A stretch of 64,000 nucleotides of DNA, from assembly GCA_028554795.2 (NCBI GenBank), contig CM068842.1:53333608-53397607 (forward strand), in the 5' to 3' direction. Shown piece after piece: positions 1 to 64,000 of the stretch (within the stretch, counting starts at the first letter, position 1; each line of letters starts with the position of its first letter). The DNA comes from Sinohyriopsis cumingii. Taxonomy: Eukaryota > Mollusca > Bivalvia > Unionida > Unionidae. The notes beneath the pieces were generated by a model. The model saw only the letters and a program-made list of their open reading frames with translations, was not told the DNA's origin and searched no databases. The position numbers and the translations under genes were made by a program.

Positions 1-889
1 CAAAATTGTTGCATATCTTTATTGCGTTAAGTTTGTCTTCTACTAAAATTTCGAACTCTGGCTTAATTCTATAGTGTGTTTCTTGTATCATTATTACACC
101 AAAGTTTGTTTCTTTGGCTACTTTGTCTGCTTTCGCTTTGTCTATCCCATTGCTGTTGATAGTAGCGATCCGGAAATTTGTTTCTTCCATTTTTTGCTTT
201 ACTCCCAGGTGCCGCATCACTTTTATATAGAATTTAATTGTATATATTTCAGTTAAAGTTATTATATTCCATTTGTTTTTGTACACACACACCCGCACGC
301 TCGACAAAGAGCGCTTGAGTAATATACAGTTTGATACATCCTACATGGTAGTGGGCAGGAATACATATATAGGTCGTTATCCTTCTCGACCGAAGTAGTA
401 ACATTGTTCCAATGCTAACACTCGACGTCCTCGATTTGTGCTTCATCGTATTTGCAGTCTATACACTTAAAGTTACAATGGAAAAGTGTACATGAACATA
501 TTTATACCATAGACAGAGCCTTGAAGTACTACTTTTTTCGGTCTAAAACTGTCCCAAAAAAAAAAGAAAAAAAACCCAGCATGTAATAGTTCATTTCGAT
601 ACAGTTGCACAGAGCATTTGACGTTCATTTTGATGTCAATATATATTGATATCGATTAAGTGCGATTTGTTTTCAAAGCTGCTTTATTGCTGGTAGTGCT
701 TCTGTTTTCAAGTTCGATATATAATATACCCATGGAGCAGTAGTAATACAGAAATCAGAACAACAACCATCATCATCATCATCGGGAGTATTATTATCGT
801 ATATGTTGGTCACATCGATGATCATTAATAAAAAGCGGTTGAAATATGAACAATATTCCATCTCTTCAAATAGCAAATAACTAAGCAAA
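1..889. other. Non-coding host DNA, no gene seen
   Basis: AT-rich sequence with only short chance reading frames (60-75 codons, none with a recognisable motif). A short run of cat triplets lies near 768-782. I see no gene, RNA or mobile element here. Confidence 0.6.
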
Positions 890-1203
890 GTGTGTGTGTG
901 TGTGTGTGTGTGTAATTTTTAACGTAGCTTTAAAAAAAAATGCAATCATATCGCTACCATGTCTGCATTGTGACAGTTTATAATGATGTCTAGCAATGTG
1001 GCATCATGCCACAAACATACAGCATTTTGTCCCACCCAGTCACATTATCCTCACACCAATATCTTAATGATGGGCGCCAAAAGAGGCAGCTGCTAGTACC
1101 ATTTTTATGTCTTTAGTGTGATTCGGCAGGGGTTTGAATCCGCGACCTCTCGCATCCAAGGCGGACGCTCTGTACAGACACTGCACCACCTGAGCGATCG
1201 CTT
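890..1203 (-). mobile_element. tRNA-derived SINE, family B, minus orientation
   Basis: Read on the minus strand it begins with a tRNA-like head (A-box-like part around 1,185-1,200, B-box-like 'ggattcaaacccc' near 1,130), followed by a body shared with copies at 13.64, 21.79, 31.27 and 43.09 kb, and ends in a (CA)n tail, seen on the plus strand as (TG)n at 890-912. The shared body includes the segment around 'cccacccagtcac' and the segment around 'gaggcagctgctagtacc'. RNA polymerase III promoter boxes plus a simple-repeat tail are the SINE hallmark. Family assignment is by comparison within this window only. Confidence 0.7.
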
Positions 1204-1343
1204 AGCAAAGAATGTACGATACTGTTTCCTGTTGTTCATAACAACTCGACCTGGAGACCCACCTGACGGAAAATGAAAGCGCATTATAACGTTATAATAT
1301 ACGAATCCGGAATTTTTTTTGATTATTATAATTTTCAAGAAAG

Positions 1344-4335
1344 TTAGTGCCTTTTAGCATTTGACAAAGTGTGCTTGCAGTTGCATACTAAGGGCAGGGG
1401 GAGTTTACAACATACTTCGATGCTGACTACTGATTTGAAGCATAAAATTAAAACTAAACAACAGCATAACATGTTTATATATCTTATTAAATACGTCTTC
1501 ATTTGTCTTTCCGTGCGCCAAAATGCCTTCCTACACGAACATGTTCCATATAGGTAAATAAGTTGTACCAATCGTAAACAACCACCGATTTCGACATATA
1601 TGATATCAATTTATAGGTTTCTCATCAGTTTAAATCGATCTGTGCAAAAAAAAAAAAAAAAAAAAATAATTTAAAAAAATGTGTGAAAATGAATAATAAA
1701 AAAGTTGCTATTTGCGACTCATTGTCGCTTGCGACTTTACCGATCTTCGTATCCTTGATGCTTCCATCCTTCCCGTTTAGGGATGGTAGCACCTACTTGG
1801 ATGCTAATACTATAGATTTGAAGCATATAATTAAAGCTGTACAACAGTAAATAATATGTTTATGTATCTTCTTATTAAGTACGTCTTCATAATGTATGTT
1901 CGTGCGCCCAATGCCTTCCTCTACGAACGGTTTCGATATACACGAATAAGTCATACCAATAGTAAATAAACACCGATTTTGACAAATTTCATATTAATAT
2001 ATAGGTTTCTCATCTGTCTAACTCGATCTGTGCCAACAGACATGTGTGAACATGCAGAATACAAAAAAGTGTACTTTTTACTGAATATTGGGTTCGACTT
2101 GACTGATCTTCATATCCTTGCTACGTTCATATACCGTTCCCGTTCTGCGATGGTAGCACATACGTCCATGCTAATACTATAGATCTGAAGCATAGAATTA
2201 AAGCTGTACATAATTATAAAATATGTGTATGTATCTTATTAAGCACGTCTTTATCTGTCTTTCCGTGTGCCTACATCTGACCTATACGAAAGTTTTCCAT
2301 ATGGGCGAATAAGTCATACCAATCGCAAAGAACGATTTTGACACGTTTGATATCAGTTGATAAATTTTTATCAGTCTAAATAGATCTGTGCCAATATAAA
2401 TGGGTGAAAATGCAAAATAGAAAAGTTGGTATTTTTCACTCAGTATCGCTTGCAACGTTACCGATCATCGTATCCTTGCTATGTCCATCTGCCATTCCCG
2501 TTTTGCGATCGTATCACATTTTTTCGATGCTAATTCTATAAACCTGACACATATAATAAAAGCTGTTCAACGGTAAATAATGTGTATGCGTCTTATGAAG
2601 TACGTCTTCATTTGTACGTCCTTGCGTTTAGTGCTTTCCTAACCGAATATTTTCCATATAGGCGAATAAGTCATACCAATCGCAAACAACCAACGATGTT
2701 GACAAGTTTGATATCAATTGATACGTTTCTCATGATTCTAAGTCGATCTCTGCCAATAGACATGTGTGAAAATGCAAAATAAAAAAGATTGTTCTTTTTA
2801 CTGAATATCGGGTGCGACATTACCGATCTTCATATCCTTGGTACGTGAAACTACCATTGCCGTTTTGCGATTGTACCACATATTTCGATACTAATACTAC
2901 AAATTTGAAGAATATAATTAAAGCTGTACAACAGTAAATAATATGTGTGTGTATCTTATTAAGTACGTCTTCATTTGTCTGTCTTTTCTCCTAATGTCTT
3001 CTATACGATCGTTTAACAAACAGGTGAATAAGTCATTACAATAGTAATAAACACCGATTTAGCAAAATTTGATATCAATTGTTAGGTTTCTCGTCAGTCT
3101 AAATCGATATGTGCCAACAGAAATGTGTGAAAATGAAAATAAAATAGTTTGTATTTTTGACTCGATATCGGTTGCGACTTATACGTGCCTCTACCATTGC
3201 AGTTTGCCACGGTACCACATATTTCAATTTTAATATTATAGATCTCAAACATATAAGGAAAGCTATACAACAATATATAATATGTGTATGCATCTTATAA
3301 AGTACATCTTTGTGTGTCTGTATGTCCGCTCAATGTCTTCCTCAATGAGCGTTTTCCATATAGGCAAATAAGTTATAACATTAGTAATTTTTTAAAAACG
3401 CGATTTAGACGAATTTGATATCAATTGATAGGTTTCTCATCAGTCTAAATTGATCTGTGAAATATATAAATGTGTGAAAATGCAAGTAAAAAAGTTGATA
3501 TTTTTTACTTGGTGTCGCTTGCGATATTACGGATCATCAACGGATCATCATATTCTATATTCTACCTACGTGCCTCTACCCTTGCCGCTTTGAGATGGTA
3601 CCATATAATTCGATGATAATCATTTGAATGTTAGTGCTCCTAGATCTTTACAACACGAACGTTTATCTTAGAGTCGAATAAGTCATACCAATCGTAAGCA
3701 CACACAGATTTTGACAAATCTGGTATTATTTGGTAGGTTTCTCATCAGTCTAAATTGATCTATGCCTACAGAAATGTGTGAAAATGCAACCTAGAAAAGT
3801 TTATATATTTTACCCAGTATCCTTTGCGACTTTACCATTACCAATCTTCATATCCTTGTTACGTGCCTCTAGTATTGCTGTTTTGCGATGGTATCACATA
3901 CCTCGATGCTGATACTAGTGATATGAAGCATATACTTAAGCAATAAAACAGTAAAAAATTATGTGTATGTATCTTATTAAGTACATCTTCATTTCTCTGT
4001 CCGTGCGCCTATATCCTTGCAACATGATCGTTTTCTATAAGGCTAAATATGTCATGTTAATCGTAAAAAAAGCTACAAAGATTTGGACCTATTTGATATC
4101 CAGTCATTGGTTTCTCATTAGTCTAAAACGACCCGTGTCAATATAAATGTGTGAAAATGCTACCTTGAAAGTTGCCTTTTTTGTCTCGGTATTGCTTGCG
4201 ACTTACCGATCTTCATATCTTTGCTACCCGCTTCTACCCTTGCCGTTTTTTGATGGTTTGTATATAACCAAATAAGTCATGCCAATTGTAAAGAACCACC
4301 GATGTTAACACATTTGATATTAGTTTATAGGTTTC
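1344..4335. repeat. Diverged ~360-bp tandem satellite, about eight copies
   Basis: The landmark 'gcttgcgactttaccgatctt' and its variants recur near 1,727, 2,093, 2,448, 2,811, 3,170, 3,517, 3,820 and 4,190, a spacing of roughly 300-370 bases. Between landmarks each unit repeats the same order of blocks: 'gatgctaatactatag', 'aagctgtacaac', 'tatcttattaagtacgtc', 'gaataagtcataccaat', 'aggtttctcatcagtct' and 'gtgtgaaaatgcaa'. Copies are clearly diverged and contain indels. No conserved open frame runs through the units. The same family forms a second array at 14.0-15.69 kb. Confidence 0.8.
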
Positions 4336-4338
4336 TCA

Positions 4339-4748
4339 TCCTCCAAATCTTTCTGTTTTTAAGAAACGTTTTTCTAATTCAACTAACGGGTCATCACGCT
4401 AAAATTACGCTACTGACAAATGTCACCTTAATATCCTACATACTAAACTTAGACAAGCAGGTAGTCTCCTGAAATCCGACCTTTACATGGTGAATTTAGT
4501 TAACTCTTTCACGTGTGCATGTGCTTATGATAATGAAGAAGTTGAACACTTTGTCTATTGCCCCTTACCTAATGCCAAAGATCCCAGCTCTTTCGCTCTA
4601 CCTTTCAATACACTTCTTGGTTAAGTCTAGATTTATCATTGAAAAGTGACGTGACTACTCACCTACAATAAGATGTCTTTCTGCTTGTGTGATGACCCGT
4701 TAGTTAAATTAGAGAAACGTTTCTTAAAAATAGAAAGATTTGGAGGAT
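4339..4748. mobile_element. Fold-back element (57-bp inverted arms) enclosing a non-LTR retrotransposon C-terminal fragment
   Basis: The arms at 4,339-4,398 and 4,688-4,748 are near-perfect reverse complements (shared core 'cctccaaatctttct' and 'aacgggtcatca'). The roughly 290-bp interior, read on the plus strand from about 4,405, gives a short peptide stretch with the C-x-C and E-x-x-x-H-F-x-x-C pattern typical of the zinc-binding C-terminus of non-LTR retrotransposon polyproteins. No longer frame survives. It could be a MITE-like fold-back or two opposed truncated LINE ends; I cannot tell which from one copy. Confidence 0.5.
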
Positions 4749-5640
4749 TTCGGATATCATCAGGCAGAGAGTTCTAAAGACGAATCGTATATGGTAAAAG
4801 GTCGTGTGAAAATATAAAGTTTGGTTGAGATTGGTGTGATACTTTGAGAGTAACGTAGACGATAATTAGATGCCTCATATCTCCTTTGTGGAAGAAGTTC
4901 GTTTAAATAGTTAGGTACTTGAGTATTTATAATCGAATACATAATGCATAATCTCTTCCTTTTCCTTCGTTGTGCAAACCAAGCAGTTTCCGCATAAAGA
5001 GACTATCTAGAAGAATTAATGGGTATAGATCTGGAACGATCCGTGCATCTTCCATCTGATTTTCCCCCCTTTATTCTGATCTTTCCGAATCTTCAATAGA
5101 ACAATTATCCCAGACTCCAGAAGTATATTCTAAGGTTGGACTTATGAATAGTGTATATAATTTAGCTGAAGTCAACAATTAGTCTGCATTTAGACGGTAG
5201 TGTTTTATCTCCTTTCTTATACATCGGTATGTCATACGCTAGCTTGCACTGTGTTAGGAACACGCTGGCTGGGAGTGATTTATTTAAATGTATTTGCAAT
5301 GGAACATACATTTCTTCAACTATACTTGTACAAGTTTATTACTTATTGGATTGGTTCCAGCGGTTTTGTTTAGGTCAAGACTAGTTACTACATCTATAAT
5401 TTCTTGTTTATATATAATGATGGCAGAAATAAAAGTTTCATTTCTAACTTCAAAATGCGGTAACTGTTTATCATAATTTTTTAAACGTGTAACATATCAA
5501 ACTTCCGAGTTCAACAGGTCGCACTTCTCCTGATCACTTGTTGCAAATTTAGATGATCATTTCGTACGTTTCAGTGGAGGTAATAGGTTCCATGTCTTTT
5601 TAGAATGTACTTGTTATCTCATTATTTTCCAAGAAGGTCG
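4749..5640. other. Non-coding host DNA, no gene seen
   Basis: No frame longer than 62 codons and none with a domain. The first ~200 bases look like a continuation of the 3' region of the neighbouring retroelement fragment ('ggcagagagttctaaagacg'), but this is only suggestive. Confidence 0.5.
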
Positions 5641-5722
5641 AGGATTTGATCCGATGGCAGGGGTTGAACCTGCATCCTTTCGGTCGCAGGTCTGAGACGC
5701 TAACCACTGAGCCAATGTTGCT
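5641..5722 (-). repeat. tRNA-like sequence (SINE head or tRNA pseudogene)
   Basis: The minus strand reads an A box (tggctcagtggttagcgtc) and a B box (ggttcaacccc) with a perfect 5-bp T stem (GCAGG/CCTGC). The acceptor arm cannot be paired: the seven bases after the T stem do not complement the 5' end. I therefore call it a tRNA-derived relic, not a functional tRNA gene. Confidence 0.5.
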
Positions 5723-8700
5723 CCTCTTAAGATTAATATACCCATATGATATTTTCCAGTATCATACGTAACTATATGATACGTTTAGTAACACCCAGTA
5801 ACTCAGCAAATGCCGGCATGACGACATATGAATTGAAGGTGTAATGACGAATGCAATTTAAAGTCAATTATGTAACCTATTTTTATGTTTTTTATTGAAT
5901 ATCATTTCTGTCATGTGATACACATAACATAATCTTACATTTAAGTTTATTTAAAATGAAATTTATGAAATTCGTTAAATAGTTTCAATCTTTTGCGACT
6001 CTCGTGAAAAGATCCTTCATTGCTGTTCATGTAATTTTACATGTCATTATATTTCTTTATTGATTTGCACTTTGGTTACAAAAGAGACAACTTTTGCAAT
6101 TTAAAACTTATTTCATCTATACTACACTAGTATAGCTCATGAAATGAAGGCAGTTTACTTGGCCTCTAATTCATCTATAGGGAATGATACCTGCGGGAGA
6201 CTGCTCTATCTGACCAGTGTGTAACTATGGAAACGGTAATTTAGTGACCTCTTCTCCAGCCTCGAGCTTTAGGTTAAGACTGAAATTCGCTGTCTTATGT
6301 AATGTTCTGTATCTGTAGTTTAAAGCTGGGAGAATTATACAAAGAGAATAGCAAGTAAACCCTTCTGTAAATGGAGCAAACTCGCACTTTTACACTGTAA
6401 AACTAATTTATCTTACAATCATTTATGAATAATTAAAAATTACTGAGTAGTAACTAAGAATATATAAATTCTTTAGATGGAGACCCAAATTTCATTTTTT
6501 AAATTATCGTATTTTTTATGTTTACTTTCCAGATACATTTTTAAAAAAATTCTCAAGAAAATATGAAATCTGACAAAAGATAACGAAAGTCTTATTATTT
6601 TGATTTTTTGTAAAGAGCAAAGAAAGAAAACTATTAATGACATAAGCTTTCATCATGACATATACACACTAGCCTCCACAGAAGTACCTTTATGACAGTA
6701 CGGTTAAAATAGAAATAAATATGCATATACAGTTGTAAACTTTCCCGATTTATGACTAAACATTTATACTGTGATAGGGTATTCTTAGTAAGTAAAATGT
6801 GTATTATACAATGAATGAATAGGAGGTATTCGATGAATGGACTGCACGCATTTCAGGTGCAGTGGCTACTCAAGATTATTTACTGATGCACAAACTAGTT
6901 ATAGTTGTCATACTGGTTGTCATTCCAGGGATACTGACAGTCAGTGATTTCCACCTTGTAAAATCTTTCCTCCAGGGCGGACAATAATAATAGTTTCTGA
7001 AGCTGATTTTATTAGCAATGGTTTGCAAAATAACAACAAATATCCTTGTGTTTTATCAACTCATTATGGTTCCGCTGCTTTGGTAGAACAAAAAGGAATG
7101 TTCTTTATTGTTTTATGAATTTTATGCCCTGTGACAATGGCCAACATTTTGTAGGTCACGATCACTTTGGCATAAACTTATTTTATGCATGGCAGTTGGA
7201 AACTACGAAAATCTTCTTAGAGGCGAGCTGTATAATCGGCAGTTACATTGTTATTCTGAAAGAGTTCTGATAACTAAATAAATAAGTAAATAAATAAAAA
7301 CACCATCTTTTATCATTAAAAGTTGCCAAGTGTTGTTTATACATTGTACGTGGCGTAATTCGTAAGTTTACTCGGCATATTTTCAACTCGGTAACGCCTG
7401 GTAACGGTCATACTTTTACCTAAATATGTGGGTCCTTTGAGAGCATCGTAAATGTATGGAGGAAAAGAAATAATTGTATTTTATGCTCATCTCAAAAGAT
7501 TTGTTTGTATTTCTGCGAAATAGTCATGCCTAACCAGATAATAGCACAGACCCCCCCCCCCATTGTAACTACAAAGCCTTGAGCAAGTGCGAAGTTACCA
7601 GTTAATTTTATTGTTTGTTTCTATTTTTCAAGTTGTCTTCGTGTGTGCGCGCGTAAATTGAAAGCTTGTTATTACCAGTCAATATCGTCAATCATATTTG
7701 CTCCATTATACCATGCAGATAAGAAAGGAACTAATTTTGTGTTGAATTTGTGCCCCCCCCCCCCATCCCACCCCGCCCCGGCACGGTACAATAAACAAAC
7801 ACTTGATTGAAAATAAAATAAAAGAAACTAACCTTGCATTGTTATAATGTATTCCTTCTTTTTTCATCATGCGAAATTTACAGAACAAAATATATCAACG
7901 AACTCCGTAAATGTAGCGGATGCCGGCATGCGTATGCATCCTTACTGTGTGTGTATCGCTAATGTCAGATAAAAAAAATATCGCAAAAGAGACGAAAATA
8001 TCACCAGATTGCTTGAAGGCGCCTGCCATTCACGCATGATAAGTTTCAAGGTGCAAACGGACCAAGATTATATTGTATCCAGGTTAACTATACGACGATA
8101 TCTCGCAAATAAAAAAAAAAAAATCATTATTTTAAAGAACATACAATGTGAGTGCAAATGATAATCTTTCGCAGGTATGAGTTACGAAAGTATCATGGGG
8201 GGGGGGGCACCAGACAGATGACCCCCACCACATAAAAAATAAAGTGTTTTCATGTACTCTTGTATACCCCAAGATGTGTGCGCTTGTTTAAAGTTTAAAA
8301 AAGGAATTTTGATCAAACTTTTAGTTTATAATTAGTCCTAGTGTTTTCTAAAGGGTAGTAGTCTGAAACATGGGTCTTATTCCCATTTTCAGATTTCATA
8401 TCCTTGATTTTTAGTGATCTTTGTCAAGAATTTTCTATGTTCCGTGTATGCTATGTGTATCAATGCTATGGTGTGTGTATGCTATATAGTCTGTGTGTAG
8501 GGACAGCAATACTATGTCAAATTTGTCTCTGTTGTCTTAATATATATTTTTCTATGGACTTTTCAAATTTATTTGTTTGTCCTGGTATAAATTTAGTTGC
8601 TTTTGAATTAATTTGCAATTTAGAATTCCGGCGAGATGAACGGTATACTACCATTTGAAATTAAAATAAAACCTTTTGTTTTATGTGATTGACTATGGTG

Positions 8701-9920
8701 TGGTGTTTCTCACATTAAAGTCTATTTTCAAAATGAGGTAGGCTGTATTCGAGTCAGGGTCCGCACTTTCTTTCTTTATTTATTTGTGTTTCTCCCGATT
8801 CGAGTTAGGCCTCCTCTCTAGTATTTAATTTATAATGTAAAAGAAGTAAATATCCAACCCAAAACCCCTTAGGAAGCTTTATACATTTACTGGTTTGGTT
8901 TTAGCATGAAAAACATAAGTGACATCTACAAAAATAATAAACTGGTAAAAAGATTAGAAACAACAAGGACCTTTAGAAGTATAAAGGAACTTTTATGTAA
9001 ATATAGGGAAAATGAGGAACTTTGGGGAATTGAAACTAAGGAAACATATAATTGGATAAGGGAAAATTTAACCTCTAAAATTAAAAATAAAGTAGAGGAG
9101 GAAATATCTCGGTTAATTGGGACAGACCTTAGAGGTACTGGACCAACATCGGCTCTCCAAAAATACAAAGCTTGATATTCAAATATCTACACGACATATG
9201 CATACATGTAAATTATCTCATGTGCAAATGTGCGAACTTCACAAAATATCATGCGATGGCACAGTGCGAGTTTAGGAAACAAGACAGGATACAATTAATT
9301 ATGGAGATATCCAAGAAATAAAAATACAGAAGAAACCAAGTTTTATATCAAGACGGCAACTTTAACAAAACTTTAATAGGAAAAATAACAGATAACATAA
9401 CTAAAACCATGATGGCGTGTGACCAAGTCATAAACATAAAAAAAATGAATAGGCAAATTTTTTTGTAATCCTTTCAAATTAATTAGAAAAAAGAACTTCT
9501 AGGAAGATTTGTGAATGGGAGGGACGGGGCTGCAAAGGGTGAAAAGAAGGGGAGGGAGATGGGGCAATGGATAATCTCCCCTTAAAGGGGACCATCACAA
9601 AGTGAACCCTTGCCCTCATACCCCCACCCCGGATTGGAATCTGCTGTAGCCGCCACCCTTTTAGATTCTTATAAATTTTCCTAAACAGCTTCAGTTTCTT
9701 TTTATTATCCATTACAATTAAAATTAAATAATTAAATAGACTTTAATTATATTACGTAAACTATCACAAATCCTAATTATCGGGACAGAGAAACTATATG
9801 GGAAAAGAACGAGATAATGACGTCATGGGGCTATGAAAGAGTCGGGAAAAACACCTCATATAGGAAACTTTACATACATACACGAAAACAAAGGATCTAA
9901 TAAGTCTCTCTTCTAATTCT
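5723..9920. other. Non-coding host DNA with G/C homopolymers, no gene seen
   Basis: AT-rich sequence. Runs of C occur at about 7,551-7,560 and 7,752-7,763, and a run of G near 8,198-8,207. An 89-codon frame at 8,906-9,175 (plus) is Lys/Glu/Asn-rich, shows no recognisable motif, and may be chance or retroelement debris. No other coding signal. Confidence 0.45.
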
Positions 9921-9966
9921 ATTTGCTCAAAATGTGCAGCTGTCGCACTGCACGGTAAATCCCCAC

Positions 9967-9973
9967 TGTGTGT

Positions 9974-10008
<35 letters not shown>
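9967..10008. repeat. (TG)n microsatellite
   Basis: Alternating tg tract with one 'ta' interruption; it accounts for the long low-complexity frames in this neighbourhood. Confidence 0.9.
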
Positions 10009-10010
<2 letters not shown>

Positions 10011-10019
10011 AAGAACAAC

Positions 10020-13000
10020 CATTTTTAGAGATTTTGGCAGAAATCCAATAAATAATTTGAGACGGCCTAACTCTAGGTGGGAGAAATACAAGCAAATAAA
10101 AAAGTGTATGGACTCCAACTCGAGTACAGCGGATTTCAATTTACAAATCCAATATGTGAATAATGACACAATATATTTGCACACAGAACACATTAAGTTT
10201 TTTTTTTCTTAATTAAATTATAATACACCGTTACTTAGCCAAAATTCAAAAATATATTAAATAAATAAAAATAAACCTTTTCTTGATCCGATTATAAGGT
10301 CCTAAGATTACTGGGGAGATTTGGGAAAAAATAAAGGCTATCCCAACATGGAAGCAAAATATAGCATACACAAACTATAGCATATATATATATAGCACAC
10401 ACGGGATATAGGCGACCTCTAGCCAAGGTCAACCAAGAGTATAGGGAAGGGATTTCAAGTCAGGTGATGGAAAGATGGAAACCTATTCGGAAAAACAACC
10501 CTATAGATAAAACTAGGTTTTAAAAGAAATACCCCGTTAAAAAGGAGAATTAAATTTTTTTGACCTAAATTCTTTTGCATAATATAAAACATACAACACA
10601 TGGGGGGGGGGGATAAATACACATAAAACACTATAATTTTTTGGAAAAGTGGGGTGGGGGGTCTGTCTGGTGCCGGCCCCCCCCCCCCCCCAGTACTTCG
10701 TCTTGTGGGGATAAATGTACGTCATTTCCTGCTGGCGTCCTCTATAGGTGGAAAATCGTATCTAAGTAACAGTTATGTATACTTTTATTTCGAGAAATTA
10801 AATTATTTTTTCTGTACACTTTATAGGTTTTTTTTGGTTCTTTTTGTTCAAGTATAACTACTTTTAATCATGTTATGCAAATCTGATGTATAAAGAAAAA
10901 TGTTGGTGCATGGCCGGTAACTTTTATACGTCATGGCAACGGAAAATAAATTCCGCGCATGCGCATTTTGTGTGGGAGCACCAAAAAAAACCCCACACAA
11001 AAACAAGCAATTTACTAAAACAAGCCATTACGTGAGAACTTGGCCTGAAAAGAGCAAATATAGGTACTATAAAATATTGCTAGTCTCGGATTTGACAAGC
11101 CTTAGTTTTTTATGCTGATGAAACATTTTTCAGTAGAATTTTTTTTCCTACAGTTTAAATGCCTAATTTTACTGTTTATAATCATACATGTTCAAATGTA
11201 CTGGTCACATATAACAATATCGTCGAAATATTAACTGATACCATGCTGGATTTATATAGAATGTCTAAATAATCATAAAACTAAAGGTGTAATTGATTAT
11301 AACCAATATATATTTTTTGCAATAACAAGATAATGAGATCCGAACATTGACCAAACAGTACTTAGAGAAATTCAATATCGATTAGTTCATCCTCAACCTC
11401 CAACTGATATACTTTATTGCAAGGGGTAAATGGTACCGTATTGAAAGACGTGTTAGGATAAAAGATACCGTTGTTAAAGAATATCCTGACCGACTGAGAT
11501 CTTAACATCGTACATCATAGCTGCAAACAGTGCAAGCCAATATACACATTTGCATTATGCTCACGCAAGAAATATTGTATCAACCAAATGGGTTTCTTGA
11601 CCGAGCGATGTCAAGCCCTTGCGCGAATCCCGCTACGAGTCATAGGTTTCCCCGATTCAAAGGAATCCTGTACAACTACTTCTGCAAACTGGAAAGTCCA
11701 ACGCGTCCAATCTATCAGTAATGTTACTCTAATTAATACATGACCACAAATCCCAACTTCCCAATTGTATGTCAATGTCACAACTGCAAAGCTTCTCTTC
11801 GTTAACTTTCCGTAACTTACCGCCAGTATTTCACGCCGTGAAACTATACAACTCAACAACCTAATACAGGGAACCGTTTTTACTACGCCACCTTAGGCCT
11901 TTTAAATCATGATTTTTAGCTTCATTTCGCCTGTAACTTTGTAACATATTTACCACCACAGCAACAATAAATGGCGCCCGCCGACGGCGGAACAGTCCTT
12001 TTCTGTTGATTCCATTGTATAATTTACCAATCTCCAGTCATAAATACTGCACCTGGAGTCACACGATCAATTCACGCAATTAGATTTGAATAGGGACTAC
12101 TGAGTGACAGGGATACTCATGCGGCTCTTACCTGAATTCACCAAAAGTAAACCATGTCATCTTGAAACTCACTTACACTTCACTCCGTAACGTTTGCCCC
12201 TAGTAATTGGCTAATTATTTTGGTCTAAAGACTATAATCCCAGCACCGACTTCCCATATTCAAGCAAGTATATAAGGAATCCTTAAAATGGAGAGCGGTA
12301 AACAAATGCGCATACTCCAAAATATATTACAATATTATACATACCTTGGAATTTTATTAACTATTTTTGTTTACATATTTTCATTGTACTCGTGGATGGG
12401 TAATGTGATTTTGCGTTCTGCCTTGCTTATAAAATGTATTGTCTTTGGTCAACAAAAGTTGATTTAGAGAGGATAAGAAAAGAAGTTTTGTTAAACGATG
12501 ATGGAATTAAATAAACACTGGGGACAATATCGTACGTTGCACATAAATCGCAGAGATTAATTGAGATTTTGCTTAACGGTCAATCAGTCCGCACTCGAAG
12601 TAGGGAAATAAGCGAATAGTGCAAAAGCCGACCATTGTCTGATAATCGACGTACATCTGCCACAGCCATATATTGTAAAAATCCCATTACTACAGGTAAA
12701 AAAGAATTAACTACAACTGCTTCTTTGGGGCGTCATGTGTGACCAGTGTATATTATTAGTACTGTGTTAGAAAAATATTGCGACAAACCAAAGTAAAGAA
12801 AACAGTCACTTTTATCAATCAGTCCATATCGTTTTACAAATTATACTGAATAACTGACTTCAGTAGAACTCAGAAGAATGTATTCCTGTAAGCACATCAC
12901 GATTGCGGTGTTTGTACATTTATATAAAGTGGGATCATTTTACAAGCAAAGTATACATTTAAAAATTAACACTACAAATGAGACAACGCTTAAGTACATA

Positions 13001-13330
13001 CGGATTATAATCGTGAGATGGCAAAGAATGGTTCATATGTTGAGAGGTAACCAATACACCAACAAAATAAGAGTTTGTAAGAACATCTTATTTCCTTCTT
13101 AGATATACTTAGCCATAATGCAAATTGTTTCCTAATATGAAACATGTAAACATATTCCGACCATGCTGGAAACAAAAATAGTAAATTTAATTTAGTTCAG
13201 CGTAAACTGTAAGTTTGTTCTTTCCTTTTGGCATGGTGTCTGAATAAAAAAGTATATTTCTCAAATTTGCTAACCACTACACTGTCATTATGTAATTAGA
13301 TACCTAATTGATGTACCATGGTTGTATACA
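10020..13330. other. Non-coding host DNA, no gene seen
   Basis: AT-rich DNA. Notable only for a G run near 10,602-10,611 and a C run near 10,677-10,690, similar to those at 7.5 and 8.2 kb. Short frames here (up to 82 codons) have no domain features. Confidence 0.45.
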
Positions 13331-13475
13331 TATATCTATAAATATATATAGTTTTGTGGACATGTACGGTTGAATAATACCATCCCGTGTTTGTGTAGGG
13401 AAATGCGTACATCACAATCGCACTCGTAAATTTGAATCAATACCATCTCATGAATGGTTAGGGGCCGTCCATTTA

Positions 13476-13575
13476 GTATGTACGCATAGAGGGGTGGGGG
13501 GGGGTAACCCAAATGCATAGGCTTGAGCATGGAGGTATACTGATAATATATGTACGCATTTAAGGGGGGGGGGGC
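13476..13575. repeat. Short direct repeat with G runs
   Basis: Two copies of 'gtatgtacgcat..a.gggg' followed by a G run (13,478-13,505 and 13,550-13,574), about 72 bases apart. Probably a remnant of a dispersed repeat, since a similar 'ggggccgtccattta' leader precedes the first copy. No coding significance seen. Confidence 0.4.
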
Positions 13576-13639
13576 GCTGAAACCTCGAAAATAAGTTGTA
13601 TAATACGTAACCTGTTCGACTTGGTTCAGTAGGCTTTTG

Positions 13640-13866
13640 CATTTTAGCGGACATAAGACAAACTTGTCCCACCCAGTCACACTATCCTGACACCAGGCCG
13701 ACTAATCCGAACACTAACCTCTTAATGATCGGCACCAAAAGAGGCAGCTGCTAGTACCATTTTTATGTCTTTAGTATGATTCGGCCGGGGTTTGAATACG
13801 CGACCCCTCGCATCCGAGGCGGACGCTCTATAGACACATTGCACCATCGGAGAAGTCGCTTAGTAA
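13640..13866 (-). mobile_element. SINE family B, minus orientation, tail truncated
   Basis: Shares the block order of the copy at 890-1,203. Together with the following 130 bases and the satellite from 14.0 kb it duplicates the arrangement at 1.0-1.6 kb. Confidence 0.65.
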
Positions 13867-13989
13867 AGAATGTACGATACTGGTTCCTGTTTTTCATGAC
13901 AACTCGACCTGGAGACCTACCTGATGGAAAATGAAGGCGCATTATAAGGTTATAATATACGAGTCCATAAATACATAAATATTTTTAAA

Positions 13990-15690
13990 TTATAATTTTC
14001 GAGCAATTAGTGTCTCTTAGCATTTAACAAAGTCTGCTTGCAGTAGCGTACTAAGGGGAGGGGGGTTACAACATACTTCGATGCTAATACTACTGATTTC
14101 AAGCATAAAATTAAAGCTAAACAACAGCATATAACATGTTTACATATATTATTAAGTACGTCTTCATTTGTCTTTCCGTGCGCCAAATACCTTCCAACAC
14201 AAAGATTTTCCATATAGGTAAATTAGTTGTACCAATCTTAAACAACCATATATTTCGACATATATAATATCAATGTATAGGTTCCTCATCAGTTTAAATC
14301 GATCTGTGCCAAAAAAAGTCGAGAAAATTAATAATAAAAAAGTTGGTATTTATGACTCATTATTGCTTGCGACTTTACCGATCTTCATATCCTTGATATG
14401 TGCATCTACCCTTCCCGTTTTGCGATAGTAGCACATACTTGGATGCTAATACTATAGATTTGAAGCATATAATTTAAGATGTACAACATTAAATAATATG
14501 TGTATGTATCTTATTAAGTACGGTTTCATATGTCTGTTTGTGCACCCGATGCCTTCCTATCCGAACGGTTTCCATATAGGTGAATAATTTATACCAATAG
14601 TAAACAAACACAGCTTTTGACAAATTTCATATTAATATATAGGTTCTCATCTGCCTAAATCGATTTGTGCCAATAGACGTGTGTGAAAATACAAAATAAA
14701 AAAGTTCCACTTTTTACGGAATATCGGGTGCGACTTTACCGATCTTCATATGCTTGCTACTTTAATACACCCTTCCCGTTTTGTGATTGTAGCACATACT
14801 TCGATGCTAATATTAGAGATCTGAAGTATAGAATTAAAACTATACAATATTATAAAATGTGTGTATATATCTTAATAAGCACGTCTTTATTTGTCTGTCC
14901 GTGCGCCTAGATCCGACCTATACGAAAGTTTTTCATATGGGCGAATAAGTCATAACAATCGCAAAAACAACGGTTTTGACACATTTGATATCATATGACA
15001 AATTTGATTTTAATTGATATGTTTCTAATCATACTAAATCGATCTGTGCCAATAGACATGTGTGAAAATGCAAAATAGAAGGTTTTGTTCTTTTTACTGA
15101 ATATCGGGTGCGACTTTACCGATCTGCATATCCTTGCTACGTGAATCTACCATTGCCGTTTTGCGATCGTACTACATATTTCGATGCTATTGCTATATAT
15201 CTAAAGCATATAATTAAAGCCGTACAACTGTATATAGTATGTGTATGTATCTTATTAAGTATATCTTCCTTTGTCTGTCATTTCGCCTAATGTCTTCCTA
15301 TACGATCGTTTTCCATACAGGTGAATAACTCATAACAATAGTAAATAAACCCCGATTTTGACAAATTTGATATAAATTGATAGGTTTCGCATCAGTCTAA
15401 ATCGATCTGTGATAGTAGAAATGTAAGAAAATGCAATATGAAAGTTTTGGTATATTTGACTCTGTATCGCTTGTGAATTTAACAATCTTCATAACCTTGA
15501 TACGTGCATCTTCCATTGCCGTTTGTCTCGGTATCACACACTTCAATGTTTATAGTATAAATCTGAAGCATACAAGGAGAGCTATACAACAGTATATAAT
15601 ATGTGTATGAATCTTATTAAATACATCTTGATGTGTCTGTATGTCCGCCCAATGTCTTCCACAGCGAGCGTTTTCCATATTGTGTATTGT
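13990..15690. repeat. Second array of the ~360-bp satellite, about four copies
   Basis: Landmarks near 14,367, 14,729, 15,110 and 15,468 carry the same blocks as the 1.34-4.33 kb array. The 5' boundary (about 13,990) and the sequence before it match 1,320 and upstream, so the two loci share both the flank and the array. Confidence 0.8.
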
Positions 15691-17000
15691 TCCACTTCCT
15701 ATTTTTACACTACCTAATTTTGACCTAGTTTAATAAACACCCATTTCTACAGAGGACACATCTGTCGCAGCCTCGACATTTTTTTACACTTATCAGCATT
15801 GAGTCACTCGGACAAAAAGATTTGTCAAAAGTCATATCATTATTATTAATGAAGTGAAACAAGGACACATACGATGAAAAAAATAATACATTTCTCCAAT
15901 TCACTTTTTTCCAACCAGGAAGTCCTCTTAAAATCTTTACCAACTATTCTGACAAGGCAAATACAATTTGTTCCATACCAATCATCCAGTCTGCTACTCA
16001 ACATGTGTTAGCTATGTGACTCACAGCTGATAACTGCATCTCCATCACCTTTTTAGAATTGTGTTTTGTGTTTTACGTGAATATGTCATTACTGATTTTC
16101 TGAGGTGGTTCTTGGGTATTTTACTTTGGAGTAATGAACATGAAACACACGTTTATGGTATATTTCATAAATAAATCAGCATCCTCTACATTACTGCTAA
16201 TTTAAATAAAATTACGTGTATTACTATTAGGATGTTTCTCTCAAAAATAGGCAATTTTACTTTAATAGTAAATTTTCAAACGTCCATTAAACTAATCTTG
16301 ATATTTAACTTATTTTGACAAATTAATTCTTTCTAAATGTCTTCTGTCTCCTATTATTTGCACTATTAGAGAAATAAGTTATGAAGTATGCAAAACAGTT
16401 TTGTACCTTAAACAGTACATGTACATTAAAGAATTGGGGTTCTGCATATTCACAATGCCATTTAATTATTGCAAGGATGTTGTACACTAAATCCAGTATT
16501 CTTTTATTATAAGTAAACAATTGTATTATTATACCATCATGATTTTCCCCCAATTTTATTCTTTCAGCTTTTCCAACAAAATATCTGTTCCAAAACAAAT
16601 TTTTTGATAAATATAGGAACAAATTCTGAGTAAACACCATTTTTCTTTTGTTGTCGTTGTTAATGGTAGACTGAGAGAAGAAAATGCAGCAGCATATAAT
16701 ATGAACTTAAGTGAAGTTATGAACTTACTAAGCCTGGATTTAAATAAATGGTATCACTTGTATTTCTAATGACAGCCACAATCCTCTTAGTTTGGGCTCA
16801 AGACCAGCAATAGTGAATAGAGGTATTTCGAAAGACATATAACAGCTCACTCATTATAATGTTACTAATTAGCATTATTGAAAACTTCTTAGATATCAAA
16901 ATAAATAGTATATATGTATGGTGCTTGTTGGCGACATTGGCAGATTATTCACTCCACATCCTGGTTCCCGGGCAGTTTTGATCTCTCACAATAATAATCA
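15691..17000. other. Non-coding host DNA, no gene seen
   Basis: No supported gene. A 105-codon minus frame at 16,323-16,640 is AT-rich, has no motif, signal peptide or membrane pattern, and I do not accept it. Confidence 0.45.
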
Positions 17001-17013
17001 CGGGCATAGTGGC

Positions 17014-17117
17014 TCGTTACAAAGAAAATCAACAGATTTGGGTTCTAACCTGTAACACTATTAACATATTATATTGTTACAGGTTAGAACCCCATCCCTT
17101 GATTTTCTTTGTAACGA
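17014..17117. repeat. Palindromic fold-back, about 42-nt arms
   Basis: Arm 'gttacaaagaaaatcaa...ggttctaacctgtaac' (17,016-17,056) is answered by 'gttacaggttagaacc...ttgattttctttgtaac' (17,076-17,115) with a spacer of about 20 bases. Weaker pairing continues outward ('cgggcatagt' against 'atcatgggca'). It is likely a short fold-back transposon or MITE. No gene is associated. Confidence 0.65.
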
Positions 17118-17478
17118 CCCCCTGTCATCATGGGCAGTAAATTTGAAACATACTACTTCCGGGTCAATCTATTTTTAAGGTGCAATATATACTAGTACAT
17201 AATGGGAGGTAACTCAAGTTGTGCTATTCAATTCAATTCATTAATGAAAAAATGGAAATAAATAGGTAAAAAGGCAATTATTTATTTAGCAGATGAATAT
17301 TTATCGAATATTTAACATTCAGCAGCATAAATATGCATTTATTTTATTGATATTTGTGGCAAGAGTGCAGAAAAGGACGACGTGCTTCGTGGGCAGATGG
17401 AAATCTGCCCACGAACTTTTATCTGCCCACGAAACCGTCTGAGGACGACAAAACTGCCCACGACCCACCTTAAATAAT

Positions 17479-17517
17479 AGTATATATATATAGATATATA
17501 TATATATATATATAGAT

Positions 17518-17601
<84 letters not shown>

Positions 17602-17610
17602 CATATATTA
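17479..17610. repeat. (TA)n microsatellite
   Basis: Long ta tract with a few g interruptions at its left end. Confidence 0.95.
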
Positions 17611-17619
17611 CATATATAG

Positions 17620-18456
17620 CAATTTTAATAAGCACTTATAAACTTTCGTATGACTCATCAAATCATGAACCAGACGTTTTGTTGACACATTTGCCTGTGA
17701 ATAATGTTTTCGTATGACTCTAAGCACATCTTTGAACAACGGGTCTATCTGTGTTGACTCTTGCATCTTCTAAACTATTTGAGAACTGAATTAATACTCT
17801 TAACTCTAAGACACTAGCTCTTTGTGTTTGTGGGTATGTGTATGTGTTTGTGTGTATGTGTATGTGTTTGTGTCTACGCTGACAGCTTAAATTTTAAACT
17901 CTAAACCATCACCATTCACTTTGACATTAGAAACCATTCTACAAAAAATAAACACTTTTGTCCCCATAAACTTTACTGTCCCAAACGTGTCACCTACATA
18001 TTAAATTCTCATTGACCCATACATTCGTTTGTCCCTATAGACCCTTTTATTCTTATAAATAGTTCGCATAGCTTTTTCCATACCCACCTATAGTAGCGTG
18101 TGTTAAGGTCATCTCGAACACTTACTAAGTTTCCGACCTATTGAGGTCAGCCACTTGCAAAACTGTTGCCATTTTGTCCCTATTGTCCAGTGCTTTGTCA
18201 TCACCTGTCTTATTACTTGGTCCCTCAACTACCCTACCTTATTACATTCCCTTTGTCCCTCGAATCATTATTCACCATAGAAACTGATTTGTCCCGCAAT
18301 TCAATATTCTTTTCTTTTCTTTTTTTTGTTGTTGCTAGGAAGTACCCTAGTCTCAACGTCACCTGAATTAAATACTTCCATGGACAATTTTACTCTGCTA
18401 GGCAATCACCTGTCTTCAGATGTTATTTATCTCTGTTTAAAAGGTAAATCAGGTTT
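17620..18456. other. Non-coding host DNA, no gene seen
   Basis: No coding or RNA signal. A short 'tgtgtttgtgggtatgtgta' imperfect repeat lies near 17,820-17,872. Confidence 0.45.
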
Positions 18457-18675
18457 CACTGTGCTTCAACGTATAATTTCACTGTACTTTCACTGTGCTT
18501 CAAAAGTATAATTTCACTTTGCTTCAAAGTATAATTTCCCTGTGCTTCAAAGTATAATTTCACTTTGCTTCAAAGTATAATTTCCCTGTACTTCAAAGTA
18601 TAATTTTTCTGTGCTTCAAAGTATAATTTCACTTTGCTTCAAAGTATAATTTCACTGTGCTTCAACGTATAATTG
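18457..18675. repeat. 23-bp minisatellite, about nine copies
   Basis: Unit 'cactttgcttcaaagtataattt' and close variants repeat head to tail. The first copies are more diverged. Confidence 0.85.
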
Positions 18676-19885
18676 CATCTATATGGCTGTTAAACGAGAA
18701 ACACTGGCAAATAAAACTGGATAAATTATTTCACGCGAGACAGTTTTGTTTCATAAAGTTGTTTTTAGAATACATAATCCTCCAGTTACTGTTATGATTA
18801 GTCATAGTTACTTCCCCTTTCCTATCAAACAGAGCGCAAAACACCCTTGCTGACACAATGAAGACAAATAATAATTAAAAAAAACACACAATTTAAGCGA
18901 TAGATAACAGAGGTGTAAGCAGAATTAAAATTACTATTTCATTAATATGCATTTTTTTATGTCTCATATGTGTTTATAAACCCTGTTTAAGTAATTCATG
19001 TATTGAAATAATTTAATAATAATATTTCCTTGATTTTTTAAATTCAAAATCAATAACGTATTGATTGTTTAGAAGCATTGCAATGCTAGTTCCTTTTTGT
19101 TGTGTCATATAATATAGTTACATTTAAATAACTTTGTTTTGTTAGGTTTGCACGTGTTATATCTATATTTGTGCGTCTTCTAGAGCATAACAGTTACTTT
19201 GAGCTCATCGTGCTTCGATCACTGCATGCCAGAATCAGTCAAACATTGCGACAAACAATACTGGACGGTTATAAATTCAAATTCAAAACAGCATCGTGAA
19301 TTATCTATAGAAGTGAAAGGTATCTTTAACAATAATGACCCGGGAAGTATTTTGAGCCCATACCAAAACCCTCCTTCGCAAAATGTAAACATTTATTGAT
19401 GCTCTTTCTTATTTAGGAAGTATTTACAATCCCAAATATGTTTCTTATATTTCTAAAGAGTGACAAATCCTTCGTTACCTTGAGTATGTATTGACAGAAA
19501 TAGAACTTTTCTTACATTTCTACGAAGGTAAATTGTTTGTAAAATATTAGGCTATGCCAAACATTCATACTTGCGCAGAATTGTTTGTACAAAAATATCT
19601 CATTATTATATATAAACGAAATTGTAGGTGGGTTTCGTTGTCGCAAACAGCTCTACCCGTCAGTGGTTTGTTGTTAATCTTGGTCACATAGGAATACTGA
19701 CTAATGTTAACACACTGCACACACAAAGCTTAGGCATCTTAGAATCCGTTCTGCCTCGAGTTCCTTGGCCCTAGGTACGATCGTGCCTGGAATATTTATG
19801 AACCTAATTCTATCTGAATCGTCACAGAATTTAAGAATCTTGTTAGGACGCTTACCACGTTATGGAAGAACTCTCAAGATAAGTG
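18676..19885. other. Non-coding host DNA, no gene seen
   Basis: Short frames only (at most 66 codons). No recognisable motif. Confidence 0.45.
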
Positions 19886-19890
19886 AAATG

Positions 19891-20514
19891 GCGTTAAACC
19901 CACAACAACAACAACAACATACTGAATAAATCAATTCCCTCTTTCGAACCAACCTCACGAATGACAGAAATATCCGGGTAACACAAAAACGCCAGATTTC
20001 GACGCATCTCGGTTAACAACAAGATTAACAACGTCATGTTATAAGTTCTGTTTGATAAAATCCTGAATTTTATTTAAATTTTCTGAACGTCAGACTTATG
20101 CCATAATAAATGCCAAGCTATCAGAGGGTATATACTCAATTTAAAGTTAGACATATTTTTAGTTATACAGACAAATTTGAATTCATTTGTATGCTCTATT
20201 CATTATTTAATAAGTTATGTACGTGTTCTTACAATCCAGTGCAATTATCCTTTACTGAGACAGATTCATGCATAATAACAATCATGTCCAGTCGTTTGCA
20301 TGTACGCACCTGAGTAATAGACTTCATTGCACTCACATCTGAACTGAATCTGTTTTGTTTATTACACGGCCCAATTATTTGTGTAGCTATCACCGAGATG
20401 CGTCGAAATCTGGCGTTTTTGTGTAACCCGGATACTTCTGTCATTCGTGAGGTTGGTTCGAAAGAGGGTATTGATTTATTCAGTATGTTGTTGTTGTTGT
20501 TGTGGGTTTAACGC
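19891..20514. repeat. Inverted repeat, ~122-bp arms, ~380-bp spacer
   Basis: 19,891-20,012 reappears as its reverse complement at 20,392-20,514. The left arm starts with a SINE A tail (gcgttaaaccc plus aac repeats) and the right arm ends at the tail of the minus-strand SINE A copy that follows. The unique parts of the arms (around 'cgaaccaacctcacgaatga' and 'cgccagatttcgacgcatct') are not SINE, so this is an inverted duplication of the SINE junction, not just two SINEs. Confidence 0.75.
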
Positions 20515-20748
20515 CATTTTTCAGCACACGATAGGCTATACATGGCGACCAGTATTAATGGCGGAAGAAGAACCCGGGAAAAGCCTGGAAAGAACCATCG
20601 ACCCACGAGAAGCTACTGGCAAGCTTTCTCACATACCCACATTGGCTGAATCCGAGACTAGAACCGGCGCAGGCAAAGGTGAGATGGCAGTGATCCGTAA
20701 CGGAGAGCGCTTTAGACCACTCGGCCACTCGGGGCCCCCTTATTCAGT
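20495..20748 (-). mobile_element. tRNA-derived SINE, family A, minus orientation
   Basis: On the minus strand: tRNA-like head with 'ggccgagtggtctaaagcgc' (Leu/Ser-tRNA-like A-box region), then a conserved central block (gaaagcttgccagtagcttc ... tggttctttcc ... cattaatactgg), then the 'gcgttaaaccc' tail with aac repeats. The central block and tail are also seen at 24.89 kb and, truncated, at 37.33 kb. The organisation resembles central-domain SINEs of molluscs. Confidence 0.75.
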
Positions 20749-20759
20749 ACGAGGAGCAA

Positions 20760-21785
20760 AGGTTCTAAACCAACGGGTCTGCGGGACACAGAGACTCAAA
20801 GGGATCTTCATCAAGTTGTGAGGGGCGTGCTACGTGAGGTTGTTCTTTCATCTTGACGGACCTGGGGAAAAGAAGACATATATAGTGCAAGTCGACCTGA
20901 TGCAACAAGATATATGCCAACGTACATTCCTTTTTGCACCTGACATTCAGTGTCACAGTGTGAAGAAAAATCGATCATACATCCATCAAATTTGTTCATA
21001 TTTGTTCATAAATTCCATACGTTGATCACATTTGTTCATAGATCCATATATTAATCAAATATGCTGAAAAGTTCCAAACACTGGTCAAATCAGTTGACAT
21101 ATGAGATAATTTCCGAAATATTTTGATCTTATCCACTTAGGAACGAAATCGTTGTGATATATTCGTTTTCCGATTTTGTTCTCTTGAGTAATGAGTATGA
21201 TTCTTTTGTCATGTATATTTCATTTGTAGTGTTTGTTAGTTATCGTTTTATAGTTTTTATTTCTTTTAAATTTCATGATATGCTATTCTAATGGAACATT
21301 GTATGCTGGACTTAACCTTGTCTAAAATAAAATTTATTTTCTACTTGAACTGATTATTGATTTTTTATTCTGTAAACAGCTATTACATAGCTAATATATT
21401 CTCAATTTATATGGGTTTAATATTATGATTATTATTAATATCAGTAAACATGTTTATTTGGGTCTGGGTCCAGGTTATTGGGATTCCCCTGGCGTACCTG
21501 AGATAGCCTATGTTTTATATCATTATTGTAGTAACTTGTTTCAAGTTATAATTAACATTTATACCATGCAAACATTTGGAAGCTTAAAGATTGAAATTTT
21601 CCATTAGGTAATATATTTTTAAATTAGAAAATGCTAATTGTGGCCTGAGGTAATGTATATGACTGTAAAATCTTGTCTCTGAAAAAATTGTTAATTCGTG
21701 CTTTATCATCTAACAGAATCAGTTTTAATTAGAATGTATAGCTTATCTATGATACGATGAACTATTATATCATCGTTGCAAGAAA
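20760..21785. other. Non-coding host DNA, no gene seen
   Basis: A short direct repeat of 'catacatccatcaaatttgt'-like units (20,975-21,050) is the only structure noticed. Confidence 0.4.
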
Positions 21786-21792
21786 CTAAAAG

Positions 21793-22072
21793 GATCGCTC
21801 CGGTGGCCTAGTGGTTAGAGCTCCCGCCTCGGATGTGGGAGGTCATGGGTACGATCCCTTGGCGCTCAGCATTAAAAGGTTAGTGTTAGGGCTGGTCGGC
21901 CTGGTGTCAGGATAATATGACTGGGTGAGACATCATGCTACATGTCTGCGGCATGATGCCCCAATGCTAGGCATCACTATAAACTGTCACACTGCAGACA
22001 TCGTTGCGATATGACTGAAAAATTATCAAAGCTACGTTAAAAATCTAAATCAAACACAAACACACACACACA
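21793..22072 (+). mobile_element. SINE family B, plus orientation, near full length
   Basis: Head with 'ggcctagtggttagagctcc' and 'ggtacgatccc' boxes, body with 'gtgtcaggataatatgactg' and a gcggcatgatgcc segment, and a (CA)n tail. Best preserved copy of this family in the window. Confidence 0.8.
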
Positions 22073-24840
22073 AGGAAATAAAATAATTGTAGTACTCTAG
22101 CTAGGGACTTATTTACTGATCAGCCCATCGTAGGAAGTTGCCACTTGATGATTACTTAACGATGGGTTGTTTACATGATCATAAAGGACTTATCTAGAAT
22201 TTAATCGATATTTAGTATAGTGCCTTTTGTTTATGTGGGTGCGTTTTTGTAAACTCGTTACCATTTTATCCAGACCCAACTGCTTTTTGAATATTAATAA
22301 AATATTTATAAACGAATTAAACTGGCAGCTTTGTGCCTAAAATACTGTTTTTTCATATCACGGTTCTTTCTTTTGTTCTTTCGTCTGTTGATAATTTAAA
22401 AAAACATCCTTCTGTAATTAGTACGTCTGTCAGCTAATTTACTATTTCATCTCTTATAATCATTTAGAAAACATATTTCTCAATGTTTTCTATCTTTGAC
22501 TAATATGTAGAGGTGACATAATAAAAAGGAAATTTAGTGTTTTTAGATTTTAACTGTTTTTTCACCATCGTTCAGTTTTCGTATATTTCCTTCTGGTGAC
22601 AGACAATCTACAATTGACTACATAATCATGTGCTTTGAAATAAGCACACCTGATATGTTGTCTAGGTGTTCTGGCCGCACGTGGTAAATTTTAAATGTTC
22701 ATTCTACTACCGTACAAAATTTTTTATTCTTCAGAGTTTGTGATGAGGTAAGAAAGCTCAACGTCAAAGCGTTTCTGATTGGACATTTTTTTATTTTTAA
22801 AGCTCGCATACAGCTTATTCAGATGTTTCGATTACTGAAGACGTATTATCTAAAAGTTTTTTCTTATGGCCCTACAAAAAATTAACAACATGGTAGGGGC
22901 ATTATACTATTTTGAACTTTGACAATAAGACCTTGGACTGAGAAGCCAGAAATGAATCATGTTTCCTTGCTGATTAATTGGCAGTTACTACAGGTCAGTA
23001 TGAAACCGAGTTTATTAACATAGATTTTGTGAAGGCAGTTCGCAATTAAATAAATATTATGGCTGTTAATACTGCGTCTGATCGGTCTCCTCTTGATCTT
23101 ACTTTTCTTTCATCCTATCTTCCTATCCTTTCTCTCGACCTTGAAAGAATTTTACTAGTGTAGGTTAAGAACTGCATCGATCTTTCTGATTTGGCCAACA
23201 AATTCAAAATATGCTGAGTGCGAAACGATCTGTAATGCACTGTGAAGGTTATATATTCTGGTAGTTTGTCAATCGCTAATACAGACTGCTTATCAATACA
23301 TCTTTCTTGTATTACTGTACAAAATCTTGGTTATTCGTAGTTTTCACATGCAAAAACTCCTATTTAGAACATGTTTACTGCTGCCTTTACAGAATGTAAT
23401 ATATCTTCAGCGTAACTGAGAAATGTTACAATTCCCTCCAGAGAAATTGTTAGGTGGGATTTTGAAACTCCTCGTATTCTGCTACGAATTTTTTTATGAG
23501 AGGAGATTGTTAATAGACTTCAAGTTTTATATTTCCGTTAACAAACTTTTTCATGTTATGCCTGTTATGCAATGTCAAAGGCTTTATATGTTTTAGTCTT
23601 GTAGAAAGACCTTCTCTTTTGTGTAACATATTTGGAAATTTTTCTTTTCTCTGTTGTTATATTCAGTATAAACAAAAACCAGTTTCGTTTGAATTAAGAC
23701 CATTAGCCAACAAATGAATTTGTTAGGCGAGTACTTTATTAAGTCCAACACGTTTTCTGGGAGTATGGTAGATTGAATGATCCTCGGCGTCTGGAAATCA
23801 GATGTCCTCTTATTCAGACGTATGTTGGACTAGGTTCTTTAATAGACATTGAGTTTAGTTAGTCCGTACACATTATTTTCATATAACACAGGAAGAAGCA
23901 TTCTTTTTAATAGTTGTACATTAGGAACTTTAACGATCGTGTTATAAGTTTTTCTGCATACACTTATACTGTACATGCAACTTCTTTCAAACTATCCCAT
24001 AACCTGTATCCTGTTCTTTGAGCCGATTCTTAGAGATTATTTGACTCATTTAATTTATATTAAGAGGAGAATAAATCCGGAATGATATGTTTCGATTTCT
24101 CGGAATGTCGATATTCTTAAATGCACCTAATTGAACTTCTGGACGAATCTTGAAATGCTTTTATTTTCATTTACATTGCGCAATTAAAAATATATTGAAA
24201 TTGTACACGAGAGAATATGCAATAAATACTAAACTAAATTAATGTTTTATTCCAAGCCTGGTGAAAACAGCTTAATACATTTCTACTCTGCAACAAACCC
24301 GTTCTTTGCATCGACTTGGAAAAACAGATATGTACCTTAATATTGAAATCACGCTCATTGAGTTGCATTGATGTTTTATTCATTTCACAGCGATGTGACA
24401 AGTTGAACTGCCTATATATGAATGCCTGGTTTTCATTTAGCATTGTTCAATTAGTTCTACCAACGGTTTATTCATTTCATGCAAAGCTGAATAGAGAGCG
24501 TCTTGGCTTCGTGTAATTTACAAAGAATTTTGATACAAAAGTAAATTTTTTTTTTAAAGAAACACAAAACCTAGTATCAGTACTACATACTATTTAAATA
24601 TTAAGTTTTGTGTCCCTTCAACATAGAACTAAATTGTAAGCTGCTATATCCAATTACTCCATTAATTTAAATAGCTGGATTAATTTTGTCCAATAGGAGC
24701 GTATCTCACATAGCTTTCTACGTAATACCGATTATGTTGCTAAAATAATATTTATAATACAATATGTACACTCTAACATATTATTTGTCGCTCTCCAGTA
24801 GTGTCCACACATACACCTTGATCATTCTAATTATCTACAT
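22073..24840. other. Non-coding host DNA, no gene seen
   Basis: About 2.8 kb of AT-rich sequence with only chance frames (up to 69 codons). No RNA gene or repeat recognised. Confidence 0.45.
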
Positions 24841-25300
24841 GTCTTACTCGTACACATTTAATTAACATTTATGGTTTTACTCATACACATCGAGTGGCCG
24901 AGTGGTCTAAAGCGCTCTCCGTTACGGATCACTGCCATTTCACCTCTGTCTGCGTGGGTTCGAGTCTCGGAATCGGCTAATGTGGGCATGTGAGAAAGCT
25001 TGCCAGTAGCTTCTCGAGGGTCGGTGGTTCTTTCCGTGGTTTTCCCAGGTTCTTCCTCCACCATTAATACTGGCCGCCATGTATAGCCTATCGTGTGCTG
25101 GAAAATGGCGTTAAACCCTACAACAACAACAACATACACATCGAATTGACATGTATATGGTTTTACTCGTACACATCGAAGTTACATGTATATGGTTTTA
25201 CTCGTACACATCAAAGTTACATGTATATGGTTTTATTCATACACATATATTATTTACGTATGTGTAGTCTTACTCGTAAACATCTTATTTACAAATGTAT
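24840..25300. repeat. ~36-bp minisatellite split by a SINE
   Basis: Units of the form 'tacacatcgaagttacatg' + 'tatggttttactcg' occur before (24,845-24,893) and after (25,133-25,300) the SINE A copy. The SINE therefore landed inside an existing array. Confidence 0.7.
24891..25132 (+). mobile_element. SINE family A with perfect 12-bp target duplication
   Basis: tRNA-like head (gagtggccgagtggtctaaa ... gtgggttcgagtctcgg), central block and 'gcgttaaaccc' tail with aac repeats. The 12 bases 'catacacatcga' occur at 24,882-24,893 and again at 25,133-25,144, the expected LINE-mediated target duplication, although part of this match is also expected from the minisatellite it sits in. Confidence 0.75.
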
Positions 25301-25727
25301 GGTTAGAATGCGAAGGCATAAATATGCATCATTCATTTTAATTTACTATTATAGACGTCCTTTTCCAATGTACCTGTCGCGTAAACTGAATAAATATCTC
25401 TTTAACTCTATGAAACCATTCGACTCGATAAGCCGATAACCCTAGCAGTTTGTAAAGGCAGCCAACTGAAACCGGCACATGTGTCATATTCTAGGTTAAA
25501 TTTAGACTAAGTGATAAGGTATGTTCGATTGTTGTCGTTGATCACTTGACTTCATAATGTGATTAATCTTTGTGGGAAATTATACCAACGGAAACGACGA
25601 CTCGGGTCCAAGGCAGACATGAAGGTTTCGTCGAGAATATTTTTGAATTTAATGACTATAAAGGATAGGTGCCGACAGGGCAGACACTTTTATTGGAATC
25701 AGTTCATTGTGAATTTTGACAACAAAC

Positions 25728-26547
25728 ATGGCGTCCATAGTTAGGAATATGTCAACTACGAAGGTCTATGTATTATTCTTCTTTATATGTATTGAGTTTG
25801 ACTCTTTAACAGGTGGACATGATCAGACCAATCGTATGTTCAGCATGTCATCTGAGGCCCAAAGAGGAGATGATATAACGAAATTATGTTACAGCGAGGA
25901 CGCAACATTGACCTCAAATATATCACCTTCTGATATACGAAGCCCAATTTTGTTTGGAGTGGGTACATGCGGTGAACTTAGTGTACTCGAGACTCACGTG
26001 TCTTTTTCAAGGAATGATATCAATACTGCATCACATAATTTCAGGAGCTCGGATTCAATCACGGAAAATGTGTGTAAACACTTAAAAAACAAAACTGACG
26101 TACTTCAATTCCCGAGAAGGGTCTATATGGGATACCTACATAATAGTATGGGCGAATTCTCAATTTTGGGAATAGAGAGTCTTTTTGCTTGTACGTCTGA
26201 TGGAGCATCGCATAATATTTCATACAAACTCTATGGAGAGGGTTGTGAGAACTTTAAACTGGATCCTTTCCAAAACAACGGTCGAGAGGAACTTTTAGTA
26301 AAGTTTATGTACCATGTGCCTGAAAATAAATACCATTTGACGGTGTTAGCAGAAAAACTCGATGGCAGAATGGGCCATACGTATCTATGGATATATGCAA
26401 ATAGGTCTTTGTTGGACATTGATGCGGCTAAACATAAGTCCCATATGGAAAATATAACTAATAGGAATATGTCTATTCACTCCGGAACAACGTCGGATGA
26501 CATCCGCTCTGCCACTAGATATTTAGTATTGGAAATCGATCAAAAAG
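25728..26547 (+). CDS. Host gene exon 1: secreted/type I membrane glycoprotein, unknown family
   Basis: Open frame starting at an ATG in good context (aacaaacATGG). Residues 13-24 form a hydrophobic signal-peptide core (VYVLFFFICIEF). The next ~245 residues look like an extracellular domain with several cysteines and six N-x-S/T sequons (NIS, NKT, NIS, NRS, NIT, NMS). The frame reaches a consensus splice donor (aaaag|gtaaga) at 26,548 in phase 1 and continues in frame into an exon at 28,030 with a membrane span. An earlier in-frame TTG is possible but unnecessary. I do not recognise the family. Nothing links this gene to the Polinton 20 kb away. Confidence 0.6.
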
Positions 26548-27414
26548 GTAAGATATAGTACATCATACAATAATGGACAATTCTCCTTATCACGCCAGTC
26601 TCAATGCCTTCCGTGGAGGACGTCCATGTTTCCTGTTTGCCAGTCTAATAATGATATTTGTTTCATCTTGTGCCCGAAGATTGGAATTTAAAAATCACTC
26701 AAATCTTTTTTTGTTTTCTGACAATGATTAGCGATGCTACCGTTCTAATATTTCTCTTAATGCAGGAGATACCCTGGTTTTTCTCCTGGCAAATCATTTA
26801 AGACTCATGCATGCTTTGGACTTTCATGAGTCACTACGCACATTGTTTGGTCTAAGGGAAATATAATCTGAACAGTGATGATGTAAAAGGATTTTAGGAT
26901 TTTTAAATTAGGTTTGGTAAGCTTGAAGAAAAATGCCTGCTTTCCCATTCAACATATCCCGACCATGTATAACTTGGTCAGTACGTTTACTTACGAAATA
27001 GGATAATAAAGGTATGCTTTGAAGGAGGATATAATGCCCACAATCCAATCAAGACAGAAGAAAATAAATGAAGTAACATAGTTCAAGTTTGTATCTCTAT
27101 TATCATCTTTAGCATCATTATCATCATCACCTTTGATGCCAAACAATGGTAATGAAAATCAAAGCATGCTATATCAAATTTAGAGAAAAGATTCTTGCAA
27201 TATTTATTTATTTACAGCCCTGTAATATTAATTCACCAACTCTCGTGTCAGAAATCCAATTTTACGCTCTTTAATTCATGTAAATCATAAGAAGCTAAGG
27301 AAATAATCGTTTATTTGAAACAAAAATGTATTTATGACAACATGTGCTGTGCAATTGGAAGTAACATCTGGCCTGAGTGATTAGCATCATCCTATTATTT
27401 CTTACTCTCCCTAC

Positions 27415-27450
<36 letters not shown>

Positions 27451-28029
27451 TGTTGTTGTTGTGGTGGTGGTGGTTGTTAGTCGTTGTTGTTTCATGTCTT
27501 TTCAATCAGTTATTTTTGCTGTGTTGACCGATATGATAATGTTATAAGCCCATATACTTTCATTCACATGTTTTTGGTTGTGTGGTCCTCTTTCATTTCA
27601 GCTATATAGTTTAAACAGTTCTTCGTCTGCAAATATACAAAACATTATGGGTAGCTGTGATTTTTGTATGCCGTTTTTAAAATACACAATAGAGAATAAT
27701 GCAGTTATTATTAGTTGTTTACTTAAATGAAATAAAATAAAAACAATAGTCAATCAGGTCAAGCGGAAATGAACTTAGTTTTGGACAAGGTCAAGTCCAG
27801 CAATGTTACGTTACAATAACATGTAATGAAATAAAATGATTTAAAACTAACAGACAAACAATTCAATTAAATTAAATATACATTACAAATGTAATGTTTG
27901 TAAATGACACTCCGATGCATTGAAAGTTTTCGCTTTATCTTCTAGCGTTTCAAACGGGTTTAATATTCGACAGAATTTGTGCCAATTAAAGATTGGTGTA
28001 TACATTATATAACTTTAAATTCTTTTCAG
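26548..28029 (+). other. Intron 1 of the host membrane-protein gene
   Basis: GT donor at 26,548 and a pyrimidine-rich acceptor (attcttttcag) ending at 28,029. It contains a (TTA)n tract followed by ttg/gtg repeats at about 27,416-27,480, and no other gene. Confidence 0.55.
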
Positions 28030-28158
28030 GTGGTCTCAAAAAGGATCGATTTCCTGACGATTTTAACCGAAAGGTTGCATTTAGAGCCACAGTCATCCTT
28101 GTGCCTCTTTGTTTGATGCTCCTCCTGTCAAACATTATCATGTGTCTTCATTCTTGTG
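28030..28158 (+). CDS. Host gene exon 2: transmembrane segment
   Basis: 129-base exon bounded by a good acceptor and the donor gtaagt, phase 1 at both ends so that it joins exon 1 in frame. It encodes a short polar stalk (KKDRFPDDFNRK) followed by about 25 hydrophobic residues (VILVPLCLMLLLSNIIMC), fitting the membrane anchor of the signal-peptide protein encoded by exon 1. The next exon is less certain. Confidence 0.55.
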
Positions 28159-29613
28159 GTAAGTCACTGAATCAACTGGAAACATAATGAATGACATCAC
28201 ACATCTTTATAAAGCTGTATGATATATATAAATAAAGATTTCGGAGAGAAGTTTTGGTGATTTTCATTTTTCATATTGCACTATTTTGCCCAACCACATT
28301 TAGTGATCGTCATAACTACAGATGAAATACACATATACAATCAATTGAAATAAATATCCATTGTTTCAGTTCCCGTTCTCCACTACTTATTTATTTATCT
28401 TTCAGTGAAGAATTAGCTTGCGAAATCTTGGATTAGTAACCTTTTTAACATTTTCTTGCGTCGCTCCTAAATTAATATATGTCTCCATGTTAGGGTCATT
28501 ACAGTGAAAAGCATCCGATAACAAACCCTGCTAGTAAATGTGCATGAAAAACTTTTGGTGACGATTTAGAAGAAAAAACATGTCAGTGATTGATGATCAG
28601 AGAATCCTCGTATTCAGCACACAAAGAGAAGTACCTGTTAGCCCGTGAATTATTTTATTACACAATTTAATGGAGTTTACGTCCGATTTCTGCGTCTGCC
28701 AATTTACGGCAGGTCGTAATCGTTAATGATTTCCAAAAGTCTCGCAAACTTTTCGCTGACTGTCATTTAATGTCAAACGGTTGATTGCAATAATATTTAA
28801 ATGTATAGGCAATTTTATTTCTCATTTTTTAACAAGAAACACAGTCGCAATCTTGTCATTCTACGTTCATAATTTCCTGATAGTATATATAGAGCCAAGA
28901 CACACCCTGGTTCAACAGTGTAATGATCACGCATTTAGATCTTAATTACTAAGCGTTGAGTTTAGGTATTTGGTGAGATATCGAGAAAGACTCATAAAAT
29001 CATGAAAATCAGCTTAAAATGGCATTTTAGATTAAAATTGTTTCTGATACAAAGAGCCTATATATATAATAAATATGGTGAATGGTATACTCCTGTTAAA
29101 ATGAGGAAAAGTTATGATATTCGGCATTTTATTACAAACGTTTTCTAAGAACTGGCTTAATGTTAATTCATATTTTTATATCGCCTATGTGTTTCTTTGT
29201 CTACTTTATATTCAAAAACTAAGTGAAATATTTTGTTCGGTGTAATTGTTTCTGGGTATAATCCAAATAATCATAGGATTTTAACCTTTACGTAGAATAA
29301 CTTGTCGCATAATTAAAGAATGTGTCAAAATTATTACAGAAGTCATATTTTGGTCTTCTGTGATTGCTGTGACAATGCAGTACGCTGCCTACTTCCACAG
29401 AGAGCTTCATTCATCGGCACTTGATTTAGACAATAAGGAAAAAAAACTAGATTTCGGCTTGAATGAGAAAAACATCAATATGCTTTTATGCACTAAAGGA
29501 CATATCTATTGGCAATAAGTTATAATTTGGACACCAGTTGATGGTTCTTTTAATTTTGATTTCATGAGGTTTTCTTCTTCTTCATGAGATCGTCCATTTA
29601 AATTCTATTTCAG

Positions 29614-29627
29614 GTATACCGAAGTAA
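29614..29627 (+). CDS. Host gene exon 3 (possible terminal exon)
   Basis: After an acceptor (aattctatttcag) the phase-1 frame reads four more residues (GIPK) and a stop, giving a protein of 320 residues with a very short cytoplasmic tail. Only 14 coding bases support it, so another downstream acceptor could be used instead. The sequence between 28,159 and 29,613 would be intron 2 and shows no other coding signal. Confidence 0.3.
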
Positions 29628-31264
29628 TCAAGTTAAATCTGAAAATTAAGCCAAACGCAATTTAGCAACGTAACCAACGTAATGGAAACCGTCAAAATGA
29701 AATCCAAAACAAGAAAGTCCAATGATTCATGATTGACACAGAATTGTATTCTCCTGGATTTTCTCTTCTTTCATGTGACATATCCTAAACAAATCGTAAG
29801 CTGATGCATTGTGTAGAAAATGCCACCACTAACCACTCAATGTTACCAAACAAGCAAGAAGGGATGAACAAATAATATGTTCCCGATTGATGAATTTACT
29901 GTATCATTGTGAGGACTAGCTGATCTTGACATTTTTATTTGTTTGGCAGTGATAGAGAAATAATGCATTTTTTTAAAAATTATTCAGCAGGTATCATACA
30001 TACCCATACTAAGTCGTCATATTGATAAAAAAGTAACAGAAATAACGACATGAACGAATATACAAGCGTTGAGATATGTTAGATCATTATAAATCTCACG
30101 GACTCATAAGATCATAGTGTTTTCACACACATGCACGCGCAAATATATATATATCCACAGGGTCATTAAATACAAAACAAAGGTACTGCATTAAACATTT
30201 TCTATTTTCATTGTAAACAATCAAGGAGTTCTAATCACAGTTAACCATATTATTCCCAATAAAGGTGAAAGTCTGGTGAAGAAATCGATTGCAGTAGGCT
30301 GCTGAGGGTAAAAAGGATGCCATTTGAAATTATTTGAAAGAACGGTCTTAACGAATTAAACTCTAAAATATGGCAGGTACAGCAATTAATACAATAAATA
30401 AATAAATATAACTAATTATTAAGACTCTATGGTCTTAAATTAAGTAACTGAAAATTGTGAAAACCATTAAGTTTTGTAAAATTCAAAATATTATTTCCCA
30501 AAAATTGAAAGTGACAAATTAAAAATAATTTATGGTATGGTGATTGAAATCAGAAATATTCCAAAAATAGCCCTTAAGATTCTATCACAAATCCAAAAGT
30601 ATCGAATAATTTAAAAGAGTTCCGTTGGTAATCGAAATGAAGTTTGCACAATTGTGATGATGTGCCAATAGTTGTGATTTACCACAATGATTGAATCTAA
30701 AATATCTTTAAACAAATTCACAGTAATTCCATTCAGCTGCTAAATCCAGAATATCTGATGACTTTGTAATTCCAATGAATAATTGAATAAAATAAATAAA
30801 TCCACTCAAATGATCACAACTATTTTTCTTTCTAAGAATGATGATATTACTTGGTATAACTAATTTCCAGCAATTCATACACTGTATATAAAATAACCAA
30901 GACGCAATACAGAAAGCAGAATCAGGCTCAACTTGGCATTTCGAAATTACTCTAGGTGGCAGGGGACGATTTCGCATATTGGCCTCTGGCAAATTTTTTA
31001 ACTTAAGGGAATCGTGTGACTTTTTGAGCAATTATTGTGTAATATTTCAAGATAGGGACATATCTGTGAATTTGGCCTTTCCGGCTTGTGTTGTTCTTGA
31101 AACTGATGTGAGGCATGTAGACCTCATGTAGTCATCACACATTATGTAGTCAGTGAAATACCAGTAGTCGGATAGGAAGCAGAGCAAGCTACTTATAGCA
31201 CCAGACACGTTGGTTCAAGGCAAGTAGAATATCTCAAACACTGACTGGATGACTACTATTGTGA
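29628..31264. other. Non-coding host DNA, no gene seen
   Basis: Possible 3' untranslated region of the host gene at the left, then AT-rich DNA. A 107-codon minus frame at 30,708-31,031 lacks any motif and I do not accept it. Confidence 0.4.
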
Positions 31265-31267
31265 AAG

Positions 31268-31482
31268 ACCGCTCTGTTGGCCTAGTGGTTAGAGCGCCCG
31301 CCCCGGATGTGGGAGAAGTCGTGGGTTCGAACGCCATCTGAGTCATACCAAAGACTTCTAACGATGGTACTAACAGCTGCCTCGCTAGGCGCTCAGCATT
31401 AAAATGTTAGTGTTAGGACTGGTCGACGGGGTGTCAGGATAATGTGACTGGAACATTGTTAAAACTACGTTAAAAATCTAAA

Positions 31483-31521
<39 letters not shown>

Positions 31522-31526
31522 CTCTC
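31268..31526 (+). mobile_element. SINE family B, plus orientation, with (CA)n(CT)n tail
   Basis: Head 'ggcctagtggttagagcgcc' and 'gtgggttcgaacgcc', body with 'ctaacagctgcctcg' and 'gtgtcaggataatgtgactg', then (CA)n at about 31,484-31,518 followed by (TC)n. Confidence 0.8.
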
Positions 31527-32500
31527 TTTTGAATAGTATCAAACTATTAAGTACATAATCATTTTCAAAATTATCACCCAGGGAAAGAGCTTGTGTTTGC
31601 ACTGTGAGCACCACGTGTTCTCAAAAACGACCTTCTGACATGAAATACGCATATTTAAATTTAATGGTGGATGGAGTGCATCAACATTTTATTCTATGAA
31701 TTTCCGTTGACTTATCGGATCAAGTGAACGATAATCTTATATGTTGCTTTATTATACATATCCAAAATTATGGACCTTTATGGCCTCATTCATGTATTTT
31801 ATCTTATATGAATTTCCATTGTATGCATGCGTATGTAACGTTAAATTTGTGCATACAAACCGGTCCTGAATCCCGAACTGTAAACAAGTCATAGTGCTTT
31901 ATTAGCTAGCCAATCAGAAATTAGGTCTGCTGGATTACCCTTTGGGGAATCGTATGACCTGTACTTAACTGATCAACATTTTTACTTCAATCAAAGTATA
32001 TCTCGCCATCTTTAAAACTATGAATGTGTTTACAAGAATGACCTCATCTTACAGAATAAACCTACAATTATAAAGATTAGTAGTATTAGTGTTTGTTTAG
32101 TAAATGACTCTTTCAATTCAGAATCATGAAGTTTGACACACTTAATATAGCTATACATAACATGATTAAAACAATTGATGGTATATTTAGATGTACAGGA
32201 TTTAGTCAGTGAGCAATACATACAACAAGCAATAATCTTTCTTTCTTAATATAAAAACTTCATGTATGGTCATATATTCGCCTCAGTAGTGATAATAGTT
32301 CCTTATATATTTCGGGGAGACAAAACGTTTGAAACGAATATATGGAGAATCGTCATCTGTATATTACAGTGTCAAATGAATTAAAATGTTTCAAATCAAG
32401 GAGTGGAAAAGGTGATAATTTTCTCTGATAAATTCCTAATTAAAATTGTAACTTTTAACCTGCAGTTTGCAGCAATACTTTAAATGTCATATGTAATTTT
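31527..32500. other. Non-coding host DNA, no gene seen
   Basis: Short frames only; nothing recognised. Confidence 0.4.
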
Positions 32501-32502
32501 CA

Positions 32503-32506
<4 letters not shown>

Positions 32507-32584
<78 letters not shown>
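32507..32584. repeat. (TA)n microsatellite
   Basis: About 39 ta units, followed by a few gatg/gata units. Confidence 0.95.
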
Positions 32585-32587
<3 letters not shown>

Positions 32588-32589
32588 AT

Positions 32590-33115
32590 GGATGGATAGA
32601 TAGACGTTTATTTACGTTTGATTTTATTACACCTGTGAGAGCAATAAGCTGAATTGAGGTTAGTATGACCTAAAGTCAATTAAACCTACTTTATATTTTG
32701 TACTATTAAAGCTTATCGCTTTAAATAAACGTTTCCATTATAAGATCAAATGAAATGAATTAAGTTATATTCTTCCAATCATATTTATACCAGTCTGACA
32801 AGGCAAAAATCCGAAAATGACCAGGTTTGGCTGAAAGCCAATGATTGATTGTGCATGTTGAGTGCACGTGGTTGTGGCCTGTGTGGGCCGAAAATTTGTT
32901 TGCAATTAGATGCGCTTTATATATTCATTATTATATTTTCAGTGCTCTTTCAAGAAAGGACAGGTGTTAGATATTTTGATCTGAATACTGGAGCCTGAAA
33001 GGGAACCTAGGACGAATAAGGGAATCTTAATGAGTGAACAGTCATTTGACACACCCTTGCTCAAAAAGAGATATGTATTCTTTAAATAATTTTCATTCGA
33101 CAAAACTAGTTTATC
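32590..33115. other. Non-coding host DNA before the 66-bp array
   Basis: No gene recognised. The minus frames from the array to the right run a short way into it. Confidence 0.4.
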
Positions 33116-33120
33116 TAAGG

Positions 33121-33800
33121 TAGTTTTAGCAAGAAGGAACATGAAAATATTGGCAAGACACGCACACAAAGGTACTTTCTAATGAATAGTGTTCACAAGT
33201 AGGCACATGAAAATGCCGCCATGGCTTGTATACAAAGGGACTTTCTGATGAATAGTGTTCACAAGTAGGCACATGAAAATGCCGCCAAGCCTTGCACACA
33301 AAGGGACTTTCTGATGAATAGTGTTCACAAGTAGGAACATAAAAATGCCGCCATGGCTCGTATACAAAGGGACTTTTTGATGAATAGTGTTCACAAGTAG
33401 GCACATGAAAATGCCGCCAAGCCTTGCACATAAAGGGACTTTCTGATGAATAGTGTTCACAAGTAGGAACATAAAAATGCCGCCATGGCTCGTATACAAA
33501 GGGACTTTTTGATGAACAGTGTTCACAAGTAGGCACATGAAAATGCCGCCAAGCCTTGCACACAAAGGTACTTTCTGATAAATAGTGTTCACAAGTAGGA
33601 ACATAAAAACGCTGCCATGGCTTGTATTCAAAGGGACTTTCTGATGAATAGTGTTCACAAGTAGGAACATGAAAATGCCGCCAAGCCTTGCACACAAAGG
33701 GACTTTCTGATGAATAGTGTTCACAAGTAGGAACATGAAAATGCCGCCAAGCCTTGCACACTTAGTGACTTTCTGATGAATAGTGTTCACAAGTTGATTT
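33121..33800. repeat. 66-bp minisatellite, ~10 copies, two alternating subtypes
   Basis: Unit built around 'aatagtgttcacaagtagg', an 'aaaatgccgcc' block and 'aaagggactttctgatg', period 66 bases. Two unit types alternate for part of the array: one with 'atggcttgtatac', the other with 'aagccttgcacac', giving a 132-bp higher-order unit. Because 66 is a multiple of three, two minus-strand frames stay open through the array (211 and 218 codons with a 22-residue period). There is no signal peptide, no splice context I trust, and nothing recognisable, so I annotate a repeat and not a gene. Confidence 0.85.
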
Positions 33801-34630
33801 CTCATCATACCTCTTGTTGGACTGTAGAAGAACAACCTGACAAAGGACTATATTGAATAAGGGTCATTTTCTGCCCTCCTCTCCAAATATCCTTATAGTA
33901 TGTATACTGTACATATGAGGTGGTTAACATTTATTTCTAACATCAGTTTTGTGTTCATGTGTCCGTTGCTATGGTTACAGGGTATCAAAACACTATCAGA
34001 AAAGACATGAGAAGCAGTCATCTTTTCCATTTACTTCTCAAAGATACTGCTTTTCCATGAGCTATTCACTCCGTTTCAAATTTGCAATATGCATTTTTTA
34101 TTTTAGAGGTTATAGAGCATTATATATAAAGTTTAGTTTCTAAAACTATTCCAAAATGATCCATCGTAGACAAAAGTAGAATATTGAACTTAATACGTCA
34201 ACTGAACAACTGTTTCTAAAATACGTTGACAAAAAGGTACTTAATCATACAATACAAAACCTGTTCCTCAATAAAATATGGTTTAATATTATTGAATGAT
34301 GTTTAATATTATTGAATTATTTAAATGATTGTTTGATATTATTGAATATGACTGTAAAGGAGGCGTTAACAGTAGCCTTGTATGTTCACGTCTTCGCCAA
34401 ATACACGGGTTTCTTACCTTCACTGGAAAGGACAAGTGTTCTTTATGTATTAATGTACTTTTATCCTTATATTTCCATGGCTATATAACATATACACTAC
34501 TTTGTTTCTATCTTTAGAAGAAAGAAAAATTGTCTTCCACACCCTTTGAGGTAGCCTATAGTAGAACTTTGTGCGACAGTTTGGCACAGTAATGCTATAT
34601 TGTTTGAGCTATTGAAGCGTGCGTTATTCA
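33801..34630. other. Non-coding host DNA, no gene seen
   Basis: Short 'gtttaatattattgaat' direct repeats at 34,280-34,350; otherwise unremarkable. Confidence 0.4.
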
Positions 34631-34634
34631 TAAC

Positions 34635-36055
34635 CGTACCAAATGGTACTCCCCATAGTCATGCCAAATGGTACTCCCCATAGTCATACCAAATGGTATT
34701 CCCCATAGCCATAACAAATTGTATTCTTCATAGCCATACCAAATGGTATTCCCCATAGCCATAACAAATGGTATTACCTATAGCGGTTTCAAACGATAAT
34801 TCCCATGTCCATACAAAATGGTATTCCCCATAGCAATACCAAATAGTATTCCCTCCAGCCATACCAAATGGTACTCTTCATAGCCATAACAATGGTAATC
34901 CTCATAGCTGTATAAAATTGTACGCCACATAGCGATATCAAAGGTGTTCCCTATAGCGGTAACATATGGTGTTCCCTACAGCGGTATCAAATAGTATTCC
35001 CCATAGCCATACCAAATGGTATTCCCTATAGCGGTATAACATGATATTCTCCATATATAAACTAACTCGCATTTCATTTAGCCATACCAAATGGTACTAT
35101 CCATAAGGGTATCAAATGACATTTCCCATAGCAGTATCAAATGACATTACCCATAGCCATACCAAATGCTGTTCCCCATAGCCATACCGAATGGTATTCC
35201 CTATGGCTGTATCAAATGGTATTCTCCATATCCATACAAAATGGTATTCCTCGTAGCGGTATCAAATAGTATTCCCCATAGCCATATCAAATGACATTCC
35301 CTATAGAGGTATCATTTGATGATCCCCATAGTTATACCAAATGGTATTCCTAATAGCGGTATCAAATGGTATTCCCCAAAGACATACCAAATGTTTTTCC
35401 TTATAGCAGTATCAAATGATGTTCCCCATAGCCATAACAAATGGAATTTCCCATAGCCATACCAAATGGTATTCCCGTAGCCATATCAAATGGTATTCCC
35501 CATAGCGGTATCAAATGGCATTCCCCATAGCCATACCGAATGGTATTACCTACAGCCATATACAATAGTATTCTCCATAGCCATACCAAATGGTATTCCT
35601 CGTAGCGGTGTCAAGTGGTGTTCTCCATAGCCATAACAAATGGTATTCCTCATAAGTCAAACCAAATGGTATTCCCTATAGCGGTATCAAATGGTATTCC
35701 TTAAAGCGGTATCAAATGGTATTCCCTATAGCGGTTTAAAATGGTATTCCCCATAGCCATATCAAATGGCATTCCCTATAACAGTATCAAATGATAATAT
35801 CCATAGCTATACCAAACGGTATTCCACACAGCGGTATTAAATGGTATTCCCAATAGACAAACCCAATTATATTCCACATAGCCATGCTAAAGGGCATTTC
35901 CCTTAACCATACCAAAAGGTATTCCCTATAGCCATACCTAATGGTATTTCCATAACTATACCAAATGGTATTCCCCATAGCCATACCAAATGTAATGCCT
36001 AATAGCCATACCAAATGGTATGCCCCATAGCCATACCAAACGGAATGCACTGTAG
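34635..36055. repeat. 25-bp minisatellite array of about 1.4 kb
   Basis: Unit 'atagccataccaaatggtat' + 'tcccc', about 55 diverged copies with variants such as 'atagcggtatcaaatggtat'. Units abut directly with no unique spacers, so it is not a CRISPR. Minus frames inside it (35,401-35,589 and 35,787-36,050) are translations of the repeat. Confidence 0.9.
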
Positions 36056-36329
36056 CGACATCAGTTGGTAAAGTTACTAGAGGAAGATTTTATGGAACAT
36101 TTTGTTTAAAAAATAATCATGCATTTTTTTCGGTAATATTTTTATGTGAATATTTTGATTTCATTCTTCATTTTAATACGAAAAACAGCGAATGTTGTGT
36201 TCATGGACATGAGACTGAAATTGATAATTGTTTTAAAAATAGTATGGTTTAATTCTAAGTAGAAATGCTTCAGGATTCTAAATAGATTACTAAGCTGATG
36301 CATGACGTCTTTTAAAAAGATTTCACTGC

Positions 36330-36590
36330 TGAATTGCTGAATAGCACGCAGTACAGTATACACGGTTGAATAGCAGCTTCTTTAGTCTGCACTGTTTAAT
36401 AGCACGCACTACAGTCTTCATTGTTGAATATCAGCTTCTTTAGTCTGCACTGTTGAATAGCACGCTCTACAGTCTGCACTGTTGAATAACACACCCTACA
36501 GTTAGCACTGTTGAATATCAGCTTCTTCAGTCTGCACTGTTGATCAGCAAGCCCTACTGTATGCACGGTTGAATAGCAGCTTTGATTTTA
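36330..36590. repeat. ~29-bp minisatellite, about nine copies
   Basis: Units of 'tgcactgttgaatagcacgc' + 'tctacagtc' alternate with variants carrying 'agcttctttagtc'. Confidence 0.75.
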
Positions 36591-37320
36591 TTGTACCAGG
36601 CTAGAAAATAATTTCATATAATCGTAATAAACTTTGATCGGAGAGTTACATTGAATGCATACAATTTGTACTATCAATGCCTTATGCAATGGATTTTATC
36701 ATGTACATAAATTATTTATATCTATTTAAGTTTCTTCAAGAAAACATATCATTATTTTATTCAGTTTAAATTATTGATATCGTTTTTAAGATCACAATTT
36801 TTATCAAAAATTTTGAGATTTGTTTGGTGAAATAAATTTGTCATAAATATAAGTTTATTGCAAAAGGGTTGCATTGTCTTTCAATCATAGGTAATTATCC
36901 TGTGTGTGAATTTATGGTAATTCGGTGTTTAACATATGGCATTGGATTATTGTGTTTGTCAATGTAAAGTCTAACGTTCAAAATGACTTTAATTGTAAAT
37001 GTAAATTTAATTCATACACATGTAAGTCAGCTATACTAAGATGGTACAACTATAACGATATCTGCAAATCGCTACGATCCTAAGGTCTTAAACTAACCAA
37101 CAGAAAAAACGAAAACCAATAAGTTTTCTAAACTTAAACAAATCATTTTTTTCCCTAGAAAACAAGGTGAAAATTTGAAAACGAACTTACAGTATTGTGA
37201 ATTTAATTCCAAATAGTCATACAAGTTATATCACAAAGCCAACGGTACAAAGTATTCCGAATGTATTCCAGTGGCGTTTCGAATAAATTCCAATTTTAAA
37301 GTGCTGATGCACCAATAGAG
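36591..37320. other. Non-coding host DNA, no gene seen
   Basis: AT-rich; nothing recognised. Confidence 0.4.
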
Positions 37321-37326
37321 TTGGGG

Positions 37327-37650
37327 CCCCCAGTGACCGAGTGGTCTAAAGCGCTCACTGTTATGGATCACTGCCATCTCATCTCTGTCTGCGTGGGCTA
37401 GAGTCGATGGTTCGTCCTATGTAGGTATGTGAGAAAGCTTGTCATTAGCTTCTCCGGGGTCGGTGGTTCTTTCCAGGTTTTTCCCGGGTTCTTCCGCCAC
37501 CATTAATACTGGCATTACTCCTAATGCTAGGCGCCGAGCGAGGCAGTTGTTACTAGAACTTTTACAAGTGTTTGGCATGACTCGAACCCGAGACCTCCTG
37601 CATCCAAGGTGGACGCTCAAACCATTATGCCACCTAAGTAGTATTCTCAC
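37327..37650. mobile_element. Chimeric SINE: truncated family A (plus) joined to a family-B-like head (minus)
   Basis: 37,327-37,513 matches the head and central block of SINE A but stops at 'cattaatactggc' before the tail. It is followed at 37,515-37,650 by a tRNA-like head in the opposite direction ('gactcgaacccgagacctcc ... gcatccaaggtggacgctc'). Both halves are incomplete. Confidence 0.6.
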
Positions 37651-38209
37651 TTATATCAAAAACTAAATCACAACATATGAAATAGAATGAGGGACCAAAG
37701 TTCGTTTCTAGAACATTCTAGATGTCAACGATATCAAGTCTAGTACTGAAGCTGTAGTAAATAACATGGCAAACAGCAGGTACACCAGGAAATCCCCAGC
37801 GGAAAACTAATGTCCTGAACTAAAATCCAAATAAACATGTTCACCTACAAATAATAATAATAATCTTAATATATACTGTACAATCAGACAAAACTTAGCC
37901 ATGTAATATAATATTTACAACAACAAAAAAGAAGAAATTTACCAGGTATGCCCAAATTCGCTAATTGTTCGACTAGCATATTTTCCTTGGTGTTAGGTTT
38001 TACTTTTGACTTGCCGTACAGGGCATGATACATGATATATAGAGTACAGGGCATGATACATGATGTATAGAGTACAGGGCATGAGACATGATATACAGTC
38101 TCTGTGTGAGAGCCGATATGATTTCAATAAGGAGTCGTGCATTAGATTTATTTCTTGTGGAGAAAGAAAATTTGAAGTAATCTGCATAAGAATAATGACA
38201 GCTTGTTCC

Positions 38210-38210
<1 letters not shown>
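37651..38210. other. Non-coding host DNA, no gene seen
   Basis: Contains a short threefold direct repeat of 'agagtacagggcatgataca' type at 38,010-38,100. No gene. Confidence 0.4.
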
Positions 38211-38412
<202 letters not shown>

Positions 38413-38869
38413 AGTCTCAATTATTTGTTGTATACAAACTGAGCATAACGATACTTTTATATGATAAGTTCTACCTCTTTAACATCGGTATTGGAGATTT
38501 GAATGAGAATGTTGCTGAAATAAGAACATTTAATAAACATAAAATTAAGGACAGAATAGATTATATATAAAATCTTCCATTTTCATCCTTGCCTGTGATT
38601 CAAAGTCTTTCTTTACGTGCTGAAAGTTAAATTTTAATATATAGCGTAGTAAAATCACGATGAGATTTCTTTTTTTCTTCAAATTAATTCATGCCCGTCA
38701 TGTAGGTAAATTATATGCATTATATTAAGAGCAGTTTTTGTCGAGAGTGCAAACTTGAAATGTCTGTAAATTCTTCTTCCTTTTATGGATAAATGCATAT
38801 AAATCTGGCGTGATGTTGATATGTTTAGTTCTTTCTACTTACATATCAAATATCAACGATTGACTTTTC

Positions 38870-39300
38870 ACTTCTCTACATAACTTTGACTTTTTTCATA
38901 GCATTGATGTGCATTGACGTTTTACTTCTATGCACAACTTTGACTTGTTCCATAACATTGAAGTGCGTGGACGTTTCCTTACACCTCCTTATACAACCTT
39001 TACTTTTTTCCATAGTATTGACGTTTTACCTCTTTAAACAAACTTTACTTGTTCCATAGCAATGACGTGCATTGACGTCAATGTTCTTTTTACTACATGT
39101 GTTCTGTTGATACGTCGTAAACGTATCAAAGCGAGTAATACCTGTTTCAAATTTAGTTAGGGTTAAACATTTAACATTAGCAATGACGGGCATTGACATC
39201 TATGTTCTTTTTACTACATGTGTTCTGTTGATACGTCGTAAACGTATCATAGCGAGTAATACTTTTTTCAACTTTAGTTAGGGTTAAACATTTAAACGCA
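38870..39300. repeat. 120-bp tandem duplication with shorter related repeats upstream
   Basis: 39,058-39,177 and 39,178-39,297 are near-identical (both contain 'tactacatgtgttctgttga' and 'tagttagggttaaacattta'). Shorter units with 'catagcattgacgt' precede them from about 38,895. Confidence 0.75.
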
Positions 39301-39425
39301 ATAGTCATTACTCTATTCAACAGGATTTTTAAGAACACGTTTTGGGGTTTTCAGGTATAGACGATAATAAAGTCAGCGAAACAGAAATTTACATATTTTA
39401 CAGATCTGACGTTACAGATTGTACG

Positions 39426-39427
<2 letters not shown>

Positions 39428-39456
<29 letters not shown>
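39428..39456. repeat. Poly-T tract
   Basis: About 27 consecutive T; may mark the tail of an old retroposed sequence on the minus strand. Confidence 0.8.
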
Positions 39457-39458
<2 letters not shown>

Positions 39459-39459
39459 A

Positions 39460-40895
39460 AGTCAAACTCCTTCTTTGAATCGTAGATATTCCCGAGTCCA
39501 TGAAGAGTCCATGAGAAACATTGCATCTAATGGAGCCGTTTTGCATGTATCTAACACAATGGATACTTGACACCATTAAATAATTCTGCAATAATCAATA
39601 TTCTCATAAAATGTCCAATCACCCACTCCTTAGGCAAAAGATAATATTTTCACATCTTCATCGAAAGCCATGTCAGGCGAAATCACTCGAGAGCAAAGAT
39701 GGATATGCCTCAGTCCACCTTGTGGAATCAATGTGTACAAGGCGCTTTCTAGTGTTGAATTGTACGTTTATTTGTTCAGATGAAGATATTCCTTTTGTTG
39801 TAGAAAATTGTACTTCAGCCGATGCCTAAAATGATTGATATATTTAATGACATAATAATAAAAATACATTAAACAGTTTTATTTCACTTATCCGCGGACA
39901 GTGAAGGCTGACATATTGCTGATAGTGTTTTAGCAAAACGATTCTCGTTGGAAAGGGTCAAATTGACAGTCATCGATATTTAGCAGACAGAATCTTATTT
40001 AGTAACAAATATATAAAGCTAAACTTCCACCAGCAACAACTTCAGCAGCTACACTGATGATAACAAAACTAATGTCATTTGCAATTTCCGATTATGGAAA
40101 TACAGACATCGGCAATATCATTTTTGCTATGGAAATAAACGCCACTATATTAGGGTACGTTTTGCATAATATTTGAAGATAACAGATGGTTTTTTGTTTT
40201 ATCAACATAAACATCTTCAAGACGTGGGATCAATATCACGACATTTGCCTCCGTTCTTGCATCTTTAAAAATGTGGCATTTAGACATCGAATATTACTGC
40301 AATACATTTGAAACGACTCGCACGTCCTATTCCAACTTTAGCGATTTAAATCTTTTAAAATATACTTAAGTAACCTGTCTTTAGAATAATTCTGCATTCG
40401 TTTTTTCTTGTCTTGTGTGTACACAATGACACAGATTGGCATCAAATAATGCTTCAGACAACCGTACATACAACGTATACACAATTCTTGTCAAGGTTTA
40501 TAGTCGATGGATCAGCAGGGAAATGTGACCTTAATGTTTGACCGGAACATATCAAATTATGACATCTACTCCAACACGTAGAATGTTACGACATACATGG
40601 ATAAAGAAAATACAAAGACATGTTATCATGATCGCAAAAGGGATCACAAGGGTCAAATGTCAGATTCTACTTCAAGATTACTTAAACTCATATTAGCAGC
40701 AACAGGACAGAACATTGGGTTAATCTAACATTGTTTCCTCAGCCTGTCTGCCTTCTGGTTTACCTGCAGATTTGTTCGTATACGGGGCACACTATCTAAA
40801 CACATGAGTGAGAGAACTCATTGCAAATAAAATATATGAGCAACAGAGATTAGGTGTGCTGTAAATCCATTACTGTCAAGCTATGTTTCTTTCTC
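39460..40895. other. Non-coding host DNA, no gene seen
   Basis: A 72-codon plus frame at 39,611-39,829 has an ordinary amino-acid composition but no splice sites or motif I would defend. Confidence 0.4.
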
Positions 40896-40901
40896 TATAC
40901 A

Positions 40902-40972
40902 TACGCACGCACGCACGCACGCACGCACGCACACACATACATACATACATACATACATACATACATACATAG
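40902..40972. repeat. (CGCA)n(CATA)n microsatellite
   Basis: cgca units followed by cata units. Confidence 0.9.
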
Positions 40973-42560
40973 AGCTGTTTGCTTGGAAATGCGATCTAAC
41001 TGCTTTTCCCAAACACACATCGAACACATTCATCTGGCCTGGGCAGATATCGATCCTTGAATTACGATTCCAATGTTTAAACAACTTTGCTCTCGCGGTT
41101 TCAAGTAAATGCAAACATGCCCAGACAGATTCTCTTACTTGGATATGATTTAAGTACGTGCACATTTACAAGTACTTTGGTACTTTAGGTATGTGTGTAC
41201 ATTATCTCAGTGTATTTATTTGAGCCAGCTCACTAGCTAACGTCCCCTGCTAAGTAAGCCCACGTTTATTTAGGTTGGATAACTGATAAGAAACTAGACC
41301 TTTCAAAAATAAAAACAAATTACTATATTTTTATTGAACTATTCCACTGACATGATATTATCTTAAAAATCTGAAAACCTTTTACCACGATTAGACATAA
41401 TTTCTGTCGGAGATCATTTGTGACTGCTTAATGATGTTCTACCTGTTTAATAACTTCGAACTGTTTGCATTCCTCCTGCAGGTAGCAGGTACGTACTACC
41501 CTTTACTATTTAGAGACATAAATTAAAGATTGCATGCAAATAGGTATATGAATGTAGCGAATGAGAATGTAGTTTACAAACCACAACCTCTAACGCCGTG
41601 AAGTGCTCCAAAACGTGAGTTACCAGGTCAACTATTAAAGCTTATGCCATGATTGGTCGTGGTAAAGAAACTAGATTAACAGGGATGATGTTAATGGCCT
41701 GTGCTAATGATGGTCGTGGTATAGAAACGGGATTAACAGGGATAATGTTAATGGCATGTACTAATGAACGTAATGTTAAGCACCAGAACAAACCATCGTA
41801 GGAATTCTGTTGTCAGATACATCGAACTTATTGTCATACTTTACATTTACTATCATATGCCCGTTTATTTATTTAGATATCTACCAACAGACAGATATAA
41901 AGTATATAGAAATACAAGTGAACATATGCACTTTATTCTTACATGTACGGATCTAAATTTGCTGTCACGCAATATCTCACTATCCATCGAATTCAGACTT
42001 TTTAATATTGTTCTCTTTCCTACTTTGGCAACGAAAAACTTTACTTATTCAACGCGCACTAATGAATAAAATATATTACAATCTTAATAGGCTTCATTTC
42101 TTCATAAAGGATCACTGACAAACATTAGCAGGATTTTTTAAATTGTAATTGAGATATCTTCTTTTTCAAGAATGGAAAAAAAACATTACGAGATGGACTG
42201 CATTTAAATTGATGAATTACGTTTCGTCCTGTCTACTAGTGCTATCTTGAAGACGGTTACAATATGGGAACATTTATGCAATATAGTGAAAGCGGGGTGG
42301 GTACTTTGGGGTTGGTGGGACGGACAATTCCAGCACTACTTTATGTTCACCTTCGCAAATGTATTTGATTCGTTTAGTCATAATAAAACGCCAGCCTGGT
42401 GTTGTTTTCATACTATACACGTATAAGTGACCATCAAAGATTGTATCGTGTGAATGGGTATATAGTGGAGGCTGAATGCAAAACAGCCGAAATTTTGAGG
42501 CTTACGTTAGACCGACCCATCCTTTACTTAATGTATTTATTGGGGTCGGCACGGAGCCCT
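40973..42560. other. Non-coding host DNA, one 63-bp tandem duplication
   Basis: Two copies of a ~63-bp unit containing 'gattaacagggat' and 'atgttaatgg' at about 41,645-41,765. No accepted gene; the 101-codon frame at 41,764-42,069 has no recognisable features. Confidence 0.4.
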
Positions 42561-42569
42561 TGTAAAAAA

Positions 42570-42895
42570 CAAACATATCTTATGGTTCCCTACATAAATG
42601 TAACATGGATGAGCCACAATGAGGTCCTATCGGAATAAACATTACAATAAATCTGGGTCAACAAGGGGCTGTATTGGAATTACATGCTAAAAATATGTCG
42701 AAACATAATGGGGGCCCTATGGAAAATGACCGAAGTATTATAAGGCCCTACGGGAATTTTACATGGATGTGTCGGTTAGGGGCTCTGTTAGGATTATCAT
42801 TAAGTGTTCTTATTATGAGTCTTATGGAAAATCAAAAAAAAAGGGTAGATGAAATATGGGGTCTTATGGAATGTCAAATGGGGATGAGGCAATGC
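42570..42895. repeat. Degenerate G-rich repeats related to those at 43.9 and 46.1 kb
   Basis: Recurrent 'ggggccctatggaaaat', 'ggccctacgggaattttaca' and 'cttatggaaaatc' motifs spaced ~40-60 bases apart. They resemble the 45-bp unit at the left edge of the Polinton (46,085-46,345) but are much more decayed. Confidence 0.4.
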
Positions 42896-43084
42896 CTCAA
42901 TTTGCATTTATGAGCCACCGATAGGAATTGTACCTTAGTGGCTTTTATCCAATTATTTTGATCTTCGGTGAGTAATATATTCGATAAACCAATCTAGTAA
43001 TGATATCCAAATGTTTTATAGATTATGTATATGATATTTGATCATATAGTGTCATGACGTTATGTATATGTGTGTGAGATTTGG

Positions 43085-43256
43085 AGCTTTAATAATTTTT
43101 CAGTCATATCGCTACGAAGTTTGCAGTGTCCTCGCACAAGGTCGATCAATCCTAACACTAGCCTCTTAATGCTGAGCGCCAAGGGAGGCAGCTGTTAGTA
43201 CCATTTTTGTAAGTCTTTGGTATAACTCGGCCGGGGATCGAATCCACGACCTCCCG
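43085..43256 (-). mobile_element. SINE family B, minus orientation, head replaced by (TA)n
   Basis: Shares 'ggcagctgttagtacc' and the 'ggggatcgaatccacgacct' head region with other B copies and breaks off at the (TA)n tract. Confidence 0.6.
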
Positions 43257-43263
43257 CATGCAT

Positions 43264-43264
43264 C

Positions 43265-43340
<76 letters not shown>
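43264..43340. repeat. (TA)n microsatellite
   Basis: About 38 ta units. Confidence 0.95.
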
Positions 43341-43343
<3 letters not shown>

Positions 43344-43904
43344 TGTAAATTACCAACAAACACTCTTTCTTGCAAATGAACAAGTACCACTGTCTAATGA
43401 CCCTATATGAAGTTTCATGACGAAACGATCTCAAACGATCTCATAAATTACCGGAGAATCCAGAAAGGATGTATCGATGCAGATACAGTTCTGAGCCACC
43501 GGGGAAGGTTGTGTGGCACAAATTCATTTTGGTACTTTTGACGATGAGACAAATGTTGCCTCTTATTTTCATCAAGTGATTTACATACAACCGGCACGAA
43601 AGCCTACAAATGTACGGCCGAAATTAAAACTTCCTAGTCCTGAGTTCCCGCTGACAAAACGGCCACGTTTATTACTGACTTATTAAACGCGCAGTTGTTT
43701 GAGATGAAAAGAAAGTTTTTGACCAAAGATCAAGGGCGCTTTCCATCAACCACGACAGTTTTCATGTCCTGCAGAAAAAGGATTGTAGTAAACCTTCTGA
43801 ACAAACACCTTCCAAAATTATCGAAAAAATCCTGCACGTACAACAAAACAAAGGCAAGTTCGACATACCAGTTGAAAATTGAATGTGTATATGCCTCACT
43901 TTAG

Positions 43905-44125
43905 TAGTTGTAGGGGGTATTGGGGTCATATGCGAATCAGCATTACCGGCAAGTTAACATGTTGGGGTACTTGGGGGTTCATACTGGAAATCCTATGCTA
44001 AATTTGTTCACAGGTTTAACATGGAAAATGGGTCTATAGGATCAAACGTATTTATGGGGTTAAAAATGTTTATTGGGTCAAAAAGTGTTTATGGAGTCAA
44101 ACGTATTTATAGGGAAAATGTTAAT
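43905..44125. repeat. Degenerate G-rich repeats, possible end of the older Polinton
   Basis: 'ggggtcatatgcgaatcagc' + 'attaccgg' aligns with 'ggggtcactttacgg ... attagcattacagg' at 46,087. Later units ('gtttatggagtcaaacgtat') are looser. If the homology is real, this is the counterpart of the 46.1-kb repeats for the decayed element at 45.1-45.8 kb. Confidence 0.4.
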
Positions 44126-44144
44126 TATTTGTATTGCTCTAGGC

Positions 44145-44467
44145 CAGGGGTGGGCAAACTACGGCCCGCGGGCCGCATGCGGCCCGCCAAGGGCTTTCAT
44201 GCGGCCTAGGAACAAGTTATCATTCGCACTGACTCTGTTGATGTTACTCTGTTTATTAAATAAATGTGCTTCGTTTGAAGTTTAAGTTTAAGTTTTCAAA
44301 TATTAACAACATATTAACAACTGAAAATTAATTATGATGCTATTTAGAAAAACCTTTTGTTTTTGCTATTTCAAATATTAATTATTTTACCTAATGAACT
44401 ATGCGGCCCGCGACAAGGTGTAAATTTCTGTATGCGGCACTTGCACTGGAAAGTTTGCCCACCTCTG
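44145..44467. mobile_element. hAT-type MITE with 8-bp target site duplication
   Basis: Ends are caggggtgggcaaact and its near-perfect inverted copy (agtttgcccacctctg). They are flanked by ctctaggc (44,137-44,144) and ctttaggc (44,468-44,475), an 8-base duplication with one mismatch, as made by hAT transposases. Inside each end lies a 'gcggcccgc' block; the left end reads 'acggcccgcgggccgcatgc', a terminal pattern I know from hAT elements of very different animals. At 323 bp, without a transposase frame, it is non-autonomous. Confidence 0.8.
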
Positions 44468-44475
44468 CTTTAGGC

Positions 44476-45134
44476 TGTTCTGATGTTGAAAAATGTATCC
44501 GGTCGTGTAGAAATAGTAATGTTAACATTTATAGATACAATCATAGACAACTATTCTTACACACCACATATACAATCCAACATCTAGGTTTCTTACTACT
44601 ATTCAAGAAAACCACATATACAATTCAATACCCACCTTTTGATTCCTATCTAAAATTAGCATATGAATTGCTATATACTATCTAATACCCCATACACCCC
44701 TTCCAAAATGTATAGTGTGGTGTCAAATAATCTAAAACAACTATCAGTAAAAAGGAGTATGATGAATAAGAAGAGATGAAATCACACAAACATACAATCC
44801 AACTCACCACCTATACTATCTAATACCCATGCACACTATCCAAAACGCCTTGTGCAGTGTCTAAAATCCCCGTAGGATGAGAATAAAAGGGGTGTGACGT
44901 ATAAGAAGATATGAAATTACACAAACAATCTACCCAACACATCGCCCGCACTATGCAACACACTATTACATCATCTTTTCACATGATTCAATATTGTGTA
45001 TGTGTTTGAGTCACTTAACCATATCATTAAAAATGAAGACAAAGACACATCCGGTTTAGGCAAATTCTCTTGTTTGAATTAAAGCATCACAACACACCAC
45101 AAGAGTCCATTTTCAATGTTAGTCTCGTTTTTTA
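44476..45134. other. AT-rich DNA left of the Polinton relic, no gene seen
   Basis: Diverged direct repeats with 'tatccaatacccat'-like and 'ataagaagatatgaaat'-like segments occur at 44,690-44,930. By position it could be the decayed remainder of the older Polinton, but I cannot align it to the intact copy. Confidence 0.35.
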
Positions 45135-45545
45135 ATTTCTTCACCAGTTTGGGTTCTTCCTCTTCTTTTGTTTCTGCTAGTGGTATTGATTTCTTGCATG
45201 TATTGACGGGAACGGATTCTTATTTTCTGTCGTAAGACCATTTCTCCTGCTTCTCTTCTTCGTTCTTCTTTTTTTCTCTTTTTTTCTTAGGACACACTGA
45301 AGACCAATGTCCTTTCTCCTGACAAGCATCACGGATATCTTTACCCTTGTCTCTCCTTTATCTTGTAGTTTCTTTGTTTATTGTTGTATACATTCCAGAG
45401 CCTAATTTCCATTCTCCTAATAGACGGAGCAGATATCTTGACTTATGTCTCGTGAGGAATAGCAGTATTTCGTCTTGTGTGAAGTATACTTTGGAGTGCC
45501 TCTGAAAATCTCTGACCAGTTTGAAAACTGAATGAATACACTTAG
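45135..45545 (-). pseudogene. Relic of the Polinton zinc-knuckle gene (older element)
   Basis: The minus strand aligns with the gene at 47,773-48,247: same 3' border ('ttttttaatttcttcacc' against 'ttttttgaatttcttcacc'), a Lys/Glu-rich stretch, and two degenerate CCHC knuckles in the same order. The knuckle near 45,293-45,345 keeps C-x4-GHW-x3-C but has lost its first Cys to Arg. The one near 45,391-45,440 has lost the second Cys and the His and carries two stops. The N-terminal part resembles the 'FVRALRGVIRKF' region of the intact protein. No function remains. Confidence 0.7.
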
Positions 45546-45556
45546 GGTGAGACACT

Positions 45557-45664
<108 letters not shown>

Positions 45665-45710
45665 ACCCACTGAGTTTAAAACGTAGTGAAAAGATTTATT
45701 TGCAATCAAG

Positions 45711-45810
45711 ATGAAACGATGCCACTATTCCAGTGAAGAATTCGAAGATGAAGACAAGAGTTAACGACTTGCGGTGTCACCTCATACGCTAGCTGAAGTG
45801 TTAGTTTAAG
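45711..45810 (+). pseudogene. Relic of the Polinton polB 5' end (older element)
   Basis: Starts 'caagATGAAACGAT' like the intact polB (48,378 on) and stays alignable for about 100 bases ('tcacctcatacgctagctga' against 'gcctcgtaccagggctga'), but stops after 17 codons. A faint resemblance may continue to about 45,900. The rest of the gene is missing. Confidence 0.65.
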
Positions 45811-45989
45811 TGCGTCTTAGTGGTTTCTAAGAAGACACGAATAAATCGAAACGCCAATGCGAGGCCAAAGAGGACGTTCATTTGGGATTCTCGATCCACT
45901 GCGACAGTTTTAAGTCTTACAATATTTGTGTTGGCTTCAAAAAATGTAATATCTGATCAAATATTGTTCTGGTCAGTATGCGTTTCAAA

Positions 45990-46014
45990 CTCTCTCTCTC
46001 TCTCTCTCTCTCTC
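45990..46014. repeat. (TC)n microsatellite
   Basis: Run of ct units just left of the Polinton repeats. Confidence 0.9.
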
Positions 46015-46084
46015 TGCCTCTCTTTCTGTCTGTTTTAGTCGTTACTGCTTTTTGATTGTCTGAACTGGTCTCGTCAGTAGTGAA

Positions 46085-46345
46085 AGGGGTCACTTTACGG
46101 ACAATGGGAATTAGCATTACAGGGACCCCTGGGTCACTTTACGGACAATGGAAATTTAACATGGCGAAAAATCGTGGGTCACTTTACGGACAAGGGGAAT
46201 TTAACATGGGAATAAATCGTGGGTCACTTTACGGACAAGGGGAATTTAACATGGGAATAAATCGTGGGTCACTCTACGGACAAGGGGAATTTAACATGGG
46301 GAATAGAGTTTGGGCTTGTTTAGGGACAAGGGGAATTTAACATGG
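46085..46345. repeat. 45-bp tandem repeats at the left edge of the Polinton
   Basis: Unit 'gggtcactttacggacaagg' + 'ggaatttaacatgggaataaatcgt', with copies starting near 46,130, 46,174, 46,219 and 46,264 and partial copies at 46,087 and 46,318. 45 is a multiple of three, so one frame stays open for 94 codons, but its product is only the repeat. It may be part of the terminal repeat of the element. Confidence 0.8.
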
Positions 46346-46424
46346 GATTTTTTTTTTTTTAAATTTAAAAATTTAAAAAAGGGGTAGGCAATTCAAAGGC
46401 TATCTCTTTTCGAGAAATATGGCT

Positions 46425-46440
46425 GGCCCTGAAAAGGGCC
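46425..46440 (-). terminator. Histone-type 3' stem-loop for the 46,463-46,693 gene
   Basis: In the minus-strand transcript the sequence is aaa-GGCCCU-UUUC-AGGGCC-agcca: a 6-bp stem with a UUUC loop, starting 22 bases after the stop codon. It is followed about 10 bases later by a purine stretch (cgaaaagagat) in the place of the U7-binding downstream element. This matches the metazoan replication-dependent histone mRNA 3' end signal. The three bases before the stem and the distance from the stop also fit. Confidence 0.75.
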
Positions 46441-46462
46441 TTTGGTTTATGTTAATATGCCC

Positions 46463-46693
46463 TTAACATAAAGGGCATTTGCGACATCTTCTTGTCCTCA
46501 AACTTCGTCTTACAGCAGGGCCATACATCAGAGTCCTCTTGAGGCAACCTTGTCTCTCTATATAGACTCTTCTTATCCACAGGCTGCTGTTGGTCCTGTA
46601 GACAACGGTCCACTTGGATCGGACATACATGAGCATGTCCGTCCTGAACATCATTGTTGACACAAGGGTTGAAGATTCAACGTCGGTCCACAT
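46463..46693 (-). CDS. Small basic Arg/Cys-rich protein, unknown function (76 aa)
   Basis: The leftmost gene of the element, transcribed toward the terminus. The protein ends in a strongly basic segment with four cysteines in the last 30 residues or so (a GPAVRRSLRTRRCRKCPLC tail), suggesting nucleic-acid binding. I do not recognise the family. Support for a real gene: a TATA box (TATAAATAA) 44 bases upstream of the ATG, and a histone-type stem-loop 22 bases after the stop. It is divergent from the 188-residue gene, with 219 bases between the two start codons. Confidence 0.6.
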   Translation of the reverse strand: MWTDVESSTLVSTMMFRTDMLMYVRSKWTVVYRTNSSLWIRRVYIERQGCLKRTLMYGPAVRRSLRTRRCRKCPLC

Positions 46694-46912
46694 GTTGAGG
46701 CTCCGAGAATAGGTGAATCAATGCAGTGAACTGCACTTATTTATAGGGACAGAAAGGATTGAAACGGATTGAGTTCATTCACCAATCCGAACACGCGTTA
46801 AAGAATTCAGTCAGCCCGCATCCAATCCGAAGAGAGCAGTCTGTGACGTCACGTAGTCAATATAGATTCGCTAGCGCTTGTGTGCAGTCAATCTATGCGA
46901 TAGTGATTCAAC
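46694..46912. promoter_or_regulatory. Bidirectional promoter with TATA, two CCAAT boxes and a CRE
   Basis: Minus-strand TATAAATAA at 46,737-46,745. Plus-strand CCAAT boxes at 46,782-46,786 and 46,822-46,826, each within 'ccaatccga'. A full CRE (TGACGTCA) at 46,844-46,851. A weaker plus TATA-like box (tatagatt) at 46,861-46,868, 52 bases before the rightward ATG. CCAAT plus TATA in a ~220-bp divergent spacer resembles animal histone H2A-H2B intergenic promoters. Confidence 0.6.
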
Positions 46913-47479
46913 ATGACGGAAACTCAGAAAACGATCCAGTGGGGTGCACCAGCAGGGGAGACCGCCCAAGGGAACCCGGACTTACTTTCAGAAGAGGTGA
47001 ATTGGGATTTTGTGGATTTTCTCTCCTCGCAAGAATTTGTTCCGGAACCTTCGTTACCTTCTTCATTACCGCAAGTGGAGAATTTTAGACAGAGACAGAA
47101 AGAAGAATTGGAGAAATTTATACAACGACAAAAGGAAGCGGAACAGGCTTTTCTCCTACAGCAACAGCAACAAGAAGAAGAGGTAAGAAAAAAACAACAG
47201 CAAGAAGAAGTAGCAGCAAAGAAACAAGAGGGTGAAAATCAAACGGTCACGGTACTGTTGGACATTTTAGCGGAGTTAAGAAGTCTGAAACAAATGTATC
47301 AGACTTCTTTATCACGACCGAAGAGAATACGACCTTCCCGAGCCAAACACGTCAACCCTGTGACTAAGCCTACCGTACCACCCTTAGTGATTTCAACCCA
47401 ATCATTATCATCATTACGCAGTCCAGAAGTAGGCCTTGGCCGTGGCAAAGGCTTAAGGCAGTTAAAATTGATTGCTTAA
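46913..47479 (+). CDS. Coiled-coil Gln/Glu-rich protein, unknown function (188 aa)
   Basis: The N-terminus is acidic (residues 1-50, with a 'NWDFVDFLSS' segment). Residues about 58-110 are a charged Gln-rich coiled coil (repeated RQKE and QQQQ). Residues about 115-135 form a second amphipathic stretch, followed by a basic tail with a likely nuclear localisation signal (RPKRIRPSRAK). It could be the coiled-coil protein often found in Polintons or an early regulator; I cannot decide. The start ATG is the first in the frame and lies 52 bases after a TATA-like box. The 3' end carries a histone-type stem-loop. Confidence 0.65.
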   Translation: MTETQKTIQWGAPAGETAQGNPDLLSEEVNWDFVDFLSSQEFVPEPSLPSSLPQVENFRQRQKEELEKFIQRQKEAEQAFLLQQQQQEEEVRKKQQQEEVAAKKQEGENQTVTVLLDILAELRSLKQMYQTSLSRPKRIRPSRAKHVNPVTKPTVPPLVISTQSLSSLRSPEVGLGRGKGLRQLKLIA

Positions 47480-47507
47480 ACTCACCCCTGCACCATAAAG
47501 AAAAAAA

Positions 47508-47523
47508 GGCCCTTTTCAGGGCC
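47508..47523 (+). terminator. Histone-type 3' stem-loop for the 188-aa gene
   Basis: aaaaa-GGCCCUUUUCAGGGCC-ACCCA: stem, loop and both flanks match the animal replication-dependent histone mRNA consensus, including the ACCCA cleavage context. It starts 28 bases after the stop codon. A purine-rich stretch (cgaaaagaaat, 47,536-47,546) follows at the distance expected for U7 snRNA pairing. Confidence 0.8.
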
Positions 47524-47772
47524 ACCCACATTTCTCGAAAAGAAATACAATTTCAATTTGCCAATAACTCAAAAAAAAAATAACTCACCCATTTTACCCT
47601 TATAGTACGTGTCTGTGTATGAGTGCGTGAGTGTAGCTTCTTATTTTAAAATCAAAACTCAAAGACTCTTACCTTATATCATTCATTTATTCTTTTCTGC
47701 ATTTTTTACAATCCAATTCACAATTCACAACACTTTAATCAAAAGTTCATTGATTTCTTCTTTTCTCCTTGT
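47524..47772. other. Convergent intergenic spacer
   Basis: AT-rich 250-bp gap between the end of the coiled-coil gene and the 3' end of the minus-strand zinc-knuckle gene. It contains minus-sense AATAAA-like sequence (attcatttattc at about 47,680-47,692). No gene seen. Confidence 0.5.
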
Positions 47773-48247
47773 TTAGTCTCTCTGTTTTTTGAATTTCTTC
47801 ACCGTCACACTCTTTTTCTCTTCTTCTTCCTCCTCGCTTTCTTCCCTTCTTCTTTTTTTCTCCTGTTTCTTTTTCTTCACCTGTCTTCTTTCTTCCTCAG
47901 AAGAATCCCTCTCTTCCTCTGAAGAATCCCTCTCTTCTTCTGAAGAATTCCTCTTTTCTTCTGACTCCTCTTGTTTCTTTTTTGGGCAATCTGGAGACCA
48001 ATGTCCTTTTTCTTGACAATAATAACAGGTATCTTGACTTTTGTCTTTTTTATCCCCTGTTTTTTTTTCTTTTTTGACGGTCTGGACACTCTGAAGACCA
48101 ATGCCCTTTCTTCTGACAGATATAGCAAGTATCTTGACTTTTATCTCTAAAGGAAGGAGAGTAGTCCGTAGGCTGGTCTGAAGAGAATTTTCTAATGACC
48201 CCTCGCAAAGCTCTGACGAAACGTTCCATCTGGTTAGTCTCTTCCAT
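47773..48247 (-). pseudogene. Two-knuckle CCHC zinc-finger protein, interrupted by a frameshift
   Basis: Two retroviral-type knuckles (C-x2-C-x4-H-x4-C), CYICQKKGHWSSEC at about 48,087-48,130 and CYYCQEKGHWSPDC at about 47,985-48,028, lie in different frames. The frame changes by +1 in an A-rich stretch (minus strand; T9 and T6 runs at 48,060-48,075 on the plus strand). Before it is a short 'MERFVRALRGVIRKF' helix; after it, acidic SSEEER repeats and a Lys/Glu-rich tail. CCHC knuckles bind single-stranded nucleic acid. I prefer the ATG at 48,247, which lies 54 bases after a TATA box; an upstream ATG at 48,295 would precede the start of transcription. Confidence 0.65.
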
Positions 48248-48298
48248 CGTTGTGCTCGGCTTGAGAGTGAAATGAATAGTGAAAGGACAAGACACACA

Positions 48299-48336
48299 CC
48301 CTTTTATATACGCTGGTCTGCTATGACTATAAAGTA
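48299..48336. promoter_or_regulatory. Divergent TATA boxes for the zinc-knuckle gene and polB
   Basis: Minus-strand TATATAAAAG at 48,301-48,310, 54 bases before the ATG at 48,247. Plus-strand TATAAAG at 48,328-48,334, 54 bases before the polB ATG at 48,382. The equal spacing on both sides supports both start codons. Confidence 0.7.
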
Positions 48337-48381
48337 GTTTATGGTGTTTGAACTTGAGTCATTTGACTTTTTGCTTTCAAG

Positions 48382-51300
48382 ATGAAACGATCCCATTCAT
48401 TCGAGAAGAAAGAAGAAGAAAGTAAGAGGCAGAAACGTGATCTATTGCCTCGTACCAGGGCTGAAATCTTGGCACAAATTCATGCTAGTGATTTTGAAGA
48501 GGACATGAGTGAACCAGAATCCCAACCCTCTAAACCAAGTTCACCACCCTTAGTCAACCCTGAAAAGTACTATTCCATTCGAGAGACGGAAAAGCGCTCC
48601 TCTAGAAAATTTAGAACTACGGCTTACAAATACACGGTGAAGTTTAAAGATTTCAAGGCTGAAGTGCCGTTAGAGAAAGCAGAAGTGTTCATCACCGAGG
48701 TGTGGGATTCTTTGCTCACTGCACTCAAGCGACAATGTCAACCCAAAGAAGACGATCGCTTGAGACTTTCCATACAACACGACGGTTTGAAATCCCCTGT
48801 TTGGATCGAGTTTAGCACCCCTGCAGAATTGACTGCTTCCAAAGTCATGGACAAGATTCAACACGTACAACAATCTAATGACCAGTTTGACATCACCGAT
48901 GGTAAAGCCACACTGGACATGACCCACGTCTCTCCTCCTCAAGGGACAGGACGCAAAAAGATGTTATTGGTGGACGACCTTCGCAACACCAAAAAGAGTC
49001 TCGTCCGAATTAACAACCCTCATGAGCAGATGTGTTTAGCCCGTGCCATCGTGGTGGGACGAACCTATGCCAACAAGAACGACACGGTAGAATGGAAAAG
49101 AACCTGGGACACTATTCAACGTTCCGACCGAGCCAAACAACGAAACGAAGCAGAACTCCTGTTACAACAAGCCGGACTGCCCAAAGACACACCCTGTGGC
49201 ATTCCTGAGATGCAAAAATTGCAAGATGCCCTAGCTCCACGCTACACCTTGAAAGTGCACCCTCAAGAAGTGCGCGGACCTCTGTTGTTTCGAGGCCAAG
49301 ATTTTAAGGACGGAAAATACATTCACCTTTATCATCACGATGACCATTTCGATACGATTACCAGTATCACTGGATTCCTGAGATATGTTTATTATTGTGA
49401 GAAATGTGACTATGGTTATAATAATCGAGAGCAACACAAACATTGTGGATGGAAATGCTCAGGATGTTTGGCCTCTCCACCCTGTCTGAGCGAAGAACCA
49501 GTGCCTTGTTCCAATTGTCTGCGCACGTTTGTCAGCCCTACCTGTTACCAACAACATTTGAAGACGCAAGGTTCACAGAAGAAATGCGCTTGTCAACTCC
49601 TGAGATTGTGCCCTACGTGTGGACAAGGCATACGTACCAATAATACCAAGGCACACGTATGTTCAGGAAAGAAAAAATGTCACATTTGTCACCACATCGT
49701 GGACTTGGAACACCAATGCTACGTGCAAAAATACCAATCCCCACCAGAGAAAGAGGACGGTCACAAGAAGAAAGGCAATTTCATCTTTTTCGATTTCGAA
49801 TGCATGCAAGAGACCGGCATTCACATTCCTAATTTCTGCGTGGCTCATCGAGCGTGCGAGAAGTGCATTCAAGAACCTATCTTCAGTCATTGCCCTCACT
49901 GTAGCAAGATTCCCGGAGGACGTGAAAAAATCTTTCGGGGACCGAACACGTTAGCCGATTTTGCCCAATGGGTCTTAGACCCCGTCGACAAGACGTGGAG
50001 CCAAGAGGACATCGAACGTTACGGAGATTGTCATCGCCATGCCACAGTGATGGCTCACAATTTTTCCGGATACGATGGACAGTTTCTTCTCAGATACTAT
50101 ACGGAACAAGGCACCGAGCGTCCTAAAGTGACTTTGAACGGAGCCAAAATCATTTTCATGCAAGTGGGACAAGTGCAGTTTAAAGATTCGATGAGCTACT
50201 TGGCCATGCCTTTGAGTCGAATGCCTAAAACGTTTGGAATGACAGAAATAGCTAAAGGGTACTTTCCACACTTTTTCAATACGGAAGCCAATCAACACGC
50301 CGTTCTACCCCATTTACCTGAGGCTCACTATTACGACCCCGACAACATGCGTACCGAACAACGAGAAGCTTTCTACGCTTGGTACCAGATTCACGCCTCG
50401 GACCCTTTCGACTTTCAGGAAGAAATGCTAAAGTATTGTCGTTCCGACGTGGACATTTTACGGCGTTGCTGTGGAAAATTTCGAGAACTGTTCATGGAAC
50501 ACGGAGGGGTCGATCCTTTGAAAGAAGCTTGCACCATTGCCAAAGCGTGTTCCTTAGTGTATCGACAACGATTCATGCCTGAAAACACAGTGGCTGTCAT
50601 CAGTCCTCAAACGACCCACTTTGTCAAACGTCAATACTCGGTCAAAGCCCTACGTTGGTTACATTACTTGTGCGACAAGGAAGACAAATGGATTCAGCAT
50701 GCCCGCAACGGAGGGGGTGAAAAGACCATCGGAACGTATTCGGTCGATGGCTGGGACTTAGAAAACCCCAAGATCGTGTACGAGTTTAACGGTTGCTTAT
50801 TTCACGGATGTCCCGTTTGTTACCCTGACCGTGGCACCAAGAATCAGTTTTTGCAACGAACCATGGAAGACTTGTACCAGGACACTTGTCAGCGTCGCCT
50901 AAAGTTAGAACAGGAAGGATACCAAGTGGTGGAAATGTGGGAACACGAGTACGATCACCGTATGAAAACCGATCCCGAGTTTAAACGCCTCGTGGAAAGT
51001 TACCAGTTCATGGACCCGCTGAACCCGAGGGATAGTTTGTACGGAGGAAGGACCAATGCCACCTGTTTGCTGTACCAAGCCGACGAAGAGAAAGGAGAAG
51101 AAATCAAATACTTGGACGTGTGTTCGCTGTATCCCTACGTGTGCAAATATTGTCGCTTTCCTGTAGGGCACCCGCAATTGTTAACCGAACACATCGACCT
51201 GAAAAACATTCGACAATACGAAGGCTTGATCAAGTGCAAAGTTTTGCCTCCCACGAACCTATACCATCCCGTCTTACCTCACCATTGTCAAGGCAAATTG

Positions 51301-52443
51301 ATGTTTCCCTTGTGCCGTACTTGTGCCGAAACGTGCAACCAAGATCAACCTTGTCAGCACAGCCAGGAAGAACGGGCCTTGACGGGAACCTGGGTCAGCG
51401 TAGAATTGTTCAAAGCTCTGGACATGGGATACCAACTGTTAGAAGTGTACGAAATTTGCCACTTTCCCAAGACACAACAGTACCGCAAGGGTGATCCCAG
51501 TCAGAAAGGCATTTTCGCAGACTACGTGGATGCCTTTTTGAAACTGAAGCAAGAAGCCAGCGTCTATCCTTCCTGGTGTCACACTCCCGAAGACCAAATA
51601 CAATTCAAAGAGAAATACTACGAACAAGAAGGCATCACTTTAGACCACATCGAGAAAAACGAAGGCAGGCGATCGTTTGCCAAAGTGATGTTAAATTGCT
51701 TGTGGGGTAAAATGGCACAACGACCGTGTTTACCCAAGACGGAATATTTGACAGAACCTTCCCGCTACTTCCAGATGATTCACGACAAAACCAAATACAT
51801 GAAACACGTGGACGTCGTTCGAGAGAATTTGATCTTGGTCAATTACGAAGAAGATCTGGACTTTGTGCAAGACGACCCTTTTGGAAATGTCATCATTGCG
51901 GCTTACGTGACAGCCCATGCTCGCTTAAAATTGTACGAAGCTTTAGAACTGTTAGAAGAACGCGTCCTGTACTTTGACACGGACAGTTGCATTTACATCC
52001 ATCACCCGATTCAACATCACCCTAACATCGAAGGAGACCGTTTAGGAGCCTGGACAGACGAGCATCCCGACGACAAGATTCTAAGTTTCGTCAGTGGCGG
52101 TCCCAAAAATTACGGCTACGAATACCGGGACAAACAAGGAGAAGTGCACACGACGTGCAAAGTGAAAGGACTGACTCTGAATTATCGTACCAGTCGAGTG
52201 GTCAACTTTGGGGTATTGAAAGAAGCCTTGCAATCGGGAGAGGATGGAAACTTTAAAGTGACCACCTATCAACCGAACAAGATTGTACGTTTACCCACTC
52301 ACCACATCGTCAGTCGACCCTTGGAAAAAGTCTATCAAATTGTATACCAGAAGCGAGTTCGACTTCCCAATCATTTCACCTTACCGTACGGTCACGTCGG
52401 TATTGGTCTGTATATAAAAAGGAACCCTAGGCAAGATCGATAG
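48382..52443 (+). CDS. polB: Protein-primed-type family B DNA polymerase (1,353 aa)
   Basis: Replicative polymerase of the element. Order of parts: charged N-terminus; a Cys/His-rich region of several zinc-binding pairs (about residues 337-455); the 3'-5' exonuclease with Exo I FDFE (D471, E473), Exo II HNFSGYD (D565) and Exo III YCRSD (Y685, D689); an insert with 'YEFNGCLFHGCPVC' (from residue ~800), which resembles a Vsr/PD-(D/E)xK-like nuclease fold seen in related mobile polymerases; polymerase motif A DVCSLYP (D912), motif B K-x3-NCLWG (K1101, N1105) and motif C YFDTDS (D1199, D1201); then KGLTL. All catalytic residues are present and there is no lesion. Length is normal for Polintons. 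The ATG is set by the TATA box 54 bases upstream and by conservation in the older relic. Confidence 0.95.
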   Translation: MKRSHSFEKKEEESKRQKRDLLPRTRAEILAQIHASDFEEDMSEPESQPSKPSSPPLVNPEKYYSIRETEKRSSRKFRTTAYKYTVKFKDFKAEVPLEKAEVFITEVWDSLLTALKRQCQPKEDDRLRLSIQHDGLKSPVWIEFSTPAELTASKVMDKIQHVQQSNDQFDITDGKATLDMTHVSPPQGTGRKKMLLVDDLRNTKKSLVRINNPHEQMCLARAIVVGRTYANKNDTVEWKRTWDTIQRSDRAKQRNEAELLLQQAGLPKDTPCGIPEMQKLQDALAPRYTLKVHPQEVRGPLLFRGQDFKDGKYIHLYHHDDHFDTITSITGFLRYVYYCEKCDYGYNNREQHKHCGWKCSGCLASPPCLSEEPVPCSNCLRTFVSPTCYQQHLKTQGSQKKCACQLLRLCPTCGQGIRTNNTKAHVCSGKKKCHICHHIVDLEHQCYVQKYQSPPEKEDGHKKKGNFIFFDFECMQETGIHIPNFCVAHRACEKCIQEPIFSHCPHCSKIPGGREKIFRGPNTLADFAQWVLDPVDKTWSQEDIERYGDCHRHATVMAHNFSGYDGQFLLRYYTEQGTERPKVTLNGAKIIFMQVGQVQFKDSMSYLAMPLSRMPKTFGMTEIAKGYFPHFFNTEANQHAVLPHLPEAHYYDPDNMRTEQREAFYAWYQIHASDPFDFQEEMLKYCRSDVDILRRCCGKFRELFMEHGGVDPLKEACTIAKACSLVYRQRFMPENTVAVISPQTTHFVKRQYSVKALRWLHYLCDKEDKWIQHARNGGGEKTIGTYSVDGWDLENPKIVYEFNGCLFHGCPVCYPDRGTKNQFLQRTMEDLYQDTCQRRLKLEQEGYQVVEMWEHEYDHRMKTDPEFKRLVESYQFMDPLNPRDSLYGGRTNATCLLYQADEEKGEEIKYLDVCSLYPYVCKYCRFPVGHPQLLTEHIDLKNIRQYEGLIKCKVLPPTNLYHPVLPHHCQGKLMFPLCRTCAETCNQDQPCQHSQEERALTGTWVSVELFKALDMGYQLLEVYEICHFPKTQQYRKGDPSQKGIFADYVDAFLKLKQEASVYPSWCHTPEDQIQFKEKYYEQEGITLDHIEKNEGRRSFAKVMLNCLWGKMAQRPCLPKTEYLTEPSRYFQMIHDKTKYMKHVDVVRENLILVNYEEDLDFVQDDPFGNVIIAAYVTAHARLKLYEALELLEERVLYFDTDSCIYIHHPIQHHPNIEGDRLGAWTDEHPDDKILSFVSGGPKNYGYEYRDKQGEVHTTCKVKGLTLNYRTSRVVNFGVLKEALQSGEDGNFKVTTYQPNKIVRLPTHHIVSRPLEKVYQIVYQKRVRLPNHFTLPYGHVGIGLYIKRNPRQDR
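52411..52420 (+). promoter_or_regulatory. TATA box for the 65-aa gene
   Basis: TATATAAAAA inside the last codons of polB, 65 bases before the ATG at 52,476. Confidence 0.6.
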
Positions 52444-52475
52444 TTCATTGTGACTACCAAGACCGAGCGAACAAG

Positions 52476-52673
52476 ATGAATACTTTGAAAAAGACATCGT
52501 TCCAGTTTGGGGATTGTAAAAAAGTTGTATCTTCCTCTAGTGTGACTAATATTGGATGGATAAGACCCATGCATTGCGACGGAAAATGTCCGGAAGGAAA
52601 CTGCGATTGTCCATGTGGTTACCATTGTAATTGCGTAACGGAGTTTGCAGACGAGTGCGATTGTGAGCCTTGA
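52476..52673 (+). CDS. Small Cys-rich protein, unknown function (65 aa)
   Basis: Starts 32 bases after polB stops, in good context (acaagATGA), with its own TATA box. The C-terminal half holds nine cysteines and two histidines in about 30 residues (HCDGKC...CDCPCGYHCNC...CDC). This could bind zinc or other metals, or be disulphide-bonded. There is no signal peptide. I know of no family. It opens the accessory block that separates polB from the morphogenesis genes, where virus-host interaction genes are often found. Confidence 0.6.
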   Translation: MNTLKKTSFQFGDCKKVVSSSSVTNIGWIRPMHCDGKCPEGNCDCPCGYHCNCVTEFADECDCEP

Positions 52674-52751
52674 GATGGGACCGATGCTGTACGTTGTGAC
52701 CTGAGCGATGCCGTAAAGCATCATGGGAACCTTGTTCTCACTGCCCCTGTC

Positions 52752-53214
52752 ATGGAAAGTGATGCTGTGCGTGTCAAACCTGAGGGATGCGAAAGCGATG
52801 CCGCTCGTCCTCTTAGACATTTTACCGGGTTTAAAGGGGAATGTCAACCTTCACGTTTACCTCCCTACGGATGTCATCCAGCCCTGAGCAAACTCCTGTT
52901 CCTGTCACCCAACCCTCATCGAAACGAACCTGTGAAAGACGAATATTCGTTCCCTGTGCGTTTGTCGGAATACTGCGACTTTGAAAATCGTCTTCAATCG
53001 TTCAAAGGAAAATGGCCAAAGTATCTGGGAGGACCGACCCCCCGAAGAATTAGCCAGAGCCGGATTTTTCTACTTGGGCGAAGGAGATAAAGTCAAGTGC
53101 TTCAGTTGCGGTGTGTCACTTCACCACTGGGAACCGCAAGATTCGGCCTACGTTGAACATGCTCGATGGTCACCGAATTGTCATTACTTACCTTTAGTGG
53201 GACCGAGACATTGA
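52752..53214 (+). pseudogene. BIR-domain (IAP-like) gene with a +1 frameshift
   Basis: The 3' part encodes the second half of a baculovirus IAP repeat: 'ELARAGFFYLGEGDKVKC', the zinc ligands C-x2-C-x16-H-x6-C and the W-x3-D-x4-EH spacing are all present. The start of the BIR (the R-x-x-SF-x-x-WP element) is in a different frame, and the change falls at a run of six C (53,038-53,043), where one extra base explains it. The preceding ~75 residues show no domain, and there is no RING after the BIR. IAP-type proteins block caspase-driven cell death, so this would be a captured host-defence modulator, either broken or mis-assembled here. Confidence 0.75.
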
Positions 53215-53244
53215 AGTAACTTTTTTTACCATAATAATCTGTTC

Positions 53245-53700
53245 ATGGATACTTTACAAGAGAACATTCGTGCTTTGCCTGTGGAGTTGAGAGAACGCAT
53301 TTATCGAGAACTGGTCAAAATACAAGTGAAACGTAAAGAACAATTGCATCCGTTACGTCACCGGTTTTTGAACCACTGGTACCCGAAGGCTATACAAGGA
53401 CTGATTCAATTGAAAGTGTTCCATTGGACAGACATTGATCAACGATCCTCTAGTTTTAAAAAGGATTGGTTTGGTATGGACGATTGTAGTTACATCATTG
53501 TAAACGTACTGCATCGAATTCCAGAGGAAGAGTTAACGAATTACCAACATCTTGAACACAATGTCAACTTGGTGAAAGAGGAAACTTCTGAACGAATTGT
53601 AATGTGTAGATTAGTGACTCAACGATTTAAATTCGACACTGAAGTGAAACCATGTTTGTGCAAAGAGTACATTTCTTGTGTCAGACCAAAGAGGATTTAG
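53245..53700 (+). CDS. F-box-like protein, tandem copy 1 (151 aa)
   Basis: Residues 11-23 (LPVELRERIYREL) match the start of an F-box, the ~40-residue motif that binds Skp1 in ubiquitin ligases; the remainder of an F-box is not clear. The C-terminal 110 residues are unknown, with conserved NHWY, YQH and aromatic residues shared with copy 3. First of three tandem copies whose first 31 residues are nearly identical. If it is a real F-box protein, the C-terminal part would choose the target. It could instead be an unrelated helix-rich family. Confidence 0.5.
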   Translation: MDTLQENIRALPVELRERIYRELVKIQVKRKEQLHPLRHRFLNHWYPKAIQGLIQLKVFHWTDIDQRSSSFKKDWFGMDDCSYIIVNVLHRIPEEELTNYQHLEHNVNLVKEETSERIVMCRLVTQRFKFDTEVKPCLCKEYISCVRPKRI

Positions 53701-53712
53701 TATGACCTATTC

Positions 53713-54039
53713 ATGGATACTTTACAAGAGAACATTCGTGCTTTGCCTGTGGAGTTGAGAGAACGCATTTACCGAGAGTTGGTCAAAATACAAGTGAAAC
53801 GTAAACTCAAAGTAATTCATCCGTTTTTAAATTATGCTCTGTTCCAAAGTACAAGAAGACTGATTATGAGTGGATATTACATTAGGCACAAAGTTAAACG
53901 AGGCTATTGGCTACCACCCAACGATTCCAAAAACAGTGTATATACTTATGGATACTTTACAAGAGTACATTTTGGGCTTGCCTGTGGAGTTGAGAGAACG
54001 CATTTACCGAGAGCTGGTGAAAATACAAGTGAAACGTAA
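53713..54039 (+). CDS. F-box-like protein, tandem copy 2, truncated (108 aa)
   Basis: The first 31 residues are identical to copy 1, and the sequence just upstream of the ATG is also copied. After the shared part it resembles copy 1 only loosely (a HPFLNYALF-type segment) and then reads out of frame across the start of copy 3, which it overlaps by about 90 bases. Probably a partly deleted duplicate; expression as a short protein is possible. Confidence 0.4.
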   Translation: MDTLQENIRALPVELRERIYRELVKIQVKRKLKVIHPFLNYALFQSTRRLIMSGYYIRHKVKRGYWLPPNDSKNSVYTYGYFTRVHFGLACGVERTHLPRAGENTSET

Positions 54040-54466
54040 AGAACAATTGCATCCGATACGTCACCAGATCTTTAACCACTGGTACCTGAATGGTATAAGA
54101 GAACTGATTCGTCAGAAATTCTTTCAATGGTCAGACCTTGTTCAAAACTTTGAGGTCGCTAATGATCGACATGTTCATGATTATGGTTACTTCGAGATTC
54201 ACCTACAGCAATACATTGAGGAAGACAAGTTAAAGGATTACCAACATATTTTACGTGGAATCTACTTAGAGGAAGAGGAAACACCTAAACGAACTCTGAC
54301 GTTTCGGTTACAGTATGCAAGATTTAGATTCCCTACTGGAGAACGAAGATCTCTGGCTAGAAAGTACGTCTATTGCATCCGAAAAAAAGAGAATATAAAA
54401 ACAGGCTGCCATGCCACGGTTTATGTCACATGTCATCCAACAGATTCCGTGGAAGGAACTCAATGA
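53948..54466 (+). CDS. F-box-like protein, tandem copy 3 (172 aa)
   Basis: Begins at the ATG that corresponds to the other copies; the frame is open further upstream but that part belongs to copy 2 sequence. It has the same F-box-like start (LPVELRERIYREL) and is similar to copy 1 throughout (EQLHP, NHWY, a YQH segment), with a longer tail. The next small frame overlaps its last 56 bases. Divergence between copies 1 and 3 is much greater after residue 31 than before it, which suggests gene conversion or selection on the N-terminus. Confidence 0.5.
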   Translation: MDTLQEYILGLPVELRERIYRELVKIQVKRKEQLHPIRHQIFNHWYLNGIRELIRQKFFQWSDLVQNFEVANDRHVHDYGYFEIHLQQYIEEDKLKDYQHILRGIYLEEEETPKRTLTFRLQYARFRFPTGERRSLARKYVYCIRKKENIKTGCHATVYVTCHPTDSVEGTQ

Positions 54467-54635
54467 CCATATTCAAACCGTGGATCATTACCATCGATTA
54501 TTACAAGAACTGTATCCATTCAATTTGGGACGACAAGTGGTGTGTGTCTTAGTGACTTGTTTTCTGGGATTTCGTTTACCAGCCGATTCTTTGTGGACTC
54601 TTTACGATCAGTACTTACCACCTCCATGGCCTTAA
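54411..54635 (+). CDS. Small protein of unknown function (up to 74 aa)
   Basis: Overlaps the end of F-box-like copy 3 and, by ten bases, the start of the next gene. It has a hydrophobic segment (VVCVLVTCFLGF) and a Pro/Trp-rich end. A TATA-like box (tataaaaa, 54,394-54,401) lies just upstream; given that position, the second ATG at 54,423 is at least as likely as the first. No family recognised. Confidence 0.4.
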   Translation: MPRFMSHVIQQIPWKELNDHIQTVDHYHRLLQELYPFNLGRQVVCVLVTCFLGFRLPADSLWTLYDQYLPPPWP

Positions 54636-55136
54636 ATGGTCACGAAAAACTCCTTTTGCTCAAAGCCTTGCGTTTTCATCTGGATACTTCTCGACCTCTA
54701 CGGGAAAAAAAGATTCGTCAACTTTTAGCTACCCAAGACGTGTATGACGATGTGTGTGTAGCCTGTGACTTACATCCCCATTGGACAGATGTCCGTGCCT
54801 GGAAAGAATGGGATTTTGAGGCTTGGACCCAAGAAGTGGCCCAGTATGCACGAGAGTTGTTCAAGGAAAAAAGTTACTTTTCAACCCGTGTTAGTGACGG
54901 TGCCAGAAGAACCCGTCACCCAGGACAGGACTGTCGTGGACAGGCCTGAAAGACCCTTTCGGGAGGACACTTGTGTGACCTTACCCCCTGTTGAACTGGT
55001 TAGAACATTACCCAAAACATGTGGTTGTTGTACAGACACTTGTGTTTATTCCACATTCATCGTTATCATGTGCCTTTTATCCTTGTACTTAAGCCTTTGG
55101 CTTTTATGTATTTTTGTCTTTCGTATTCATGTTTGA
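54626..55136 (+). pseudogene. C-terminally anchored membrane protein split by a +1 frameshift
   Basis: The frame from the ATG at 54,626 (MALNGHEKLLLL) runs to 54,949. The frame one base over, open to 55,136, has the sensible continuation: a Pro/Glu/Arg linker, a C-G-C-C-x3-C cluster and a ~25-residue hydrophobic C-terminal anchor (FIVIMCLLSLYLSLWLLCIFVF). The switch falls at a run of six A (54,867-54,872), where a single extra base accounts for it. AATAAA follows at 55,148. Function unknown; small anchored proteins occur in many Polintons. Confidence 0.5.
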
Positions 55137-55147
55137 AAAAAACATTC

Positions 55148-55176
55148 AATAAACGTGTTCTGAAAAAGTATATAAA
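55148..55176 (+). promoter_or_regulatory. Poly(A) signal of the membrane-protein gene, then ATPase TATA box
   Basis: AATAAA at 55,148-55,153 closes the upstream gene. TATATAAA at 55,169-55,176 lies 55 bases before the ATPase ATG at 55,224. Confidence 0.6.
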
Positions 55177-55223
55177 CTCTTGTCTTGTTTGTTTTTCGTG
55201 TCACAAGTGACATTTCTCACACC

Positions 55224-55967
55224 ATGGCTACCTCTGCTGTCTCTGCTCCCTCTTCCTCTACTGTCAAAGTCATCGACGAACACTTAGATCGTGCCAGTTG
55301 GGAGGCTTTGTATCTTCGCCATCCCTTTAACATGCTCATTGCTGGACCTAGCGGTTCAGGCAAAACCGAATTCGTCAAACGTTTGATCGAACATAAACAT
55401 CATTTGATCGATCGGCCCCCTCAACGGATCGTGTGGTGTTACAAAGAGTGGCAATCGACGTACAGCCTCTTGCGAGAAAGTCAAGGCGATTCCATCGTGT
55501 TTGTGGAAGGCATTCCTAAAGAAGACGATGGCATCGTCTCTGACTCCCGTCTAACCCATTTGGTCATTTTCGACGACATGTTAGGAGAAGACGAAGAAGA
55601 AATTAAATTGTGGTTTACGCGCAAAGGGCATCACCGTAATGCCAGTGTCGTTTACATCACCCAAAATTTGTTTCAACAAAGTAAAGCCCATCGCACCATC
55701 AGTCTCAATGCGCATTACGTGGTCTTGTTTAAAAGCCCTCGAGATAAATCGCAAGTGCAAGTCTTAGCCAAACAGTTAGGAACGCCTTGGCTGACTCAGG
55801 CGTACGACGATGCCACTCAAACTCCACACGCCTATTTACTCGTCGATTTGAAACCTACGACTCCTGAGGATTTGCGATTTCGTACCCACTTGTTTCACCA
55901 CTGGTGCCAAGACGGAGGACCTGTCCTGTACACGTCTCCGTCCTCGACTTCATTTCACTCCCCATGA
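55224..55967 (+). CDS. FtsK/HerA-type genome-packaging ATPase (247 aa)
   Basis: Motor that pumps DNA into capsids. Walker A GPSGSGKT at residues 41-48, Walker B LVIFDDM (D117, D118), and a sensor-like YITQNLF motif about 25 residues later, typical of A32-like Polinton and adintovirus ATPases. I choose the ATG at 55,224 (caccATGG, 55 bases after a TATA box). An in-frame ATG at 55,185 lies too close to the TATA box. The frame is intact and of the usual length. Confidence 0.9.
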   Translation: MATSAVSAPSSSTVKVIDEHLDRASWEALYLRHPFNMLIAGPSGSGKTEFVKRLIEHKHHLIDRPPQRIVWCYKEWQSTYSLLRESQGDSIVFVEGIPKEDDGIVSDSRLTHLVIFDDMLGEDEEEIKLWFTRKGHHRNASVVYITQNLFQQSKAHRTISLNAHYVVLFKSPRDKSQVQVLAKQLGTPWLTQAYDDATQTPHAYLLVDLKPTTPEDLRFRTHLFHHWCQDGGPVLYTSPSSTSFHSP

Positions 55968-55975
55968 AAAAAATC

Positions 55976-55983
55976 TATAAAAA
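55976..55983 (+). promoter_or_regulatory. TATA box for the 318-aa gene
   Basis: TATAAAAA directly after the ATPase stop, 46 bases before the ATG at 56,022. Confidence 0.6.
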
Positions 55984-56021
55984 CCTCAGACCCTTTTTCG
56001 TCTGTCTCACACAGTGTGAAC

Positions 56022-56978
56022 ATGACGTCCCTTCAGTCGCATCTTCCCGTCAAATTGATTCGTGCCTTGTATGGCATCAGTCGAGAAAAAGATCCACAAA
56101 CACGAGCCCGTGTCTTAGAAGCTAGTCTCAAAGAAGTCTTACGATGGTTCACGGTGACGGCACGTCAATTACTCCAAGGAATCATTCAGATTCCTCATCA
56201 AACCCAACGCTTTTTCGATCGAAACAAAGTCGCTTTGGTCCAACTGGCCGATCCCCGCATCGACACTCAAACCAAAAAACAAATCATTTTGAAATCTGGA
56301 GGGAGCGGTACTCTAGGAGGGGTCATCATTCGCTCACTCTTAAGATGGGATCCTAATGCCCCCAAAGTTATCCCCAAGACAAAAGTTCAACGAAGCCCCA
56401 AGAAGAAAAAGAAAAAGACCAAGTCCCCAAGAAGAATAACTTCTCCAGTGGCAGGACCCTCCTCTTACCAGACACCACCACCATCACCCCGGAAAAAGAA
56501 AAGAAGCCCCCATAAAAAGAAACAGAGAAAAAGTCCCCAGAAAAAGAAAAGTCCACAGAAGAAGAAAACTAGTCGCAAGAGAGGCACTTCGGCCAGGACG
56601 CAACCTTACACTCGCAAGCCACGACCTGCCACAGCGTCTCCGGCAGCCTCACGTTTGTCCACTTCTCCGTTGATGTCACCAGGAACTGAAGAGTACTTGG
56701 AGACGTTGATTACACCAAGAACTTCTCCGTTGATGACCCCCAAAAGAACTTCCCCAGTGGCAGGACCTTCCAATTTAGCGGCAGTGGCTGCTGCTCACAA
56801 AGTACCTTCTCCCAAAATCAAAGTCCATGAAAGATCGGGCATGTTACAAAGTTTACTGGATTTGTCCAAGCAAGAACTGGCTCGATTTAGTCCGTTACGT
56901 ACCCCTGCACGACGTATCATGCCTGTCCTCAAACTGATAAAACGTAAAGACAATCAGTGGCGACGCGTTCCAGTATAA
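56022..56978 (+). CDS. Lys/Ser/Pro-rich basic protein, candidate virion core protein (318 aa)
   Basis: Residues 1-110 form an alpha-helical head with the segment 'NKVALVQLADPRIDTQTKKQ' followed by a Gly-rich GGSGTLGG stretch, the pattern of the pX-like proteins of Polintons and adintoviruses (compare the next gene). Residues about 120-195 are extremely basic (KKKKKK, SPRKKK, SPQKKK repeats), like a histone tail or adenovirus core protein, followed by a Ser/Thr/Pro-rich part with TSPL and TSPVAGPS repeats. I infer DNA condensation in the virion. The first true ATG is 56,022. Confidence 0.6.
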   Translation: MTSLQSHLPVKLIRALYGISREKDPQTRARVLEASLKEVLRWFTVTARQLLQGIIQIPHQTQRFFDRNKVALVQLADPRIDTQTKKQIILKSGGSGTLGGVIIRSLLRWDPNAPKVIPKTKVQRSPKKKKKKTKSPRRITSPVAGPSSYQTPPPSPRKKKRSPHKKKQRKSPQKKKSPQKKKTSRKRGTSARTQPYTRKPRPATASPAASRLSTSPLMSPGTEEYLETLITPRTSPLMTPKRTSPVAGPSNLAAVAAAHKVPSPKIKVHERSGMLQSLLDLSKQELARFSPLRTPARRIMPVLKLIKRKDNQWRRVPV

Positions 56979-56982
56979 AAAA
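56974..56982 (+). promoter_or_regulatory. TATA box for the 128-aa gene
   Basis: TATAAAAAA overlapping the stop codon of the upstream gene, 63 bases before the ATG at 57,037. Confidence 0.6.
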
Positions 56983-57036
56983 GGCCTGTGACCGAGTAGG
57001 GTATCAGTGTTTTTAGGTGCTCCTAAAGACTCAAAG

Positions 57037-57423
57037 ATGTCACCCTCCAGAAAACCCCAAGGAAAGAAAAGGAAAGGACTACCACCACGTTTAGCCAAAC
57101 ATGGGGACCTGTTATCTGTCCTGTCCAAAGCTTCTCCACCCCTACGAAAAAAACTCATTCAAACGGCCTCCAAAGAGGTCATCGATACCGTGTGCGAATG
57201 TTGTTTGAACGTTTTGAAAGGCACGATCCCTTTGTCCAAACACCAGAAACAATGCTTAGGCAAACATCGTCACGTTCTTCGGAAAATGGTTCAAAAGAAA
57301 ATTCCCATTCGTCAAAAAAAGAAGATGTTGGTCCAACGTGGAGGCATTTTACCTCTCTTGTTAGGCCCCATACTGAAAGGAGTCTTGGGAACCATGTTGG
57401 GAGGACTGATGGGAGCAAGATAA
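57037..57423 (+). CDS. Adenovirus pX-like small virion protein (128 aa)
   Basis: Basic N-terminus; a helical middle with 'TVCECCLNVLKGTIPLS' and 'KHRHVLRKMVQKK'; then 'LVQRGGILPLL' and a hydrophobic Gly-rich C-terminus (about residues 105-128). This order (repeated KK/LR helices, then Q-x-GG-[IF]-L, then a hydrophobic tail) is common in a small protein of animal Polintons and adintoviruses that has been compared with adenovirus pX. The tail contains M-L-G-G|L, matching the adenain cleavage consensus. The ATG at 57,037 is the first in frame. Confidence 0.6.
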   Translation: MSPSRKPQGKKRKGLPPRLAKHGDLLSVLSKASPPLRKKLIQTASKEVIDTVCECCLNVLKGTIPLSKHQKQCLGKHRHVLRKMVQKKIPIRQKKKMLVQRGGILPLLLGPILKGVLGTMLGGLMGAR

Positions 57424-57426
57424 AAA
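57419..57426 (+). promoter_or_regulatory. TATA-like box for the 57,472 gene
   Basis: GATAAAAA overlapping the stop codon of the pX-like gene, 53 bases before the ATG at 57,472. The spacing matches that of other TATA boxes in the element and supports that upstream start. Confidence 0.5.
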
Positions 57427-57471
57427 GGCCTTCGGAAGTCCCAAGATCTCAGAATTCACCCCTGACAACCC

Positions 57472-58110
57472 ATGGAAGGACGAAAAGTAGCTTTAGTGCC
57501 TTACAAACGATGGATGGAATACCATCGGTGGCAAGAACAACGCACCCCGCATTGACCTCCCAATCCCAATTTGAGCGAGATGTCCCAGTTACAACACGAA
57601 TTGCAATCCTTGCTGGATCGCCAAGATTTGTCCGAAACAGAAAAATCGCAAAAGTACGGTCAACTCTTGCAACGACTGCAACTCTTTCACCAGAAAGCTT
57701 TAGACGAAACAGCTTTACCCACTCTGAAAGATTTTAAGACCTTGATGAAAAGTTCAGCACCATCACCAGTACCAGTACCACCAGTACCCGTGACCAAGAC
57801 AGAAAAAGGAAAAGAAGAAGAAGAAGAAGGGTTTCAAACTCCACCAGAAAAAGTACGCAAGTTAACAACACCACCTACCTCCAGAATTGGATGGATTAAA
57901 AAGATGATGGCCACCCCTTCTTCCTCACAAGAGAAAAAGAAAGTGAAGACAGAAGTGAAGACAGAAGTGAAACAAGAACCGATATCCCCTGCTCAGACAT
58001 CCTCTTCCTCTTCGACACCTATTGCTGGCCGCACACGCAAAGCCTTGCAATCCAAGAAAATACCCCAAGAGAAAAAGAGTAGCCTCTTCCAAGAGTGGGT
58101 GCCTTATTAA
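57472..58110 (+). pseudogene. Conserved Polinton protein with an in-frame TGA at codon 28
   Basis: The frame begins MEGRKVALVPYKRWMEY, a start like the 'LVPY' N-terminus I know from many Polinton proteins, then meets TGA at 57,553-57,555 and continues open in the same frame to 58,110. The continuation includes the expected 'LLDRQDLSETEKSQKYGQLL' helix, then a Pro/Val linker, an acidic run and Lys/Glu repeats. The ATG at 57,580 could restart translation and give 176 residues without the N-terminus. Only one codon separates it from an intact 212-codon gene. The role is unknown, probably virion-associated given its position between core-like proteins and integrase. Confidence 0.6.
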
Positions 58111-58132
58111 GACACCAATCAACACAAAAAAA

Positions 58133-59245
58133 ATGGAAAAAGTCTTAGCTAGCATTTACTACGATCCCTCCCATCCTGCAGGTTACGCAGGAGTTCAAAA
58201 ATTGTATCGTGCTGCCAAAACGCGACTGAAAAGTCTCCGTTTACCTCAAGTGCAACGATGGTTACAAGAACAAGCTACCTACACTTTACACAAACCCATT
58301 CGACGCAAGTTTGCCAGAAGTCGCACCCGAGTGGAAGGCATCGATCATCAATGGCAAGCCGATTTAGCCGATGTCTCTCATTTGGCCAGCTACAATCGTG
58401 GTTACAAATATTTGTTTTGTGTCATCGACGTCTTTTCCAAATTTGCCTGGGTCGTACCCTTGACTTCCAAATCCAGCAGCGAGTTAGTGCGAGCCCTGCA
58501 ACGGGTGTTGAAACAAAGCGGTCGTCGCCCTCTTCGATGGCAAACGGACAAAGGCACCGAATTTCTGAACCAAGCTTTCCAAAAAGAATTAAAGAAACGT
58601 GACATTCATTTTTTTACCACCGAGAATCCCGAAACCAAAGCCAGCATCGTGGAACGTTTTCAACGCACTTTGAAAGAACGCATGTGGAAATATTTTACGC
58701 ATCACCACACTCTGAAGTACATCGACATCTTACCGCACCTGGTGCAAGCGTACAACCAATCTTACCATCGAAGCATCGGACGTGCCCCGCAAGACGTGAC
58801 TCCCGACAACGAAGTGCTGGTGTTCGAGCGCCTGTTCGGTACGTCCCCGACGAGGGCTGTCCCCAAGAAAAGTGGAGAGTTGACCGTAGGAGATTGGGTG
58901 CGCATTGGCAAAACCAAACGCACTTTCGACAAAGGTTACTTACCTAACTGGACGACCGAACTGTTTCGCGTCACTGGACGAGTACATGGCCGTCATCCTG
59001 CCGTCTATAAATTGGAAGACATGAACGGAGAAGTACTCAAAGGAACGTTTTATTTGCCCGAGTTACAACGTGTCACCAAAAAAGAAGACGACGTGTACGA
59101 CATCGAAAGCATTCTCGAACGCAGAACTCGTAAAGTGGGCAAACGACGTGTCAAAGAAGTCAAAGTACGTTGGAAAGGATATCCACCCAGTTTCGATTCT
59201 TGGATCGACGCTTCGCAAGTCATCGACTATAAAAAGAAGAAGTGA
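58133..59245 (+). CDS. int: Retroviral-type DDE integrase with C-terminal chromodomain (370 aa)
   Basis: Catalyses insertion of the element's DNA ends into the host chromosome. The rve core has D77 (in WQADL), D139 (in WQTDKGTEF) and E174 (in KASIVERF), the last two 35 positions apart. An SH3-like C-terminal domain follows (VGDWVRI ... WTTELFRV). Residues about 322-370 are a chromodomain (YDIESIL ... VRWKGYP ... SWI), which in related elements guides integration to methylated histone H3 chromatin. I use the ATG at 58,133 with an A-rich leader; the frame is open further upstream but overlaps the preceding gene. It is intact. Confidence 0.93.
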   Translation: MEKVLASIYYDPSHPAGYAGVQKLYRAAKTRLKSLRLPQVQRWLQEQATYTLHKPIRRKFARSRTRVEGIDHQWQADLADVSHLASYNRGYKYLFCVIDVFSKFAWVVPLTSKSSSELVRALQRVLKQSGRRPLRWQTDKGTEFLNQAFQKELKKRDIHFFTTENPETKASIVERFQRTLKERMWKYFTHHHTLKYIDILPHLVQAYNQSYHRSIGRAPQDVTPDNEVLVFERLFGTSPTRAVPKKSGELTVGDWVRIGKTKRTFDKGYLPNWTTELFRVTGRVHGRHPAVYKLEDMNGEVLKGTFYLPELQRVTKKEDDVYDIESILERRTRKVGKRRVKEVKVRWKGYPPSFDSWIDASQVIDYKKKK

Positions 59246-59250
59246 CCATC

Positions 59251-59667
59251 ATGCCCTTTCACACATCAGACGCAGCTACGTCGACCAGTCCTTCTTCCCC
59301 TAGTTCTTCTGTGCAAGATTTACAAAAACAACCCTTGTGGGTGTGGTGTGGAGAACGTGTGCCTAAAACGCAAATCGTCTTTTTCTGCCAAATCTTCGTG
59401 GTGTATTGTGTCATCGGGGCAGCCATCGCCAATTTGAGTTTGCAACAAGGAGACAAACAATTGTGGACCATTTTATTGAGCAGTTGCATCGGTTACCTGC
59501 TTCCCAATCCCTCCCTGAAATTCTCCTCAAACGGGAACGTTGTGTCCAGTGCCAGTGCCAGTCACCACTCCAACAACAACCACAACCAGAACCCCATTTT
59601 GGGCGGAGACACGCCTCTGACGTCCAGTAATATCCCCTCCGACAGCCACAGAACTCTAGAATTATGA
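59251..59667 (+). CDS. Small two-span membrane protein (138 aa)
   Basis: Starts six bases after the integrase stop. A Ser/Thr-rich N-terminus and a 'PLWVWCGERVPKTQ' segment are followed by two hydrophobic segments (about residues 43-65, IVFFCQIFVVYCVIGAAI, and 73-90, ILLSSCIGYLLPNP), with a Ser/Asn/His-rich tail. A small protein with this 'LLSS-x-x-GYLLP' signature is frequent in Polintons next to the capsid genes; its job is not known. Its stop overlaps the start of the penton gene (ATGA), suggesting a shared transcript or coupled expression. Confidence 0.6.
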   Translation: MPFHTSDAATSTSPSSPSSSVQDLQKQPLWVWCGERVPKTQIVFFCQIFVVYCVIGAAIANLSLQQGDKQLWTILLSSCIGYLLPNPSLKFSSNGNVVSSASASHHSNNNHNQNPILGGDTPLTSSNIPSDSHRTLEL

Positions 59668-60605
59668 GTCACCAAAACCAATTTTACTTAACCTTACCCA
59701 GTGACAGTTCCATGGAGGTGTTTCCCAAGAACACGTTGTGCTGTTACACGGCCAAATTACCTCAAGCCATCCCCTTAGATCACGAAGCCCATTGGGAAGT
59801 GGCTTTAGTGGAAATGATTCACCCAACCCAAGTCCAAAATATCATTGCCCAGCAAAATTGGTTTAAGGTGGAAGTTCATGACCAACAATTGCAAGTGGAG
59901 TTGGATAAAATTGGCACATCTACCAATAGAACCTATGATGACAAACTTAAAACGTGGACCTACAACTTGTCCATTCTCCCAGGCTATTATTTCAGTGGTC
60001 ATCATTTGGTCAGCGCCATAGCCTCCAGGTTTAATGGCGTGTTCCATAAAGCTTTGAGTAATGTCCAAAAAAGTGTCACCCTGGAATATCACAAAATAGC
60101 TCGTCGCTTTCTGATGAAATTTTCTGAGGGGTCCAAAAAATTCATGTCTTTCATATTTTGTCCTGAATTGTTTGACATATTGGGCGGTGACACGGAGCTG
60201 AGGAAGATAGGAGAACAAAAAAAAAGCCCCGAATTACCAGTCATTTCCGACAACGATATTTTTGCGAGGTATTTTCGTTTCCCGGTAGAACTGAACCAGG
60301 GACTGAATTTGATCTTCGTGTACTCCGATGTGGTGGAATACAACGTGGTGGGACACACCTCCGTGCCGTTACTGCGTGTCATTCCTTTCAAAGTGGATTC
60401 TGCCACGAACGCTGACGAGGAAGGTGGAAACACTTACCACGTCCACCGCGAATTTGTCCATCCTCACTATTTACCGGTCAGCAAGTCGTATTTGGACACG
60501 GTCAACATTACTATAAAAGGAGATTTGGGACAAAATATTTCATTCACCAAAGGAAAAGTCACGGTGAAACTCCATTTTCGAAAACGGTTCTCTCACGACT
60601 CGTAA
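59664..60605 (+). CDS. Penton-like minor capsid protein, single jelly roll (313 aa)
   Basis: Resembles the Polinton minor capsid protein family: an FYLTLPSDSSMEVFPKNT opening, then WEVALVEMIHPTQ, a middle with PGYYFSG and a FDILGG segment, and a C-terminus with LLRVIPF, the HVHREFVHPHYLPV region and DTVNITI. Such proteins form the fivefold vertices of the predicted icosahedral particle, like adenovirus penton base. The frame is intact and the length is typical. Start ATG at 59,664 overlaps the previous stop. Confidence 0.85.
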   Translation: MSHQNQFYLTLPSDSSMEVFPKNTLCCYTAKLPQAIPLDHEAHWEVALVEMIHPTQVQNIIAQQNWFKVEVHDQQLQVELDKIGTSTNRTYDDKLKTWTYNLSILPGYYFSGHHLVSAIASRFNGVFHKALSNVQKSVTLEYHKIARRFLMKFSEGSKKFMSFIFCPELFDILGGDTELRKIGEQKKSPELPVISDNDIFARYFRFPVELNQGLNLIFVYSDVVEYNVVGHTSVPLLRVIPFKVDSATNADEEGGNTYHVHREFVHPHYLPVSKSYLDTVNITIKGDLGQNISFTKGKVTVKLHFRKRFSHDS

Positions 60606-60612
60606 GCAAGTC

Positions 60613-61032
60613 ATGTATCCAGTGTACCAAGGGGTGGCTCGACAGCGAGGACACGGTTTAGGAGACATGTTAAAATAGGCCTTTCGTTCGGTGGCCCCAG
60701 TGTTGAAACCGATGGTGACACGCGGATTGCACGCCTTGAAAGATGCGGCACTGACGCAAGGCAAAGAATTTCTCCAAAATGTCATCATCGACAAACAGAA
60801 CCCTAAAGAAGCCTTCATGAGGGCTGGCAAAAATGTCTTGCTGCAAACGGGTAAAGACATTTTAGGCCAACGAGACACACCTATAAATGCCCTGCACGCT
60901 ACCGAGTCAGGCATTCAGCAAGGACAAGGCAGAAAGAGACGACGAAGAAGAAAACACCCTTTCACCAGACTTCAAGCGAGAAAGGCCAAGAAAAGAAGAA
61001 CCGTTCGAGACTTAGACGTTTTCGATTATTGA
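60613..61032 (+). pseudogene. Basic pVI/pX-like virion protein with an in-frame TAG at codon 22
   Basis: ATG at 60,613 gives MYPVYQGVARQRGHGLGDML, an N-terminus typical of a small Polinton virion protein, then TAG at 60,676-60,678. The same frame continues (FRSVAPVLKPMV ...) to 61,032, ending in a cluster of arginines and lysines (GRKRRRRRK ... KAKKRR). Without the TAG it would be 139 codons. The amphipathic middle and basic tail recall adenovirus pVI or pX. Q-Q-G-Q|G at the start of the basic tail fits the adenain cleavage consensus. No internal ATG allows an easy restart near the break. Confidence 0.65.
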
Positions 61033-61059
61033 GAAAGAACAAAAAAAAAACAGAAAAAA

Positions 61060-62364
61060 ATGATGTACCGAGAGTCTTGCGCTTGTTCCAAGACGGAACT
61101 GGATCTGTTTGCCATGCCCCCCACCATGATGACCATGCAAGAATCTCAGTGGGTGGAATTTAATCCCATCTCCTCACTGATCGATTCCGCTCCCATCGAG
61201 TTTGAAATCAAAGGACAGCCCGAAGATTACATCGATCTGAATAGCAGTTACTTGTACTTGAAAGTCCAAGTTCTAGATAAGGATGGTGCTGGAGTAGAAG
61301 ACACTGAGAATATAGCTCCCGTCAACAATTTCATGCATTCCTTGTTCAGCTCAGTGGACTTGTACTTGAATAACAAACTAGTCAGCAGCAGCATGGATAC
61401 ATACCCTTACCGCGCCTACCTGGAAAATCTCTTGACGTACGGAATAGATGCCAAGGATACTCATCTCAATGCTTGTGTGCTGTGGGAACCTGACGAAGCG
61501 GGCAAGTTCGACGCAATAGATGGAAGCAATTCCGGCTTTGAGCAAAGAGAAAGCAAAATCTTAGACAAGAGGAGTTTAGAACTGATGGATCGTTTGCATT
61601 TGGACATGTGGTTCCAAGAGAAATATTTGCTGAACGGGGTGAATGTTCGCTTGAGACTGAATCGCAACAGTACCGCTTTCCATTTGTTGGCTGATCCTGA
61701 TAAGACTGGCATTCCTAAAAGCAAAATTTTAGAGGCCAAACTCTACGTACGACGCGTGGAAGTGTTACCCAAAGTGGGTAACGACATCAGTCAAACGTTG
61801 AGCAGAACAACCGCCAAGTATCCCATACGACGTGTGGAAGTGAAAACGTTCACCATTCCCGCTAACCTGCAATCCATAACCGAAGATCATCTGTTCCAAG
61901 GACAGTTACCCAAGCGTTTAATCCTTGGTATGGTCTCGAATTCAGCCTTCAACGGAGCCTTCAAAGAAAATCCTTTCAACTTTCAACACTTTTTAGTGAA
62001 GAAAATCGAAGTCAGTCGCGATGGCAAGACCTTGTGTACCCGACCTTTCGAACCTGACTTTGCCAACAAAAATTACTTGAGATCGTACTTGTCCCTGTAC
62101 GAAGCCACCGGTCAGTTAGGAACCAACACCAGTCACGGCATTGAGTATGACGATTATGCAAGAGGCTATGCTTTGTGGGCTTTCGATTTCACTCCAGACC
62201 AAGGCAGCGACGAGGGACATTTCCACCCTATAAAATCTGGCCAGATTCGTGTGGAACTTCAGTTTGCAGATAAACTACCAGTGACAGTGAACGTCATCCT
62301 GTATGCAGAATTCGATAATACCATAGAAATCAACAGTTTGAGAGAAGTCATTCTAGATTATTAG
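61060..62364 (+). CDS. MCP: Major capsid protein, double jelly roll (434 aa)
   Basis: Hexon-type capsid protein of Polintons. Conserved pieces: ELDLFAMPP, WVEFNPISSL, PIEFEIKG, then DYIDLNSSYLYLKVQV, APVNNFMHSLFSSVDLYLN and YPYRAYLENLLTYG near residues 20-130; the second half has RRVEV, NPFNFQHF and a C-terminal DFTPDQ/VNVILYAEFDN segment. Trimers would build the capsid facets. The frame is intact. Tandem ATGs at 61,060 and 61,063 follow an A-rich leader (a run of ten A, then cag, then seven A). Confidence 0.9.
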   Translation: MMYRESCACSKTELDLFAMPPTMMTMQESQWVEFNPISSLIDSAPIEFEIKGQPEDYIDLNSSYLYLKVQVLDKDGAGVEDTENIAPVNNFMHSLFSSVDLYLNNKLVSSSMDTYPYRAYLENLLTYGIDAKDTHLNACVLWEPDEAGKFDAIDGSNSGFEQRESKILDKRSLELMDRLHLDMWFQEKYLLNGVNVRLRLNRNSTAFHLLADPDKTGIPKSKILEAKLYVRRVEVLPKVGNDISQTLSRTTAKYPIRRVEVKTFTIPANLQSITEDHLFQGQLPKRLILGMVSNSAFNGAFKENPFNFQHFLVKKIEVSRDGKTLCTRPFEPDFANKNYLRSYLSLYEATGQLGTNTSHGIEYDDYARGYALWAFDFTPDQGSDEGHFHPIKSGQIRVELQFADKLPVTVNVILYAEFDNTIEINSLREVILDY

Positions 62365-62370
62365 AAAGCC

Positions 62371-62877
62371 ATGGAAAACTGTTATCCCTCTTTACCTAGT
62401 GGAGAAACTTTGGAGATGGAATGTAAGGAGACCGTGGAAGGAGAAGAATCTCAAGACAAAGACGAAGAAGATATCATGATGAAGTCGAGATGGCCAGAAC
62501 AAGAAGCCCATTTAGTCTGCTGTTTTGCCAAACACTTGGTCGACAAAATGACGGAATTGATCAAGAAAAATTGTTATGGATGTCAAAACGATCATCCCAG
62601 TCAAATTCAACACGATAAATGCCTAATGTTAAGTCAAGAAGAAAAATTGGACGAGTATCTGGACGAAGCTTGGAGTCTCATCTCGAACAAAGACGTGTTG
62701 CACCAGTGGTATAAAGACTTGCGTGAACATTCTTGTCCAGCATTAACCACTCAAGAGATCCATCGTATCGAAGCTCTCCTGAATCAGAGTGAGGAAACAG
62801 AACGAATAACCGTTTATTCGTCAGACATTTTCAAGCAAAAAGTCAGGATCGAATTGACGACTTATTATTACCTGTGA
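62371..62877 (+). CDS. Small conserved CxGC Polinton protein, unknown role (168 aa)
   Basis: An acidic N-terminus (residues 10-35), then a helical region and the signature 'NCYGCQNDHPSQ' followed by HDKCLML at about residues 66-88. This may form a zinc site (C-x2-C ... H ... H-x2-C). A C-x-GC-x-x-DHPSQ protein next to the capsid and protease genes is a common feature of animal Polintons. The function is unknown. It starts six bases after the MCP stop and ends 18 bases before the protease, so the three are probably co-regulated. Confidence 0.6.
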   Translation: MENCYPSLPSGETLEMECKETVEGEESQDKDEEDIMMKSRWPEQEAHLVCCFAKHLVDKMTELIKKNCYGCQNDHPSQIQHDKCLMLSQEEKLDEYLDEAWSLISNKDVLHQWYKDLREHSCPALTTQEIHRIEALLNQSEETERITVYSSDIFKQKVRIELTTYYYL

Positions 62878-62895
62878 AGAAGAAAACAAACACAA

Positions 62896-63456
62896 ATGGA
62901 TACCTGGGAACTTTATTACCTTTTGAACCACAGTTCGTATACGTCTTCTTGGAATCCCGTCGTCTGTGCTAAAGATGAACTCCCTCATCGCAAACCTAAA
63001 GACCATCAAGCTTACGTGATCAACACGGACGATAGTCATCTCCCAGGAACCCACTGGGTAGCCGTCTACTTTCCTCAAGAAGGCTGTGTGGAATATTTCG
63101 ATTCGTACGGATTGCCCCCTTTGGAAGACGATATCATCGACTTTATGAGAAGAAATGCTCAGACCACCCGATTCAATAATGTGAAATTACAAGGCACAGA
63201 TTCCTTGGTGTGTGGACAGTACTGTGTGTATTTTCTGCATCATCGCAGCCTGGGCTATTCCTTAGAACATTTAGTGACTCATTTCGATCCTCGTTCTTCT
63301 GCTAGAAACGATGTGAAAGTAGATCGATGGTTTTGTGACCATTATGCTTATCTTTTGTCTCAAGCTAGGAAACGTAGTGTCCATCAATGGCCTAATGATT
63401 TCCAACAGTGGAAATCACAATTTCATTCACAACGTTGTCAGCCCTGTTCAAAGTAG
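62896..63456 (+). CDS. Adenain-like cysteine protease (Ulp1/C5-C48 fold, 186 aa)
   Basis: Maturation protease expected to process capsid-associated proteins. The catalytic set is visible in family order: H53 (GTHWVAVYF), D69 (EYFDSYG), Q99 (KLQG) and C106 (VCGQYCVYFL). Spacing is close to adenovirus adenain (H54, E71, Q115, C122). The Cys/Gln-rich tail is unremarkable. Intact. Likely targets within the element are the pX-like and pVI-like proteins, which carry matching GG|x and GxG motifs. Confidence 0.9.
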   Translation: MDTWELYYLLNHSSYTSSWNPVVCAKDELPHRKPKDHQAYVINTDDSHLPGTHWVAVYFPQEGCVEYFDSYGLPPLEDDIIDFMRRNAQTTRFNNVKLQGTDSLVCGQYCVYFLHHRSLGYSLEHLVTHFDPRSSARNDVKVDRWFCDHYAYLLSQARKRSVHQWPNDFQQWKSQFHSQRCQPCSK

Positions 63457-63659
63457 TTAGTAATTGAAGAAAAAAAATGTTTGTCATTTGAAAAAATATT
63501 GTTTGATGTTATCATGTTGGATTATTGTTAGAGTTGTTGTTAGTTAGTGTTAAGTGATTTTTGAATAAAAAATGTTGTGTTTAGAAAAAAATGCCTTTGT
63601 GGTTTGTTTAGCTATAAGAATGTTGGATTGATGCTCTTTCATTTCTTACTATCCCTCTC
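63457..63659. promoter_or_regulatory. Poly(A) signal of the capsid-protease block and TATA box of the next gene
   Basis: AATAAA at 63,564-63,569 is the first clear poly(A) signal after the capsid genes. TATAAGAA at 63,613-63,620 lies 47 bases before the ATG at 63,660, the spacing used elsewhere in the element. Confidence 0.5.
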
Positions 63660-64000
63660 ATGAACGTTGCAGCTCGAAAACCGTGTGGGGGATGTTTTCC
63701 TTCACGTCCGCGCTTTAACTTTAAGAACCGGGGTTGTTCCCAGTCTAGCCATCCATTGTCGACTCATCCTCCTAAGAAGATGTGCTCCAAACTAGCTAAG
63801 CTCAACGAAGCCTACGTGAATCTGCATAGGGTCAGACACAGTCTGATACCGAAGCCAGAAGAAATAGAGAATGTGAGAATGTTAAAAATCACTGAAGACC
63901 TGATAGAAGAACTCTTCCGAGAAGAAATGAACAGGGAAAAAGAAGAATGGACAGAGAAGTACAGACTTCAGAGACAGCAGCAACAGCAGCAACAGCAGCA
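63660..64000 (+). CDS. Partial gene: Cys/basic N-terminus, coiled coil and poly-Gln, runs off the window
   Basis: Open from the ATG at 63,660 to the last base (113 codons, no stop). The N-terminus has four cysteines among Pro, Arg and Lys (CGGCFPSRPRF ... RGCSQS ... MC). From about residue 60 it becomes a charged amphipathic helix (EEIENVRML, EELFREEMNREKEEW) that runs into a poly-Gln tract. The mix of coiled coil and Gln run recalls the 188-residue gene at the left end, without clear homology. Function unknown. Confidence 0.55.
   Translation, partial: MNVAARKPCGGCFPSRPRFNFKNRGCSQSSHPLSTHPPKKMCSKLAKLNEAYVNLHRVRHSLIPKPEEIENVRMLKITEDLIEELFREEMNREKEEWTEKYRLQRQQQQQQQQ

Follow-up and report, generated by a model that had tools for sequence, protein, structure and literature searches.

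Histone-type stem-loop modules at the 3' ends of terminal Polinton genes in Sinohyriopsis cumingii

Introduction

Can protein-coding genes of a virus-like mobile element carry the 3' ends of replication-dependent histone mRNAs? The question is raised by a locus of the bivalve Sinohyriopsis cumingii, where most of one Polinton lies inside the window (the whole 64-kb stretch of DNA that was analysed) and where a preliminary description had read the sequences following the two leftmost, divergent genes of the element as histone-type 3' ends. A literature search, which partly covered titles and the beginnings of abstracts and outside which most subscription papers lay, returned no earlier report of such ends in Polintons, and the main text of two adintovirus/Polinton preprints does not contain the term "stem-loop" (PMC11071296, PMC11071308).

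Results

The element and its genes

The element shares with the Polinton/Maverick group (adintovirus-type endogenous viruses) a type B DNA polymerase of the viral/organellar family (PolB, Pfam PF03175), an rve integrase with chromodomain, a packaging-ATPase-like (A32-like) gene recognized by Pfam, terminal inverted repeats (TIRs) and a 6-bp target duplication; an adenovirus-type protease appears as a weak match only (PF00770, E 0.0084, 16.3 bits, below the cut-off of 21.3). The capsid candidates gave no match in a Pfam search, and their names are our own assignment alone. The element starts at 46076 and, according to 3 kb of further host sequence to the right of the window (L112), ends at about window coordinate 66054. 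Its TIRs are 373 bp long, 98.4% identical and both start with AGTAGTG, and the duplicated target, CTCGTC, is perfect in both copies; near-identical TIRs and a perfect target duplication make the insertion look recent. The features on which the argument draws are the following (window coordinates).

46076..46448, no strand: left TIR, enclosing stem-loop A; right partner at L112:1892-2262
46403..46412, minus strand: downstream element A (CGAAAAGAGA), with GAAAAG 13 nt past the stem; from sequence
46425..46440, minus strand: stem-loop A, at the end of the 76-aa gene and within the left TIR; RF00032, 35.6 bits
46463..46693, minus strand: gene A, 76 aa; homologue P0141 (65%); TATAAATA lies 52 nt upstream of the ATG
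46694..46912, no strand: divergent promoter region of genes A and B, from sequence; 3.06% substituted in 30 copies
46913..47479, plus strand: gene B, 188 aa; 20 listed homologues, fold prediction and genome matches
47508..47523, plus strand: stem-loop B, at the end of gene B; RF00032, 41.2 bits
47524..47528, plus strand: ACCCA, putative cleavage site, from sequence and PMC7026596
47537..47547, plus strand: downstream element B (GAAAAGAAATA), with GAAAAG 13 nt past the stem; from sequence
48382..52443, plus strand: PolB, core gene (PF03175); no stem-loop within 300 nt downstream, the only Histone3 matches in the window being A and B
58133..59245, plus strand: integrase (rve and chromodomain), core gene (PF00665, PF00385)
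63660..64000, plus strand: gene C1, initial part; its end is at window coordinate 64130 (in L112), with a stem-loop following at 64161

Several further observations concern the element and its surroundings. A 45-bp unit is repeated 5.8 times within the TIR (46087-46347), and directly left of the young insertion lie older Polinton remnants (43596-43867 and 45252-45554), comprising a PolB piece and a zinc-knuckle piece. The zinc-knuckle gene at 47773-48297 has two overlapping open frames with a zinc-knuckle match in each, and a small gene starting MDTLQE is present in three related tandem copies (53234-54145). Another small gene (57037-57423), for which Pfam gave no match, has the end GGILPLLLGPILKG..., which we take to resemble the C-terminus of adenovirus pX.

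The modules following genes A and B

The sequence GGCCCTTTTCAGGGCC occurs at 47508-47523 on the plus strand and at 46440-46425 on the minus strand, past the stops of both divergent genes and in the sense of each transcript, and in both places it folds as a 6-bp stem with a 4-nt loop. The preliminary description had given this orientation, a distance from stop to stem of 22 nt for one gene and 28 nt for the other, a 3' flank of AGCCA or ACCCA and a purine stretch further downstream, all of which the analysis reproduces (22 nt and AGCCA for A, 28 nt and ACCCA for B), with GAAAAG starting 13 nt past the stem in both cases. The covariance-model scan that it had proposed likewise came out positive. 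Family RF00032 (Histone3) of Rfam, with a gathering score of 34 bits, matches B at 47503-47547 (plus strand, 41.2 bits, E 9.6e-9) and A at 46445-46400 (minus strand, 35.6 bits, E 1.2e-6); these are the sole gathering-level matches of any Rfam family in the window, and a scan of the window for further Histone3 matches at E up to 1 found none besides A and B. Chance, which the preliminary description had thought unlikely, is ruled out as the source of the hairpins by these E-values (1e-8 and 1e-6) and by the match to the histone genes of the host presented below.

Genes A and B are the exceptions among 18 window genes examined, the other 16 lacking a stem-loop of this kind in the 300 nt downstream; the pattern used for this count required GG...CC, and the Histone3 scan at E up to 1 would also list a C-type stem-loop. 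An argument from missing AATAAA/ATTAAA was dropped, because 16 of the 18 window genes are without such a signal within 300 nt. Histone pre-mRNA is described as cleaved 4-5 nt past the stem-loop, and the core of the mouse histone downstream element (HDE) as AAAGAG (PMC7026596); copy A contains AAAAGAG.

A second 6-bp hairpin is possible over the downstream element (47530-47547, 46424-46403, and in the copies). Its pairing is present in 429 of 486 cells, versus 249-318 when the positions are slid, with some two-sided changes, and, if stable, the hairpin might compete with U7 or hide the downstream element from it.

Host histone genes

In the 2.9-Gb host genome, histone H4 (114 matches) lies in tandemly repeated units, each about 8.3 kb long. 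One such unit (L111) comprises H4, H2B, H2A, H1 and H3, each ended by an RF00032 match of 35.0-39.4 bits. The stem reads GGCCCU/AGGGCC in four of the five genes and GGUCCU/AGGACC in H1, and the stem-loop of H2B is identical to that of the Polinton at 16 of 16 bases. The distance from the stem to GAAAAG amounts to 13 nt in three genes (H4, H2B, H3) and to 14 nt in the other two (H2A, H1), with stop-to-stem distances of 27-38 nt, and H4 and H2B also have AATAAA/ATTAAA-type sites. Among 90 distinct element 3' ends (taken from the window and L011-L110 and selected by agreement at 13 or more of the 16 stem-loop bases), 76 have GAAAAG at exactly 13 nt, for which the chance is about 0.0002 per given offset. 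The sequence CTAGAAAAGA is found in four of the five host histone genes, in 18 of the 90 element ends, and in the C1 and C2 modules of the window copy. About 20 nt further on, the element has a CAATTTGCC-like motif that host H2A shares.

The element modules thus have in common with replication-dependent histone mRNA 3' ends the stem, the loop, the A-rich 5' flank, the ACCCA-like tail, GAAAAG at about the host distance and a short stop-to-stem distance, and the histone-type reading of the preliminary description gains support from host genes that share both the stem-loop type and the spacing of GAAAAG. They differ in that the genes carrying them are not histone genes but belong to a virus-like mobile element, and in the first pair of C1 and C2. 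A further difference is the second hairpin; among the host genes it folds in H2B and H1, reaches three pairs in H2A and does not fold in H4 and H3.

Five terminal genes

The preliminary description had assigned the feature to two genes, both of which are confirmed, but its extent is five: three further modules (C1, C2 and D) follow genes at the right end of the same Polinton, to the right of the window (L112). They score 31.0, 31.0 and 31.8 bits against RF00032 (E 3e-6, 3e-6 and 1.4e-6) and, lying below the gathering score of 34, are similar to the family without being members. Stem-loop A lies inside the left TIR, and the right TIR therefore carries a copy of it, D, which ends a 126-aa gene; the C2 stem-loop ends a 107-aa gene. 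In C1 and C2 the stem-loop is AGCCCTTTTCAGGGCT, with A-U rather than G-C as its first pair. All five modules have the A-rich flank and a UUUC loop on a 6-bp stem, and four have an ACCCA-like tail; the distance to GAAAAG is 12 nt in D, which is without ACCCA, and 13 nt in the other four. The stops of the five genes lie 19-30 nt from the stem (28-30 nt in B, C1 and C2), and C1 and C2 carry AATAAA at 111 and 110 nt. It is the terminal gene sets that bear the module, whereas the core block seen here, with its replication and capsid-type genes, has none.

The five modules are not separate witnesses. Those of A and B form a 54-nt inverted pair that is 87% complementary, which, together with the position of A in the TIR, identifies the two copies as paralogues, so that the independence assumed for them in the preliminary description was mistaken.

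The terminal proteins

Protein A has one listed homologue, P0141 (65%), whose contig shares its size and sources with that of P0128, a homologue of B. For protein B there are at least 20 homologues, among the matches listed, on short contigs, including relatives whose protein B is 60-70% identical. Its AlphaFold model consists of a long helix only (residues 53-133; mean pLDDT 69, pTM 0.26), after which comes a basic, KR-rich stretch that appears NLS-like by eye. The conserved end of the protein (47416-47478) is GLGRGKGLRQLK and by eye resembles the N-terminal tails of histones H4 and H2A. A Pfam search gave no match for proteins A, B and C2, and those of protein D were all below cut-off (the best being TAF4, E 0.0033); charged residues abound in the C1, C2 and D proteins, with a basic end in C1 and D. 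A role as regulators or chromatin-type proteins during DNA copying would fit the terminal proteins, as a guess. By description, these genes recall the accessory genes of adintoviruses, among which candidate oncogenes are mentioned (PMC11071296), in being small and placed beside the core block.

One homologue of B, P0130 (67% identical and known only as a protein), reads through its stop into the same module. When its tail is back-translated and compared with copy B of the window, agreement extends to 12 of the 13 constrained stem-loop bases (4.2 expected), the single disagreeing base sitting in the sixth pair, and to 14 of 16 constrained bases in the next 21 past the stem-loop (5.5 expected); upstream of the stem-loop, 9 of 36 agree (12.8 expected).

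Copies in the host genome

The Polinton family is highly multiplied in the host genome. Gene B has at least 150 copies, 147 of the 150 listed being 100% identical, from 26948 first-look candidates. A search of the genome with RF00032 listed 75 loci, these being the 75 scored of 589472 first-look candidates, and the 70 that were fetched all carry parts of this family: 18 of the first 30 contain the A/B genes and 12 the right end, and the remaining 40 all contain element parts. A stronger statement, that only Polintons match RF00032, was rejected, as the 70 loci are not a census and the host histone genes (35.0-39.4 bits) fall outside them. The best element copies reach 45.6 bits.

Constraint on the module was assessed mainly in 30 copies picked by the identity of protein B, regardless of the stem-loop, which are consequently young and in which low change in gene B says little. 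Exactly two perfect stem-loops are found in 27 of them, three in one and one in two. Relative to the window, 2 of 960 stem-loop bases are substituted (1/480 in each of A and B) and 0 of 630 bases of the downstream elements (A 0/300, B 0/330), next to 201 of 6570 intergenic bases. Counted by site, stem-loops and downstream elements are variable at 2 of 53 positions versus 88 of 424 in control noncoding regions of our own choice (Fisher p 0.0008), and stem-loops alone at 2 of 32 (p 0.03). Change is low elsewhere too, at 0.83 and 0.77% in the spacers, 0.91% in the 5' flank of A and 0.58% in the stretch after B, and 120 of 454 overlapping noncoding 16-nt windows, those of the module included, vary at no more than one site; the module therefore belongs to the quietest stretches but is not alone in that.

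An older set was drawn from the 70 loci picked with RF00032, 46 of which could be aligned and were counted while 24 were dropped. There, codon positions 1, 2 and 3 of gene A are substituted at 11.7, 6.4 and 31.0%, a pattern that marks purifying selection on this gene. The stem-loops differ at 0.67% (A) and 0.92% (B) of bases in these copies, a conservation that is partly ascertainment because the stem-loop model picked the set, and the downstream elements of the same model-picked copies differ at 21/267 (A, 7.9%) and 21/374 (B, 5.6%). Stem pairing in related copies, the loss of which the preliminary description had named as grounds for abandoning its reading, is mostly kept: among 81 distinct sequences selected for at least 13 of 16 bases alike, standard pairing at the six positions holds for 77, 81, 81, 78, 80 and 81, and the outer (first) pair is G-C in 67 and A-U in 9, a two-sided change. 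At loci picked via another stem-loop, all 16 bases are kept in 9 of 13 B ends and the six pairs in 10 of 13, and all four A ends are perfect, in a classification that left out 15 rows from L061-L080.

Relatives outside the host genome

A viral contig collection searched by protein and by alignment yielded no relative. Pattern scans of the viral contigs returned 7 and 1 contigs; the 7 loci gave no gathering-level Histone3 match, and the 221 bases scanned at locus L010 gave none at E 0.1. A genome contig collection contained no relative of gene B, and two distant PolB contigs (34 and 38% identity), from which the element ends are possibly absent, showed no Histone3 match at E up to 1. Nothing here supports generality of the module among Polintons.

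Discussion

The position of the module past five stops, its site constraint and its match to the histone genes of the same host point to one reading above others: probably, the five terminal genes of this Polinton (A and B on the left, C1, C2 and D on the right) use histone-type 3' processing by SLBP and U7 and would thereby be timed to S phase. SLBP corresponds to Pfam family PF15247 and U7 snRNA to Rfam family RF00066; a U7 gene would be short and have the Sm site AATTTGTCT. In the mechanism that we infer, host SLBP would bind the stem, host U7 snRNP would pair with the GAAAAG element, and CPSF73 would cut between stem and GAAAAG, after the ACCCA-like tail, releasing short mRNAs that have no poly(A). 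Their synthesis and persistence would fall mainly in the period of host DNA replication, which would time the terminal genes to S phase, presumably to the advantage of the element.

Processing could also be of the histone type and yet amount to no more than a compact way of terminating transcripts near the element ends independently of poly(A), with no tie of these transcripts to S phase. Genes A and D, which end in or beside the TIRs with little room, fit such a use, whereas B, C1 and C2 use the module although space is not short there, and in animals the stem-loop is described as usually bringing replication coupling (PMC5011920). We regard a purely terminating function as unlikely, though worth keeping in mind.

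More distant is the possibility that the hairpins act as DNA, for example as a component of the terminal repeat during replication, packaging or integration, and resemble histone ends by convergence. A and D do lie within TIRs, where inverted copies automatically face outwards, but B, C1 and C2 lie outside them and are nonetheless found 28-30 nt past stops in the sense of the transcript; a DNA hairpin, moreover, needs neither the loop nor the flanks nor GAAAAG at the host histone distance, all of which match. This makes a role at the DNA level very improbable.

Transcripts of the element might instead be decoys that titrate host SLBP or U7, lowering histone supply and leaving element DNA less packed, with processing of the element's own mRNAs secondary. 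The multiplication of gene B (at least 150 copies among 26948 first-look candidates) could make the target RNA abundant, and the best element copies outscore the host histones. Against this, all five modules stand at the 3' ends of open reading frames, as ordinary 3' ends would, and genes A and B have conserved relatives, so that titration as the main function appears more doubtful still. Least probable of all is that the module goes back to a past copy of a host histone gene end, spread by duplication within the element and is now kept by descent only: the distal CAATTTTGCC of host H2A is like the CAATTTGCC of the element, the modules of A and B are largely complementary over 54 nt and neighbouring noncoding stretches are quiet too in young copies, but the site constraint across the 30 copies and the low divergence of the stem-loop in older copies (0.67%, in a set picked by the stem-loop model, versus 31% at third positions of gene A) speak against it.

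If S-phase-timed processing by SLBP and U7 is the correct reading, these would probably be the first non-histone protein-coding genes with mRNAs ending in an SLBP stem-loop, and the element a mobile DNA virus coupled to the DNA synthesis of its host. SLBP and U7 would then have a set of natural substrates outside the histones, a route by which a Polinton could sense S phase or take advantage of it would become visible, and the expression programme of this Polinton would become testable by simple 3'-end mapping.
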